Virus record (IMG/VR): IMGVR_UViG_3300021509_000002
Location: 1 to 40,532 of that record
DNA from: a virus
Length of the DNA: 40,532 nt
Strand: one strand, 5' to 3'
A model generated the notes under the pieces. It made no database searches and was not told where the DNA came from. It saw only the letters and a program-made list of their open reading frames with translations. This document shows positions 1 through 40,532 of this stretch, one piece after another. The translations under genes were made by a program, and so were the position numbers. How positions within the stretch are numbered: the stretch's first letter is position 1; the number at the start of each line of letters is the position of its first letter.

Positions 1-119
1 ATTCTGTTTTGCCTGTTCCGCCGTTAAGTTTTCACCGAAAGCAAAGTCCGCTTTGATTTTATTGTATTTGTCGAAATTCGGATCAGTTTCGGCTACATCA
101 AAAACCTTGGAAATGTCTT
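1..119. repeat. Terminal overlap, left copy
   Basis: These bases recur at 40414-40532 with two substitutions (positions 19 and 96). In the scaffold-like frame the first is a synonymous alanine codon change and the second changes Val to Ile. The simplest reading is the overlap of a circular or permuted assembly carrying natural variants. Confidence 0.95.
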
Positions 120-408
120 TCCATTTCCCAATGATTTCCTGGTTCTGCCGTTCGAGGTAATTGTTGTGCTCTGTCTCAACTGACCGCAAGCGCTCTAACT
201 CTGTGCCCAATTCCGATAGCTTCGTCTCCAATGCGCTTTTGGAAGACTCTAACTCTTCCAAATCAGCACGCAGATTATTACGCTCATCGATTACCTCTTT
301 GAATCGAGATTGTGGAATCCCGCTGGTGCTTTCTACGACCCGCTCCACGCTTGCGAGAAGATCAGCATTTTCAACGCCATGCTTAGCGAATAGTTCTTTA
401 ATTGTCAT
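1..408 (-). CDS. Scaffold-like head protein (N-terminal 136 codons; gene continues at 40279-40530)
   Basis: Reading leftward from ATG at 408, preceded by GAGGAG seven bases upstream, the frame is open to the window edge. It continues exactly in frame at 40413 down to a TAG at 40279-40281, giving a protein of 180 residues. It is charged and predicted mostly helical, with a glutamate/lysine-rich coiled-coil stretch around residues 35-80 and a proline/lysine-rich tail ending in KKLGL. Its place between the minor head protein and the major capsid gene, its size and its coiled coil fit a capsid scaffolding protein. I see no protease motif. The function is inferred from position and composition, not from a recognised domain. 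Confidence 0.7.
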   Translation of the reverse strand, partial: MTIKELFAKHGVENADLLASVERVVESTSGIPQSRFKEVIDERNNLRADLEELESSKSALETKLSELGTELERLRSVETEHNNYLERQNQEIIGKWKDISKVFDVAETDPNFDKYNKIKADFAFGENLTAEQAKQN

Positions 409-517
409 CTTTAGACTCCTCATTTTTACGGGTTTTGTCCCTGTTTTTTGTACCGAAAATCTTGTCGTAACGCTCTTGCGTTATGGATATGAAAACTTTG
501 CCCTTGTCTTTATGCAA
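398..517 (-). CDS. Small basic protein, 39 residues, TTG start
   Basis: A TTG at 517 follows AGAGGAGG with a six-base spacer, the best ribosome binding site in this interval. The frame runs 39 codons to a TAA at 398-400. It begins inside the last codons of the minor head gene and overlaps the start of the scaffold-like gene by 11 bases, which is typical translational coupling. The product is rich in Lys, Asp and Arg, with a Q-E-R-Y-D-K-I-F centre and no membrane segment. No family recognised. Its location suggests a head assembly accessory, but the RBS could alternatively just serve coupling. Confidence 0.55.
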   Translation of the reverse strand: MHKDKGKVFISITQERYDKIFGTKNRDKTRKNEESKDDN

Positions 518-1277
518 GCCCGGCCTCCTCTCTTGTTAACGCTGTCATGAAAAAATTATGCTGACAATTCCAACGTGGCTCTGAATGCTGTATCGTCAAG
601 ACTCCGCCACCACGCTCAAACTCCCGTTTCTCTTCATCTGTGAAATATGGCGAACCTGCTTTCTTGGTAAGAGCCCAGATGCACTCTTTGTGACTGTTAG
701 CTTGCAGCGGTGCTCCCTGATATACCCACACATCATCTGCATCTTCACCAAAACCGACCTCTTCCGCTAACTGATCTTCCAGGTTTTGCCGGAATACATT
801 CTGCATCGTGTTTAGCTGTGTAAGTGCTTCATTTTTGAAATTCTCGGCCTGTTTTATCGTTTCATCAATCAATGTTGGCAGCTGCTTACCCGTAGCTACA
901 CTGTTTATGAACTTCTCTCCTACACCGACTATAAACTTGTCGGCTACGCCATCAAGCTTGGAGTAATCCATTGCCTGAATAGCTTTAATGGCCGTCTTGT
1001 TAAAACCCGATAATGATGTAACGTCAAAAAGCCCCTTAACGGCGCTGGTGCGCTCTGTTGCAATTGCGATATAGTCGTCAAGCGCTTTTGCTACCGTCTC
1101 AAAATACCCGGCTTTCTTTATGATTCCGGGAAGCTGAGACTTTATCAAGATTGCTTTGTCGATGTTTTCATGAGTAAAGGCGATAATGCCATCTTCAATG
1201 TCAAAATCTGCCACAGCCATAACTTCTGCCGTTATCTCACGGATTGACTTGTCGAGAGCTGTCTCAAAATTAAACAT
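510..1277 (-). CDS. Minor head / head morphogenesis protein
   Basis: A 255-residue protein directly downstream of the portal gene. The C-terminal part carries an HSEPRWNCQHNF motif near residues 230-245, resembling the conserved Cys/His C-terminus of SPP1 gp7 / Mu F-like minor head proteins. The N-terminal two-thirds is helical without a clear motif. The start ATG at 1277 follows GAGGAAGAAG and overlaps the end of the portal gene by eight bases. In this family the protein sits at the portal and helps procapsid assembly or DNA ejection. Assignment rests on gene order and the C-terminal motif. Confidence 0.7.
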   Translation of the reverse strand: MFNFETALDKSIREITAEVMAVADFDIEDGIIAFTHENIDKAILIKSQLPGIIKKAGYFETVAKALDDYIAIATERTSAVKGLFDVTSLSGFNKTAIKAIQAMDYSKLDGVADKFIVGVGEKFINSVATGKQLPTLIDETIKQAENFKNEALTQLNTMQNVFRQNLEDQLAEEVGFGEDADDVWVYQGAPLQANSHKECIWALTKKAGSPYFTDEEKREFERGGGVLTIQHSEPRWNCQHNFFMTALTREEAGLA

Positions 1278-2688
1278 CTTCTTCCTCTGGCTCTTCTTCG
1301 GGTTCGATATATGGGTTTGTTATCTTGGAAATCTCTGCGATTTCCTGCATCCTTGCCTTGATGATTTCCAGGGCTTGCTCTCGGGTTGATATTGCGGAGT
1401 TCATGGCAAGCTCATAATCCACCAAATTGGCAGTCTTATTGGCGAACCGCAACGCCCACCCACGCTCACGCTCTTCCGTGGATTCTAAAATCACGGGCTC
1501 TTTATACTTGATGTTGACTGAAAGATTTTCTGTGCTCGAAACAATGCGGACGCTCACCGCCAGAGCTTCGATTATTCTGGCGCATAGGGAACGGAGATAT
1601 GTATTATAGTATTTCCGGCGACGCTTGGTAAGATCTCGAACGTCCTGCTTGGACAGGGCAAGCTGATACCCGGATGTCGCAGTTTCTCCAGTTATCTGGG
1701 ATTTGCTGAGATCATTCTGGAGGCCTAGCCGCTCATATCTGTCTTGGATTATCTTATTGAGCTCTTCCAGTGCTTCGGATGGTGATATGAACTTAGCGTC
1801 ACCTGCCGCTTCTCCAAGGTTGTTGGGCGGGATATTAAGATGATAGCTACGCCCACGCTTCCAGTTCTTTTTGCTTTCGGCATCCATCCCGGTGGTGAGT
1901 AGTTGCGGGATGTTGTAGGCTTCAGCCATTGCGAGGTCGGTGCGCTTCTTGTCTATGGCGATTGCCTTGTTTATCAGGTGCGACGCCCCACGATACCACA
2001 CAGAATCGTCAGGCATGTAATCACGAAATATTACAATCGGGATGTCGGTATATTTCGGGATGTCGTCATAATACTCTATCGATTCAGGGATGGGATGTCC
2101 GTTCGTGTCAATCTGACAGCGGAACTTGGCAACCTTCCCGTCTTTTTTCTCCCAACAATCATAAATATCCACCGCATTTCGGCCGGCAGTGTTTTCCAGA
2201 ATCCCAACTTGATAATAGAATCGGTCAAATTGTGTCGGGTCTTCCGGGCTTTGTTCGACAAAACATTTCTCTGGAGTGATGGGCCGGATTTGTACCTTCC
2301 CGCCAGTAACGAACACGCCAACAGGACAATCTCGCAAAAGACGGACATACTTATCAACGTTGTCCATCACGATATTGAACTGCATCTCGTCGAGCTGGGC
2401 CTGGAACTCTTCGTTCTGCTTCTCGCTGGCGTCTGGGAGCTCGATCTCCACGCCCTCGCCGAATACAAGAGCGGTCTTGTTGATCATATCTTCAACAACG
2501 CCGTCGCTCTCTATATATTTGCAAAGCTCCACCGCATCGCTTGAATCTTCAAACATGTCGGTAATGAGAGCCTTGAGCGTGTCCCTCGTAACGTTTCGAT
2601 AGTAGTCTATGTAGATGTCGGCTATCAATCGCCGCTCTTGGTCATTGCTGAACTTTGCTTTTATCTGGCCTTGCTCGATTACATTCAT
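1270..2688 (-). CDS. Portal protein (SPP1 gp6-like)
   Basis: A 472-residue protein located between large terminase and minor head genes, the standard portal position. The sequence has the usual layout: helical N-terminus, a beta-rich wing near residues 100-230, then a long helical section with the K-S-Q-I-T-G-E-T-A-T-S-G-Y-Q region around 330-345, and an acidic tail ending PEEEPEEEDV. I chose ATG 2688 over ATG 2700, because GGAG lies six bases before 2688 and that ATG overlaps the terminase stop as ATGA. The dodecameric portal forms the DNA entry vertex and docks the terminase. Confidence 0.88.
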   Translation of the reverse strand: MNVIEQGQIKAKFSNDQERRLIADIYIDYYRNVTRDTLKALITDMFEDSSDAVELCKYIESDGVVEDMINKTALVFGEGVEIELPDASEKQNEEFQAQLDEMQFNIVMDNVDKYVRLLRDCPVGVFVTGGKVQIRPITPEKCFVEQSPEDPTQFDRFYYQVGILENTAGRNAVDIYDCWEKKDGKVAKFRCQIDTNGHPIPESIEYYDDIPKYTDIPIVIFRDYMPDDSVWYRGASHLINKAIAIDKKRTDLAMAEAYNIPQLLTTGMDAESKKNWKRGRSYHLNIPPNNLGEAAGDAKFISPSEALEELNKIIQDRYERLGLQNDLSKSQITGETATSGYQLALSKQDVRDLTKRRRKYYNTYLRSLCARIIEALAVSVRIVSSTENLSVNIKYKEPVILESTEERERGWALRFANKTANLVDYELAMNSAISTREQALEIIKARMQEIAEISKITNPYIEPEEEPEEEDV

Positions 2689-4001
2689 CGATTGCTCCAT
2701 ATTTGATGTTGGTATGGTGGGAAGTTATAATGCAAAAGATAGCCGAGTGCATCTGTGATGTGCACTGTGCTCTTGCCCGCTTCTTCCTGTCTTTTATTCA
2801 ACCGCCCGTCTGCTTCCCGCTCTACTCGGCCAAGGTCGTACACCGTAGCCGGGCATGCCTTCTGATCGACGAAATATCGAATTGGGCCGGATATTGGCTT
2901 GCAACAGCTATTCACACAATTGATTCGATCCACCTGAAACGGATTGCTGTTGTGCGCTTTGATCCGGAATCCCATGCTAGAAAGAATGTGCAGGTCGGAA
3001 TGGCTGGCGTTGGTCGATTCATGCTTTCCGGTTGCGTCTGGGTAGATTGTAGCTGGGAGATACCCGCTCGCATCCCGGCGCAGGTCATATTTCTGGATCA
3101 GGTGTTCGCCCATTTCCCGGGTGTTGCTGTTTCTGAGCACGCTCTCGCCATGCTGGTAGAAAGCGCCGTTTATGATGTGTCCTTCCACCGCACACATGGG
3201 ATCGATATTGAAGTCCATCCCGACGTCAAGGCTCATGCCTTTTTGATACGTGCAGAATGCAAAATTGTCTTCACTGAATGCGTAGTAGGCCAGGCCGTCG
3301 TAGCCCTCGAAGCTGGCCTCATATTCCTGCCTGAATGTTTTCGGGTCGGTAGTCGATTTCGCAAGTGCGATCATCTTGGGCGACAGAACGTCGGCACTGA
3401 ACCAGCTGTGATAGCTCATGTCGCCATTCTCCACATAAGCCCCGACTCCGGCTTTCGTCTCCGGTATCACTCCGCCGCACGCAAGCTGGCACATCTCGAA
3501 CCAATGATTTTTTCCCTCCGGCACTCCGTTCAGGATAGCGAAGCCGTCATTATCCATCAAAATTGGCTGGATGTGATTCGCCCACATCTCCGGCCGTTGG
3601 TTTCCCATCTCGGTGATGAGCACGCCCTTTACCGGCGGGTAAGTCTGACCTTCTGCACGCTCCGGCCTGTCCAGCCCGATAACTTTCAGGTGACAGCCGT
3701 TCTTCAGGATGATGCGGCGGTCAGTCTCGCTCGGTCTTTTCGCCCAGAACAGTTTCGTGTCTTTCTTCAGCGTCTCCCAAAATATCGCTTTCGCCTGGTC
3801 GTGGGTTGGCGCACAGAAGAAATACATCTGGTCTTTCATATAGAAAGCGCCACGCCCGGGATCAACCAGCATCTTGCGGACGCCAATCAGGTCTTTCCGA
3901 CTCCGGCGCCCTGCCGGGATATGGATCAGGCGGTGCAGGTCTCTATAGTAGCGCAGGTTGGGCTCGGTCAGGTTGATGAGCTTGGTCGGCAGGTCTTTCA
4001 C
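2685..4001 (-). CDS. terL: Terminase large subunit
   Basis: A 438-residue packaging motor. A Walker A-like loop AGRRSRKD lies at residues 30-37, an adenine/coupling region APTHDQAK at 64-71, and a Walker B-like strand GVLIT followed by Glu131. The RuvC-fold nuclease domain starts near LDVGMDFN with Asp259 and Asp263. The protein translocates DNA into the prohead and cuts concatemers. The GTG start at 4001 overlaps the small terminase stop as GTGA behind GGGGGAAAA. Oddity: the last Walker A position is Asp instead of Thr/Ser. Identification is strong from motifs and neighbours. Confidence 0.92.
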   Translation of the reverse strand: MKDLPTKLINLTEPNLRYYRDLHRLIHIPAGRRSRKDLIGVRKMLVDPGRGAFYMKDQMYFFCAPTHDQAKAIFWETLKKDTKLFWAKRPSETDRRIILKNGCHLKVIGLDRPERAEGQTYPPVKGVLITEMGNQRPEMWANHIQPILMDNDGFAILNGVPEGKNHWFEMCQLACGGVIPETKAGVGAYVENGDMSYHSWFSADVLSPKMIALAKSTTDPKTFRQEYEASFEGYDGLAYYAFSEDNFAFCTYQKGMSLDVGMDFNIDPMCAVEGHIINGAFYQHGESVLRNSNTREMGEHLIQKYDLRRDASGYLPATIYPDATGKHESTNASHSDLHILSSMGFRIKAHNSNPFQVDRINCVNSCCKPISGPIRYFVDQKACPATVYDLGRVEREADGRLNKRQEEAGKSTVHITDALGYLLHYNFPPYQHQIWSNR

Positions 4002-4462
4002 TTTTCCCCCATGTCGCTTTCCCGAATTGCTTCTGCTATCTTGCTCAGGTCTTCATCGCCAGCCCCGCTCGCTTCGATCTCTTTCGTAAGCTGAGCCACG
4101 GCCTTGAAGTATTCTTTTTTTCGGTTCGTGAGCCAGAACTGGATGCTCTGCTGGTTCGGCTGCACATAGATAGTCTGCTCATATTCCACCACGGTCGGCT
4201 TCCCATCCACCATCATCACCTTCTGCTGCGTCATGGTGTGTTCATAGCCGCATGCGAGGCGGTAGCAGGCGTTCACGACTTCAAAATCGGGCTTCTCTTT
4301 TCCTTTTTCAATTGCTTCGGCGAACTCGGGGTATTTCTTAATGTATTGATACAGCGTATCTTCGCAGATTCCGAGCTTCTTTGCCAGCTGTTTTCCATTC
4401 AGCCCCAGCCGGGAGTATTGAAAAGCTCGTTCGGGGAAGTCGGGGCGGTATTTAGTTTTCAC
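3998..4462 (-). CDS. terS: Terminase small subunit
   Basis: A 154-residue protein directly upstream of and coupled to terL. The N-terminus contains a helix-turn-helix (residues about 14-45, with NGKQLAKKLGICEDTLYQYI), followed by a helical oligomerisation part and the QPNQQSIQFWLTNRKKE motif typical of small terminases. It recognises the packaging site and recruits TerL. The start is GTG at 4462, preceded by AAAGGG. An ATG five bases upstream is out of frame and stops at once. One of three TGTGG-N8-CCACA inverted repeats lies 13 bases upstream of the start, a possible recognition or control site. Confidence 0.9.
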   Translation of the reverse strand: MKTKYRPDFPERAFQYSRLGLNGKQLAKKLGICEDTLYQYIKKYPEFAEAIEKGKEKPDFEVVNACYRLACGYEHTMTQQKVMMVDGKPTVVEYEQTIYVQPNQQSIQFWLTNRKKEYFKAVAQLTKEIEASGAGDEDLSKIAEAIRESDMGEK

Positions 4463-4474
4463 TTCATCGCCCTT

Positions 4475-4492
4475 TGTGGTCGCTTTGCCACA
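4475..4492. promoter_or_regulatory. Inverted repeat TGTGG-N8-CCACA, site 1
   Basis: Arms TGTGG and CCACA with an eight-base spacer TCGCTTTG, just upstream of the terS ribosome binding site. It matches two further copies at 4628 and 4650 in arms, spacing and partly in spacer (YCGNTTNG). It looks like a dimeric protein binding site: a repressor/activator operator or a terminase recognition site. Confidence 0.6.
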
Positions 4493-4606
4493 ATTGCATT
4501 TCCCGTCTTTTTTCTAAAAGCTTCACTTTCCCGCCTTTTTGTTTTTTCTTTCATCTCCTGCCACGTTTCCCGCCTTTTTTCGAGTTTCGTTTTTCCCCAA
4601 AATCGA

Positions 4607-4617
4607 TGTCAAGAGTG
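4607..4617 (-). promoter_or_regulatory. CACTCTTGACA element facing the terminase operon
   Basis: Read leftward, the sequence is CACTCTTGACA, the same 11 bases that begin the elements at 10131 and 23485. TTGACA occupies 4612-4607. No convincing TATAAT-like box is visible 16-18 bases further, so it may be a -35 needing an activator, or a protein binding site. Confidence 0.45.
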
Positions 4618-4627
4618 TTTTTCTGGT

Positions 4628-4645
4628 TGTGGCCGATTGTCCACA
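4628..4645. promoter_or_regulatory. Inverted repeat TGTGG-N8-CCACA, site 2
   Basis: Arms TGTGG/CCACA with spacer CCGATTGT. It starts 22 bases before site 3, about two helical turns, so proteins on the two sites would lie on the same DNA face. Confidence 0.6.
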
Positions 4646-4649
4646 AAAT

Positions 4650-4667
4650 TGTGGCCGTTTCGCCACA
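4650..4667. promoter_or_regulatory. Inverted repeat TGTGG-N8-CCACA, site 3
   Basis: Arms TGTGG/CCACA with spacer CCGTTTCG. Together with site 2 it forms a tandem operator-like pair in the divergent region. Confidence 0.6.
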
Positions 4668-4839
4668 GGTTTTGGGTTTTCCTGGTTTCCTTTCCGGTTC
4701 TGCTTCTGCAACTGCTGTATTTTCTAGGACTTACGGGCGTTTGATATTTTTTCCATTCTGGTCTGTAATGTGCTTCCTATACTGCCAGAGAGTGAAAAGA
4801 AAAAAATTGCCAAAAAAGTGAAAAAAAGTGATTTTTTTC

Positions 4840-4867
4840 TTGACAAGGTTTTTCTGGAAATTACGAT
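4840..4867 (+). promoter_or_regulatory. Rightward early promoter candidate
   Basis: A perfect TTGACA at 4840-4845 is followed after 16 bases by TACGAT at 4862-4867 (four of six matches to TATAAT). It lies 88 bases before the first early gene, in an A/T-rich stretch, and is the best sigma-70-like promoter for the rightward unit. Confidence 0.55.
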
Positions 4868-4955
4868 TGACCCAGAAAGTGAGAGATAAAAAGAGGGTGA
4901 AAGCAAGAGGCTCCGAGAAGAGCCCACCCAAAGCCGAAAGGCACAGGAGGAAAAG

Positions 4956-5213
4956 ATGACAACACAAGAAGCATTACTCGACAGCAGCAATAAGCTGCAA
5001 TTCACTGACAAGTACGATATTACGTACTGTGTCGCAACAGTTAACGACCGTGCTGACAAATTCAAAATTGAATTCGAAGCATTGAGAAACGGCCGGTTCG
5101 CACATGAGTTTTTCGACTCAGTAGCAGCTTTCGAGAGCTACTGCAAAGCTGAAGCAATTAACATCGATGACTTCCGTCTGTACGATCCCGAGACTGATGA
5201 GTACATCGATTAG
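4956..5213 (+). CDS. First early protein, 85 residues, unknown function
   Basis: Begins at ATG 4956 after a strong AGGAGG and is the first gene behind the candidate early promoter. The product is acidic (the C-terminus ends DPETDEYID), soluble, with a mixed alpha/beta pattern: a DITYCVATVNDRADKFKIEFEA strand region followed by helices. Leading position under the strongest promoter-like signal usually marks a protein made immediately after infection, so a host take-over or anti-defence role is possible, but that is inference only. No family recognised. Confidence 0.8.
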   Translation: MTTQEALLDSSNKLQFTDKYDITYCVATVNDRADKFKIEFEALRNGRFAHEFFDSVAAFESYCKAEAINIDDFRLYDPETDEYID

Positions 5214-5223
5214 TTTTTCCCAC

Positions 5224-5245
5224 CCCGCCTGCACCAGCGGGCGGG
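5224..5245 (+). promoter_or_regulatory. Leader hairpin CCCGCC/GGCGGG
   Basis: CCCGCC (5224-5229) pairs with GGCGGG (5240-5245) over a ten-base loop, 25 bases before the next start codon. It is not followed by a T run, so it is not a simple terminator. First member of the recurring leader hairpin family. Confidence 0.6.
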
Positions 5246-5270
5246 CTATCTATAAAAAAGGAGATGAAAG

Positions 5271-5963
5271 ATGCAAGTAAGTTTTAAAGAAATAGCAGAA
5301 ATGCTATCAATAACAGAAAGAGAGTTGGGATGGAAAAGATACATTGAAAACTATCCCATTAAAAGTAAAGTTACCTTCGGGAAAGGGGCTTCTGCTGATG
5401 GCTATCATGGCTATTGGGAAACCCATAAAAAATTCGACCCACATGGGTCGTTAACAATAGAACAAGAAAAAAATAGTAGTGACCAGTATGCTGATAGTAC
5501 TGATTACTATTATGATTACGACGGGAAACATCCCGCCGCAATCGCAAGGGATTACACTGGTGTAAATAACTCGTTTCAAGAACTTTATATTTATCTCCCC
5601 GAAGATTGGGAGATAATCCCAGTGGAAACAATCTATTGGGGAGTGCGTGTCCCCAATAGACTAGCACAAAAATGGATCTCTGAGATATGTGAAAAAAAAT
5701 ACAGAGATCCGAAAACATGGGCAAGCCAAGGAACCGTGTATAGACTTGTCTATGATAAAGCATATATATATGCTGCCTATCAATTCCTGAAGAAACACCC
5801 CCAGGATATAGGATTAATTTGGAAAATTTGGCGAGGGCAAACACTGCTTGCCAAGGATGGCAAAGTTGAAATATTCGATACGCCGGATTGCTCAGTAAAA
5901 GAGTATATCCAAACTCTTGGAGGCAAGGCGTATCGAATTTACGCAAAAGAGATAAAGGAATAA
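5271..5963 (+). CDS. Unknown early protein, 230 residues
   Basis: ATG 5271 follows AAGGAGATGAAAG. The protein is rich in Tyr and Trp, with an acidic Tyr/Asp run near residues 70-85 (DQYADSTDYYYDYDG) and conserved-looking WxxxxVETIYWGVRVPNRLAQKW around 112-133. No signal peptide or membrane segment. I do not recognise a family. It is the largest product of the first early cluster, which ends at the terminator at 6285, so it belongs to the earliest expressed set. Confidence 0.8.
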   Translation: MQVSFKEIAEMLSITERELGWKRYIENYPIKSKVTFGKGASADGYHGYWETHKKFDPHGSLTIEQEKNSSDQYADSTDYYYDYDGKHPAAIARDYTGVNNSFQELYIYLPEDWEIIPVETIYWGVRVPNRLAQKWISEICEKKYRDPKTWASQGTVYRLVYDKAYIYAAYQFLKKHPQDIGLIWKIWRGQTLLAKDGKVEIFDTPDCSVKEYIQTLGGKAYRIYAKEIKE

Positions 5964-5973
5964 GGAGAAGAAA

Positions 5974-6252
5974 ATGAAAAAAGAAACTTTGAAAGAAGAA
6001 CTGAAGGAAAAACTCATTTCCAAATTAACAGTCGAGAATTGCAAAAACCTCAGCGATGCCGAAATCCAGCGGTGTCTCGGGGGATGCGTTTCTGCTGACA
6101 GATTAATCAGCTTGGCATACCAGATGAGAGAAAATAACGAACTACCATTTCCCATCGACATCGAAAAGCGCCGTCGCCAGGTGCGTGACGCATTGAACAA
6201 GACCAAGTCCGCCAGCAAGATTGAGAGTTGTGCGGAAATCCTGGAAGTATAA
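5974..6252 (+). CDS. Unknown early protein, 92 residues
   Basis: Starts ten bases after the preceding gene behind AAGGAG. The N-terminus is a lysine/glutamate-rich helix (residues 1-20), followed by a region with three cysteines (CKN, RCLGGCVS) and a basic helix EKRRRQVRDAL. No recognised domain. It is the last gene before the strong hairpin terminator, so genes 4956-6252 form one short transcription unit, with read-through needed to reach the rest of the early region. Confidence 0.75.
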   Translation: MKKETLKEELKEKLISKLTVENCKNLSDAEIQRCLGGCVSADRLISLAYQMRENNELPFPIDIEKRRRQVRDALNKTKSASKIESCAEILEV

Positions 6253-6284
6253 CCTAGCCACAGCACCGGGCACAGCCCACAGCA

Positions 6285-6326
6285 CCGGCAACTATCGCAT
6301 AACCTGCGATAGTTGCCGGTTTTTTT
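6285..6326 (+). terminator. Strong intrinsic terminator after the first early cluster
   Basis: A perfect 15-base stem (6285-6299 with 6305-6319), a five-base loop and seven T residues. It sits 33 bases after a stop codon. It would limit transcription from the 4840 promoter to the first three genes unless antitermination occurs. Confidence 0.93.
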
Positions 6327-6349
6327 GTGCAAAAAATTAAGGGGGAAAG

Positions 6350-6499
6350 ATGGAAAAGCTAGCGGGAAAGTTGGTCAGACCTGGCCGTGCGAAAGCGAAC
6401 AGTGCGAAAATGCACAGTGCGAAACCGCACGACACCTGTTCTAATATTTCGCCTCTAATATTTTGCTTTAATATTTTTTGTATATATTTTTGGGATTAA
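6350..6499 (+). CDS. Possible small protein, 49 residues, over repeat DNA
   Basis: ATG 6350 follows AAGGGGGAAAG, a plausible ribosome binding site, and the frame is open for 49 codons. The middle is low complexity because it translates three tandem GTGCGAAA repeats, and the end translates AT-rich ATATTT repeats into a hydrophobic tail. The repeat content suggests the DNA or RNA itself may be the functional object, so I give the coding call low confidence. Confidence 0.3.
   Translation: MEKLAGKLVRPGRAKANSAKMHSAKPHDTCSNISPLIFCFNIFCIYFWD
6387..6490. repeat. Repeat cluster A: GTGCGAAA hairpins plus ATATTT iterons
   Basis: Three 15-base tandem units start at 6387, 6402 and 6417 (GTGCGAAANNGCAC type; the last two can fold as small hairpins). 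They are followed by four ATATTT-cored units with starts at 6444, 6458, 6471 and 6484, a 13-14 base period. The same arrangement recurs at 6910-6990. Confidence 0.7.
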
Positions 6500-6537
6500 C
6501 GATAAACAAAAGTTGGAAAATTAAAAGGAGATGAAAG

Positions 6538-6768
6538 ATGGAAGAGTACATAAAAAAATGCGAAGAGCTTGAGAGAATGATTTCCCAGCTCATCGGGGAG
6601 AACGCAATAGTTATAAACGAAAATCACTTTGCGGTTTATGCCGAGAAAAACGATAAGATAATCTCAATGATAAAGACAAGGCTGAATTGGGGATTCGTAA
6701 AAATGAAAGGGGACGCTGAACATGGAACGATTCGGATGATTTTCCAACGTGAAGATGAGGGGGAATAA
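6538..6768 (+). CDS. Unknown early protein, 76 residues
   Basis: ATG 6538 after AAAAGGAGATGAAAG. Starts with a charged helix (EEYIKKCEELERMISQLI) and then two beta-like segments ending in TIRMIFQREDEGE, a compact alpha/beta fold. No family recognised. It follows the first repeat cluster and is followed two bases later by a membrane peptide gene. Confidence 0.7.
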   Translation: MEEYIKKCEELERMISQLIGENAIVINENHFAVYAEKNDKIISMIKTRLNWGFVKMKGDAEHGTIRMIFQREDEGE

Positions 6769-6770
6769 TA

Positions 6771-6968
6771 ATGGCTTTGACAATTTGCATCATTATAATT
6801 TTGGTTTTACTCATGATCGTGTTGCTGCTTGTCAGCATATGCCGGAATCTGATGAAAACATGTTCCAGACTGCTGGTAGAGAGCCGACGCCATACAGCCA
6901 GGCTGAACCGTGCGAAATCGCACGACACAGGCACATCGACACCTCGGCGTTCTAATATTTTGCTCTAA
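6771..6968 (+). CDS. Small membrane protein, 65 residues
   Basis: ATG 6771 follows GAGGGGG. Residues 3-23 form one strong transmembrane helix (TICIIIILVLLMIVLLLVSI) followed by a basic cytoplasmic-type tail. The 3' end of the frame runs into the second GTGCGAAA hairpin and the ATATTT repeats, so the last 20 or so residues translate repeat DNA. Function unknown. Phage single-pass peptides of this kind often act on the host envelope, but nothing here shows it. Confidence 0.65.
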   Translation: MALTICIIIILVLLMIVLLLVSICRNLMKTCSRLLVESRRHTARLNRAKSHDTGTSTPRRSNILL

Positions 6969-6990
6969 TATTTTTGACAGATATTTTTGG
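6910..6990. repeat. Repeat cluster B: GTGCGAAA hairpin plus ATATTT iterons
   Basis: One GTGCGAAATCGCAC hairpin (6910-6923), then GACAC as in cluster A, then three ATATTT-cored units starting at 6955, 6968 and 6981 (13-base period). A shorter second copy of the 6387-6490 cluster. Confidence 0.7.
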
Positions 6991-7034
6991 AATCGTAGCC
7001 GTGTGAGTTCGGCTTCGCAACCAACCGTAAACCC

Positions 7035-7066
7035 GGCGGGGATGAATCCCTTTTGCCATCCCCGCC
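7035..7066 (+). promoter_or_regulatory. Leader hairpin, perfect 10-base stem
   Basis: GGCGGGGATG (7035-7044) pairs perfectly with CATCCCCGCC (7057-7066), 12-base loop, ending 19 bases before the start codon. No T run follows; instead AATAAAAAAGGAG follows directly. Confidence 0.7.
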
Positions 7067-7085
7067 AATAAAAAAGGAGAGAAAT

Positions 7086-7346
7086 ATGGAGCTCAGCGTC
7101 ATAGACCATAGCAATTTCGTCTGGAGCACGGGTCATAATAGACTGCTCATTCTCAGAGTTCCTTACGAATTCAATGTGCGGAACGACTCAGCGGAAAAGC
7201 TATTCAGGCTTGGAAAAGCCTGTGAAAACGCTGCGCCCTGTTCGGCAACATCTCTGGCGTTAGGTTTTCTCGTAATGAAAAGAGAGCCAACCAAAGAAGA
7301 ACTTTCTAAGCTCACAAAAATCTTCAAAGAAGAGGGGGAAACATGA
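7086..7346 (+). CDS. Unknown early protein, 86 residues
   Basis: I place the start at ATG 7086, behind AAAAAGGAGAGAAAT. An upstream in-frame ATG at 7053 lies inside the leader hairpin. The product has a beta-rich first half (NRLLILRVPYEFNVRN) and a helical end (PTKEELSKLTKIFKEEGE). No recognised family. Its end overlaps the next gene as ATGA. Confidence 0.7.
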   Translation: MELSVIDHSNFVWSTGHNRLLILRVPYEFNVRNDSAEKLFRLGKACENAAPCSATSLALGFLVMKREPTKEELSKLTKIFKEEGET

Positions 7347-7633
7347 ATGTTTTAGCCGTAGCAGTAATTGCATTATTCGTGCTCGTTGTATTACTTATTT
7401 ACGCCATTATCAGAATTGGGCGTCTATCTAACGAAATTCAAGACTTGATGATTAAGCGGCATAAGCTCAAACTTGCCTATGACATCCTATTCGATCTTTA
7501 TGAAAAATGCGCAAAAGAGCGTGATCTTTGGAAAAGATTTTATAGCAAAGTGAAAGATGAAAAAGAAAAGAGGGGAAAGCATGTTTTTAGGAAATTTACA
7601 ATTCCACCAAGTGAAAGAATTTCTAGGATATGA
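7343..7633 (+). CDS. Single-pass membrane protein with coiled tail, 96 residues
   Basis: ATG 7343 overlaps the previous stop and follows GAGGGGG. Residues 1-25 are a transmembrane helix (AVAVIALFVLVVLLIYAIIRI), then a charged helical region with coiled-coil character (residues 28-80) and a basic end. This resembles the layout of inner-membrane spanin subunits or envelope-acting phage proteins, but the gene is in the early unit, far from lysis genes, so I do not call it a spanin. Confidence 0.7.
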   Translation: MNVLAVAVIALFVLVVLLIYAIIRIGRLSNEIQDLMIKRHKLKLAYDILFDLYEKCAKERDLWKRFYSKVKDEKEKRGKHVFRKFTIPPSERISRI

Positions 7634-7844
7634 ACTTAATGAAGAAGACAAAAAAGTATGGAATAAATACCATAACGATAAAGCTAATTTAGATGGTATG
7701 AATTCTTGTTTTCATGTTTTTCTTTTTCCTACCTGTATAGTGGTAAAGGGGAATGATGCAAATATAGCCATAAAAAAAATATTTACACCAGATAAGATTG
7801 TTGAGCCAAAGGGAGAATTTAGGGTTTATGTCCTAAAAGCATAA
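7581..7844 (+). CDS. Unknown early protein, 87 residues
   Basis: I choose ATG 7581, preceded by AGAGGGGAAAG, over an earlier ATG at 7557. It overlaps the end of the membrane protein gene by 53 bases. The C-terminal half is beta-rich (FHVFLFPTCIVVKGND, EFRVYVLKA). No family recognised. Confidence 0.68.
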   Translation: MFLGNLQFHQVKEFLGYELNEEDKKVWNKYHNDKANLDGMNSCFHVFLFPTCIVVKGNDANIAIKKIFTPDKIVEPKGEFRVYVLKA

Positions 7845-7896
7845 ATTTTTGTTTTGCTGTATAAAACAAAATAAACGACTAAATTAAGGGGGAAAC

Positions 7897-8067
7897 ATGA
7901 CCTACACGATATACACCACAGACGCCCGAGGCATTATCCGCAGAGCAAGCGGATATGAGTGGGATTTCAGGGCAGGAGCCGAGCACTTCAAGGAGAACCT
8001 TCCGGGGCTTCGTAATAAATATTTTGTCGCTCCAGTCGGGGCCGGTGAAAAGGCTAAACACAAGTAA
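7897..8067 (+). CDS. Small early protein, 56 residues
   Basis: ATG 7897 behind AAGGGGGAAAC, ending TAA at 8065-8067. Translation begins MTYTIYTTDARGIIRRASGY and ends with a basic tail GEKAKHK. The composition is normal for a coding sequence and the next ribosome binding site follows within ten bases, so I consider it real. Unknown function. Confidence 0.7.
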   Translation: MTYTIYTTDARGIIRRASGYEWDFRAGAEHFKENLPGLRNKYFVAPVGAGEKAKHK

Positions 8068-8082
8068 AAAAAAGGAGTAAAA

Positions 8083-8304
8083 ATGAAAAGAGTAAGATTT
8101 ACGATCTATGAAAAAACCAAAAGTGGACAATTTGAACCAAGGGAATATCAGGGGCATTTTCGGAGATTTGGTATCGATTATGAAGTATTTGAATCTGGCA
8201 TAGGAAATTACTCAACTGCCATTATTGAGAAAGATGACGGTTTTTTGGTAAATGTTCCAGTTGAAAATGTGCAATTTTTAAACCAAAGTCTGCCGTTTAA
8301 ATAA
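8083..8304 (+). CDS. MKRVRF family small protein, copy 1 (73 residues)
   Basis: ATG 8083 after AAAGGAGTAAAA. The product is predicted all-beta (FTIYEKTKSGQFEP, DYEVFESGIGNYSTAIIEK, FLVNVPVENVQFL). A near-identical gene lies at 21999-22202, differing by only a few residues, and the DNA similarity runs past the second copy's stop codon. Copy 1 is six codons longer. Function unknown; two maintained copies suggest a dosage effect or a recent duplication. Confidence 0.8.
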   Translation: MKRVRFTIYEKTKSGQFEPREYQGHFRRFGIDYEVFESGIGNYSTAIIEKDDGFLVNVPVENVQFLNQSLPFK

Positions 8305-8318
8305 AAAAAGGAGAAGAA

Positions 8319-8570
8319 ATGAAAGAAGTGTTTTGCAAAAACTGTAAATATCATCGATATGATTATGCTAAATCAATTTCTTCAGGATATTGTGTAAAAG
8401 GCTTACATCGCTGTATGCGAAACGTAAAAGAAAAAAGAAACCCGATAGGCGAAACAATTACAGAAGGAGATGAAGATTGTTTTATTGTAAACGCTGATTT
8501 GAATTGTAAGCATTTTGAACCAAAACAAAAATGGTATCTGAAATTGATTTCTATTATAAAGGGGATATAA
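8319..8570 (+). CDS. Cysteine-rich, probably zinc-binding protein, 83 residues
   Basis: ATG 8319 after AAAAGGAGAAGA. Cysteines occur as CKNC (residues 6-9), CVKGLHRC (25-32), DCF (53-54) and NCKHFEP (62-68), the spacing expected for a metal-binding fold; similar short Cys-rich proteins are common in phage early regions. The C-terminal 15 residues are hydrophobic and basic. Function unknown. Confidence 0.75.
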   Translation: MKEVFCKNCKYHRYDYAKSISSGYCVKGLHRCMRNVKEKRNPIGETITEGDEDCFIVNADLNCKHFEPKQKWYLKLISIIKGI

Positions 8571-8590
8571 ACCAAAAAAGGAGAGAGAAA

Positions 8591-9118
8591 ATGTTAATTA
8601 GAGTAAGAGATAACGTAACTGGGAAAATTTATTCAAATGATATGTCTGAAAAAAATGACTTATCTATCCTTGAAATACATTTTTGCACAAGTTATACCCA
8701 AGTTGAAGTTCAGGATAAAATTAATAATGGTAAGGGATTAGAATACCCTACCCATACCATTTGTATACAACCGCTGGGAACTAAACCGAATTGGGTTGAT
8801 TTGATTGCAATACAAGACTCAAATGCTGGTTCTTGGATTGTCCACAAAACAAAGGAGAGGGAGATGAAACATTGTCTTAGATTCGACAAAGAGAAAAACA
8901 CAATCGAAGAATACGCCTGCACGGACGCATTCGCTCGATATTTAGACACAATGGATCGACCAATCAGGGATCGCAAAACCGGCGACTTGCTATTACCGGA
9001 TTCCAAAAGATTCATAGAGCTGAAGAATTACCTTGATTGTTTGCATGTCATTCTTGCAGATGTAAACGAAAGGTTTGAAAAAAAACATGCCGAGATAGAA
9101 GGGGAGGTGGAACTATGA
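8591..9118 (+). CDS. Apparent fusion of two small early proteins, 175 residues
   Basis: ATG 8591 follows AAAAAAGGAGAGAGAAA. The first part (residues 1-85) is alpha/beta and contains IEFCTSY-like segments with an acidic stretch. Then residues 86-91 (HKTKERE) translate what looks exactly like an intergenic linker and ribosome binding site (ACAAAGGAGAGGGAG), and Met92 (ATG 8864) begins a second helical unit of 84 residues. So either two genes have fused by loss of a stop codon, or the second is also made separately from its internal site. No family recognised for either half. Confidence 0.75.
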   Translation: MLIRVRDNVTGKIYSNDMSEKNDLSILEIHFCTSYTQVEVQDKINNGKGLEYPTHTICIQPLGTKPNWVDLIAIQDSNAGSWIVHKTKEREMKHCLRFDKEKNTIEEYACTDAFARYLDTMDRPIRDRKTGDLLLPDSKRFIELKNYLDCLHVILADVNERFEKKHAEIEGEVEL

Positions 9119-9426
9119 TTTTAAGTTTTGAATTAACGATGCCAAATGTTGGCTCTTGGAACGGACAGTGGGCTGGTGCAAATAGACGATATATTAAATT
9201 CAGAAATGTATCAAAAAAAGAAGGTGAAAAATTCTTAGATGGAAAAGAAACAAAAAATTGCTATTATGATTTTGGCGATGGCTGGGGAGTAAATGTTGAA
9301 GCAAAAAAGATATTATCTCCCGAAAAAAGAAAACTTGAAAAAATATCGGCTGGCTTTTTGAGTTACGATTGGATGATAGACAGTATGTTAAGAACAGGTA
9401 AAATACTACCGCAGAAAAGGAGGTAG
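9115..9426 (+). CDS. Conserved phage hypothetical, 103 residues
   Basis: ATG 9115 overlaps the previous stop as ATGA and follows GGGGAGGTGGA. The protein contains PNVGSWNGQWAGANRRYIKF, YYDFGDGWGVNVEA and FLSYDWMIDSML motifs, a pattern I recall from uncharacterised proteins of many unrelated phages. Small alpha/beta protein, function unknown. It ends just before the AGGAGG of the next gene. Confidence 0.78.
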   Translation: MILSFELTMPNVGSWNGQWAGANRRYIKFRNVSKKEGEKFLDGKETKNCYYDFGDGWGVNVEAKKILSPEKRKLEKISAGFLSYDWMIDSMLRTGKILPQKRR

Positions 9427-9430
9427 AACC

Positions 9431-9727
9431 ATGAAAACCGTACATTTATTTTTGCTGTCTGACGAAGTGCTGGAGAACGTGATTGGAGACGATTCTCTGG
9501 CAGATTCCAAGGAGACAATGGTCATGGACACGCTGGAAAACATAGACACAGAGAAAGGCTTCGATGTTCTAATATCCAGCGTCATGGAATCAGTGCATTT
9601 TGAAGATTGGCTTGCTGAATATATCAAGCCTGATCTTCAGGCCGCACGAGAAGAAGGTGCTTATTACGCCAAACACCCGGCTGAATACTATGAAGACACC
9701 CGGGGAAGGAGATGGAGAAGAGGATAG
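9431..9727 (+). CDS. Unknown acidic early protein, 98 residues
   Basis: ATG 9431 after AGGAGGTAGAACC. Strongly acidic N-terminal three-quarters (SDEVLENVIGDDSLADSKE, ENIDTEKGFDV), then an Arg-rich end RGRRWRRG. No recognised family. Last gene before the repeat-dense non-coding region. Confidence 0.72.
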   Translation: MKTVHLFLLSDEVLENVIGDDSLADSKETMVMDTLENIDTEKGFDVLISSVMESVHFEDWLAEYIKPDLQAAREEGAYYAKHPAEYYEDTRGRRWRRG

Positions 9728-9816
9728 GCTGAGACCTGGAAAGTATCCCAAAAAACCCAGTGGGTTATCTGGCTGCCAAAAATGCCACTGGCTCACCTGG
9801 GACTTGTTGGGACACT

Positions 9817-9907
9817 TGCTAGCAAAAGGGGGCAATTGCTGGCAAATGGGGACACTTGCTACCAAATGCTAGCAAAAGCCACCAAATGCTACCAAGTGCT
9901 AGCAAAA
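9817..9907. repeat. 10-bp-phased TGCTAGCAAA repeats
   Basis: TGCT begins at 9817, 9837, 9857, 9867, 9887 and 9897, with a degenerate unit at 9877; each is followed by a [AG][GC]CAA core. All starts are exact multiples of ten apart, one helical turn, as expected for cooperative protein binding on one DNA face. Confidence 0.8.
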
Positions 9908-9916
9908 GGAACGGTA

Positions 9917-9980
9917 GAAACCCCGGCACGCTTGCATTTCTACACCCGGAAACCCCGCCACGCCCTAGTTTCTACACCCA
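9917..9980. repeat. Two tandem 32-base repeats
   Basis: 9917-9948 and 9949-9980 match at 25 of 32 positions; both begin GAAACCCC and end TTTCTACACCC. The first also contains inverted arms GTAGAAA (9914-9920) and TTTCTAC (9937-9943). Confidence 0.8.
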
Positions 9981-9990
9981 GAAATAGCCG

Positions 9991-10083
9991 GTCAGTGGAT
10001 ATGGATGTTAGCATTAACCACTACTCAACTAGCATAAATGTAACATTAATACCTGCTCAGTGGGTATAATTGTTAGCATTAAC
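9991..10083. repeat. Pair of 28-base direct repeats, 65 bases apart
   Basis: 9991-10018 and 10056-10083 match at 23 of 28 positions, sharing TCAGTGG and the 12-base end TGTTAGCATTAA plus C. They lie between the 10-bp repeats and the promoter element. Confidence 0.75.
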
Positions 10084-10130
10084 AAACAGGACAAAAGGAT
10101 GTGCAAAAATAAGTAAAAAAAAGATGATTT

Positions 10131-10165
10131 CACTCTTGACATTATTTCCGGTGTTTTCCTTTTAT
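10131..10165 (+). promoter_or_regulatory. Promoter-like element before the initiator operon
   Basis: The 23 bases 10131-10153 match 23485-23507 at 21 positions, beginning CACTCTTGACA and ending CCGGTG. TTGACA is at 10136-10141; a weak TTTTAT lies 18 bases on at 10160-10165. It is well placed to drive 10182 and the initiator gene. Confidence 0.55.
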
Positions 10166-10181
10166 TGTTTTGGAGGTTTTT

Positions 10182-10352
10182 ATGTGCAAAGATTTACTGA
10201 CGACAAAAGAGCTTTGTGACAGGCTTAAAGTCACAAGACAGGCTATTAGTCTCTGGGTTCGGACTGGCTGCCCTGTTGAAATAAAATATCCCCGTCGATA
10301 CGATTGGGAGAAAGTAAAAACGTGGCTCAACAATAGAAGCAGGGGCGTGTAG
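10182..10352 (+). CDS. Small helix-turn-helix DNA-binding protein, 56 residues
   Basis: I choose ATG 10182, five bases after GGAGG, rather than a TTG at 10170. The sequence LLTTKELCDRLKVTRQAISLWVRTGCPVEIKYPRRYDWEKVKTWL is a MerR/excisionase-type winged helix-turn-helix. With no integrase present, it is more likely a regulator or an accessory replication factor than an excisionase. It lies two bases upstream of the initiator gene in the same operon and beside the repeat-dense region, which it may bind. Confidence 0.85.
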   Translation: MCKDLLTTKELCDRLKVTRQAISLWVRTGCPVEIKYPRRYDWEKVKTWLNNRSRGV

Positions 10353-10353
10353 T

Positions 10354-11001
10354 ATGGCAAAGCAATCTTTCCTGATGTATTGTGACTACAGACAGCACTT
10401 TCTCCTATTATCGAAAGAGCAGCAGAGTGATTTATTGATGTTCATTTTCGATTATGTCGAGACTAGAGAGGCGCCAAACATTGACGATAAACTCGTTGCA
10501 ATGGCGTTTTCTTTTATTAAATCTAATCTTGATCGTGATTTTGATAAATACGATAAAATCTGTAATCGTAATAGAAATAATGGCTTACGGGGAGGCCGGC
10601 CAAAAAACCCAGTGGGTTATCCTGAAACCCAAGGAAACCCAGAGAAACCCAGAGAAACCCAGAGAAACCCAGAGAAACCCAAAAAAGCCGATACTGATAC
10701 TGATATTGAAAATGATACTGATAAGAAGAAAAAGAAAAAAGTATATAAAAAAAAGAAATTCACACCACCAACACTTGAAGAGGTCAAAAAATACTGCAAA
10801 TCCAGAAACAACAACGTTAATCCTAAGCGATTCTTTGACTTTTATGAAACTGCTGATTGGTTTGATAGCGAGGGCAAGAAAGTCGCTAACTGGAAACAGA
10901 AGGTTATTACATGGGAAGGCAATGATAATTCGAGAAAGCCCACCAGGTCTTCTACGAAGCCTTGGGTTGGCGAAGATTATGCTAGCAAGATACATATTTG
11001 A
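10354..11001 (+). CDS. Replication initiator-like protein (DUF6291/DnaD-like), 215 residues
   Basis: Residues 1-85 match the DUF6291 pattern known from phage replisome organisers (SFLMYCDYRQHFLLLSKEQQSDLL, MAFSFIKSNLDRDFDKYDKIC, GLRGGRPK). Residues 91-110 are a linker repeat built on ETQRNPEKPR, encoded by six 10-base GAAACCC units, followed by an acidic then Lys-rich stretch. The C-terminal domain (about 135-200) contains TPPTLEEVKKYC, NPKRFFDFYETADW and NWKQKVITW. With the DnaC-like loader downstream it should nucleate replication. Having repeats inside the linker-coding DNA resembles lambda O and its origin. Confidence 0.85.
   Translation: MAKQSFLMYCDYRQHFLLLSKEQQSDLLMFIFDYVETREAPNIDDKLVAMAFSFIKSNLDRDFDKYDKICNRNRNNGLRGGRPKNPVGYPETQGNPEKPRETQRNPEKPKKADTDTDIENDTDKKKKKKVYKKKKFTPPTLEEVKKYCKSRNNNVNPKRFFDFYETADWFDSEGKKVANWKQKVITWEGNDNSRKPTRSSTKPWVGEDYASKIHI
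10600..10760. other. Candidate origin inside the initiator gene
   Basis: A copy of the 22-base element from 9748 (10600-10621) is followed by six GAAACCC units starting at 10624, 10634, 10644, 10654, 10664 and 10674. These are followed by a purine- and A-rich stretch (10681-10760) that would melt easily. Phased iterons plus an AT-rich flank within the initiator gene is the classic lambdoid origin layout. Confidence 0.55.
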
Positions 11002-11011
11002 GGAGGGAGAG

Positions 11012-11428
11012 ATGAGAGAAATAAAATTCAGAGGTAAGGATGTAAAAACGGGAAAATGGGTTTATGGAGACTTACAGCATAATGAAATAGGCGATACCTG
11101 GATTTCAAGATTAACTTCTCAAACAAATGGAGAAGGTGGTTTATTTGTAAATGTAAGACCGGAAAGTATTGGTCAATACACTGGCCTCAAAGACACGAAC
11201 GGGAAAGAGATTTATGAAGGGGATATTAGAAAGGGGAAAATAAGGCGGGCTGATAAATTTTCTTCTTATGGTGATTGGATTTATGATGTGTATATCCTTG
11301 AAAAACTTTGTAGCTCGGAATATTACCAAAAAGATACAAAGGGAAAACTGTTTCTTAAAGAGTGGGATATTACTGTTGACATGGGGATTATCGGCAATAT
11401 CCACGATAATCCGGAACTGCTAAAATGA
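11012..11428 (+). CDS. YopX-family protein, 138 residues
   Basis: ATG 11012 follows GAGGAGGGAGAG. The opening REIKFRGKDVKTGKWVYGDL and the central VRPESIGQYTGLKDTNGKEI-YEGDI are hallmark motifs of the YopX domain family common in phages of Firmicutes and other bacteria. It is probably a small beta-barrel, biochemical role unknown. It lies ten bases after the initiator gene and ten bases before the next. Confidence 0.88.
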   Translation: MREIKFRGKDVKTGKWVYGDLQHNEIGDTWISRLTSQTNGEGGLFVNVRPESIGQYTGLKDTNGKEIYEGDIRKGKIRRADKFSSYGDWIYDVYILEKLCSSEYYQKDTKGKLFLKEWDITVDMGIIGNIHDNPELLK

Positions 11429-11438
11429 GGAGGTAGAG

Positions 11439-12059
11439 ATGAAACTAACTAAAATTAGAATAAATTGCTACAATTGCATGAATTCTACAGGATGCGAAAT
11501 TAAGAAAAAGTTTAGGGATTTAGTCAAAACTATCAGCCCCAAAAAAGCCGATTGGGATAACACCATAGAAATGGAAACAGAGTTTGAACTTATTTGCCCT
11601 TTTTACGACAACAAGTATAACCACATAGATACTCTTGATATAAGATTCGGTATTGGTAGATATTTGGAAGATTACACATTTCCCTGCCCATTATCTGGCG
11701 ACGGATATAATGGGGATGAATGCGACGGTAATTGCAAGTTTGAGGGAAGGTGCGACGGATATAATGTTTCAGCAACAAGAATGAGAGTTACCGAATACAT
11801 AGAAACGAAAGCAAGGGTATTGGGCGGGCGGAAAAACAAAATCTACGTTGCAATTACTTTGGATTCGGAAATGTTAAATGATTTTGACATAAAACACCTT
11901 TCTAAATTTTCAGAAAAAATCTTTGATGGTGATGCTGATCGCCTCAATATATCCAATACGCCTTACTACGGGATTGTTAAGAGCGGGGATAAAGTGACAT
12001 TTAAGACCGTCATAAGAGGTTCGCAAATTATAAAAAAAGGAGGGAGAGATGAGCAGTAA
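11439..12059 (+). CDS. Cysteine-rich unknown protein, 206 residues
   Basis: ATG 11439 follows GAGGAGGTAGAG. Cysteine pairs occur near the N-terminus (CYNCMNSTGC, residues 10-19), in the middle (ICPFYD, FPCPLSGDGYNGDECDGNCKFEGRC) and suggest metal binding or a structured knuckle. The last residues (KKGGRDEQ) translate the ribosome binding site of the next gene, so the original stop has probably been lost. No family recognised. Confidence 0.75.
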   Translation: MKLTKIRINCYNCMNSTGCEIKKKFRDLVKTISPKKADWDNTIEMETEFELICPFYDNKYNHIDTLDIRFGIGRYLEDYTFPCPLSGDGYNGDECDGNCKFEGRCDGYNVSATRMRVTEYIETKARVLGGRKNKIYVAITLDSEMLNDFDIKHLSKFSEKIFDGDADRLNISNTPYYGIVKSGDKVTFKTVIRGSQIIKKGGRDEQ

Positions 12060-12252
12060 AGCAGAAAAAACAAGAAGCGAACTAAATGACCTATGCACGA
12101 AAATAGCGCCAATCGAAAACGCATTATATGCTACTGGTGCATTTACGACAATTCAATGCACAGAATTAGCAGAAGGGATTTTCCAGTATTTAGAAGATGC
12201 AAACATTGAGTTAACTATAAAAAACAAAGGAGAGAGAGATGGAAAAGTGTAA
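12049..12252 (+). CDS. Unknown early protein, 67 residues
   Basis: ATG 12049 lies inside the end of the preceding gene, behind AAAAGGAGGGAGAG. Helical with SELNDLCTKIAPIENALYAT and a later acidic helix. Its C-terminal NKGERDGKV again translates the next gene's ribosome binding site. Function unknown. Confidence 0.7.
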   Translation: MSSKAEKTRSELNDLCTKIAPIENALYATGAFTTIQCTELAEGIFQYLEDANIELTIKNKGERDGKV

Positions 12253-12520
12253 AAAATGCGGGGAGTTTCTTTTATACCCGGAAAAGCATAAATGTTATAA
12301 ATTCGAGTATCGTCTTGAAGGTGACGAGGCTGATGATGACTGGGTGAGTATTTGGGGTTCTGATTTTGAAGATATCGCCGAAAAGGTCGGAAAACGATAT
12401 AATGACGAGAATGATCTAATAGATGATGAGATAGAAGTAGCAATAAGAAAAGACGGAATAGAAAAGAGATACGGAGTGTCTGCTTATTTTTCTGTCAACT
12501 ATTGGGTAGAAGAAATCTAG
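12239..12520 (+). CDS. Small protein with N-terminal zinc knuckle, 93 residues
   Basis: ATG 12239 follows AAAGGAGAGAG. The N-terminus CKKCGEFLLYPEKHKC gives a C-x2-C-x10-H-x-C metal site, followed by an acidic alpha/beta body (DEADDDWVSIWGSDFEDIAEKV) and a beta end. The first half resembles a small zinc ribbon. It lies 27 bases before the helicase loader gene. Function unknown. Confidence 0.75.
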   Translation: MEKCKKCGEFLLYPEKHKCYKFEYRLEGDEADDDWVSIWGSDFEDIAEKVGKRYNDENDLIDDEIEVAIRKDGIEKRYGVSAYFSVNYWVEEI

Positions 12521-12547
12521 GATTCCACGGAAAAAAGGAGGGATAAG

Positions 12548-13234
12548 ATGAATTACCATGACAAGCTGATAAAAAACCTTGAGACCCGGATTGCTGAGGA
12601 GCTGGAACGGATTGAAAACCCCTCAGGCTCAAATCCAGCTACTCTGTGGGAAGATAACTACGTGAGAGATATGCAAGGACAGATTGAGAAATTGAACGCC
12701 GCAGAATTGATATTCCCGCCTTCTTACGTTATCGAAAATCCGAATATCATCGATGCGGTGAAAAAGGCGTTCAAAACACTGACGTTTAATTTCTGCTTTA
12801 CCGGCAGGGCTGGGGTCGGGAAAACGTATCTGATGCGAATTATCAAAGGCGGTGTCTATAACATTGGTCTTATTCGCAAATCTAACAGCATCAACTGTAT
12901 TGAGGATTACGATCAATACCTCAAGGCCAGAAAAGCAGACTCCACCTATCACCCTGACACAAAATGCCAGTTTCTTTTTATCGATGATGTCGGTGACGAG
13001 AAACCATCAACGGACGCCGCTCATTCCTGGATAGCCGGAATAATCCAAGAACGATACGAATATTGGAGCAAACACCCGGAATGCAGCACTATAATTACAA
13101 CAAACCTCCCCACAACCGATCTTATATCCATTTACGGGGAGCGGGTTGTTGACAGAATGCTGGATCAATACACATTTTGCAAATTCACAAACGAATCTTT
13201 CAGGCTGAGAAACCAGAAAGTAATCGAGGGGTAG
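12548..13234 (+). CDS. DnaC/IstB-like AAA+ ATPase, probable helicase loader
   Basis: ATG 12548 after AAAGGAGGGATAAG; 228 residues, a normal length for the family. Walker A GRAGVGKT is at residues 86-93, Walker B LFIDDVGDE near 143-151, and a sensor-1-like TIITTNLP strand near 186-193, with an Arg-rich C-terminal segment. The N-terminal 60 residues are a helical, probably helicase-binding part. With the initiator-like protein at 10354 it would load the host DnaB on phage DNA; no phage helicase is visible. Confidence 0.88.
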   Translation: MNYHDKLIKNLETRIAEELERIENPSGSNPATLWEDNYVRDMQGQIEKLNAAELIFPPSYVIENPNIIDAVKKAFKTLTFNFCFTGRAGVGKTYLMRIIKGGVYNIGLIRKSNSINCIEDYDQYLKARKADSTYHPDTKCQFLFIDDVGDEKPSTDAAHSWIAGIIQERYEYWSKHPECSTIITTNLPTTDLISIYGERVVDRMLDQYTFCKFTNESFRLRNQKVIEG

Positions 13235-13255
13235 GATGAAAACTGCTAAGAATAC

Positions 13256-13269
13256 CCGCCAGCAGGTGG
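13256..13269 (+). promoter_or_regulatory. Leader hairpin CCGCC/GGTGG
   Basis: CCGCC-AGCA-GGTGG, five pairs including one G-T, immediately before AAAGGAGTAAGAA and ATG 13283. Same module as at 18282. Confidence 0.55.
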
Positions 13270-13282
13270 AAAGGAGTAAGAA

Positions 13283-13726
13283 ATGGAATGTGAATTATGC
13301 AGAAAATTTAGAGAAAAATATCCGCCGGTAATAAATCCTGAAATTGGCTCAATCCATCAAATCAATGATCATTGTTCAATGTCTGAAATAAATTGCTATT
13401 TCGACGGTAAAAAACAAAATAATTGGAATTGCCAAACACTAAATGCAATAAGAGATTTATATGACTTTGATAAGCCATCTAAAAATATGTTGTATTATTA
13501 CAGAGAAGACCAAAATACCCTATTTATCGATATATCGCAAATTTTCGATTGTGAAGATGAGCTATACCAAAATTGGTTATATGTGACTTGGTATAAAAGC
13601 TGTGGAACTGTCGATAATATCTTAATGTTATTCGAGTATAGCCCTGCAAGAAAACCTACAGAAAACGAATTAATTGAAATTCTGAGATATTACAAGGGAG
13701 CGAAAGATGAAATATTCAAAAGCTAA
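13283..13726 (+). CDS. Conserved-looking phage hypothetical, 147 residues
   Basis: ATG 13283 after AAAGGAGTAAGAA. N-terminal Cys pair CELC (residues 3-6), then KQNNWNCQTLNAIRDLYD near 45-62, a stretch of beta strands with NWLYVTWYKSCGTVDNILMLFE, and a final helix TENELIEILRYY. I recall the NNWNCQTLNA pattern from uncharacterised phage proteins, without a function. It overlaps the next gene by 20 bases, consistent with coupling to the polymerase X-like gene. Confidence 0.75.
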   Translation: MECELCRKFREKYPPVINPEIGSIHQINDHCSMSEINCYFDGKKQNNWNCQTLNAIRDLYDFDKPSKNMLYYYREDQNTLFIDISQIFDCEDELYQNWLYVTWYKSCGTVDNILMLFEYSPARKPTENELIEILRYYKGAKDEIFKS

Positions 13727-14198
13727 AAGGATTGCTGATTCCGTATTGCAAGAGCTCAAACCGCATTGCGAAAGGATAGAGATTGCGGGCTCTATACGCC
13801 GAAAAAAGGAATATCCAAACGATATTGAAATTGTAGCAATACCAAAACCTTATGATGTAGATTTATTTGAATCGGGGATTGCAACTGTAGTTAATAAATG
13901 GGAGCGAGTGAAAGGAACTTTGCCTTGCAGATATACGCAGCGGATACTTCCGGAAGGAATAAAGCTGGATTTATTCTTCGCTACATATGATAATTGGGGT
14001 TTGATTTTTGCAATCAGAACAGGAAGTGCAGAATTTTCTCATCAGAAACTTGCGACGGTATGGGTTAAACAGGGCTATCATTCAAAAGACGGTATGCTTC
14101 ATAATCAATTCGGGAAGCAGTTACCGATAAGAGAAGAAATTGATTTATTTAATCTGCTCGGTATTGATTGGGTTGAACCAATTGACCGAATAATATGA
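13707..14198 (+). CDS. Minimal DNA polymerase X-like nucleotidyltransferase, 163 residues
   Basis: ATG 13707 overlaps the upstream gene, behind GGGAGCGAAAG. The palm motif GSIRR (residues 28-32) and NDIEIV (Asp39, Glu41) match the G-S-x(n)-D-x-[DE] signature of Pol beta-type nucleotidyltransferases. A third acidic residue lies in KLDLFFA (Asp88). NWGLIFAIRTGSAEF (96-110) and LLGIDWVEP near the end resemble the thumb region of POLXc. The 8-kDa and fingers helix-hairpin-helix parts of full polymerases are absent. It may fill gaps or add nucleotides during repair. Fold assignment is good; activity is inference. Confidence 0.8.
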   Translation: MKYSKAKRIADSVLQELKPHCERIEIAGSIRRKKEYPNDIEIVAIPKPYDVDLFESGIATVVNKWERVKGTLPCRYTQRILPEGIKLDLFFATYDNWGLIFAIRTGSAEFSHQKLATVWVKQGYHSKDGMLHNQFGKQLPIREEIDLFNLLGIDWVEPIDRII

Positions 14199-14209
14199 CA
14201 CCACACAAC

Positions 14210-14225
14210 CCCGCCAACGGGCGGG
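14210..14225 (+). promoter_or_regulatory. Leader hairpin CCCGCC/GGCGGG, perfect
   Basis: CCCGCC-AACG-GGCGGG forms six pairs with a four-base loop and touches AAAGGAG; start codon 13 bases further. The cleanest member of the leader family. Confidence 0.7.
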
Positions 14226-14238
14226 AAAGGAGTAAGAG

Positions 14239-14436
14239 ATGATAGAGAAAAGAAAAGAACTTATCGAACAAATAGAATTAAGTAAGCAGTTTTGTGCTGA
14301 CATTCTTCTAAACATAGGGGATAAAACAATGTTTGTAATATCTGATCCCGTAATTAACAAAGACCATTCATTCAGCTTTATCGTTAGTGACGGTGATACT
14401 AAATATAAGCATACGATAAAAACAGAAGAAATCTAA
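14239..14436 (+). CDS. Unknown early protein, 65 residues
   Basis: ATG 14239 after AAAGGAGTAAGAG. N-terminal charged helix (EKRKELIEQIELSKQF) then a beta hairpin region (FSFIVSDGDTKYKHTIKT). No family recognised; flanked on both sides by leader hairpin modules, so it is a self-contained cassette. Confidence 0.7.
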   Translation: MIEKRKELIEQIELSKQFCADILLNIGDKTMFVISDPVINKDHSFSFIVSDGDTKYKHTIKTEEI

Positions 14437-14447
14437 GTTTCACATAA

Positions 14448-14463
14448 CCCCGCCAATAGACGG
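14448..14463 (+). promoter_or_regulatory. Leader hairpin, degenerate copy
   Basis: CCCCGCCAATAGACGG followed by AAAGGAG. Same sequence module as 14210, but only CCG/CGG can still pair. Confidence 0.45.
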
Positions 14464-14475
14464 AAAGGAGAAGAG

Positions 14476-14775
14476 ATGAAAGAGAAAGCATTCTACAAAA
14501 TCATGGCCGAGGGGTCAAATAACAACATCATGAACCTGTCTAAGTGGTATTACAAGCCGGAGATAGCCGCTGAGAAATGCCGGGAAATGGCCAAAAAACA
14601 TCTCGGAACAAAGTTTTTTGTGATGAAGGCTGTGTATCATGCGAAAGCTGAAATTGTCTTGACTTACGGCAAAACGCAAAATTCTGTTCACTACGTAGAA
14701 TCTGAAGCTGTCCTAAATCACGGTAATATGGGGGATGCCATACCTTATCAGACGCAGGGATACCAGAAAAAATAA
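14476..14775 (+). CDS. Unknown early protein, 99 residues
   Basis: ATG 14476 after AAAGGAGAAGAG. The first half reads like a small alpha/beta domain (FYKIMAEGSNNNIMNLSKWYYKPEIAAEKCREMAKKH, KFFVMKAVYHAKAEIVL), similar in pattern to short phage proteins that carry a beta-alpha-beta strand order. The C-terminal part is Asn/His/Gln-rich. No family recognised. Last gene before the small promoter-bearing gap at 14776-14852. Confidence 0.72.
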   Translation: MKEKAFYKIMAEGSNNNIMNLSKWYYKPEIAAEKCREMAKKHLGTKFFVMKAVYHAKAEIVLTYGKTQNSVHYVESEAVLNHGNMGDAIPYQTQGYQKK

Positions 14776-14794
14776 ACGAAAAGCAAAAAAAAGG

Positions 14795-14834
14795 TTGACA
14801 ATCCAACACGGGTTTTTAGCTTTGACATTGTAAT
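14795..14834 (+). promoter_or_regulatory. Weak promoter candidate
   Basis: The 77-base gap holds TTGACA at 14795 and again at 14822, and TGTAAT at 14829-14834 (five of six matches to TATAAT). No pair has ideal spacing, so this is only suggestive of an internal promoter for the 14853 cluster. Confidence 0.3.
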
Positions 14835-14852
14835 TAAGAAGGAGGGAGAGAG

Positions 14853-15116
14853 ATGAAACATGCAAGTTTAGACGAAGCGGAATTTGTTAAAACTGCCGCA
14901 AAAGCCTTTAATGAGCACCCAGAATATGATAGCTTTGGAGATTTGGAAGAAGGGTCATATCTGGCGTTAAGATGGGGGCTGGATGATGATAGCGTTTTGC
15001 TATTAAAACTAGCTGATGATTTTTCGCCTACTATTTATGACCAAGTCATTAAAACTGAATCTGATAGGCTGAGAGCCCAGAAAAACGAAAAAGGAGATAA
15101 TTATGATATACGATGA
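14853..15116 (+). CDS. Unknown early protein, 87 residues
   Basis: ATG 14853 after AAGGAGGGAGAGAG. Acidic, with SLDEAEFVKTAAKAFNEHPEYDSFGDLEEGSYLALRWG and a short second helix; the end (KNEKGDNYDIR) translates the next gene's ribosome binding site. No family recognised. Confidence 0.7.
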   Translation: MKHASLDEAEFVKTAAKAFNEHPEYDSFGDLEEGSYLALRWGLDDDSVLLLKLADDFSPTIYDQVIKTESDRLRAQKNEKGDNYDIR

Positions 15117-15615
15117 AAAAAAAGTCGAAACTCTCTCTGAAAATGTTTTAAAGAAAATAAGAGAAAAAATAAAATCGGAAATAGCTGATGCTTTTTATAG
15201 CGAAATGTCTGATTATTTATATGAGCATTATGATAATGCGACAGATAGAGTAAGAGAGTTATTAATGGATGAGTTAGTTGAAGATGTGAACAGTAATCCT
15301 AAAAATACTAGCTTTAAACCAATAAGGGACAAAATCTTTAGTGACAATAAAGATATATTTTTAGAATATATTACTGATGAAAAAATAGAAGAAAGTTTTG
15401 ATAAGATCATATGGGGATATCACCATAGGAAACACCCTTTCTCTTGGAAATGGGAGGAATATGTTGCTAAACATATTAAAAATAATCTTTCTGAATATGC
15501 TAAAAGCGACATGGTTTTATCTGAATTAAATGCGGAAATAGAAGCATTAACTAGACACGTAACAAACCTAGAAGAACTCATCGATAGGTTACGGTGCGAA
15601 ATAGAGGAGGGATAG
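15103..15615 (+). CDS. Helical/coiled-coil protein, 170 residues
   Basis: ATG 15103 overlaps the preceding gene, behind AAAAAGGAGATAATT. Almost entirely helical and charged, with a C-terminal heptad-like segment (LSELNAEIEALTRHVTNLEELIDRLRCEIEEG, about residues 138-170) and a central WGYHHRKHPFSWKWEEYV insert. No catalytic motif or membrane segment. It probably oligomerises or binds a partner; function unknown. Confidence 0.72.
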   Translation: MIYDEKKVETLSENVLKKIREKIKSEIADAFYSEMSDYLYEHYDNATDRVRELLMDELVEDVNSNPKNTSFKPIRDKIFSDNKDIFLEYITDEKIEESFDKIIWGYHHRKHPFSWKWEEYVAKHIKNNLSEYAKSDMVLSELNAEIEALTRHVTNLEELIDRLRCEIEEG

Positions 15616-15780
15616 GTGGATAAAAAATATTTACTGACTTACCAAAACGAAAAAAGCGTTTGCTTTGAGTGGTTTGATACAGAAGAGGAAATGAATGTAT
15701 TCATTAATGAACGTGACATAAATGTTCTAGAAGCACTTTTCATGAAAGATGCCGAGAACATTGTCATTGGAATGAGATAA
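15616..15780 (+). CDS. Small protein, 54 residues, GTG start
   Basis: GTG 15616 follows GAGGAGGGATAG, an excellent site, one base after the previous stop. The product contains FDTEEEMNVFINERD, similar to FDTKEEMTAFMNEHG in the late-unit protein at 28334, and ends DAENIVIGMR. That ending is nearly identical to the DAGNIVIGMK end of the RuvC-like protein at 21182, at both protein and DNA level, suggesting a recombination junction. Confidence 0.7.
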   Translation: MDKKYLLTYQNEKSVCFEWFDTEEEMNVFINERDINVLEALFMKDAENIVIGMR

Positions 15781-15798
15781 AACAAAAGGAGGGATAGA

Positions 15799-16089
15799 AT
15801 GGAGAAGCAAATCAAAAGGCTAGTAACACTAGCAAAGAAATGTGGTAAACTACTCAACAACGCAGATGAACAAACTGCGAAAGAGATGTTTATTACTTTT
15901 TATAGGGGTGCGCCATGGAGTGATATGTATGCCATAACGTTCGGGGATGTAGAAATTGGATTTTACTCTACCGGGCCAGAAATTACTTTCCCGGTGGAAA
16001 CGACAGCGAACGACCTGAAACGCATCTGCGAAGATGCTGCGGAGTTTTTATCACATTTGCCAGAAGGAGAAAAAGGAGAAAAAAAATGA
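15799..16089 (+). CDS. Unknown early protein, 96 residues
   Basis: ATG 15799 after AAAAGGAGGGATAGA. N-terminal basic helix with a single Cys (KQIKRLVTLAKKCGKLL), then a beta-rich part with WSDMYAITFGDVEIGFYSTGPEITFPVET and a last helix. The tail GEKGEKK translates the next gene's AAAAAGGAGAAAAAA leader. No family recognised. Confidence 0.72.
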   Translation: MEKQIKRLVTLAKKCGKLLNNADEQTAKEMFITFYRGAPWSDMYAITFGDVEIGFYSTGPEITFPVETTANDLKRICEDAAEFLSHLPEGEKGEKK

Positions 16090-16349
16090 TAGAAAAAAAA
16101 GTTTACAGCGGGTATGCGTTTACTGAAAATTCAGATGAGAAAATGAAAATGAATCGTGAAATTTATGAAGAAATTAAAGACAAAGCTAAAGTGGAATTTC
16201 ATCACGCTGGATACGGTTACGCTGCGTATAAAGTTATAGATAATCCCGAACACTTATCAAGCATAGAATTAGCCTTGATTTGTGATAGTGGAAACTTATG
16301 CTTTGGTTGCAGGATGAAAGGTGAATTAATTGTTATACACACCGACTAA
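16086..16349 (+). CDS. Unknown early protein, 87 residues
   Basis: ATG 16086 overlaps the previous stop as ATGA. Contains a Tyr/Gly-rich core FHHAGYGYAAYKVID and a late CFGCRM cysteine pair. Alpha/beta composition, no membrane segment. No family recognised. The gap to the next gene (16350-16408) carries a linker closely related to that at 22228-22274. Confidence 0.7.
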   Translation: MIEKKVYSGYAFTENSDEKMKMNREIYEEIKDKAKVEFHHAGYGYAAYKVIDNPEHLSSIELALICDSGNLCFGCRMKGELIVIHTD

Positions 16350-16408
16350 GATGTATATAACACCAATGCCACGTAGAGCAGAAAAGAAGATGAAAAAAGG
16401 AGAGAAAG

Positions 16409-17092
16409 ATGCAAAATAAGAAGATGGAGATATACGATGCTGTGAGACGCCCGCCAGAGGAAGCCTTAAAGCAAATCAAGGGTGGCCGAATGAATGGCAA
16501 GACTAACATAGACCCGATGTGGCGTATCGAAAAAATGACAGAAATATTCGGGCCGTGTGGTATTGGATGGTGGACGGAAATCGTGAAAATGTGGTCAGAA
16601 GAACGCTCCGGCGAAGTAACGTCCCACATGCAGATAAATCTTTTTATCAGGGTGGATGGCGATATTTCTCACCCTATCCCCGGAATTGGCGGGAGCAAGC
16701 AAGTGACCCAGGAAAGAAACGGGTATCACATCTCCGACGAATGCTACAAGATGGCATACACTGACGCCTTGTCGGTTGCCATGAAATCGTTGGGTGTTGC
16801 TGCTGATGTGTATATGGGAATGTTTGACGGCTCAAAATACAAAGATGAAGCCAAAAAGGAAAAGAAAAACAGATCGGAAAAAGAACTTCTGGACGTGAAA
16901 AATCATATCATCAAAGGCTTGGATGCGCTTGAAGACAAATCTCCGAATTGGGAAAAGACCCTTGCCGCTCAAAATGTTTTTGAACATCTTGGCTGTGAAT
17001 TATCGAAATGTTCAGACCTGAAGAAACTCGGTGATTATCTGGCATATATCCGCAAAGAGTATCTGGAAATACAAAAGGGGCTTGAATCATGA
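16409..17092 (+). CDS. Single-strand annealing protein, Rad52/Sak-like (putative)
   Basis: ATG 16409 after AAAAGGAGAGAAAG; 227 residues. Residues 10-145 show the order typical of phage Rad52/Sak-type recombinases: PPEEALKQIKGGRMNGKTNI, WRIEKMTEIFGPCGIGWWTEIVK, a beta strand block, then YHISDECYKMAYTDALSVAMKSLGVAADVYMG. The C-terminal 70 residues are a charged, less conserved tail, often the SSB-interacting part. It probably anneals phage DNA ends with the Gp157-like protein and SSB encoded just downstream. Exact family would need profile comparison. Confidence 0.7.
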   Translation: MQNKKMEIYDAVRRPPEEALKQIKGGRMNGKTNIDPMWRIEKMTEIFGPCGIGWWTEIVKMWSEERSGEVTSHMQINLFIRVDGDISHPIPGIGGSKQVTQERNGYHISDECYKMAYTDALSVAMKSLGVAADVYMGMFDGSKYKDEAKKEKKNRSEKELLDVKNHIIKGLDALEDKSPNWEKTLAAQNVFEHLGCELSKCSDLKKLGDYLAYIRKEYLEIQKGLES

Positions 17093-17646
17093 ATTATCTT
17101 TTAACGCAGCGAGAAAGTGAAATCGAAGAGATGCTTAATGAGTCTAACGGTGAAATTACACCGGAAATAGAGGCTAAAATATCAGAGCTGGACGAAAGCA
17201 AAACGGCAATCTGCATAAGGCTTGCTAATATTTTAGACGAAAACTCCATGAACCAGATAGCCCTGAAGAACAAGATTGAAAAGCTCAATAAGATGCTAAA
17301 AATCTGCAAGCAGGCGGAGATAAATACCAGGCAGCGGATCATCGATTTTATGAATGAGGTAGGGCAAAAGAAAATCGGGAATGATGCCGTTAAGTTAACG
17401 GTAGTTACAACGAAAAACAACAGGTTGATTGTAGATGACAGCCTGGCAATTCCTAAAGAATACAAGCACCATACAGTCGTTATCAGTGACAAGGATTATG
17501 AAGCCCTTGGCTTTTATGGTGTAACGGCAGAAAAACACACTTTCTCAATAGATAAGAACGGGCTCAAACAGTTCCTGAAAGAGAATGATGAAATCGGTGA
17601 TGTTGGCGCTCACCTTGAAGATAGTGTGAGCCTGAGAATAAAATAA
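17089..17646 (+). CDS. Siphovirus Gp157-like protein, 185 residues
   Basis: ATG 17089 overlaps the annealing protein stop as ATGA. The sequence has the family's architecture: N-terminal long helical coiled region (SELDESKTAICIRLANILDENSMNQIALKNKIEKLNKMLKICKQAE), then the beta part beginning GNDAVKLTVVTTKNNRLIVDD and IPKEYKHHTV, and the ending KNGLKQFLKENDEI-G-V-GAHLEDSVSLRIK. Gp157 proteins lie next to phage recombinases and have been linked to phage resistance in streptococci; the molecular role is unclear. Context supports a role in replication or recombination. Confidence 0.88.
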   Translation: MNYLLTQRESEIEEMLNESNGEITPEIEAKISELDESKTAICIRLANILDENSMNQIALKNKIEKLNKMLKICKQAEINTRQRIIDFMNEVGQKKIGNDAVKLTVVTTKNNRLIVDDSLAIPKEYKHHTVVISDKDYEALGFYGVTAEKHTFSIDKNGLKQFLKENDEIGDVGAHLEDSVSLRIK

Positions 17647-17658
17647 CAAGGAGGTATA

Positions 17659-18042
17659 ATGCTACCATCAATCAATAACTGTATCGTGTCGGGTACATTA
17701 ACCCGAGATTCGGAAATCCGGGAATTACCCGGCGGAACAATGCTTCTCACGTTTTCCATAGCAGTTAACAAAAACTATAAGGATAATGCCGGGGAATGGC
17801 AACAGCGTGTAGCATATGTGGACTGCAAGATGTGGAACGGTGAGCGGTATGCAGAGAAAGCCGTGAAGGGGACTTCTGTGCTTATCGTCGGTGAAATTGA
17901 GCAAGAGCGTTGGGAGCGGGAAGGCCAGAAGCGAAGCAAAATCGTTCTCAATGTCCGGAGCCTGAAATTCGAGATAAAGCCAAAAACGGAAGACCAAGAG
18001 CAAAATTATACTACAAGGAGCAATGACAATGTCCCATTCTAA
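17659..18042 (+). CDS. ssb: Single-stranded DNA-binding protein
   Basis: ATG 17659 after AAGGAGGTATA; 127 residues. OB-fold SSB signature: NNCIVSGTLTRDSEIRELPGGTMLLTFSIAVNKNYKD, a W residue in GEWQQRVAYVDCKMWNGERYAEKAVKGTSVLIVGEIE, and QKRSKIVLNVRSLKFE. The C-terminus ends NDNVPF, the usual acidic/hydrophobic partner-binding tip. It coats single strands during phage replication and works with the upstream annealing protein. Confidence 0.95.
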   Translation: MLPSINNCIVSGTLTRDSEIRELPGGTMLLTFSIAVNKNYKDNAGEWQQRVAYVDCKMWNGERYAEKAVKGTSVLIVGEIEQERWEREGQKRSKIVLNVRSLKFEIKPKTEDQEQNYTTRSNDNVPF

Positions 18043-18307
18043 TGAAATATTCGAGCCGACAAGATTCCTATCTGCCAAGAGATGTATATGGATAATCCAA
18101 AACCGCATTGCCCGGCTGAGTGCCAAGGAACGCTCCCGCCAGTTATGTATGAGCATTCCAGCCAGTAAACCGTCTTACATGCTGAAAAACATGTCGTTGA
18201 AAGTGAGAGCCATTATAACGCTCTGGGCAGTGCAGAACGGCGAAGCAACAGAAGACGAAATTAGGGAGTACACAAATACAACCCCGCCAGCAGATGGAAA
18301 GGAGTAA
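18023..18307 (+). CDS. Unknown early protein, 94 residues
   Basis: ATG 18023 lies within the last codons of ssb, behind AAGGAGCAATGACA. Basic and helical in the first two-thirds (FLSAKRCIWIIQNRIARLSAKERSRQLCM, PSYMLKNMSLKVRAIITLWAVQ), then an acidic stretch. The last residues NTTPPADGKE translate a leader hairpin module, so the native stop appears to have moved into the linker. It may be a small nucleic-acid-binding partner of SSB; that is inference from position and charge. Confidence 0.7.
   Translation: MTMSHSNEIFEPTRFLSAKRCIWIIQNRIARLSAKERSRQLCMSIPASKPSYMLKNMSLKVRAIITLWAVQNGEATEDEIREYTNTTPPADGKE
18282..18297 (+). promoter_or_regulatory. Leader hairpin module, overlapping a coding end
   Basis: CCCCGCCAGCAGATGG followed by AAAGGAGTAAGAAATG. 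Nearly the same as the module at 13256, here translated as the tail of the upstream gene. Confidence 0.5.
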
Positions 18308-18889
<582 letters not shown>

Positions 18890-18894
18890 TACAA

Positions 18895-18911
18895 CCACGA
18901 CAACGGGGCGG
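18895..18911 (+). promoter_or_regulatory. Leader hairpin module, degenerate left arm
   Basis: CCACGACAACGGGGCGG then AAAGGAGTAAAAAATG. The right arm is intact while the left arm has lost pairing bases, relative to 14210. Confidence 0.4.
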
Positions 18912-18924
18912 AAAGGAGTAAAAA

Positions 18925-19182
18925 ATGAGTACAAGGTACGTAAATAGAAGTAATGATGAAGAAATTATTGATATAATGCGGTCAGTGATGGATAATGGAA
19001 CAGGAAAAGCCGAAACTATAAATGAGCATATATTGATAAAATTAATGCAAATCAGAAACACACCAATAGAAACTTTCAGCTTTGACCAAGAACGAGTTGA
19101 TTTTTGTTATAAACAATGGAGAAATAATTTTGATACAACCCCGCCAGAAGAGCGGAAAAACAAAGGAGTTAAAAATGAATGA
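18925..19182 (+). CDS. Unknown early protein, 85 residues
   Basis: ATG 18925 after AAAGGAGTAAAAA. Contains EEIIDIMRSVMDNGTGKAETINEHILIKLMQIRN and a C-terminal part DTTPPEERKNKGVKNE that translates the next leader module. Probably a small helical protein of about 70 original residues. No family recognised. Confidence 0.68.
   Translation: MSTRYVNRSNDEEIIDIMRSVMDNGTGKAETINEHILIKLMQIRNTPIETFSFDQERVDFCYKQWRNNFDTTPPEERKNKGVKNE
19139..19155 (+). promoter_or_regulatory. Leader hairpin module
   Basis: CCCCGCCAGAAGAGCGG; CCGC (19141-19144) pairs with GCGG (19152-19155). Followed by AAAAACAAAGGAG, seven bases longer than in its relatives. Confidence 0.45.
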
Positions 19183-19438
19183 AGAACCAAGAGAACAAAA
19201 AAGTAATGTAAGAATTAGTAAGGCTTTGCATAGTCTTGAAGAAGCGTTAACATCTCTAGATAGTGTAATTACTGAAATAGAGACGAGTGAAGGACTTATT
19301 AATGCCTCAAACCCAGTATCTCCAATAGACGCATCAAGATCTATTTCAGAATTAATTAAATCAATCCCATCGGATCTTACGGAATACGCAGAAAAAATAG
19401 AAAATCAAATAGACAGACTAAGAAGTCTCGTGCTGTAA
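19175..19438 (+). CDS. Conserved small helical phage protein, 87 residues
   Basis: I choose ATG 19175, behind AAAGGAGTTAAAA, over in-frame starts further upstream that lie inside the previous gene. The protein is helical with KSNVRISKALHSLEEALTSLDSVITEIE, a pattern I recall from uncharacterised phage proteins, then a Ser-rich loop and a C-terminal helix YAEKIENQIDRLRSLVL. Likely a small coiled-coil dimer; function unknown. Confidence 0.75.
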   Translation: MNEEPREQKSNVRISKALHSLEEALTSLDSVITEIETSEGLINASNPVSPIDASRSISELIKSIPSDLTEYAEKIENQIDRLRSLVL

Positions 19439-19475
19439 ATCAAGACAAGATATGGCAATAATTATGTTACACATA

Positions 19476-19496
19476 GCCCCGCTTTTCCAGCGGGGC
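19476..19496 (+). promoter_or_regulatory. Leader hairpin GCCCCGC/GCGGGGC, perfect
   Basis: Seven perfect pairs (19476-19482 with 19490-19496), seven-base loop, directly before AAAGGAGAGAAGAG and ATG 19511. No T run follows. Confidence 0.7.
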
Positions 19497-19510
19497 AAAG
19501 GAGAGAAGAG

Positions 19511-19900
19511 ATGAAAAAGCTAACCCGTTACGCCCTTATTCTCGTTGTTGCTTCCTTATTCCTGGGAGCATGCAACAGCACAACAAGCCCAAAAACCAAT
19601 GAAACGACCGTCTTAATTGACGGCAACGAAGTATCACCCGATGCAAGCATGTATCTTGCAGAAGGCGTCCACCAGATCGATGTATCGAGCGATCAGGCCG
19701 TCAATATAATCATCACGGAAGTCATCTACTACATCGGCGGGAATCATGATCGTAAAGGCGTAAACCTTGCCTGCAACCACGTCAGCTATCCGTTCGGTGT
19801 AGTTTCCGATTTATCCCGGACTTATTTTGAGATTGTGGTTGAATACGAAAACGGACAACGGGAATTGATATTGTTATCAATTTACCCCGATTTCCGATGA
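19511..19900 (+). CDS. Phage-encoded lipoprotein, 129 residues
   Basis: ATG 19511 after AAAGGAGAGAAGAG. A basic start MKKLTRY, a hydrophobic core ALILVVASLFL and lipobox LGAC (Cys21) give a clear lipoprotein signal peptide. The mature part is a beta-rich domain of about 108 residues with EGVHQIDVSSDQAVNIIITEVIYYIGG. It would be anchored to a host membrane facing the periplasm or outside. Known phage lipoproteins of this kind block superinfection or stabilise the envelope; that role is inferred here. Confidence 0.85.
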   Translation: MKKLTRYALILVVASLFLGACNSTTSPKTNETTVLIDGNEVSPDASMYLAEGVHQIDVSSDQAVNIIITEVIYYIGGNHDRKGVNLACNHVSYPFGVVSDLSRTYFEIVVEYENGQRELILLSIYPDFR

Positions 19901-19935
19901 TGTTACTTTGATGAATGGGAACAAAGGAGAGGGAA

Positions 19936-20202
19936 ATGAAAATACGTATAAATACTGGATACGGAGAGCATACACTATTTGATTGTGCCGCTGCGTACAT
20001 GGGAAAAATAAAAGAGGTCATTTTCAATGAACCAGCAACAATAGTTTTTTGGAATGATGGAACTAAAACCGTTGTGAAAACAAGCCCAAACGACAAGTTT
20101 GACAAAGAAAAAGGGATTTTGTGGGCATACTTTTTAAAGCATGCTTCCGGAACAAAAACAAAGCTTCAGAAAGAAATAGCAAGCTATTGTAAAAAAGCCT
20201 AG
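19936..20202 (+). CDS. Unknown early protein, 88 residues
   Basis: ATG 19936 after AAAGGAGAGGGAA; an upstream in-frame ATG at 19915 precedes the ribosome binding site and is less likely. Motifs: YGEHTLFDCAAAYMGKIKEVIFNEPATIVFWNDGTKTVVK and a basic C-terminus. The segment ATIVFWNDGTKTVVK resembles short DNA/RNA-binding beta hairpins seen in phage hypotheticals. No firm family. Confidence 0.72.
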   Translation: MKIRINTGYGEHTLFDCAAAYMGKIKEVIFNEPATIVFWNDGTKTVVKTSPNDKFDKEKGILWAYFLKHASGTKTKLQKEIASYCKKA

Positions 20203-20211
20203 GATGGAGAG

Positions 20212-20433
20212 ATGAATTTGTATTTTGAAGAAAGAGCAAGTCATTATGCGAAAGAAAACGTTACAGTTTACCGTGAGCATAATACGGTCTATATTATCGG
20301 TAGTGAAATTGCAACACTAAGGCTTTATCATAGATTTAGCCATTTTGGGGCAGTTGAAGCAAAATACAGCGCTGGTGAGGATGAGTTTTACATTCAGGCG
20401 CACATAAACATAGTTGAACAGGCTCTAAGATAA
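20212..20433 (+). CDS. Unknown early protein, 73 residues
   Basis: ATG 20212 after GGATGGAG, a weaker site than its neighbours. Beta-rich with NVTVYREHNTVYIIGSEIATLRLYHRFSHFG. No recognised family. It stops 21 bases before the next start. Confidence 0.65.
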   Translation: MNLYFEERASHYAKENVTVYREHNTVYIIGSEIATLRLYHRFSHFGAVEAKYSAGEDEFYIQAHINIVEQALR

Positions 20434-20454
20434 AAAGGAAAAAAGGAGAGAAAG

Positions 20455-20667
20455 ATGGAAAAATGTCCTTGTAAAAAATGCAAAAAACAGATGAAGATAG
20501 GAGTCGATTCGTTAATTGATGAAGGTGCTCCAAATATGGTGATAATAGATTACATTAATGATATGACAACTGGACAATGGACACAGTGCGAAAATTGTTC
20601 GGACAATAACTTTACAGCGAAAGATGAAACAAAAGGAGACGAAAGATGCAAAAACAACTCAGTTTAG
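20455..20667 (+). CDS. Small zinc-finger-like protein, 70 residues
   Basis: ATG 20455 after AAAAGGAGAGAAAG. Begins EKCPCKKCKKQMKIG and has a second pair CENCSDN near residue 45, enough for one C4-type zinc site. The end (KGDERCKNNSV) translates the next gene's ribosome binding site. Function unknown. Confidence 0.7.
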   Translation: MEKCPCKKCKKQMKIGVDSLIDEGAPNMVIIDYINDMTTGQWTQCENCSDNNFTAKDETKGDERCKNNSV

Positions 20668-20909
20668 CCGAATTGAAAAGGGAAATCAAAGTAGGTGACG
20701 TCGTAAACGGCGAGCATGTTGTCACAAAAACCGCCGAATCTTTGGTGTATTGTGGAGACCTAAAGATTTTCTACTCCAAGGCAAAACGCAACCCGCTAAC
20801 GATAGAGACGGTAGCAAGGGACGGCAAAGTCTATTTCAAGCGGCAAAAGCAGGGCGGGAAGCGCAAGCATGGAAGCGGGAAAACCCCGAAACGGTATTGG
20901 TTCAGGTAA
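20646..20909 (+). CDS. Basic early protein, 87 residues
   Basis: ATG 20646 overlaps the previous gene by 22 bases, behind AAAAGGAGACGAAAG. N-terminal VGDVVNGEHVVTKTAESLVYCGDLKIFYSKAK looks like a small beta barrel, followed by a strongly basic end FKRQKQGGKRKHGSGKTPKRYW, suggesting nucleic acid binding. No family recognised. Confidence 0.7.
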   Translation: MQKQLSLAELKREIKVGDVVNGEHVVTKTAESLVYCGDLKIFYSKAKRNPLTIETVARDGKVYFKRQKQGGKRKHGSGKTPKRYWFR

Positions 20910-20928
20910 CAGATAAAGGAGAATTACT

Positions 20929-21162
20929 ATGAAAATTTACTCTTTAGTACGAATTAGTTATGACTGGTGCGAGTATCATGAATTCATTTTGTCCACAACA
21001 AAAAAAGAAAAAATCTATGAAGCAATAGGGAATCTAAACCCATACTACACAGACAGTGAGGGTAATCCCCTTAAGATTTACTTTCAAGACAATGAAGAAG
21101 ATGTGGAAAAAAGTAATGACATCGACGAAAGCCATTGGTTTGTCCACGTAAATGAAGAATAG
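20929..21162 (+). CDS. Unknown acidic early protein, 77 residues
   Basis: ATG 20929 after AAAGGAGAATTACT. Beta-alpha composition (MKIYSLVRISYDWCEYHEFIL, KEKIYEAIGNLNPYY) and an acidic end rich in Asp and Glu. The repeated beta-alpha pattern resembles small phage inhibitor-like folds, but no specific family is recognised. Confidence 0.7.
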   Translation: MKIYSLVRISYDWCEYHEFILSTTKKEKIYEAIGNLNPYYTDSEGNPLKIYFQDNEEDVEKSNDIDESHWFVHVNEE

Positions 21163-21181
21163 CTAATAAATGGGGGAAAGA

Positions 21182-21598
21182 ATGATACTATGGGGTATTG
21201 ACCCGGGCACGCATACCGGCTTGGCCGTCTGGGACACAAAAAAGCAGGAGTTTAAATTCCTTGCAACGATGCCAATCCACCGAGCGCTGCTAAAGCTGCG
21301 TGAAGAAAAAGACACCATATCTGCCGTGTATTGTGAAAACCCGAATACCTTTATCCCATATAAGGGAGTATCGCAGAGAACTATCAATCTACGCAAGCAA
21401 GGGGCGGGCTCTGTGAAGCGAGACTTTGCAATATGGCGGGATGCTTGCAAGGATTACGGGATAAACTTTATCCCGACCTCTGTGCGTGGTGCTCAGAAAA
21501 AAATGGATGCAAAAACATTTAAAAAACATTCCGGCTGGCAAGGCAAAACGTCAGAACATGCCAGGGATGCCGGGAATATTGTCATTGGAATGAAATGA
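21182..21598 (+). CDS. RuvC-like Holliday junction resolvase / RNase H-fold nuclease
   Basis: I choose ATG 21182, behind GGGGGAAAGA, over ATG 21170, which lies within that ribosome binding site. 138 residues. The RuvC core shows GIDPGTHTGLAV (Asp7), an acidic strand AVYCENPNTF, and the C-terminal SEHARDAGNIVIG helix with the last catalytic acids. It should resolve branched DNA before packaging. The final codons and the following 15 bases are shared with the end of 15616-15780. Confidence 0.87.
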   Translation: MILWGIDPGTHTGLAVWDTKKQEFKFLATMPIHRALLKLREEKDTISAVYCENPNTFIPYKGVSQRTINLRKQGAGSVKRDFAIWRDACKDYGINFIPTSVRGAQKKMDAKTFKKHSGWQGKTSEHARDAGNIVIGMK

Positions 21599-21615
21599 TA
21601 CAACAGGAGGCTCAA

Positions 21616-22002
21616 TTGATTAAGTATAAAGTAATGTGTTATAAATTAACATTCCGTGGTAAAGTTTTGTTATGGCTGGAAACACCGGATATGTCCAAAA
21701 TAAAAGATTCAACATTCGAGTCTTTACTAAAAATAATCAATCGTTATAAGATGGAAAAAATAACAAAAGAAGAACTCATTAATGAATCTATTATTGAGAA
21801 ATCTTCACAACCGCATACCTTTCCAATGTATGATGAAAGAATGAATTTAAAAATTAAGGGATATAATGCTTGCAATCCAAAAATGACTGAAATTATCTGG
21901 ACTGAGCCTGACGGGTGGCAGTATAATTTTGAAAATGTCGGGCATAAAATACAGTGGATAAAGGAATCGGATATAAGGTTATCAAAAGGAGACCAAAAAT
22001 GA
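21616..22002 (+). CDS. Unknown early protein, 128 residues, TTG start
   Basis: TTG 21616 lies five bases after AGGAGG, whereas the alternative ATG 21595 has no site, so I prefer TTG. The protein has a charged N-terminal half with EKITKEELINESIIEKSS and a C-terminal half with YNACNPKMTEIIWTEPDGWQYNFENVGHKIQWIKESDIR, alpha/beta. No family recognised. It overlaps the next gene by four bases. Confidence 0.7.
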   Translation: MIKYKVMCYKLTFRGKVLLWLETPDMSKIKDSTFESLLKIINRYKMEKITKEELINESIIEKSSQPHTFPMYDERMNLKIKGYNACNPKMTEIIWTEPDGWQYNFENVGHKIQWIKESDIRLSKGDQK

Positions 22003-22202
22003 AAAGAGTAAGATTTACAATCTATGAAAAAACCAAAAGTGGACAATTTGAATCAAGGGAATATCAAGGGCATTTTCGGAAATTTGGTGTCGATTATGAA
22101 GTATTTGAATCCGGCATAGGCAATTATTCAACTGCCATTATTGAGAAAGATGACGGTTTTTTGGTAAATGTTCCAGTTGAAAATGTGCAATTTTTAGATT
22201 AA
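21999..22202 (+). CDS. MKRVRF family small protein, copy 2 (67 residues)
   Basis: ATG 21999 after AAAAGGAGACCAAAA, overlapping the previous stop as ATGA. Nearly identical to the gene at 8083-8304 (differences at about six residues). A CAA in copy 1 has become TAA here, ending the protein six codons earlier, while DNA similarity continues for several bases beyond. An intragenomic duplication about 13.9 kb apart. Confidence 0.8.
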   Translation: MKRVRFTIYEKTKSGQFESREYQGHFRKFGVDYEVFESGIGNYSTAIIEKDDGFLVNVPVENVQFLD

Positions 22203-22274
22203 AGTCTGCAATGCAAAAATGAGACATAACCAATTTGCCACGCAGAGTGGAAAAAGAAGAAAAAGGAGAGAGAG

Positions 22275-22694
22275 ATGAGTTTAGACATTAATGTGTATAG
22301 AAAACGAAAAATAAGCTATGATGATGGGGTAACCTTTATTGAAGATGAAGAGCATATCTATGATTGCAATATTACGCATAATTTAATTGAAATGGCAGAA
22401 GAAGCAGATATTTATGACGCTGTATGGAGACCTTATCGACTCCATCCGGCATTTCATAAATTTGACAATCGTGATGATGAATTTGAATTTGAATCATCTA
22501 CCGTAATCAAAGCTAAAGATATATCCGACGTAATCGAAAATGGATTAGATGATATGAAAAAAAGGCCTGAACACTATAAACAATTCAATTCAAAAAATGG
22601 ATGGGGAATATACAAGCATTTTGTTCCATTTTTAGAAAAATATCTGGAAGTATTAAAGCGTTATCCAAATGCTATTATAAAATGTAGCAGATAA
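22275..22694 (+). CDS. Conserved phage hypothetical, 139 residues
   Basis: ATG 22275 after AAAAGGAGAGAGAG. The sequence has CNITHNLIEMAEEADIYDAVWRPYRL, then a variable acidic part, and FNSKNGWGIYKHFVPFLEKYLEVLKRYPNAIIKCSR at the end. This order (NITHNL..MA..A..Y...WRP and NGWG.Y..FV.F...YL) recurs in uncharacterised proteins of many phages and bacteria. Soluble, alpha/beta; function unknown. Confidence 0.82.
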   Translation: MSLDINVYRKRKISYDDGVTFIEDEEHIYDCNITHNLIEMAEEADIYDAVWRPYRLHPAFHKFDNRDDEFEFESSTVIKAKDISDVIENGLDDMKKRPEHYKQFNSKNGWGIYKHFVPFLEKYLEVLKRYPNAIIKCSR

Positions 22695-22736
22695 GGGATA
22701 TAATGTCAACCTATCACGCAAAACAAAGGAGGAAAG

Positions 22737-23021
22737 ATGATATACTTTCATACAGATAAAGCTAGAGAAATATCTCACGAACATGTAAAAAATTTAGCAG
22801 AATGGGTTGAACTATTTTTTAGAGACTTGCATATAAAAAAAGTGGAATATGAAGCACGATCTGGGGAATTACCTGAAGTTTGTTACTTAGGAAAAACCCA
22901 ATATATTAACGTAATTGAATTTTGTAGGTTAACTGTATATAACTCACCAGAAAAATATCGGACAATAGAAGGTTTAGAATTGATCGAAGTAAATAAAGAG
23001 AATTATTTAGAAATAGGATAA
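22737..23021 (+). CDS. Unknown early protein, 94 residues
   Basis: ATG 22737 after AAAGGAGGAAAG. Helical first half (DKAREISHEHVKNLAEWVELFFRDLHIKK) followed by beta elements and a final acidic segment. No family recognised. It is bracketed by two copies of a 14-base GATATAATGTCAAC sequence (22697-22710 and 23024-23037), each just after a stop codon. Confidence 0.7.
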   Translation: MIYFHTDKAREISHEHVKNLAEWVELFFRDLHIKKVEYEARSGELPEVCYLGKTQYINVIEFCRLTVYNSPEKYRTIEGLELIEVNKENYLEIG

Positions 23022-23049
23022 ACGATATAATGTCAACAAAGGATGGATA

Positions 23050-23460
23050 ATGCCAAGTTTTAACGGGAAAATCAAAGACGGCATATTTATGCCCTATGCA
23101 GAGAAATACATGAAGGAGAAGCTGTCAAAGTGGAACGGGAAAGAAGTCACCGCCGAAATCGTTCTGAGGAAAAACAAACGAAGCAATGAGCACAATAGAT
23201 ACTACTGGCTTATTCTGAAATATATCTCCATTGTTACGGGGATTCCACGGAATAAGCTCCACGAGATGTTCAAAGCAAAATACCTGAGCCGGGAAGACAT
23301 GCTTATGGGCGAGACGGTTAAATACTACGTTTCCACGACAAAGTTAACGGCTCACGAGATGTTTGTCTATATCGAAAGGATAAAGGCTGAGATGGCGGAA
23401 TTTGGCTACCCTATCCCGGTTGAAGGGGAAATTACGTCTGTCATCGAGCTGTACGAGTGA
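23050..23460 (+). CDS. NinB-like recombination protein (putative), 136 residues
   Basis: ATG 23050 after AAAGGATGGATA. Motifs RKNKRSNEHNRYYWLILKYIS (residues 40-60), LHEMFKAKYL, and VSTTKLTAHEMFVYIERIKAEMAEFGYPIP match the common phage family related to NinB/Orf, which binds single-stranded DNA and assists recombination or ORF-type loading. It stands near the end of the early unit, after the RuvC-like resolvase. The relationship is from pattern memory and moderate. Confidence 0.68.
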   Translation: MPSFNGKIKDGIFMPYAEKYMKEKLSKWNGKEVTAEIVLRKNKRSNEHNRYYWLILKYISIVTGIPRNKLHEMFKAKYLSREDMLMGETVKYYVSTTKLTAHEMFVYIERIKAEMAEFGYPIPVEGEITSVIELYE

Positions 23461-23484
23461 TAGGTTTTTGCACAATGCGAAAAA

Positions 23485-23517
23485 CACTCTTGACACTATT
23501 CCCGGTGAAAATATTCT
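23485..23517 (+). promoter_or_regulatory. Promoter-like element before the candidate small RNA
   Basis: 23485-23507 matches 10131-10153 at 21 of 23 positions. TTGACA is at 23490-23495 and TATTCT (four of six) at 23512-23517, spacer 16. Confidence 0.55.
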
Positions 23518-23523
23518 CCACAT

Positions 23524-23584
23524 CGATGGTTCACCTTTCTATCTCTCCATCAGCCGGGGCTTTCTCCTCCCCGGCATTTTTTTT
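23524..23584 (+). ncRNA. Candidate small RNA
   Basis: Predicted start about seven bases after the TATTCT box and end at the T run of the terminator, giving about 60 nt. No good frame with a ribosome binding site lies inside. The 5' part includes TCACCTTTC (23531-23539), which can pair with GAAAGGTGA (23590-23598) just beyond the terminator in a read-through RNA. Confidence 0.35.
23553..23584 (+). terminator. Intrinsic terminator
   Basis: GCCGGGG (23553-23559) pairs perfectly with CCCCGGC (23569-23575) across a nine-base loop and is followed by A and eight T residues. Confidence 0.9.
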
Positions 23585-23682
23585 GGATTGAAAGGTGATT
23601 GGGCGTAGAGCGGAGACAATGGCTGGAGAGTGCAAACATGGAATACATTTATTCGGAATGAGATGAAACAAAGGAGAGAGAG

Positions 23683-24378
23683 ATGAAAAAGATAGATGGA
23701 TTCGCCACAAATTGTGGGGACAATGATCGTGTAATTACTTTAAGCAATAGTATTTATACAATTGGTTGCTTTAGGGGCACAAAAGAAGAAGCTGTCAAAG
23801 CTATAGAAGAAAAATATACAGGTGAAGATAAAATCGCTTATGTCAAAAAATTAAACGATTGTGAAGATATGGAATGGCTAACTGATGAAATACACGAACA
23901 ACTAAAAGATGATAAGGATTGGCAAGTTCGCTTAGCTGCCGCAAGATACAGCGATAAATACCATGAACAGTTCAAGGACGATGAATCTTGGCGTGTTCGT
24001 TTAGTTGTTGCCGAGTACAGCAATAAATACCACGAACAACTAAAAGATGATAAGGATGGATATGTTCGTGTTGCTGTCGCCGAGTACAGCAATAAATACC
24101 ACGAACAACTAAAAGATGATAAGGATGGATATGTTCGTGTTGCTGTCGCCGAGTACAGCGATAAATACCACGAACAACTAAAAGATGATAAGGATTGGCA
24201 AGTTCGCTTAGCTATCGCAAGATACAGCGACAAGTATCATGAACAGTTCAAGGACGATGATTCTTGGCGTGTTCGTTTAGTTGTTGCCGAGTACAGCAAT
24301 AAATATCATGAACAGTTGAAGGACGATGAATCCTGGTATGTTTGTATAACTGTTGCGGAATATAAAAAGCAGAAATAA
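23683..24378 (+). CDS. HEAT-like 23-residue repeat protein, 231 residues
   Basis: ATG 23683 after AAAGGAGAGAGAG. Residues 1-68 are unique; residues 69-228 are seven tandem 23-residue units of the form KYHEQLKDDxxxxVRxAVAxYSx, encoded by 69-base DNA repeats. Units 3 and 4 are identical in DNA apart from the last codons. Units 1 and 5, and 2 and 6, resemble each other most, suggesting four-unit block duplication. The two-helix units with VR-x-AVA resemble HEAT/LRV repeats that make a protein-binding solenoid. Partner unknown. Confidence 0.8.
   Translation: MKKIDGFATNCGDNDRVITLSNSIYTIGCFRGTKEEAVKAIEEKYTGEDKIAYVKKLNDCEDMEWLTDEIHEQLKDDKDWQVRLAAARYSDKYHEQFKDDESWRVRLVVAEYSNKYHEQLKDDKDGYVRVAVAEYSNKYHEQLKDDKDGYVRVAVAEYSDKYHEQLKDDKDWQVRLAIARYSDKYHEQFKDDDSWRVRLVVAEYSNKYHEQLKDDESWYVCITVAEYKKQK
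23890..24362 (+). repeat. 69-base tandem coding repeats
   Basis: Seven in-frame units with period 69; the unit starts 24028, 24097 and 24166 are exactly 69 apart, and the first two intervals are almost identical in sequence. Likely unstable by slippage or recombination. Confidence 0.85.
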
Positions 24379-24395
24379 TAGCCAGAGGAGGCAAC

Positions 24396-24533
24396 ATGGA
24401 AGATAAAAACCTATTTCAATACCTGCGTAGTCTTATGGGTGAAAAATACAAGACTTGGGAAGAATTGACCGAAGAAGAGAAGCGTGATTTTATACTAAAG
24501 AATATGGGGAAATCAAACGGCTTTCACAAATAG
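24396..24533 (+). CDS. Small protein, 45 residues, last gene of the early unit
   Basis: ATG 24396 follows AGAGGAGGCAAC. Charged, helical product (NLFQYLRSLMGEKYKTWEELTEEEKRDFILKNM pattern). Its TAG at 24531-24533 directly abuts the TAG of the opposing late gene (24534-24536 read leftward), so the two units converge with no intergenic bases. No family recognised. Confidence 0.72.
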   Translation: MEDKNLFQYLRSLMGEKYKTWEELTEEEKRDFILKNMGKSNGFHK

Positions 24534-25847
24534 CTACAGGCTATCATCAAGGAAGCATGGCGACGTGTCAATATTCATCATGTCCGCCCTGAACCGTTGA
24601 ATCACGAAGCCCCGACGTCCCTTTTGGTAATTATCCTGTATCCACTGTGAGGCGGGCGACAATGCGGGGTAATTCATATAGATGAACAAATCGCTGGAGC
24701 TGTAATCGAATAACGCCTGATGGCTGTCACCCTTGCTAAATTCCACAAATTTGTATGGCTCTTTAATGGTGCTGATGTAGTTTATTATTTTCTCTTTGCC
24801 CTTGGCGTCCAAATGCGGTTTAAATCCAAACTTCAAAGACTTCATATCCTTACCGTGAGTTATGATAAAGCAATGATCCCCAACAATATAATGGTTGATA
24901 AACTTTTTGTAGTTTTTCACAGTAACATAACCCGGATACATTGTTTCCAACTGTGCCTTGACGTGCTGGTTTACGAAGTATCCGAATGATCCGGCGTGGT
25001 TGTCGTTACAAATATTGTGCACCAGGATAGATGAGAATTTCCCGCAAGCTGCAAGTTTGGACACCAATTCTATTTTATACCGGACTCCATTGTCGTACAT
25101 TTCCTCATTCGTCATATTCTGCGGGAGCTCATGGTTACCCCGAACGGTTCTGCCGTCCATACCGTCCAGGTAATCACCCAGGTCATCTATAATAAGAGAG
25201 CCCTGTACTGCGTTAGATATAATGCAATCGGCCATGAAACCGAACGTATCGAGCTGTGCCTGCTTATCCCAACGCAGGTTATACATGGAACGCCCCTCAC
25301 TGTTTGGCTCCATTCCTATATGGCAGTCTGAGAATACAACACGAGTCACATTGTTAGACTCTCCAATATACCGTTTAAACTTTACCGGCTTGCAGGTACG
25401 GCTTACAATATCTGAGATAAACGATTCGGAAAGGACTTGAATATTTTTATTGTTCGGCTTGAACATGATGTTGTAGTATGGCTTCCCGCTGTGGGTAACG
25501 GCGTTAGCCTTATGCACCATGCCGTAGTCAATCCTGTGGTGTGCGCAAAACTCTTCCGGGGACATTAGCGTTCCATCTTCACGGAGCGCCAAAAGTTCCG
25601 GGAACGCAACGAAGCCATCTGGGACTTCTATGTGATTTGTTTTAATGGATTCGATAAGACGAATATCAAGGTCTTCCTGGGTGAGAATTATCCGTCTTTC
25701 CCTGTCAGATTCATTAAGTTGTGCAAGCGTCACTTCGCTGTAACTATACGCTTTTTTTCTCCCGCACTGTAAGCATTTGAAATTTACGGAATATTTCTTG
25801 AGTTCGTTTCGATACATTCTATCAGAACCGCAGTAGGGGCACTTCAT
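24534..25847 (-). CDS. Calcineurin-like metallophosphoesterase with N-terminal zinc ribbon
   Basis: ATG 25847 after AAGGAAGG; 437 residues. The N-terminus has a C-x2-C...C-x2-C zinc ribbon (Cys3, 6, 25, 28), then the phosphoesterase domain from about residue 165. Metal-site motifs: FSDCHIG, DDLGDYLDG, CNDNHAG, ITHGKD and KGDSHQ. This order fits the metallophosphatase superfamily members found in phages. Being last in the late unit next to the lysozyme suggests either a packaged or late-acting phosphatase/nuclease. The substrate is unknown. Confidence 0.85.
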   Translation of the reverse strand: MKCPYCGSDRMYRNELKKYSVNFKCLQCGRKKAYSYSEVTLAQLNESDRERRIILTQEDLDIRLIESIKTNHIEVPDGFVAFPELLALREDGTLMSPEEFCAHHRIDYGMVHKANAVTHSGKPYYNIMFKPNNKNIQVLSESFISDIVSRTCKPVKFKRYIGESNNVTRVVFSDCHIGMEPNSEGRSMYNLRWDKQAQLDTFGFMADCIISNAVQGSLIIDDLGDYLDGMDGRTVRGNHELPQNMTNEEMYDNGVRYKIELVSKLAACGKFSSILVHNICNDNHAGSFGYFVNQHVKAQLETMYPGYVTVKNYKKFINHYIVGDHCFIITHGKDMKSLKFGFKPHLDAKGKEKIINYISTIKEPYKFVEFSKGDSHQALFDYSSSDLFIYMNYPALSPASQWIQDNYQKGRRGFVIQRFRADMMNIDTSPCFLDDSL

Positions 25848-25857
25848 AAACCTTCCT

Positions 25858-26490
25858 TTATCTTTTGTTCACATCAAATTCAACTCTGAGCAACCATCCT
25901 ATAAGGTTTATCTGTTGTGACGGGCGTTTTTCTGCAATGTTGACAAAATGGTATCCCTGTAGAATGTTTTGCACCTTGAATATTTCTTGTGCATAGCCTT
26001 TTGATATTGCTTTATTGAGAGTTTTAATTGTTATATTGCCTACGTTGCCATCAACTTTTATATTATCCCAGCGGCTGCCATTGTTATTAACAACGTTCAT
26101 TGCCCGTTGCAGAAACATTGCAGCAATTATCGTTCCACATAGAACAGAAGTATCGTAAAGCTCCACCACAATGTCAATGTTCTTTATCTTGTCGCAACTA
26201 TGAACATCATAAAAACACTTCCTGAAAAAAGCCTTCCGCATGTTGTAAAGTTCATTGTCTTTTGCCAATATAGCATTGAGCTCTTGTAATAATTCCCGAT
26301 TTTCACGTAATGAAGTATCGAGATTTACTATGCCGAGCTGTGCTTTGACGGCGTCAATTCTATGCCACAAGGCAAGGTTCGGGTGGAATACACGGGAGAT
26401 CCCGCCATAAGTCTCTCCGCCATCGTCTTTTGGGTGGTTGGCATATCCGGCTTCTTTGGAATCGGTCACAGAAAAAGCTAAATCAAACAT
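25858..26490 (-). CDS. Endolysin, GH108-type muramidase
   Basis: ATG 26490, overlapping the upstream gene by eight bases; 210 residues. The N-terminal motif SKEAGYANHPKDDGGETYGGIS matches glycoside hydrolase 108, with Glu13 as probable catalytic acid. The second part, with LQRAMN-VDGNVGNITIKTLNKA, is the peptidoglycan-binding domain usually fused to GH108. It cleaves the host cell wall at lysis. No signal peptide, so it should need a holin, for which the small membrane protein at 27742 is a candidate. Confidence 0.9.
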   Translation of the reverse strand: MFDLAFSVTDSKEAGYANHPKDDGGETYGGISRVFHPNLALWHRIDAVKAQLGIVNLDTSLRENRELLQELNAILAKDNELYNMRKAFFRKCFYDVHSCDKIKNIDIVVELYDTSVLCGTIIAAMFLQRAMNVVNNNGSRWDNIKVDGNVGNITIKTLNKAISKGYAQEIFKVQNILQGYHFVNIAEKRPSQQINLIGWLLRVEFDVNKR

Positions 26491-27127
26491 CTTGTTTAAA
26501 CTCTTTAAAATACGCTTTTACAAAGCTGGTTACCAACATCTCTACATATACACGGGTGATAGATATAAATCTTTTCCGTTTATCATTCACCCAGTCATCT
26601 GATATTTTACCAATATCAACGATGTATTGCTTTGTTATATGGTTAGAACTCCCTTGGAATTTCTGGAAAAAATCAGAGCCTAGTTTATTACGACAAAGCT
26701 CTCTGCAACTGCTGATATAGAATGCAGACCTTGAGGAAATATACCCATCCTTGGCTACACGAGTTCTAATTTCAAGCATTTCCTTTGAGAAAGATATTAT
26801 CGCCTTAGAACAACCAGTTAAAAATCCTAGCGCATCTTTATCATCTTTTAAATAGGTGATCCCCGCATTCATAATAGTTTCATCTATTGATTTGAAAAAG
26901 ATGCGATTAGATTCATATATGTCTAACGTGGCAGTGGTTTTTTCTAAAATTTCCTGATGCTTGTGCAGCACTTCAAATAACTTTTTATGGTCGTTTTCGT
27001 TCTTGTTCTCAAACTCTAAAAAGTTTCTAGAAATCTGTAACTGTATCATTCTCCAGTTAACTCCAATCGCAAGAGCCGACACGAGCACATACACGAAATA
27101 TTGTAATGATTCTGGGATATTAGTCAT
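26483..27127 (-). CDS. Membrane-anchored helical protein in lysis module, 214 residues
   Basis: I choose ATG 27127, behind GGAGAAAAACG, over an upstream start at 27160. A transmembrane helix spans about residues 10-30 (YFVYVLVSALAIGVNW), followed by a long charged coiled-coil region (residues 35-75) and a helical C-terminus. It lies between an exported protein and the endolysin, so it might act in lysis (spanin-like or holin regulator), though it lacks a clear family match. Confidence 0.72.
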   Translation of the reverse strand: MTNIPESLQYFVYVLVSALAIGVNWRMIQLQISRNFLEFENKNENDHKKLFEVLHKHQEILEKTTATLDIYESNRIFFKSIDETIMNAGITYLKDDKDALGFLTGCSKAIISFSKEMLEIRTRVAKDGYISSRSAFYISSCRELCRNKLGSDFFQKFQGSSNHITKQYIVDIGKISDDWVNDKRKRFISITRVYVEMLVTSFVKAYFKEFKQDV

Positions 27128-27740
27128 CGTTTTTCTCCATAAGCCGAAATGACAGCCCAACTTTGACCTGCCAATCGAATTTTGAATAATATTGTTCGCG
27201 AAATTTTACGTATGCAGAAACGATGGAAGTCAAAGCCCCTGATACAGTTACCGTAGATTCATGTTGCCATTGCTTGAAGTCTCTGGAGATTACATCAGAC
27301 TTGCTATCCAGCTGGAAGTCAGTTACACCCGGAAGCCCAATCTGTTTTGTGTATTTTGTGCCAGCCACAAACGCAACCGATGGGTGCAAATCCCAGACTT
27401 CAGCGATGCCGGCCGTAAACCCAACATGAGACACTCTCAAGTCCAGCTGGTAAATGTTGGCATCCGCAGATTGATTATAGACACGTTTCCCGGCAATCCT
27501 TATAAATTTCCATTGTTTCTGTAAGTCGATAAGCAGGTTTTGATACTGCTCCCCGTTTTCACGCTCAAATTCAATTTCTATTTCAGCGGTATTACGCTTG
27601 AAAAACTCAGCGGAAACCTGATAATCGGCTGGCTGGTTATCTTCCTTCGGATTCCTGATGCTTATGGCGGTCTTAAATTCCACGCAGTGCGCCAGAACCA
27701 GCGCACATGCGAAGATAATTGTAAGGGTTAGTCTTTTCAC
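27120..27740 (-). CDS. Exported beta-rich protein in lysis module, 206 residues
   Basis: GTG 27740 begins one base after the upstream stop, behind AAGGCGACTAAG. A signal peptide fits residues 1-20 (VKRLTLTIIFACALVLAHC); the Cys lacks a good lipobox. The mature part is beta-rich (QLDLRVSHVGFTAGIAEVWDLHPSVAFVAGTKYTKQIG, ending VGLSFRLMEKNDD), resembling an outer-membrane-like barrel with repeating strands. It is possibly an envelope or outer-membrane factor used at lysis or for exclusion; unproven. Confidence 0.68.
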   Translation of the reverse strand: MKRLTLTIIFACALVLAHCVEFKTAISIRNPKEDNQPADYQVSAEFFKRNTAEIEIEFERENGEQYQNLLIDLQKQWKFIRIAGKRVYNQSADANIYQLDLRVSHVGFTAGIAEVWDLHPSVAFVAGTKYTKQIGLPGVTDFQLDSKSDVISRDFKQWQHESTVTVSGALTSIVSAYVKFREQYYSKFDWQVKVGLSFRLMEKNDD

Positions 27741-27741
27741 C

Positions 27742-27939
27742 TTAGTCGCCTTTCTTATGTGAGAGATAGCCTTTTGTGGCATGGTGAGCCAAGGATAGGC
27801 CGCATATGGCCTGGACGACTATTGCGACAACCGATTTCCAGTCACCCAATAGATTCACAATAGCCGGCTCATCCATGATTTTCAGCAGGACGAGCCCGAC
27901 TATTGTTTTATTACCGTTTAGAATTTTCCAAAGCTTCAT
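27742..27939 (-). CDS. Small membrane protein, holin candidate, 65 residues
   Basis: ATG 27939 overlaps the preceding stop as ATGA. Two hydrophobic segments (residues about 11-22 and 36-53, GDWKSVVAIVVQAICGLSLAHH) and a basic C-terminus HATKGYLSHKKGD. Small size, membrane segments, basic tail and position before the endolysin are typical of phage holins, but no family signature is certain. Confidence 0.6.
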   Translation of the reverse strand: MKLWKILNGNKTIVGLVLLKIMDEPAIVNLLGDWKSVVAIVVQAICGLSLAHHATKGYLSHKKGD

Positions 27940-28205
27940 TTTTTCAGGTTGGCGACAATCTTCAAGATAACGCCAATAATTTCAATCAGCTTTGTGGTAA
28001 GTTGCTGGATTTCATCAAGGCTCAAATCCTTCAATTCTGCCTTAATTTCCTCATAATCCTTACCTTCGTTTATGACTTTCAGGATTTCAGGGTAGTTACC
28101 CAAGATTTCAAAAACGGTAAGTTTACCATCTTCAGAATCTCTCTCAACTTCTTTAGCTAAACTGATGAGCGCATCAATCAGCTCCATTGTTTCTTTAACG
28201 TCCAC
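27936..28205 (-). CDS. Acidic helical protein, 89 residues, GTG start
   Basis: GTG 28205 after GTAGGAGGTAAAA. Almost all helix, acidic, with MELIDALISLAKEVERDSEDGKL and a hydrophobic end LIEIIGVILKIVANLKK that may be amphipathic or membrane-associated. It overlaps the basic 41-residue gene upstream by 11 bases. Its place just before the holin candidate suggests a lysis or late accessory role. Confidence 0.7.
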   Translation of the reverse strand: MDVKETMELIDALISLAKEVERDSEDGKLTVFEILGNYPEILKVINEGKDYEEIKAELKDLSLDEIQQLTTKLIEIIGVILKIVANLKK

Positions 28206-28320
28206 TTTTACCTCCTACTTGATTTTTGTGTTTACGAGCCGGTAGCTTACTCGTGCCATACTTTGCTTTATGTGTTGCTTTCCGTTGTGCATCTGTTTTT
28301 CTCGGTCTTGTCCGTGTCAT
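28195..28320 (-). CDS. Very basic small protein, 41 residues
   Basis: ATG 28320 follows GGTAGGAGGTAAAT, a strong site; TAA at 28195-28197. The product begins MTRTRPRKTDAQRKATHKAK and is rich in Arg and Lys throughout, implying nucleic acid binding. It overlaps the next gene. Unknown family. Confidence 0.65.
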   Translation of the reverse strand: MTRTRPRKTDAQRKATHKAKYGTSKLPARKHKNQVGGKSGR

Positions 28321-28333
28321 ATTTACCTCCTAC

Positions 28334-28549
28334 CTAAACGGAATTATCGCCCAATTCGCTGTCAAGGGGAAATTCATATCCATGCTCATTCATGAAAGCC
28401 GTCATCTCCTCTTTTGTGTCGAACTCAAAGCCCTGCTTCGGTGCACGATAGTAAGTTACGCTATTGGTGCTATACTCCCCGCCTGAGACGACAATGCTAT
28501 CCAGCACGATAATTCTGTATCTTTTCGTTAATTTCTTAGATTCTGACAT
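28334..28549 (-). CDS. Unknown late protein, 71 residues
   Basis: ATG 28549 after AAGGAGGGTTGA. Beta-rich start (YRIIVLDSIVVSGGEY) and an acidic helix FDTKEEMTAFMNEHG, which resembles FDTEEEMNVFINERD in the early gene at 15616. Function unknown. Confidence 0.7.
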   Translation of the reverse strand: MSESKKLTKRYRIIVLDSIVVSGGEYSTNSVTYYRAPKQGFEFDTKEEMTAFMNEHGYEFPLDSELGDNSV

Positions 28550-28559
28550 TCAACCCTCC

Positions 28560-29447
28560 TTATGGTTGCGCAGTGACTGTAACTGTCCAGCCCTTAGCTT
28601 CAAGTGATGCTACAGAGGCCAAACCTACGGGGTCAGATGGCGGTGCGTTAGTGCCAGCTATATTAACCGATTTTGTGCTACTGACAGATGAAGCATCTAG
28701 ATCAGCTAAAAAGGCATCAACCATTGTTTCTGTCCAGTTGCAACTAGTGCCGAATATATCGCAATTATCCCAATTCGGCAAAGTGGCGGACGTATAGGTG
28801 ACATCAGTTTCAACAAAGTATAAATACGTCAGATTCGTTAAGCCTGATAAGTTCGATATGTCACCAGTAGTACTAGTGCCGCCAAATTTTAAATACGTCA
28901 GATTCGTTAAGCCCGATAAATACGACACGTCAACAATAATGTTGGTGTTAAAAAAAGAGAGAAACGTGAGCTGAGTTAGATTTGGTAAATCTGATAAACT
29001 CCCATAGGAATCAGAGCTGCCCAAAATAAGATACGCTAGCGATACTGGCACATCCACATCAGTCCAATAGAAGTTATTATTGGTGCTTTTGAAATACGAC
29101 AGCGTTCGAGTCCGACTGTATATCGTGACAACAGAAGGGATAACAGAGCTTTCAGTTTCAACATCGGCGCTGATAACCTGCAAGTCACCATTCCCCGTCC
29201 AATCAACAATACAGGCTTCGTCATTGCCGTCTTTCAACCTCAAAGTAGATGTTGAAGTGGCATTGTCTGTTATCGTCATTACGGGATAGTATTTATTCCC
29301 TTCGATATCCACAACGTAGGCGTAAGGCTCAATCTGGACTTTTGGTGCGCCTGGATTTATCATCACCCGTGGCACAATATACCCTGTCTGAGCAATCGCA
29401 AGGGAGAATAAGGCCAGGAGCATTGCTAGAAATATATATCTTTTCAC
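28560..29447 (-). CDS. Secreted leucine-rich-repeat protein, 295 residues
   Basis: GTG 29447 after AAGGGGGTATC. Signal peptide at residues 1-20 (YIFLAMLLALFSLAIAQ, cleavage after an Ala/Gln site). The middle carries leucine-rich repeats of the form LSGLTNLTYLxFxxT (two near-identical units around residues 165-215 and one weaker before). The C-terminus ends SLEAKGWTVTVTAQP. LRR modules typically bind proteins or glycans. A signal peptide on a protein in the fibre region is unusual for a virion part and suggests secretion by the infected cell. Confidence 0.78.
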   Translation of the reverse strand: MKRYIFLAMLLALFSLAIAQTGYIVPRVMINPGAPKVQIEPYAYVVDIEGNKYYPVMTITDNATSTSTLRLKDGNDEACIVDWTGNGDLQVISADVETESSVIPSVVTIYSRTRTLSYFKSTNNNFYWTDVDVPVSLAYLILGSSDSYGSLSDLPNLTQLTFLSFFNTNIIVDVSYLSGLTNLTYLKFGGTSTTGDISNLSGLTNLTYLYFVETDVTYTSATLPNWDNCDIFGTSCNWTETMVDAFLADLDASSVSSTKSVNIAGTNAPPSDPVGLASVASLEAKGWTVTVTAQP

Positions 29448-29456
29448 GATACCCCC

Positions 29457-30449
29457 TTAATCGAAAAATTCACAAATGGTTAGCTGGAAATCATAGAAGG
29501 TAACTTCATCACCAGCATCATCGGTTTTGACAATCAGCTGTATCCAGTCGCCTTTTTTTAGCTTCACTACCGCCATACTGGAAGCTGCATAGGGAACGCC
29601 AGCAGATGAGCAGAAAACCGGCTTATAGGTGCAGGAGCAGGGCGTGCCGTTAAGTGAGAAATTGAGAACAGCATTTACGTTGGGGGAGTCGCCGGAAATA
29701 TTTGTACTCCAATCCAGCTTGAACCATTGCTCAATGTCTCCGTCATAACGCATAGCCGGCTCATCGGTATTGACTGTAATCTGCGTGAAATCTTCTGCGA
29801 GAACGTCATTAAAAACCCCTTCAACATATTGGTATGTATCGGCGGTAGTAATAGTGGTCGTATCCTGTGCTGTGAGGATCGCAAAAGCACCGCATTTCTT
29901 GCCTGAAAAATAGGTTGGAGATGATACATGGACTGAGTCAAGGCCACCGCTTGCATTTGCTACACCCCTTATTTCCAGAAACTTAGTGGAATCGACACTG
30001 AAATAATAGCCGTATGGATTGCCAGGTATAGCATCTGGTGTGATTTGCATATCCAGAGCGGGAACGTAGCCACTGTTAGGCACAAACTCGTGAAGTCCGA
30101 ACTCAGACTCTTGCCCAAGCTTGATAACGTCGTCTGTATCGAGAGTCATTACGTTAGCTGTGTCGCCGACGCTGTTAAGCCATGTAGCCCATTCGCCATT
30201 TGAGAGGGGGAAGCCATTAAGTTTGACATCGGCCGTATCAGCCCAGGTAAGGAAGTCTATGAACAGGTTTTGATATTTAATTTGTCCATCAGTTCGCCCA
30301 AGATCAGATGTCCCGAGCGTGCTTTCATTGATGAAATCAACGAAATAATTATAAAGCGTCACCGCTCCATCGTTTCTACCAAGGTCTGATTCTGCCGTGC
30401 AAAACAGCACAACGATTAGTAGCGCCGTAATAATTAGTATCTTTTTCAT
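29457..30449 (-). CDS. Secreted protein in the fibre region, 330 residues
   Basis: ATG 30449 after TGGAGGCTTT. Signal peptide MKKILIITALLIVVLFCTA then mature protein beginning ESDLGRNDG. Two N-terminal copies of SDLGR[NT]DG.....N.F[VI]DF near residues 21-70, then a long beta-rich region and a Cys pair CSCTYKPVFC near residue 270. No enzymatic motif. It could be a receptor-interacting protein, but the signal peptide argues for export to the envelope. Confidence 0.72.
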   Translation of the reverse strand: MKKILIITALLIVVLFCTAESDLGRNDGAVTLYNYFVDFINESTLGTSDLGRTDGQIKYQNLFIDFLTWADTADVKLNGFPLSNGEWATWLNSVGDTANVMTLDTDDVIKLGQESEFGLHEFVPNSGYVPALDMQITPDAIPGNPYGYYFSVDSTKFLEIRGVANASGGLDSVHVSSPTYFSGKKCGAFAILTAQDTTTITTADTYQYVEGVFNDVLAEDFTQITVNTDEPAMRYDGDIEQWFKLDWSTNISGDSPNVNAVLNFSLNGTPCSCTYKPVFCSSAGVPYAASSMAVVKLKKGDWIQLIVKTDDAGDEVTFYDFQLTICEFFD

Positions 30450-30462
30450 AAAGCCTCCATTA

Positions 30463-31338
30463 TTAACTTATTGTTGCACCAAATCCACCAAGGATAAGCA
30501 AATATCGATTTGTTGATCCTGATGGAATAATATAAACACATGACCCCTGCCCAGATAAGGTAATTGTTGTCCCTGTACTCTGTGTTCCCGAATCTTTCAT
30601 AAAAGAAAACAAATCTAATGGGTCACAGGAAATTATTGCATTGTTTGTACCTGCCGTATTAACAAAAAGCATCGGCGCTCCAGCATTAAGTTGCGTTGTG
30701 ATCGGGAGAGATACATTTATCACATTACTTGCTGTATCAAGTGCGTAATACCCCGCACGGGTGGCAGTGTAATTTGTTGCTGTTACCTTAACATTATTTT
30801 GCTCTAACGCTTGATTAAGCCCTGATAACGGTTCAGTAACGCCCTTCAGTTCTTCAAACTCAGATTCAGATACACCGGTATCATTTAGCGATTCTGCATA
30901 GTTTAAATCTTCATAATCTCCAGTAAACCCGTCCAGCTTATTCAATTCGTCGGTGGTTGCAGTAATACCATCAAGGGTATTAAGTTCGGTGGTGGTTCCA
31001 GTAAACCCGTCAAGTTTATTTATCTCGACAGTGGTTGCGGTAATACCATCTAAGACATTAAGCTCGCTAACGGTTATAGTTGCACCATTCAAAATATTAA
31101 GCTCACCTGTTGATGCGGTAATGCCATCCAGGACATTTAGCTCACTAGTGCTTAATGTCGCTCCATCTAATATGGCAAGCTCTGCATCACTAAGGCCATT
31201 TCTTATCTGTGACTCGAAATCGTTGACTAAAATCCTTTTAGTGGCATCCGTGCCACCGGTTCCATCTACCGCTACATAATCAGCATCGTTTGCCGTTGTA
31301 ACAACTGTTGTGAGTTCACTTATTCTTTTATCTGCCAT
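30463..31338 (-). CDS. Tail fibre-like protein with repeated ELN-LDG units, 291 residues
   Basis: ATG 31338 after AGAGGAGGTCTATT. The N-terminus MADKRISELTTVVTTANDAD resembles virion-attachment regions of phage fibres. Residues about 50-150 contain seven or eight 13-15 residue units, each like ELNxLDGITATTx, a repeat found in trimeric fibre shafts. The C-terminal third is beta-rich and Thr/Ser/Gly-rich. Likely a fibre shaft with a small head. The host receptor is unknown. Confidence 0.82.
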   Translation of the reverse strand: MADKRISELTTVVTTANDADYVAVDGTGGTDATKRILVNDFESQIRNGLSDAELAILDGATLSTSELNVLDGITASTGELNILNGATITVSELNVLDGITATTVEINKLDGFTGTTTELNTLDGITATTDELNKLDGFTGDYEDLNYAESLNDTGVSESEFEELKGVTEPLSGLNQALEQNNVKVTATNYTATRAGYYALDTASNVINVSLPITTQLNAGAPMLFVNTAGTNNAIISCDPLDLFSFMKDSGTQSTGTTITLSGQGSCVYIIPSGSTNRYLLILGGFGATIS

Positions 31339-31350
31339 AATAGACCTCCT

Positions 31351-31890
31351 CTATTCTTTGAAATATAAATTAGCACCGTCTTGATTTATGATATTATCTC
31401 CACCCTCATCTACCCAAAATGGAACATTGAGAGTTGACGTGTTAGTCGGAATACTCGGAACCAGGTTAACCCCAGTGAAACTTAATGTTAAGGTTTGCGG
31501 GCATTGTGTTTTCCCCACTTCTTTCATTGATATTTGTTGCCCTGGCGTTAATATGCATGTTATTGAGATATTATCATCAAACGAATCATCAAATCTCGGG
31601 TAAACCGTAAAGGAACTGCCGTAATCACCTGAAACGGCATTTGTGAAAATATTAAAAAGATGCTTGAATTGGATATAATCATCGTCTTGTACATTTACGA
31701 GTGTACAGGTAACAACTGGCCTGAATCCGATGATTTCATTTATTATCTCTCTATCAAGAGTCTCGATAACGTTTTTTTGTCGATACACGGCTTCATAAGC
31801 TACGTTCCCGATGGCATGTTCAAATAAGGCCGTTATCTCACGTTTTTCTATCTTAACACCACCAAACCCCCATAAAGAAGTTAAACTCAT
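31351..31890 (-). CDS. Tail protein (putative tail tip), 179 residues
   Basis: I choose ATG 31890, which overlaps the upstream stop as ATGA and follows AGAAGG, instead of starts further upstream. Mixed alpha/beta, with EKREITALFEHAIGNVAYEAVYRQKNVIETLDREIINEIIGFRP and a Thr/Pro-rich C-terminus. It lies between the large tail protein and the fibre, a usual place for tail-tip or baseplate components. No firm family. Confidence 0.65.
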   Translation of the reverse strand: MSLTSLWGFGGVKIEKREITALFEHAIGNVAYEAVYRQKNVIETLDREIINEIIGFRPVVTCTLVNVQDDDYIQFKHLFNIFTNAVSGDYGSSFTVYPRFDDSFDDNISITCILTPGQQISMKEVGKTQCPQTLTLSFTGVNLVPSIPTNTSTLNVPFWVDEGGDNIINQDGANLYFKE

Positions 31891-33311
31891 ACTTTCCATC
31901 CTTCTACACTGCATAGATGATTATTGTAATCATAATTAGACTCAGCGATTACATAAACAATATCATTAATCTTTATGCTATAACCAACTTTAAGCGAGTT
32001 CACGCACACTATTTTTACAGACTCACCATTAATGAAATACTTGTTATCCTTAAGTACCGCCTCAAGAACGGAAGTATCGCCGGACAATTCGGATAACGCA
32101 TCACGCCACTCTGGTCTTGAATATGTCTTATTGAACTCGATTAGGTTACTTTCAAACAAGATATCTGGTGACCAACCCGGCAATGCGGGTATTCTTGTTT
32201 TTACCTTTAGCTCACCGTTATGGCAAACAACATCCTTATTTTGGATTGCCAAAGCTGTTTTTAATGCGTTAAGTGCATTAATGTTAAAATCAGGAGGGAA
32301 TAATAACGAGCCGGTTCTTTCATTCATCTTTCCAAAGAAAAAATGTTTGGGAATAACATTACCATGAAAGTTTACGGTAACGGTATCATATCCCGAAAAT
32401 GTATAATGCGCATTATCTTCATCGGAAAGGCTAAGAGTCTCTGATATATCCGTTATGGGGGGGGGTACATCACCGATACTCCGAAGAAGCATATCACTGA
32501 TTTTATGCTCTGCATCATATGACAAATCTATCGAATCATCATCAGCATCATACGCCCAGTCTTCTGTCTCGTCTATTATTTTATGAAATTGGATATTGTT
32601 GAATATCTTATAAATAACACAAAAAAATGATGTTTTGTCTTTCTCGTATAAATCCGGGTCTAATGACTCATGTATTCTATATCCCGTGTGAATAAAATAA
32701 TTATACTCTCTGTAGCTATAAAACCCGGTGTACATTGTTGTTGTTGTTGTATAATATTGGCTTGTTGTAAGCTCATCGTTAGCGAATGATGCATCTACAG
32801 AAAACAGTGGCAATTTATCATCTTCCGGGATTAATATCTCCGGGATATTATCATCTTCTATTTCTATTAGCCCAAGCCAATGGTTCAGCGCATAAGTTGC
32901 ACTAAATTGTGAAACCATATTCAGGCAACCCCGCAGATCAACCTTATCAAGAGCAAGCTGTTGTTCATACCCCTGAGCCCTTACGCTTCTATTTGCCACC
33001 CTGCTTATAAGCTCGATATTATCATAGGCTTTTAATGCAATTGTTCCCTGTTTTTTATCATATGCGATAGAAGAAACATCAATAAACCCTTCAAAATCGT
33101 ATGGTGTACCACCCACTATGAGCTTACATTTCGATATGTAATCCCGGTAATAATCAGTTACCATAATGTCCCATATAGCGCTATCGTCTTTAATGAAAGT
33201 TATGGATAATGATTGTGACAGCCCAAACCCGGCAGGTGATAATGATAAGCTGTTCCGGTCATATTTTGGCGTATAATAATTTGTTTCGCTTACATAGATT
33301 TTTACTTCCAT
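31887..33311 (-). CDS. Large tail protein (distal tail/tail-tip candidate), 474 residues
   Basis: ATG 33311 overlaps the tape measure stop by ten bases. The N-terminal part (residues 30-95) looks like a distal-tail (Dit)-type beta domain, with FIKDDSAIWDIMVTDYYRDYISKCKLIVGGTPYDFEGFIDVSSIAY, followed by a long beta-rich region without enzymatic motifs. Gene order after the tape measure is where Dit and Tal proteins usually occur. Specific assignment uncertain. Confidence 0.68.
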   Translation of the reverse strand: MEVKIYVSETNYYTPKYDRNSLSLSPAGFGLSQSLSITFIKDDSAIWDIMVTDYYRDYISKCKLIVGGTPYDFEGFIDVSSIAYDKKQGTIALKAYDNIELISRVANRSVRAQGYEQQLALDKVDLRGCLNMVSQFSATYALNHWLGLIEIEDDNIPEILIPEDDKLPLFSVDASFANDELTTSQYYTTTTTMYTGFYSYREYNYFIHTGYRIHESLDPDLYEKDKTSFFCVIYKIFNNIQFHKIIDETEDWAYDADDDSIDLSYDAEHKISDMLLRSIGDVPPPITDISETLSLSDEDNAHYTFSGYDTVTVNFHGNVIPKHFFFGKMNERTGSLLFPPDFNINALNALKTALAIQNKDVVCHNGELKVKTRIPALPGWSPDILFESNLIEFNKTYSRPEWRDALSELSGDTSVLEAVLKDNKYFINGESVKIVCVNSLKVGYSIKINDIVYVIAESNYDYNNHLCSVEGWKV

Positions 33312-35311
33312 AGATCACCACTCATTTTGCTTCCGGTTTGGACATCCCGATAAAGAGATGCTTCTGATATTATTTGCGTATTTGCAACAGGTTTTCTCAT
33401 AATAGCAGATTCAAGTCTGTTTATTGCTGACACTACCCCGTCAAATCCGCTTCTTGTATTACCGCCACTTGTAACAGATACATGTTCACCAGACTGAACA
33501 AAGATCGGGAAGCTGTCATTGGGGTAACCAGCCGGAACTATGCCGCTAAATCCTGTCTGTGCTTTTACCGGATGCCCGTCACGGTTTGTTATATTCCCGC
33601 CATTTTTAAGGCCTAAAAAGCCGAATATGCCGGTTGAAGAAAAAGCACCAACCCCACCGGCTTTACCGCCACTTAACAATGCCAAGAGCCCAGATGCAAC
33701 AAGCTCGGCAGTCCATTGAGCCAACATGTCCTGGAATAGTTCCGTCATGCCATCAAATCCATGCTTCATCCCGGTAGATAATAAGCCCGATATTGTATTG
33801 CCAAAAGATGCCCAGCGAGCTAATGAAATTTCTAATGCCCTCTGTTCTCTTGCTAAATGATCCTTCAATGCCTTTTCATCTAAATCAGCCAAGGCTTTAT
33901 AAATAGCATTTTGCAGTTTAAGATGTTCATCTTCAATTCCCTTGTTTGCAGCCCCTATATCGGCCTGTATTTTTTCCTTATATTCGAGCGATTGTTTGGT
34001 AACTGCTTCTTGTGCTTCCCTAAAAGAATCGCCGAAATCTAATTCAAATTCCGCATCAACAATATACTTTTCGCCCTTTTTGCCAAGAGACTCGAAGTAG
34101 GGATATGATCTTTCGTCGGGATCGCCTTCTAAAGTATAGTCAAATGCTATTGTCATTTTGGGTAAGTCTGGCATAGATAGAGGTTCAAAGGGCGGTATAT
34201 CTTGGATCGCAGCTTTTAAAGCATTCGCTTCTTCGGTAAGTTCCGCTATCTTACTTTTGTCTGTATATTCAGGGTAAAATGCCTGCTCCAAAATTTGGCC
34301 ACCAACAGCGATGACATCAAATATATTTTTCCATATCTCGGTATCTCCCGGAGATGGTTTAATGTTAGCTTCATAAAACATCTTAAACGATTGCTTAAGG
34401 TCTTTCCAGATAGATACTTGTTTTTCCATCTCTAGTGCATGTTCAACCTCGGCCAATCGTGCCCTGGCAGCCTCAGCTTTAGCCGTATTGCCAAGATTTA
34501 TATATGCTTCAGATGTCAGGTCAACTTCTGTTCTGTGGAGATTAAGAACACGAGTCCACTCTGTTATTGCTCCTGTTATTGGCTCTGTGACGTTGCCGAC
34601 AGTTCCGACAAGTCTATCGCCAATAGCGGCGCTCAGGTTTGCTATGGCGGTCTTGAAGCGCTCTGCTTTATCTGCTGCGTTATTTTGTAACTCACCAAGT
34701 TTCTTAGATTCTGTGGCGGCCTGCTCCAATACTTTATTTAGGACAAATTGGACATCGTAAGCTTTACCAGCAGCAGCAGCTTCTCCCGCCCATCCCTTTG
34801 TTATAATACCAAGGTTATCAAGAATAAGAGGAGAATTACGGCCAATACCGGTTGCTATATCGTTAAATGCCTGTGTTGTCGTTATCCCCATAGCTCTTGC
34901 TCGTATCCGGGAAAATTCAAGCAGCTTTGCCATCTCATCAATATTGGTTGTTACGCCAAGAACCATAGCCCTGTTTGATGCAAGGATAAGATCATTATTT
35001 GAAACAGTGCCACCAGATACCTTGTTGAGCTTTTGCAAAATATATTCAGCATTTTTCCCGAACTGCATACTTGTTGCTGTGGAAACAGTCTCCAAATCAA
35101 TTGATGCTTTCGTGAGCTTATTTAATGCTGCAATAAAGCCGGCTGTCGCAAATGTGACAAGTAAGATTTGATTACGTAAAGCACCGATAGAACGCCGAAT
35201 CCCGGAAGTAGAGACACGGAGGCGATCTGTAGTTTTCCCGAGCTTGTCAAAATCCTTATCGACCTTTTCTGCGCCCTTTTGCGTTACCCTTATCTCAAGC
35301 TTTTCTGCCAT
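33302..35311 (-). CDS. Tail tape measure protein
   Basis: ATG 35311 overlaps the chaperone stop and follows AAGGA; 669 residues, the largest protein. The N-terminal half is helical with Ala-rich coiled stretches and a hydrophobic segment (NQILLVTFATAGFIAALNKLT). There is a central charged helical block (residues 250-520) and a Gly-rich, mixed C-terminus. Placement after the frameshifting chaperone pair and before tail tip genes is diagnostic. With about 1.5 angstrom per residue the tail would be near 100 nm. It sets tail length and is ejected with DNA. Confidence 0.88.
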   Translation of the reverse strand: MAEKLEIRVTQKGAEKVDKDFDKLGKTTDRLRVSTSGIRRSIGALRNQILLVTFATAGFIAALNKLTKASIDLETVSTATSMQFGKNAEYILQKLNKVSGGTVSNNDLILASNRAMVLGVTTNIDEMAKLLEFSRIRARAMGITTTQAFNDIATGIGRNSPLILDNLGIITKGWAGEAAAAGKAYDVQFVLNKVLEQAATESKKLGELQNNAADKAERFKTAIANLSAAIGDRLVGTVGNVTEPITGAITEWTRVLNLHRTEVDLTSEAYINLGNTAKAEAARARLAEVEHALEMEKQVSIWKDLKQSFKMFYEANIKPSPGDTEIWKNIFDVIAVGGQILEQAFYPEYTDKSKIAELTEEANALKAAIQDIPPFEPLSMPDLPKMTIAFDYTLEGDPDERSYPYFESLGKKGEKYIVDAEFELDFGDSFREAQEAVTKQSLEYKEKIQADIGAANKGIEDEHLKLQNAIYKALADLDEKALKDHLAREQRALEISLARWASFGNTISGLLSTGMKHGFDGMTELFQDMLAQWTAELVASGLLALLSGGKAGGVGAFSSTGIFGFLGLKNGGNITNRDGHPVKAQTGFSGIVPAGYPNDSFPIFVQSGEHVSVTSGGNTRSGFDGVVSAINRLESAIMRKPVANTQIISEASLYRDVQTGSKMSGDLWK

Positions 35312-35603
35312 TATTTATCCTTTTTAATCGATGACATAGTTTCTGATACAATACAACTAAGCTCATAAAGCCATACAGGTTGATCCATGTATCCGCCAGG
35401 GAATACATAATCAGACGTGAATTGGTTTCGATTGTAGTATTCTATAGCCTGCATACTACACCACATCACCTTCTGCTTCTTGTGATCGCAGGTGTCGTAA
35501 ATCTCGCAATCCCGGCAAAACTGCTGTGTCCCTATTTCGCCGCTTATGAGTATATCGAGAACATTTGCCGGATTGTTCTCTTTCATCATAACGGCGGTTT
35601 TCA
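35311..35603 (-). CDS. Tail assembly chaperone, frameshifted extension (part 2)
   Basis: This frame is open from before the slippery site to TAA at 35311-35313, with no good ribosome binding site of its own, so it is best read as the C-terminal part of a -1 frameshift product. After the shift, codons CTG AAA ACC and so on continue to SSIKKDK, adding 97 residues to the upstream 120 for a fused 217-residue protein. It has Cys residues in FCRDCEIYDTCDH (possible metal site). Together with the short product it should chaperone the tape measure. Confidence 0.85.
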
Positions 35604-35963
35604 GTTTTTTGAGATAGCATCCTTGTTTTCCAACCATAAACTATCGAGGTCAGTAACGGCCTTCATAAGCAAATCAAAGTAAGTATCGCTTAAGTCTGCG
35701 ATAATTTCCTCTGTTACAGGGATAATCTCCCCGGCTTCGTCTCTTATTTCCCACCCGCATTTTTCATGGCCAGTAAGTGATTGTTTGATGCGGATAATGG
35801 CGTATTTAACCATGTCCACGTCACCATTTTCCTTAAAAGCCCTATCCTGTAGTTCCATCTGCTCAAAGCGTGTGAGAGCCTTTATTGTTGCAAACTTCTT
35901 CCCTTCGTATTCAATTGTCTTGAAATAACCCGGTTGCTGAGATCGTAAATAGCATGGTTTCAT
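35601..35963 (-). CDS. Tail assembly chaperone (part 1)
   Basis: ATG 35963 after AAAGGGGGAAAA; 120 residues, ending TGA at 35601-35603. Helical and charged with LTRFEQMELQDRAFKENGDVDMVKYAIIRIKQS and an acidic middle. It sits between the major tail and tape measure genes, the fixed location of lambda gpG-type chaperones. Its last codons contain the slippery A AAA AAC heptamer, from which a share of ribosomes would shift to make the longer product. Confidence 0.88.
   Translation of the reverse strand: MKPCYLRSQQPGYFKTIEYEGKKFATIKALTRFEQMELQDRAFKENGDVDMVKYAIIRIKQSLTGHEKCGWEIRDEAGEIIPVTEEIIADLSDTYFDLLMKAVTDLDSLWLENKDAISKN
35604..35610 (-). promoter_or_regulatory. Programmed -1 ribosomal frameshift site
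   Basis: Read leftward the bases are A AAA AAC in the zero frame, immediately before the TGA. A stem GAGAACA/TGTTCTC follows about 24 bases downstream. This matches the canonical X XXY YYZ slippery pattern of tail chaperone genes. Confidence 0.85.
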
Positions 35964-35973
35964 TTTTCCCCCT

Positions 35974-36900
35974 TTATGCTATAGTGATAGTTATTGCATC
36001 ATGCGTGCTGTCACCAAGCAAAGTGACAGTGTTATCCGTTACATAAATACACTTCTCTGCATCAGGCCGAGATGGATTTGCAAGTCGCCCATATGTAACG
36101 ATATTCCATGTAGCATTATCATTTACAAGAGAAATAGAATCAGTGATTAAATCATTCTCAATTTCGGCGGCGGCTGCTACGTCATTAACGGTATCATAGA
36201 TAACCTGATAAGTAAGTTCCCCGGTACTTGAGCATACAATATCCTGTATTTTTGTTGCAGAATTTTGATAGATAATGTCATCATCAGCATAGGTGTTTGT
36301 CAACGTAAGCCCAAAATCATTAATATTGGTATAAGCAGCATCAAGCATACTGGCGGTAACATTCTGCCATAAGAATGGTGTGACTTCTGGTGCGGTTGTA
36401 TCTACTACAGTTGTCAGGTCAAGAGCACTAAAGTCAACGCCATCGGCTATGCTTTTAGCTCTGAAAGATGCTTCAAAGTTCATAACGTCGCCATTGCGGG
36501 TAATGTTGAGAGTTTCGAGTCTTGCGCCCAATACCATGATGCCATCTCCAGCATCTGATTCTGAAGCTGGGATTGATTGATAAATGGTGTAGCTATAACG
36601 AGCATCTACTGTTTGGTGTGCGTATGGCGTTCCTATATTGTTGAAATACGCCTCCAAAAGCCATTCATAACTATCTGTAAGTGCGCCGGAAAGTTTGCAA
36701 GTTGGCATTTCCCGCCCGATCGTTCGCTCCATTGCCATCGGCATGAGCGTTTGTGTCTTTACTCCAACATCGGAAGCCTGAACGCCATAATCGTATTCAA
36801 ACATACAGGCATGTTTCTCTGTTGGGATTGTCTGCTGTGTACCGTAGGCGGATTCCCGACCTGCCAGTATCACCGTTTTGTGTTTACTAACTTGTGCCAT
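35974..36900 (-). CDS. Major tail (tube) protein
   Basis: ATG 36900 after GGAGGCCACAA; 308 residues. Beta-rich, with the immunoglobulin-like features of tail tube proteins; its position just before the chaperone pair and its size are characteristic. The C-terminal third, with repeated Thr/Asp-rich strands, could be an added surface domain. It polymerises around the tape measure to make the tail tube. Confidence 0.82.
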   Translation of the reverse strand: MAQVSKHKTVILAGRESAYGTQQTIPTEKHACMFEYDYGVQASDVGVKTQTLMPMAMERTIGREMPTCKLSGALTDSYEWLLEAYFNNIGTPYAHQTVDARYSYTIYQSIPASESDAGDGIMVLGARLETLNITRNGDVMNFEASFRAKSIADGVDFSALDLTTVVDTTAPEVTPFLWQNVTASMLDAAYTNINDFGLTLTNTYADDDIIYQNSATKIQDIVCSSTGELTYQVIYDTVNDVAAAAEIENDLITDSISLVNDNATWNIVTYGRLANPSRPDAEKCIYVTDNTVTLLGDSTHDAITITIA

Positions 36901-36910
36901 TTGTGGCCTC

Positions 36911-37351
36911 CTATCTTGTTGTACTTATTTTCACAGCGAAACTTAAGATTCGCATATTGTCTTCTTCTGAAATAAATGCAGTGGATAAATCCGGGGATAT
37001 TGTATAATCCCCCTTTTCTACACTGCTAAGATTGCAACACATGGCTGCACCGCCAAGCGTAGGATCATCAAGGATTGCATCAGAGATAGATGCCTGCACA
37101 TTGAGACAATCAAACCTAAGCTTCTGGTTCATCTGGTATAAATACACCTGAACCGTGTAGATGTAGCTATAGATGCCATTGAATCCAAAATCCTCATCTA
37201 AACTTTCATTGCCATCCCGGATAAGTACAGCGGGATAATTATCGTGAGAGATTTCCCCAAATGCAGGATAAATACCAACGTAATTAATCGATGGAATGGC
37301 TTTTATCGTTTTACGGAAATAGCTTAAAACCGCTGTCTGTTTATTTTTCAT
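36911..37351 (-). CDS. Tail terminator / completion protein
   Basis: ATG 37351 after AAAGGG; 146 residues. Alpha/beta protein with IPSINYVGIYPAFGEISHDNYPAVLIRDGNESL and a long strand region, similar in size and order to lambda gpU-like tail terminators. These cap the tail tube and make the interface for the head. Assignment relies mostly on gene order. Confidence 0.68.
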   Translation of the reverse strand: MKNKQTAVLSYFRKTIKAIPSINYVGIYPAFGEISHDNYPAVLIRDGNESLDEDFGFNGIYSYIYTVQVYLYQMNQKLRFDCLNVQASISDAILDDPTLGGAAMCCNLSSVEKGDYTISPDLSTAFISEEDNMRILSFAVKISTTR

Positions 37352-37352
37352 A

Positions 37353-37799
37353 TTAACCCTTTACTGCTTTGTGAATTTTCCTGAGCAGATACGTTTCTAT
37401 GTATTTCACATTATTATTAGATAGCTCAAAAAAATGACGCTCTGGCAAAGTACCAGCACCGGTATTATGCCACCCTGCTTTCTTTCGTTGTTTAGAATCG
37501 GGAAACCAGATTTTGCCACCATCAGCAATACGTTTTACTGTTTTGCCATTAAGCATGTGTCCCCTGTACGTAAGGTTTACCGGAGAGCCAGGTCTGCCGG
37601 ATCGTTCTTTAGCTTTTTTATACTGCTTGCTATATGACGCAAAAGAAGTGCCTTTATAATCAAGCCCGGACTGGGTGCGCTTTGTTATGTCAGAAGACAC
37701 CTGAGCAAGAGCTTTAACAATGTCTTTATCCAAAACCTTAAGCTCGGCCTGAATCTTCTTTATCCTGCCAGATACGGTTTCGATTATAATTACACTCAT
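37353..37799 (-). CDS. Virion morphogenesis / tail completion protein (gpS-like)
   Basis: ATG 37799 overlaps the previous stop as ATGA; 148 residues. Contains DITKRTQSGLDYKGTSFASYSKQYKKAKERSGRPG and WHNTGAGTLPERHFFELS, the pattern of the phage virion morphogenesis family, including P2 gpS/HK97 gp10-type tail completion proteins. It would join heads and tails. Confidence 0.82.
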   Translation of the reverse strand: MSVIIIETVSGRIKKIQAELKVLDKDIVKALAQVSSDITKRTQSGLDYKGTSFASYSKQYKKAKERSGRPGSPVNLTYRGHMLNGKTVKRIADGGKIWFPDSKQRKKAGWHNTGAGTLPERHFFELSNNNVKYIETYLLRKIHKAVKG

Positions 37800-38596
37800 C
37801 GTGCAAAGCTCCGTGTATTTTCGGCACTGTCCCGATAACTATCTGTAGCGCCGTCAAGATTAACATCCAAGTTCTTCAACTGCCAGGCTTTATCAATTTC
37901 CATACTGTATCTTTCCCGGTAATATATCATTTTATTCCAGAATAAAGAGTCCTGGTCACCTCTTGCAAGGTCACTGAATATAAGCTCCAATGTTTTCATA
38001 TTGGATGCCATATCAAATATAGACAGGTTTGTGATAAGGTCTTTGGGGTCATCACCGGCGGCATAATCGATATATCCACGTAAGCCATTATTGATTACTA
38101 GAAGCTCTATGTCAATTGCAAGATACTGTTTGGCGAGCTCTATTTTATCAGCCCATTTCTGAGTTGAATAGATAGAGATATTGCCGGAATTTGATGTCGA
38201 GCTTGTTATAACAGCAGAAAGATACTCCTCAGTATTGCGGGTTGTTATCCACCTGAATAGCTCGGTATCTGACGCTATGACAAGATCGCCACCATTCGCC
38301 GTAACCATATAGTTAATGTTGCCGGGGGCAATATTTTCAAAAGTGCTGTCATCATCTGAATCAACGAGATAGATACTTAAACTCTCCCCTGCTGCTACCG
38401 TTATGTCTGACATTGCAACACAAACTATCTCATCTTCACGAGACACCGTGATAGAGTCAACATCAGGAGATGCCGCCTCAATATCTACGGCTTTTGCAAT
38501 GTATGATGCGGTGCCGGTTGATGTAAGCTTGGTTATTTCACTCTCGATCTTAATCAAGTCATCAACTGTAGTAAATGTTGTATCTGCCCAGCTCAT
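37796..38596 (-). CDS. Head-tail connector-like protein, 266 residues
   Basis: ATG 38596 follows AAAGAGAAAAAATAGT, a weak site but coupled to the previous stop. The N-terminal 60% is beta-rich, with TVAAGESLSIYLVDSDDDSTFENIAPGN. The C-terminal part is helical (WADKIELAKQYLAIDIELLV, then DMASNMKTLELIFSDLARGDQD and DKAWQLKNLDVNLDG), as in head-completion adaptors. Between cement and tail completion genes, this is where adaptor proteins lie. Function inferred mainly from order. Confidence 0.65.
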   Translation of the reverse strand: MSWADTTFTTVDDLIKIESEITKLTSTGTASYIAKAVDIEAASPDVDSITVSREDEIVCVAMSDITVAAGESLSIYLVDSDDDSTFENIAPGNINYMVTANGGDLVIASDTELFRWITTRNTEEYLSAVITSSTSNSGNISIYSTQKWADKIELAKQYLAIDIELLVINNGLRGYIDYAAGDDPKDLITNLSIFDMASNMKTLELIFSDLARGDQDSLFWNKMIYYRERYSMEIDKAWQLKNLDVNLDGATDSYRDSAENTRSFAR

Positions 38597-38597
38597 A

Positions 38598-38777
38598 CTA
38601 TTTTTTCTCTTTGTGGCTTTTCTTTGATAGTGCTTTTATCTTCTTGTTTAGTGCATCGATCTCTTTGGACAGCTCATCGATTTGTTTTAGAATCGCATTG
38701 CCGCCAAGAGATTCAAAGCTTCCAATAGAAGCTAAACCGCTATCTTCATCTGTTACTTGCCAAATCTTTTTACCCAT
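38598..38777 (-). CDS. Small coiled-coil protein, 59 residues
   Basis: ATG 38777 behind GGAGCAACG; TAG at 38598-38600, two bases before the next start. The second half is a strong coiled coil (ILKQIDELSKEIDALNKKIKALSKK) with a Lys-rich end. Between the cement and connector genes, possibly a minor head protein. Confidence 0.72.
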   Translation of the reverse strand: MGKKIWQVTDEDSGLASIGSFESLGGNAILKQIDELSKEIDALNKKIKALSKKSHKEKK

Positions 38778-38794
38778 CGTTGCTCCTTAAATTG

Positions 38795-38814
38795 GGGGAG
38801 GCCGAAACCTCCCC
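38795..38814 (-). terminator. Hairpin after the capsid genes, probable attenuator
   Basis: Read leftward, GGGGAGG pairs with CCTCCCC (seven perfect pairs, six-base loop), followed by CAATTTAA. The T run is weak, so it is more likely a partial terminator or RNA-end stabiliser that favours capsid expression over downstream genes. Confidence 0.6.
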
Positions 38815-38823
38815 ACGGTTTGT

Positions 38824-39288
38824 TTACTTGAGGGTTGTAACTATTGCTGTGATCTTCTGTGCACTCAAATCTTCATCAGTTGTGACTTTCAGATTGATCC
38901 AGTTATAGTTCATCAAGTCCATTGTATTGGCGGGTAGTGGAATCTGGATGATTGCATCACCAGCAGTCCAGGCAAGTCCGCCATCTGCTGAGGTCTTGTG
39001 AACAAGATACAAATGAGCATTTGGCTGAGTTGTCTGAGTACCCGAATTATTGTAACTGAATGGGGTCGTTGCTGATCCCACAGTATCAGATGTGAAACAT
39101 TCCAGCTCGATATTGAATGCTTTTGCGGTATCTACTGCTATGTCGGTGTCGGCAAATATTTCTACTTGTAACCGGCCATTAGTATTGGCCCCGACAAAAA
39201 CCATATCGCCATCGGCTGTTGTTGCGTTCGGAAGTGCCTTGTTATCCCATAGAATGCCTACGGGGATGTGATTATGATATAATGACAT
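38824..39288 (-). CDS. Capsid cement/decoration-like protein (Bbp16-like)
   Basis: ATG 39288 after AAGGAGGCATC; 154 residues. The end of the protein, AGDAIIQIPLPANTMDLMNYNWINLKVTTDEDLSAQKITAIVTTLK, follows the pattern of Bbp16-type capsid cement proteins, which stabilise the capsid surface, and the gene lies right after major capsid as those do. The rest is beta-rich with SATTPFSYNNSGTQ-type loops. I give moderate confidence to the family. Confidence 0.7.
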   Translation of the reverse strand: MSLYHNHIPVGILWDNKALPNATTADGDMVFVGANTNGRLQVEIFADTDIAVDTAKAFNIELECFTSDTVGSATTPFSYNNSGTQTTQPNAHLYLVHKTSADGGLAWTAGDAIIQIPLPANTMDLMNYNWINLKVTTDEDLSAQKITAIVTTLK

Positions 39289-39297
39289 GATGCCTCC

Positions 39298-40269
39298 TTA
39301 ATCCAAAGCCGTTGTTTCATTTGACAGGATAGCCTCATCAAGGATGATGGGGATGGAGTCAAAATATCCAATTTGACGGTTGTATTCCATATCGCCGGGA
39401 GTCATTTGCAATTTGCCATCTTTCAGCTTATCCATTGTGCGTTTCCCTGTACGACTGACATAGAGGAATGTATTCCCCACTTCTGCCTTCACCATGTCGA
39501 GCAGATAAGACAAATTATCCGATGTTGGGTATTTGCCCGTTGCATCTTCAATTTGAGTATAAGCTGCAATGTTTTTGGTGTCAAAACAATACAGACTGGC
39601 ATAGACAGAGTGCTCGAATTGATACTCTGAGCGCTGTGCCATAGTGGTTGTGTTCTTGACGATAGCCTGTGGGGTATTGCCATTGAATAGTGGAACACTT
39701 TCAATGAAGTCCCCATTAGCTGCCATCACGGGATTGTATGCGATCCCGCAAACATCCGGCTCCCAACGTACCGCAAAGATGGATGTCCGTTTCCCGGAAG
39801 TACCAGTGGCTTGAATCAGGTTTCCTGCTTCTTTGGCGTATTGATGGAAACCCTTCGGAGCAGCCACATTGCCAAATGTGGGGTCGTTGCCATATACGGC
39901 GGCATTCGCAAAAGTATCGGAAATGCCCTGCAGAACTCCCGGGAATTTATCATCATAGAGTTTGGCAAGGCCGCCAAGATAACTCTTGGCAATGTCAGCA
40001 GGGATAGCTTGGAGATACTTCATCAAAAACAGGTCTTGCTGTACCACCTGAGATGAGATATTGGCTGGGATAATTGTACCGCCCGGGCTTACCCAGCTTC
40101 CCGTTGCGATATCTACGAATTTCTCGCCAACTTGCTTGATTTGTGCATTCGCTCCACCGGCATAAGCGGTTTCCAGAATACCGTGTTTACTTCGTAGCGA
40201 TTCATAAAGCTTCGGGTCATACCCGTTATAACTCAGAATCGCATCAACTAATGTAGGATATGATGCCAT
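39298..40269 (-). CDS. Major capsid protein
   Basis: ATG 40269 after TAGAGGTAAATT; 323 residues, in the usual size range. Contains WEPDVCGIAYNPVMAANGDFIESVPLF and later DTKNIAAYTQIEDATGKYPT and YFDSIPIILDEAILS, a layout seen in HK97-fold major capsids of the Bbp17-like kind, and it sits between the scaffold-like gene and the cement gene. It forms the icosahedral shell. Confidence 0.85.
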   Translation of the reverse strand: MASYPTLVDAILSYNGYDPKLYESLRSKHGILETAYAGGANAQIKQVGEKFVDIATGSWVSPGGTIIPANISSQVVQQDLFLMKYLQAIPADIAKSYLGGLAKLYDDKFPGVLQGISDTFANAAVYGNDPTFGNVAAPKGFHQYAKEAGNLIQATGTSGKRTSIFAVRWEPDVCGIAYNPVMAANGDFIESVPLFNGNTPQAIVKNTTTMAQRSEYQFEHSVYASLYCFDTKNIAAYTQIEDATGKYPTSDNLSYLLDMVKAEVGNTFLYVSRTGKRTMDKLKDGKLQMTPGDMEYNRQIGYFDSIPIILDEAILSNETTALD

Positions 40270-40278
40270 AATTTACCT

Positions 40279-40530
40279 CTATAAACCCAATTTCTTTGAT
40301 GGGCTTTCATATGTTTTGTTTTGGCCTTTGCCTCTCGGTGGTAAATCATTCGGCGGGTCATCTTCAGATTCACCAAAGAACCCGGCTTTGTCATAAATCT
40401 CATAAACCTTGAGATTCTGTTTTGCCTGTTCAGCCGTTAAGTTTTCACCGAAAGCAAAGTCCGCTTTGATTTTATTGTATTTGTCGAAATTCGGATCAGT
40501 TTCGGCTATATCAAAAACCTTGGAAATGTC
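40279..40530 (-). CDS. Scaffold-like head protein (C-terminal part; remainder at 1-408)
   Basis: Stop TAG at 40279-40281; the frame is open upstream to the window edge and is the same gene as 1-408 through the terminal overlap. This part encodes the helical segment and a Pro/Gly/Lys-rich tail (FFGESEDDPPNDLPPRGKGQ and so on). Ten bases separate it from the major capsid start. Confidence 0.75.
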   Translation of the reverse strand, partial: DISKVFDIAETDPNFDKYNKIKADFAFGENLTAEQAKQNLKVYEIYDKAGFFGESEDDPPNDLPPRGKGQNKTYESPSKKLGL

Positions 40531-40532
40531 TT
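40414..40532. repeat. Terminal overlap, right copy
   Basis: Same as 1-119 apart from A versus C at 40432 and T versus C at 40509. Closes the genome at about 40,413 bases. Confidence 0.95.

Follow-up and report, generated by a model that had tools for sequence, protein, structure and literature searches.

Iteron-like arrays of three classes upstream of a DUF6291 initiator operon in a phage genome, possible remnants of initiator gene exchange

Results

Genes of the locus

The window, by which we mean the whole stretch of DNA analysed, is a record of 40,532 bases whose ends (1-119 and 40414-40532) overlap by 119 bp at 98.3% identity, and it is therefore probably a complete phage genome. The repeat region studied here is flanked on one side by an ORF of 98 aa ending at 9727, and on the other by an operon that runs from an HTH gene and a DUF6291 gene to a helicase-loader gene. 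The first gene of this operon (10182-10352, + strand) encodes a small, excisionase-like HTH protein (Pfam HTH_17, E 0.00032, below the cut-off), which is 59% identical to its homologue in a sister phage, L001. The next one (10354-11001, +) encodes a protein with a DUF6291 N-terminal domain (PF19808, 2e-26; 92.4 bits, above the gathering cut-off of 27.2), a linker and a C-terminal domain. Additional small ORFs separate it from a gene for a DnaC-like helicase loader (12548-13234, +; phrog_50, 2.5e-23).

The DUF6291 protein is a probable replication initiator, because its gene contains iterons, a helicase loader is encoded nearby, and its C-terminal domain shows kinship to an annotated initiator by way of L001. 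This domain is 85% identical between the window and L001, and that of L001 resembles the 'replication initiation protein' of Porphyromonas phage phage005b (44.8% over 58 residues, E 6e-6), after whose gene a DnaC-like loader comes next. In a structure model of the window protein (mean pLDDT 78), residues 1-80 and about 140-190 were confident and the linker was low; compared with the PDB, the model gave no Foldseek match at E 0.001 or better (the best VIA Z was 3.5) and no clear fold match. The name DUF6291 was not found mentioned in the literature searched.

The origin inside the initiator gene

Repeat analysis of the initiator gene revealed iterons at 10600-10681 (+), composed of one AACCCAGTGGGTT pair and six 10-bp GAAACCCAGA-like units. 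They are adjoined by an AT-rich GATACT run with a period of 6 at 10690-10723 (+; 5.7 copies, 19/24 matches at period 6), which is predicted to be the probable unwinding element. Iterons with an adjoining AT-rich region inside the initiator gene are the arrangement described for gene O of phage lambda (PMC6022878, PMC7466680), and the working origin of this phage probably lies inside the initiator gene in a lambda-like manner, at 10600-10723. In 32 of 33 loci (the window included, some of them near-identical), the AACCCA arrays inside the gene are followed by a period-6 AT-rich run, with 15 or more lag-6 matches of 24, 15 being the 99th percentile of shuffles; the exception is L126. Beside the intergenic arrays described below, the lag-6 values are 12 and 8 of 24, within the shuffle range. 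Autonomous replication by the intergenic segment (9747-9984) is therefore unlikely, since it is devoid of the AT-rich run of a complete origin.

Repeat layers upstream of the operon

A sequence-only reading of this DNA had described three layers of repeats upstream of the initiator operon, and all of them are present. Units similar to TGCTAGCAAA, phased at 10 bp, span 9809-9908 and are exact at three positions (9817, 9867 and 9897); two contiguous 32-base repeats, 78% alike, occupy 9917-9948 and 9949-9980; the direct repeats, previously given as 28 bases long, are 36 nt in length and 81% alike (9983-10018 and 10048-10083). The best self-matches were 31/40, 32/40, 29/36 and 29/36 at lags 10, 20, 32 and 65, and exceeded all of 1000 dinucleotide shuffles (maxima of 24, 22, 22 and 22, respectively); among 200 shuffles compared at all lags between 5 and 199, the highest value was 24/36. 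The intergenic repeats are real and far above chance, and phased iterons do occur in segment 9747-9984. No transcription terminator was found in the region, and a plasmid search with 9728-10130 returned no match.

The view that these dense repeats have the character of a replication origin, and are linked to the in-gene repeats through one common site, was borne out, the identity of that site requiring revision. The GAAACCC core proposed before is indeed shared by both sets of arrays, with copies on the + strand at 9917 and 9949 and six copies in 10624-10674 (three more are isolated elsewhere in the window, and none occurs on its - strand), but the longest string that the initiator gene has in common with the intergenic stretch is a different one, CCAAAAAACCCAGTGGGTTATC (22 bp, 9748-9769 and 10600-10621). 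As the 32-bp units of L001 keep TTTCTAC in three of three copies and GAAACCC in two of three, GAAACCC was rejected as the main link and common binding core; with TTTCTAC constant, its letters match through GTAGAAA overlapping CCC. The arrays are linked only weakly by GAAACCC, and AACCCAGTGGGTT is the better common site. Duplication of the phage's own initiator gene was rejected as the sole source of the block, this gene sharing at most 22 bp with it.

Three iteron classes

The iteron types of 9747-9984 are of three kinds, each encountered inside initiator genes of other phages. The first is an AACCCA-class site, the class of the window's own initiator, at 9747-9773 (+), which was recognized by its identity to other linkers. 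It reads CCCAAAAAACCCAGTGGGTTATCTGGC, with the inverted pair AACCCAGTGGGTT at 9754-9766, and is identical over 27 bp to the DUF6291 linker of L140, over 26 bp to the linkers of L092 and L154, and over 22 bp to the window's own gene. Within the window, AACCCAGTGGGTT pairs occur at two sites only, the upstream one and the in-gene one. L140 and L154 were found in a scan of viral contigs with AAAACCCAGTGGGTTAT, and a protein search led to L092, a contig of a Flavobacteriaceae MAG. The scan yielded 74 matches in 69 stretches; 37 of these matches sit in ORFs fitting a custom DUF6291 profile, four of them weakly (L102, L103, L141 and L151, L103 being DUF1376 by Pfam), and the remaining ones fall in DUF1376 proteins (L100, L139, L152), in other ORFs or, in 19 cases, where there is no ORF of at least 110 aa.

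Some of the matches outside initiators deserve separate mention. In seven contigs (L109, L110, L119, L124, L134, L143 and L159), AACCCAGTGGGTTA is present once, twice or three times, in comparable surroundings and outside ORFs of at least 110 aa; the custom profile found no match in the parts of them that were examined. Two AACCCAGTGGGTT pairs lie in frame within an ORF outside any initiator in L107 (6983-7366, -) and in L125 (9724-10107, +), and the ORF of L107 has a weak match to an RNase H1 N-terminal domain (PF01693, 0.0019, below the cut-off).

The second kind is a TAGCAAA-class array of 10-bp units, TGCTA[GC]CAAA, at 9809-9908 (+), similar to arrays in DUF6291 linkers. Scanning viral contigs for TGCTANCAAATGCTANCAAA returned 20 stretches, in nine of which the array lies within an initiator linker (L032, L033, L034, L037, L039, L041, L042, L048 and L051, with L037/L039 and L048/L051 as near-identical pairs); all seven initiators of this set that were examined with Pfam (L032, L033, L034, L037, L041, L042 and L048) proved to be DUF6291. 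Vibrio phage D478, found by blastn with window positions 9800-10100, also has TAGCAAA units inside a DUF6291 gene. The other 11 stretches were set aside. Nine of them contain the TGCTAACAAATGCTATCAAA variant outside DUF6291 linkers (L035, L036, L038, L040, L044, L045, L047 and L050, and L049 in other surroundings), and two have the array in other ORFs (L043, L046). The eight listed before L049 have a stretch in common in which TTAGCA/TGCTAA repeats, oriented both ways, directly precede a small ORF. This ORF reads MSEDVQFNLRIPAELKQQIVEAAKKNSRSINAEAQLRLE in seven of them (for L044, no ORF of 120 codons was obtained), and it looks like an Arc-type repressor gene, with the repeats as its operators.

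The third kind, at 9909-9984 (+), consists of two 32-bp units with half-sites GTAGAAA/TTTCTAC, and is identical over 36 bp, the longest such identity, to the GTAGAAACCCC..TTTCTAC array that L001 has inside its own initiator gene. Pattern GAAACCCCGNNACNNNNNNNTTTCTAC occurs in no other viral contig searched, apart from one match in L031 (GAAACCCCG..TTTCTAC), which lies in an unrelated ORF on the other strand and was taken as chance. The N-terminal domain of the L001 initiator belongs to another family (Lin1244_N, PF14297, 26.0 bits against a cut-off of 25), while from the C-terminal part of the initiator onward the two phages share four main blocks of 90-94% identity, and shorter, less similar matches. 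Divergence at fourfold sites between them is 39/219 (17.8%). By our own estimate, 36 identical positions of 36 are somewhat above the drift expectation (0.82^36, about 0.0008; about 0.03 with drift in the lineage of the window only), a hint of constraint or of a late transfer.

Initiator motif and iteron class

The three kinds of array match three initiator classes in other phages, and this speaks against the earlier suggestion that one protein binds all of them, as does the association of protein motif with in-gene iteron class across 66 distinct DUF6291 loci (the window included) collected with the custom profile. NGxxGGRP at the end of the domain accompanies in-gene AACCCA sites in 30 loci, TAGCAAA sites in none and neither class in eight, while [SA]GxxGG without RP accompanies TAGCAAA in eight loci, AACCCA in one (L123, in which both were seen by eye) and neither in two. 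Two loci with AGxxGGRP have neither class, and among 15 loci lacking any such motif one (L126) has AACCCA. The strict TAGCAAA pattern misses L041, counted here as 'neither', whose linker has the variant TGCTAGCAAATGCTAACAAA. A Fisher test on 30, 0, 1 and 8 gave 1.5e-7, a value that overstates the association because many loci were picked by DNA pattern, many are related, and the GGxAK letters may be coded in part by the array. The proteins of L077 and L081 are identical at 76 of their first 78 residues and at 90 of their last 95, and yet differ in iteron class.

As the custom profile was built partly from loci later found with it, and is to that extent circular, ten loci were checked against Pfam, and all ten were DUF6291 above the cut-off. 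The script that collected the linker peptides chose the longest ORF, which for L042 and L114 lay on the wrong strand or in the wrong frame, and these two entries were left uncorrected.

Motif and iteron class covary, NGxxGGRP with AACCCA and [SA]GxxGG with TAGCAAA. The window initiator has NGLRGGRP, and by this rule it is predicted to bind its own iterons; it should recognize the in-gene array and the upstream AACCCAGTGGGTT pair, and not the second and third layers. NGxxGGRP, or a near form of it, was also noticed ahead of AACCCA sites in the DUF1376 proteins of L100, L103, L139 and L152. It is possible that a short, portable binding motif is common to DUF6291 and DUF1376.

An open frame through the repeats

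The sequence-only reading found no credible gene in the region. This holds for a living gene, but one frame on the + strand is open through the repeat layers (9728-10069, 113 codons), and we read it as a probable relic of initiator-linker coding sequence. A frame of at least this length on the + strand appeared in two of 500 shuffles, which is what could be said for a living small gene whose repeats are nothing but coding repeats. We regard such a gene as very improbable: no ribosome-binding site was seen by eye before the ATG at 9782, positions 9782-10066 gave no Pfam match above the cut-off and no PHROG match, tblastn of phage records with the central 82 residues gave none either, and the frame ends inside the second direct repeat.

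Peptides encoded by this frame resemble linkers: KTQWVI occurs as in L102, CYQMLAKATKCYQVLAKG resembles KCYQVLPNATKSKQN of L033, and VETPARLHFYTRKPRHALVST resembles VETPPRPSFYTQKPRHADVST of L001. The two units of the 10-bp array that would place TAG in frame (9857 and 9887) have TAC instead, and of the other five units three keep TAG; as a sign of a coding past, this pattern is evidence from small numbers. The stretch before and in the AACCCA-class site is most similar to linkers in another frame (RPGKYPKKPSGLSG; GGRPKKPKKPSGLSG in L140), the best-matching linkers reading KKPSGLSG there. Because that frame differs from the open one, an indel or two separate captures would be needed. One DUF6291 linker (L123, assigned by Pfam) contains AACCCA and then TAGCAAA sites, in the order of the window. 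A gene holding the entire composite was not found in any phage.

Direct repeats and the operon promoter

Between the arrays and the operon, each of the direct repeats (9983-10018 and 10048-10083, both +), delimited by repeat analysis, contains GTTAGCATTAAC, and the second may include an operator. A -35-like CACTCTTGACA at 10131-10141 (+), noticed by eye and common to L001 (7245-7255), is part of the probable operon promoter, which a promoter scan did not report at this position. The HTH protein might use these repeats as operators, unconnected with the iteron pieces, or they might constitute a fourth class of iterons; both are possible. We consider the operator explanation a reasonable, though rather doubtful, one. 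It would account for the near-palindromic GTTAGCATTAAC occurring twice, 65 bp apart, and for the series of TA[AG]CATWAA (10009, 10030, 10041 and 10074, with spacings near whole helical turns), about 50-120 bp upstream of CACTCTTGACA. L001, however, has the same type of HTH protein and not these repeats, and by letter count two exact copies of GTTAGCATTAAC are within chance (three matches at up to two mismatches, against 3.6 expected). Apart from the window's own loci, GTTAGCATTAAC was found at one place in one contig (L013/L064), inside a coding stretch, and was taken as chance there. Comparison of 9985-10125 with 168 loci revealed no common string longer than 14 bp.

Upstream arrays in related loci

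AACCCA-type sites within 1.5 kb upstream of the domain (less at contig ends) were found in three of the 66 DUF6291 loci, namely L128, L133 and the window, and an upstream TAGCAAA array in the window only; arrays of either class downstream, in the stretch examined, were found in none. In L128 (8255-8520) and L133 (130-200) the AACCCA arrays are intergenic, upstream of DUF6291 genes confirmed by Pfam, with AT-rich runs visible by eye. These genes contain no in-gene array, and in both loci the origin appears to have been relocated to intergenic DNA.

The model proposed earlier, in which the intergenic arrays are a second origin or an autoregulatory site for the HTH or initiator protein, would gain from these two loci, as it would from the one own-class AACCCAGTGGGTT site upstream and from the two copies of GTTAGCATTAAC in front of the operon. 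We nevertheless hold it to be unlikely. The own-class site lies about 365 bp upstream of the probable promoter, the other two arrays are of other classes, and no period-6 run accompanies any of them. An autoregulatory operator should also be conserved in relatives that keep the operon, and L001, which retains the HTH, initiator and helicase-loader genes, has no repeats upstream of them, an outcome that the earlier reading itself had named as evidence against it. Searches with the helicase loader and with the HTH protein likewise turned up L001 as the sole relative, so that this comparison depends on a single sister phage. To judge from L128 and L133, intergenic arrays like these are probably able to function, and the block in the window is thus not to be called dead with certainty.

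Discussion

The explanation that we favour, with somewhat more than even confidence, is that swaps of the initiator gene left displaced linker DNA behind at 9747-9984. The initiators would consist of an N-terminal domain, a linker whose DNA serves as the origin (helically phased iterons, then an AT-rich run of period 6) and a C-terminal domain, and their genes would be exchanged together with their own iterons. Linker pieces with three or more specificities (AACCCA, TAGCAAA and the GTAGAAA/TTTCTAC of L001) may then have remained as a stack in front of the operon now in place. Its initiator would start replication at its own in-gene origin (10600-10723), and the upstream arrays would probably be origins no longer, providing at most one extra site of its class. 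The initiator role of the proteins, their binding to these sites, the history of exchange and the loss of present function are all matters that we infer from sequence. In favour of displaced linkers are the third array, which L001 has inside its initiator gene with nothing upstream, the TAGCAAA arrays inside DUF6291 genes, the 26-27 bp identity of the AACCCA-class site to linkers of other phages, the two classes in the linker of L123, the linker-like open frame, the period-6 run of in-gene but not intergenic arrays, and the pair L077 and L081. Several points count against displaced linkers: the whole composite was not found in any one gene, and there are the single close relative, the mismatch of frames, the 36-bp identity, the arrays of L128 and L133, and the direct repeats, described as 28-base ones, which fall outside the scheme.

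Additional copies of the sites used by its initiator can interfere with a phage, as in the phage-encoded resistance of lactococci. Ectopic lambda origins on a plasmid are reported to arrest lambda (PMC4488673), and plasmids with lambda iterons ITN3-4 to exclude rep-lambda phages when oop is transcribed (PMC3349717). Those decoys are plasmid-borne, whereas the sites described here sit in a phage genome and are known from sequence alone. By analogy, the upstream arrays could be captured iterons at work, either as decoys titrating rival initiators in coinfection or as landing sites by which those initiators are borrowed. Two of the three arrays are outside the classes predicted by the phage's own motif, and still have intact units and phase, and one is 36 bp identical to that of the sister phage, all of which favours this reading. 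We find this unlikely all the same, since one copy per genome makes a weak sink before the phage itself has replicated, the upstream TAGCAAA array is present in one of 66 loci, and decoy binding is purely hypothetical. Slightly less probable still, in our opinion, is the broader idea that the phage hoards iterons of rival origins, of at least two foreign classes, which are active in coinfection, the classes being an exchangeable currency read by the initiator motif.

The likeness to lambda is one of layout, and no sequence relation between O and DUF6291 is claimed. To our knowledge, no stack of foreign iterons is present upstream of lambda O. Like lambda, as described in the sources cited above, the window has in-gene iterons, a run of hexamers and, further on, a DnaC-like gene; unlike the four 18-bp inverted repeats of lambda, its iterons are 10-bp units with one inverted pair. 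In the PLE satellites of Vibrio cholerae, the RepA binding domain and the iterons swap together and the rest of the replicon stays (PMC8263062). The PLE origin is intergenic and its modules are replaced, whereas in the window the iterons lie in the gene and the remnants of several classes would stand side by side. Among the matches listed in searches of the literature on in-gene origins, iterons, lambdoid O specificity, modular exchange and phage-encoded resistance, judged by titles and the beginnings of abstracts, stacked iteron classes outside an initiator gene were not found.

Origins inside initiator genes are already known from lambda, while a stack of three specificities outside the gene would be a record of the swapping of initiators and origins that is usually only deduced. 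If the foreign arrays do work, they would represent a phage-borne form of the origin-decoy interference made so far with plasmids. The survey also offers what may be a testable code, relating a short protein motif to an iteron sequence, in DUF6291, a family of unknown function.

Two further sets of tandem repeats were noticed in the window, both within ORFs. Repeats of 69/138 bp at 23888-24353 lie in ORF 23683-24378 and encode a KYHEQLKDD..VR repeat protein, and 78-bp repeats at 30919-31182 lie in ORF 30463-31338, on the minus strand.

Follow-up and report, generated by a model that had tools for sequence, protein, structure and literature searches.

Probable Origins Inside Phage Initiator Genes

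In phage lambda the gene of a helicase loader is located near O. The lambda origin lies in the middle of gene O and is made up of iterons with an AT-rich region next to them (PMC7466680). In phage SPP1, oriL is found within gene 38; it has direct repeats and an AT-rich unwinding element and cooperates with a helicase of the DnaB type and a loader (PMC6316719). The Rac prophage is stated to possess an active origin, oriJ (PMC3945230). The E. coli Rac prophage encodes YdaU, a DUF1376 protein that adjoins the ATP-binding YdaV.

The window analysed here is a stretch of 40,532 nt of viral DNA (IMG/VR record IMGVR_UViG_3300021509_000002), in which a gene of the DUF6291 family carries repeats with the same in-gene layout as lambda, i.e., an N-domain followed by a linker with repeats and AT-rich DNA and then by a C-domain. 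In contrast to lambda, the initiator belongs to DUF6291 and not to O, its N-domain has no solved relative, and the repeats are short cores spaced by 10 bp together with an inverted pair, while lambdoid phages have four to six longer iterons; SPP1 gp38 differs in both protein family and repeat sequence, and YdaU in its domain (DUF1376) and its iteron class. The arrangement is known from lambda O and SPP1 oriL, while the families are undescribed in the literature searched: no mention of DUF6291 was found there (subscription papers were outside the scope, and a prior description is not excluded), nor any paper treating DUF1376 together with "origin of replication".

The DUF6291 Gene and Its Iteron Array

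The features of the locus are collected in Table 1. The gene product matches PF19808 (DUF6291) at residues 5–84 with an E value of 2e-26 (score 92.4 bits, curated cut-off 27.2), and its AlphaFold2 model comprises a helical N-domain (about residues 1–88), a disordered linker (91–130) and a C-terminal module (about 135–196). With the N-domain alone as query, IMG/VR yielded no relative; the relatives of the whole protein there mostly have only the C-terminal module in common and carry diverse N-domains; a contact of this module with the helicase loader or helicase is proposed by inference. The Pfam search for an AT_hook gave no match at E 0.01, though the GRP core is present in GGRPK.

Table 1. 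Features of the putative origin and its surroundings (positions in the window).
Feature	Position	Strand	Basis or remark
Second AACCCAGTGGGTT copy	9754..9766	.	Apparently non-coding DNA
TGCTAGCAAA-type array	9809..9909	+	Class found elsewhere in linkers of other initiators
GTAGAAAC/GTTTCTAC array	9914..9984	+	Read as relic of a Lin1244_N initiator linker, as in L004
DUF6291 replication initiator gene (putative), 215 aa	10354..11001	+	Pfam PF19808; replication neighbours in relatives
DUF6291 domain, residues 5–84, presumed DNA-binding	10366..10605	+	Pfam, AlphaFold2
NGLRGGRPK codons, peptide class paired with AACCC iterons	10579..10605	+	Motif–iteron comparison
Inverted pair AACCCAGTGGGTT	10606..10618	.	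In phase with the array, 20 bp ahead; element also in listed viral stretches
Direct iterons GAAACCC x6, 10-bp step	10624..10681	+	Sequence, TRF, Markov simulation
AT-rich, C-poor (GATACT)n and A-rich stretch	10684..10768	+	Proposed DNA unwinding element
C-terminal module, about residues 135–196	10756..10941	+	Conserved, fused to many different N-domains
DnaC-like helicase loader gene	12548..13234	+	Pfam IstB_IS21; PHROG DnaC-like helicase loader, E 2.5e-23

Six GAAACCC units start at 10624, 10634, 10644, 10654, 10664 and 10674, with a step of exactly 10 bp, and TRF assigns to the array a period of 10, 5.8 copies and a 95% match. The window contains 11 GAAACCC in all, six of them in exact register, against a first-order Markov expectation of 2.8 and a maximum of 7 in 200 simulations; chance does not explain the array. 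The repeats lie just past the DUF6291 domain, and exactly 20 bp ahead of them an extra, seventh AACCCA at 10606, overlooked in the original prediction, forms the inverted pair AACCCAGTGGGTT with TGGGTT at 10613. Directly behind the array are the A-richest stretches of 40, 60 and 80 nt of the whole window (maxima at 10719, 10699 and 10721, respectively), and in 31 of 31 relatives the AT content of this tail is above that of the gene.

The original prediction had reported the six units every ten bases, their position in the linker-coding part of the gene and the very A-rich DNA behind them, all of which are borne out by the exact coordinates and the TRF period, by the disorder of this part in the AlphaFold2 model and by the window maxima for A. 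It had also named the product a DUF6291/DnaD-like initiator; the first term is confirmed by the PF19808 match, while the second is not supported: Pfam gave no match for a DnaD domain, the PDB contained no relative either by sequence or by fold, and no solved DNA-binding fold is matched by the N-domain. The assignment to DnaD or to any other known fold was dropped for lack of such support.

A second forward frame is open at 10454–11428, extending from inside the initiator across the array into a YopX-type gene, and gain or loss of 10-bp units could fuse the two genes. Elsewhere in the window, a HEAT-repeat protein (23683–24378) contains a strong 69-bp tandem DNA repeat in about 7 copies, and tandem repeats of 39/78 bp are found inside a minus-strand gene (30805–31182).

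The Putative Origin and Its Gene Neighbourhood

The region 10606–10768 is a real origin-type element and is very likely the phage's origin; that it is the replication origin located inside the phage's own initiator gene is the best explanation of the whole, with a probability of roughly 0.83 and with no binding or replication data. The interpretation is strongly supported by comparison of sequences and not by experiment.

In the proposed mechanism, the DUF6291 N-domain, which ends in the basic peptide NGLRGGRPK, would bind the AACCCA units. With steps of 10 and 20 bp, both the inverted pair and the six direct copies would lie on one face of the helix, so that several protein molecules would line up. 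The lined-up protein would strain and open the downstream AT-rich (GATACT)n and A-rich DNA, and the conserved C-terminal module, held on a flexible, disordered linker that the origin itself encodes, would help to recruit the DnaC-like loader and the helicase. Binding by the DUF6291 protein, melting, loader recruitment and the status of active origin are inferred; what the sequences themselves show is the repeat pattern and its preservation as DNA, the helical spacing, the placement between the domains, the AT-rich flank, the replication genes adjoining in relatives and the association of motif and iteron.

The layout of a lambda O-type origin is present: the iterons (10606–10681) sit between model domains 1–88 and 135–196, the AT-rich region directly adjoins them, and the DnaC-like gene is found about 1.5 kb downstream of the initiator, with genes in between. 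The initiator shows no homology to lambda O, the protein matching only DUF6291 and PHROGs of unknown function. The lambda-like origin of the original prediction holds as a layout, here and in relatives, while a working origin and initiator binding remain inference only. An inflection of the GC skew at the array, which had been suggested as a check, is absent; the skew of the window is dominated by gene orientation, with which it shifts near 5 kb and 25 kb.

In relatives, the DUF6291 gene adjoins a primase/helicase in Flavobacterium phages, a COG1484 DNA replication protein in Cellulophaga phi19:3, a DnaC/DnaI loader or DnaB-like helicase in Vibrio phages and, elsewhere, a replication protein P; in RAP44 it is annotated as "primosomal protein". 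Such adjoining loaders, helicases and primases, the position of the array always deep in the gene and beside an AT-rich stretch, and the absence of a promoter-like excess make it improbable that the repeats are mere operator sites, bound by the DUF6291 protein for control of its own gene or operon, while replication starts elsewhere, even if autoregulation is frequent among phage initiators, other arrays are present upstream, and an operator cannot be distinguished from an origin by binding-site architecture alone. Scans for a promoter or terminator role gave results no better than chance, and this role was rejected.

DNA-Level Selection in DUF6291 Linkers

The linker repeats were compared across DUF6291 relatives (150 records, from which 63 non-redundant genes were used) with a null in which synonymous codons were redrawn 300 times from each gene's own codons, the protein being fixed. 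Out-of-frame direct 6-mer pairs number 679 in the linkers of the 63 genes, whereas the redraws give 111 ± 19; for inverted pairs the corresponding figures are 153 and 59 ± 10. The excess is sixfold and 2.6-fold, respectively, and 0 of 300 redraws reach the observed count in either case. Outside the linkers of these genes, direct repeats do not exceed the null level, either in the N-domain (36 vs. 31) or in the C-terminal part (57 vs. 55), and inverted repeats show a mild excess in the N-domain (81 vs. 56). The excess persists in a strict set of 33 genes with N-domains less than 60% identical (direct 443 vs. 73, inverted 105 vs. 37), whose repeat spacings peak at 9–10, 19–20, 29–30 and 39–40 bp, which is the period of the DNA helix and not that of codons. 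In the 31 genes of the AACCC class all three reading frames are used (26/50/47), and genes with other N-domains that share the C-terminal module of the window also have an excess in their linkers, both of direct repeats (73 vs. 26) and of inverted ones (41 vs. 16). Some DUF6291 genes, e.g., L116, L124, L127, L139 and L140, are without a clear array.

In the reverse test IMG/VR was scanned by DNA pattern alone (AACCCASTGGGTT-N5-9-AACCCA), which retrieved at least 119 viral stretches. Among the 119 listed, 89 are located in a DUF6291 gene, all in gene orientation and 0–63 nt past the domain; most of the coding ones among the other 30 listed are found at the equivalent place in DUF1376 proteins, and a few matches are non-coding. 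GGR[PKR] is encoded no more than 30 codons upstream in 102 of the 119 listed stretches.

Selection at the DNA level, considered plausible in the original prediction, is shown comparatively by the agreement of the redraw null, the within-gene controls, the helical spacing, the inverted copies, the use of three frames and the DNA-first search. The same evidence leaves very little room for the view that the repeats are merely a low-complexity linker (NPEKPRETQR) generated by DNA slippage without any role as DNA: the linker is indeed disordered in the AlphaFold2 model, all frames are open with a 10-nt unit, and in-frame linker repeats likewise exceed the redraws (567 vs. 266), but slippage does not produce inverted copies, has no preference for the observed spacings, and does not regenerate AACCCA...TGGGTT in every frame, in Bacteroidota and Vibrio phages and in two Pfam families. 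The spacing, the inverted copies and the synonymous null speak against a pure protein repeat or slippage.

Clusters of AACCCAGTGGGTT are also present in apparently non-coding viral DNA in L227 (reverse strand, about 3170–3230), L264, L267 and L294; these could be gene-separate origins, broken initiators or hairpin terminators.

Association between Peptide Motifs and Iterons

DUF6291 genes have several iteron cores besides AACCC, including TCGCA, TCAAC, TAGCAAA and more, and the peptide that follows the N-domain is associated with the core. In DUF6291, AACCC iterons accompany GGR[PKR] in 31 of 35 genes and are found in 0 of 28 without the motif (Fisher 6e-14); the strict set gives 11/14 vs. 0/19 for GGRP, and DUF1376 53/54 vs. 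0/21 for GGR[PKR] (1e-17). RW is paired with CGCA in 11/11 DUF6291 and 16/18 DUF1376 genes, and SAExR with TCAAC in 4/4 and 2/2, respectively. The motif classes were set by eye on the same data, and the core of the RW class was initially TGCGA, which failed in DUF1376 (2/16) and was only then widened to CGCA; further tests were run for these reasons.

One of these concerns E. coli Rac YdaU, in which a KAGKASVQARR motif is followed, as predicted, by sites of the TTCAAAC/TTTGAAC type. Its linker contains five TCAA[AC]/[GT]TTGA sites against 1.6 expected (P 0.003), and inverted pairs number 10 where 1.4 are expected (P 0.001), the latter being the cleaner number because the widened core was chosen after the sequence had been read. 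A fresh DUF1376 scan provided 17 new non-redundant genes, for which TCAAC had been widened to TCAA[AC] and SAExR loosened beforehand, after YdaU; here SAExR gave 7/7 vs. 0/10 (5e-5) and RW 7/10 vs. 0/7 (0.006), the exceptions being three RW genes with AACCC-containing units instead. Outside the two families the rule is broken by L019, which has the RW motif and AACCC repeats. The evidence for a link between GGLAK and TAGCAAA is weak, because the GGLAK codons are themselves the iteron. The DUF1376 genes L429 and L434 carry the RW motif together with 11-bp AACCCAATGCC units and do not fit the rule.

The N-domain trees are poorly resolved, and related genes are not independent in these counts; parsimony in DUF6291 counts 18 changes of motif and 20 of iteron, with only two independent pairs on well-supported branches, too few for an informative sign test. 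DUF6291 and DUF1376 should not be described as unrelated: a comparison of their profiles, which takes in the common NG..GGRPK tail, gives an 85% probability, and they may be distant relatives. The counts suggest that, in both families, the iteron can be predicted from the peptide that follows the N-domain. It is possible, though held at somewhat less than even odds, that the peptide is a portable specificity element that dictates the iteron and travels with iterons and AT-rich DNA as a cassette of about 150 bp exchangeable between initiator families; that the peptide itself reads DNA is neither excluded nor shown.

The Upstream Region

The GTAGAAAC/GTTTCTAC array upstream of the gene resembles the linker of L004, whose protein is a Lin1244_N member, over 36 nt (100%) and 67 nt (82%), and the homology between the window and L004 picks up again at 10727, where the proposed origin has its downstream flank. 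The simplest reading of this alignment is that an N-domain and origin cassette may have replaced an older one, the old repeats being left behind. The extra AACCCAGTGGGTT at 9754 parallels oriR, the second site of SPP1, although a second functional origin is unproven; together with the other upstream arrays it could be another origin, wholly or in part, and the arrays at 9754–9984, which stand side by side in apparently non-coding DNA, may be a leftover, a second origin or a decoy for the initiators of other phages. That the active origin is instead the non-coding region 9754–10130, with the in-gene array secondary as in SPP1 oriR/oriL, is the least probable explanation, its AACCCAGTGGGTT and further iteron-type arrays being offset by the presence of a single AACCCA pair and no direct AACCCA array, by the match of one array to the linker of another initiator, and by the absence of a comparable upstream array combination from all other DUF6291 loci tested.

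Ahead of an HTH gene, two 36-nt copies (81%) with ends TGTTAGCATTAAC are located 65 bp apart at 9983–10083 and are possibly operator sites.

Meaning of the Proposed In-Gene Origin

The reading of 10606–10768 as an origin inside its initiator gene would provide a function and a mechanism for two large families of "unknown function", DUF6291 and DUF1376, and would account for the odd protein-repeat look of their linkers. The origins of many uncultured phages would become readable from sequence alone and, if the motif–iteron rule holds, it would represent a simple, testable DNA-recognition code, for which ydaU of the E. coli K-12 Rac prophage is a laboratory model.
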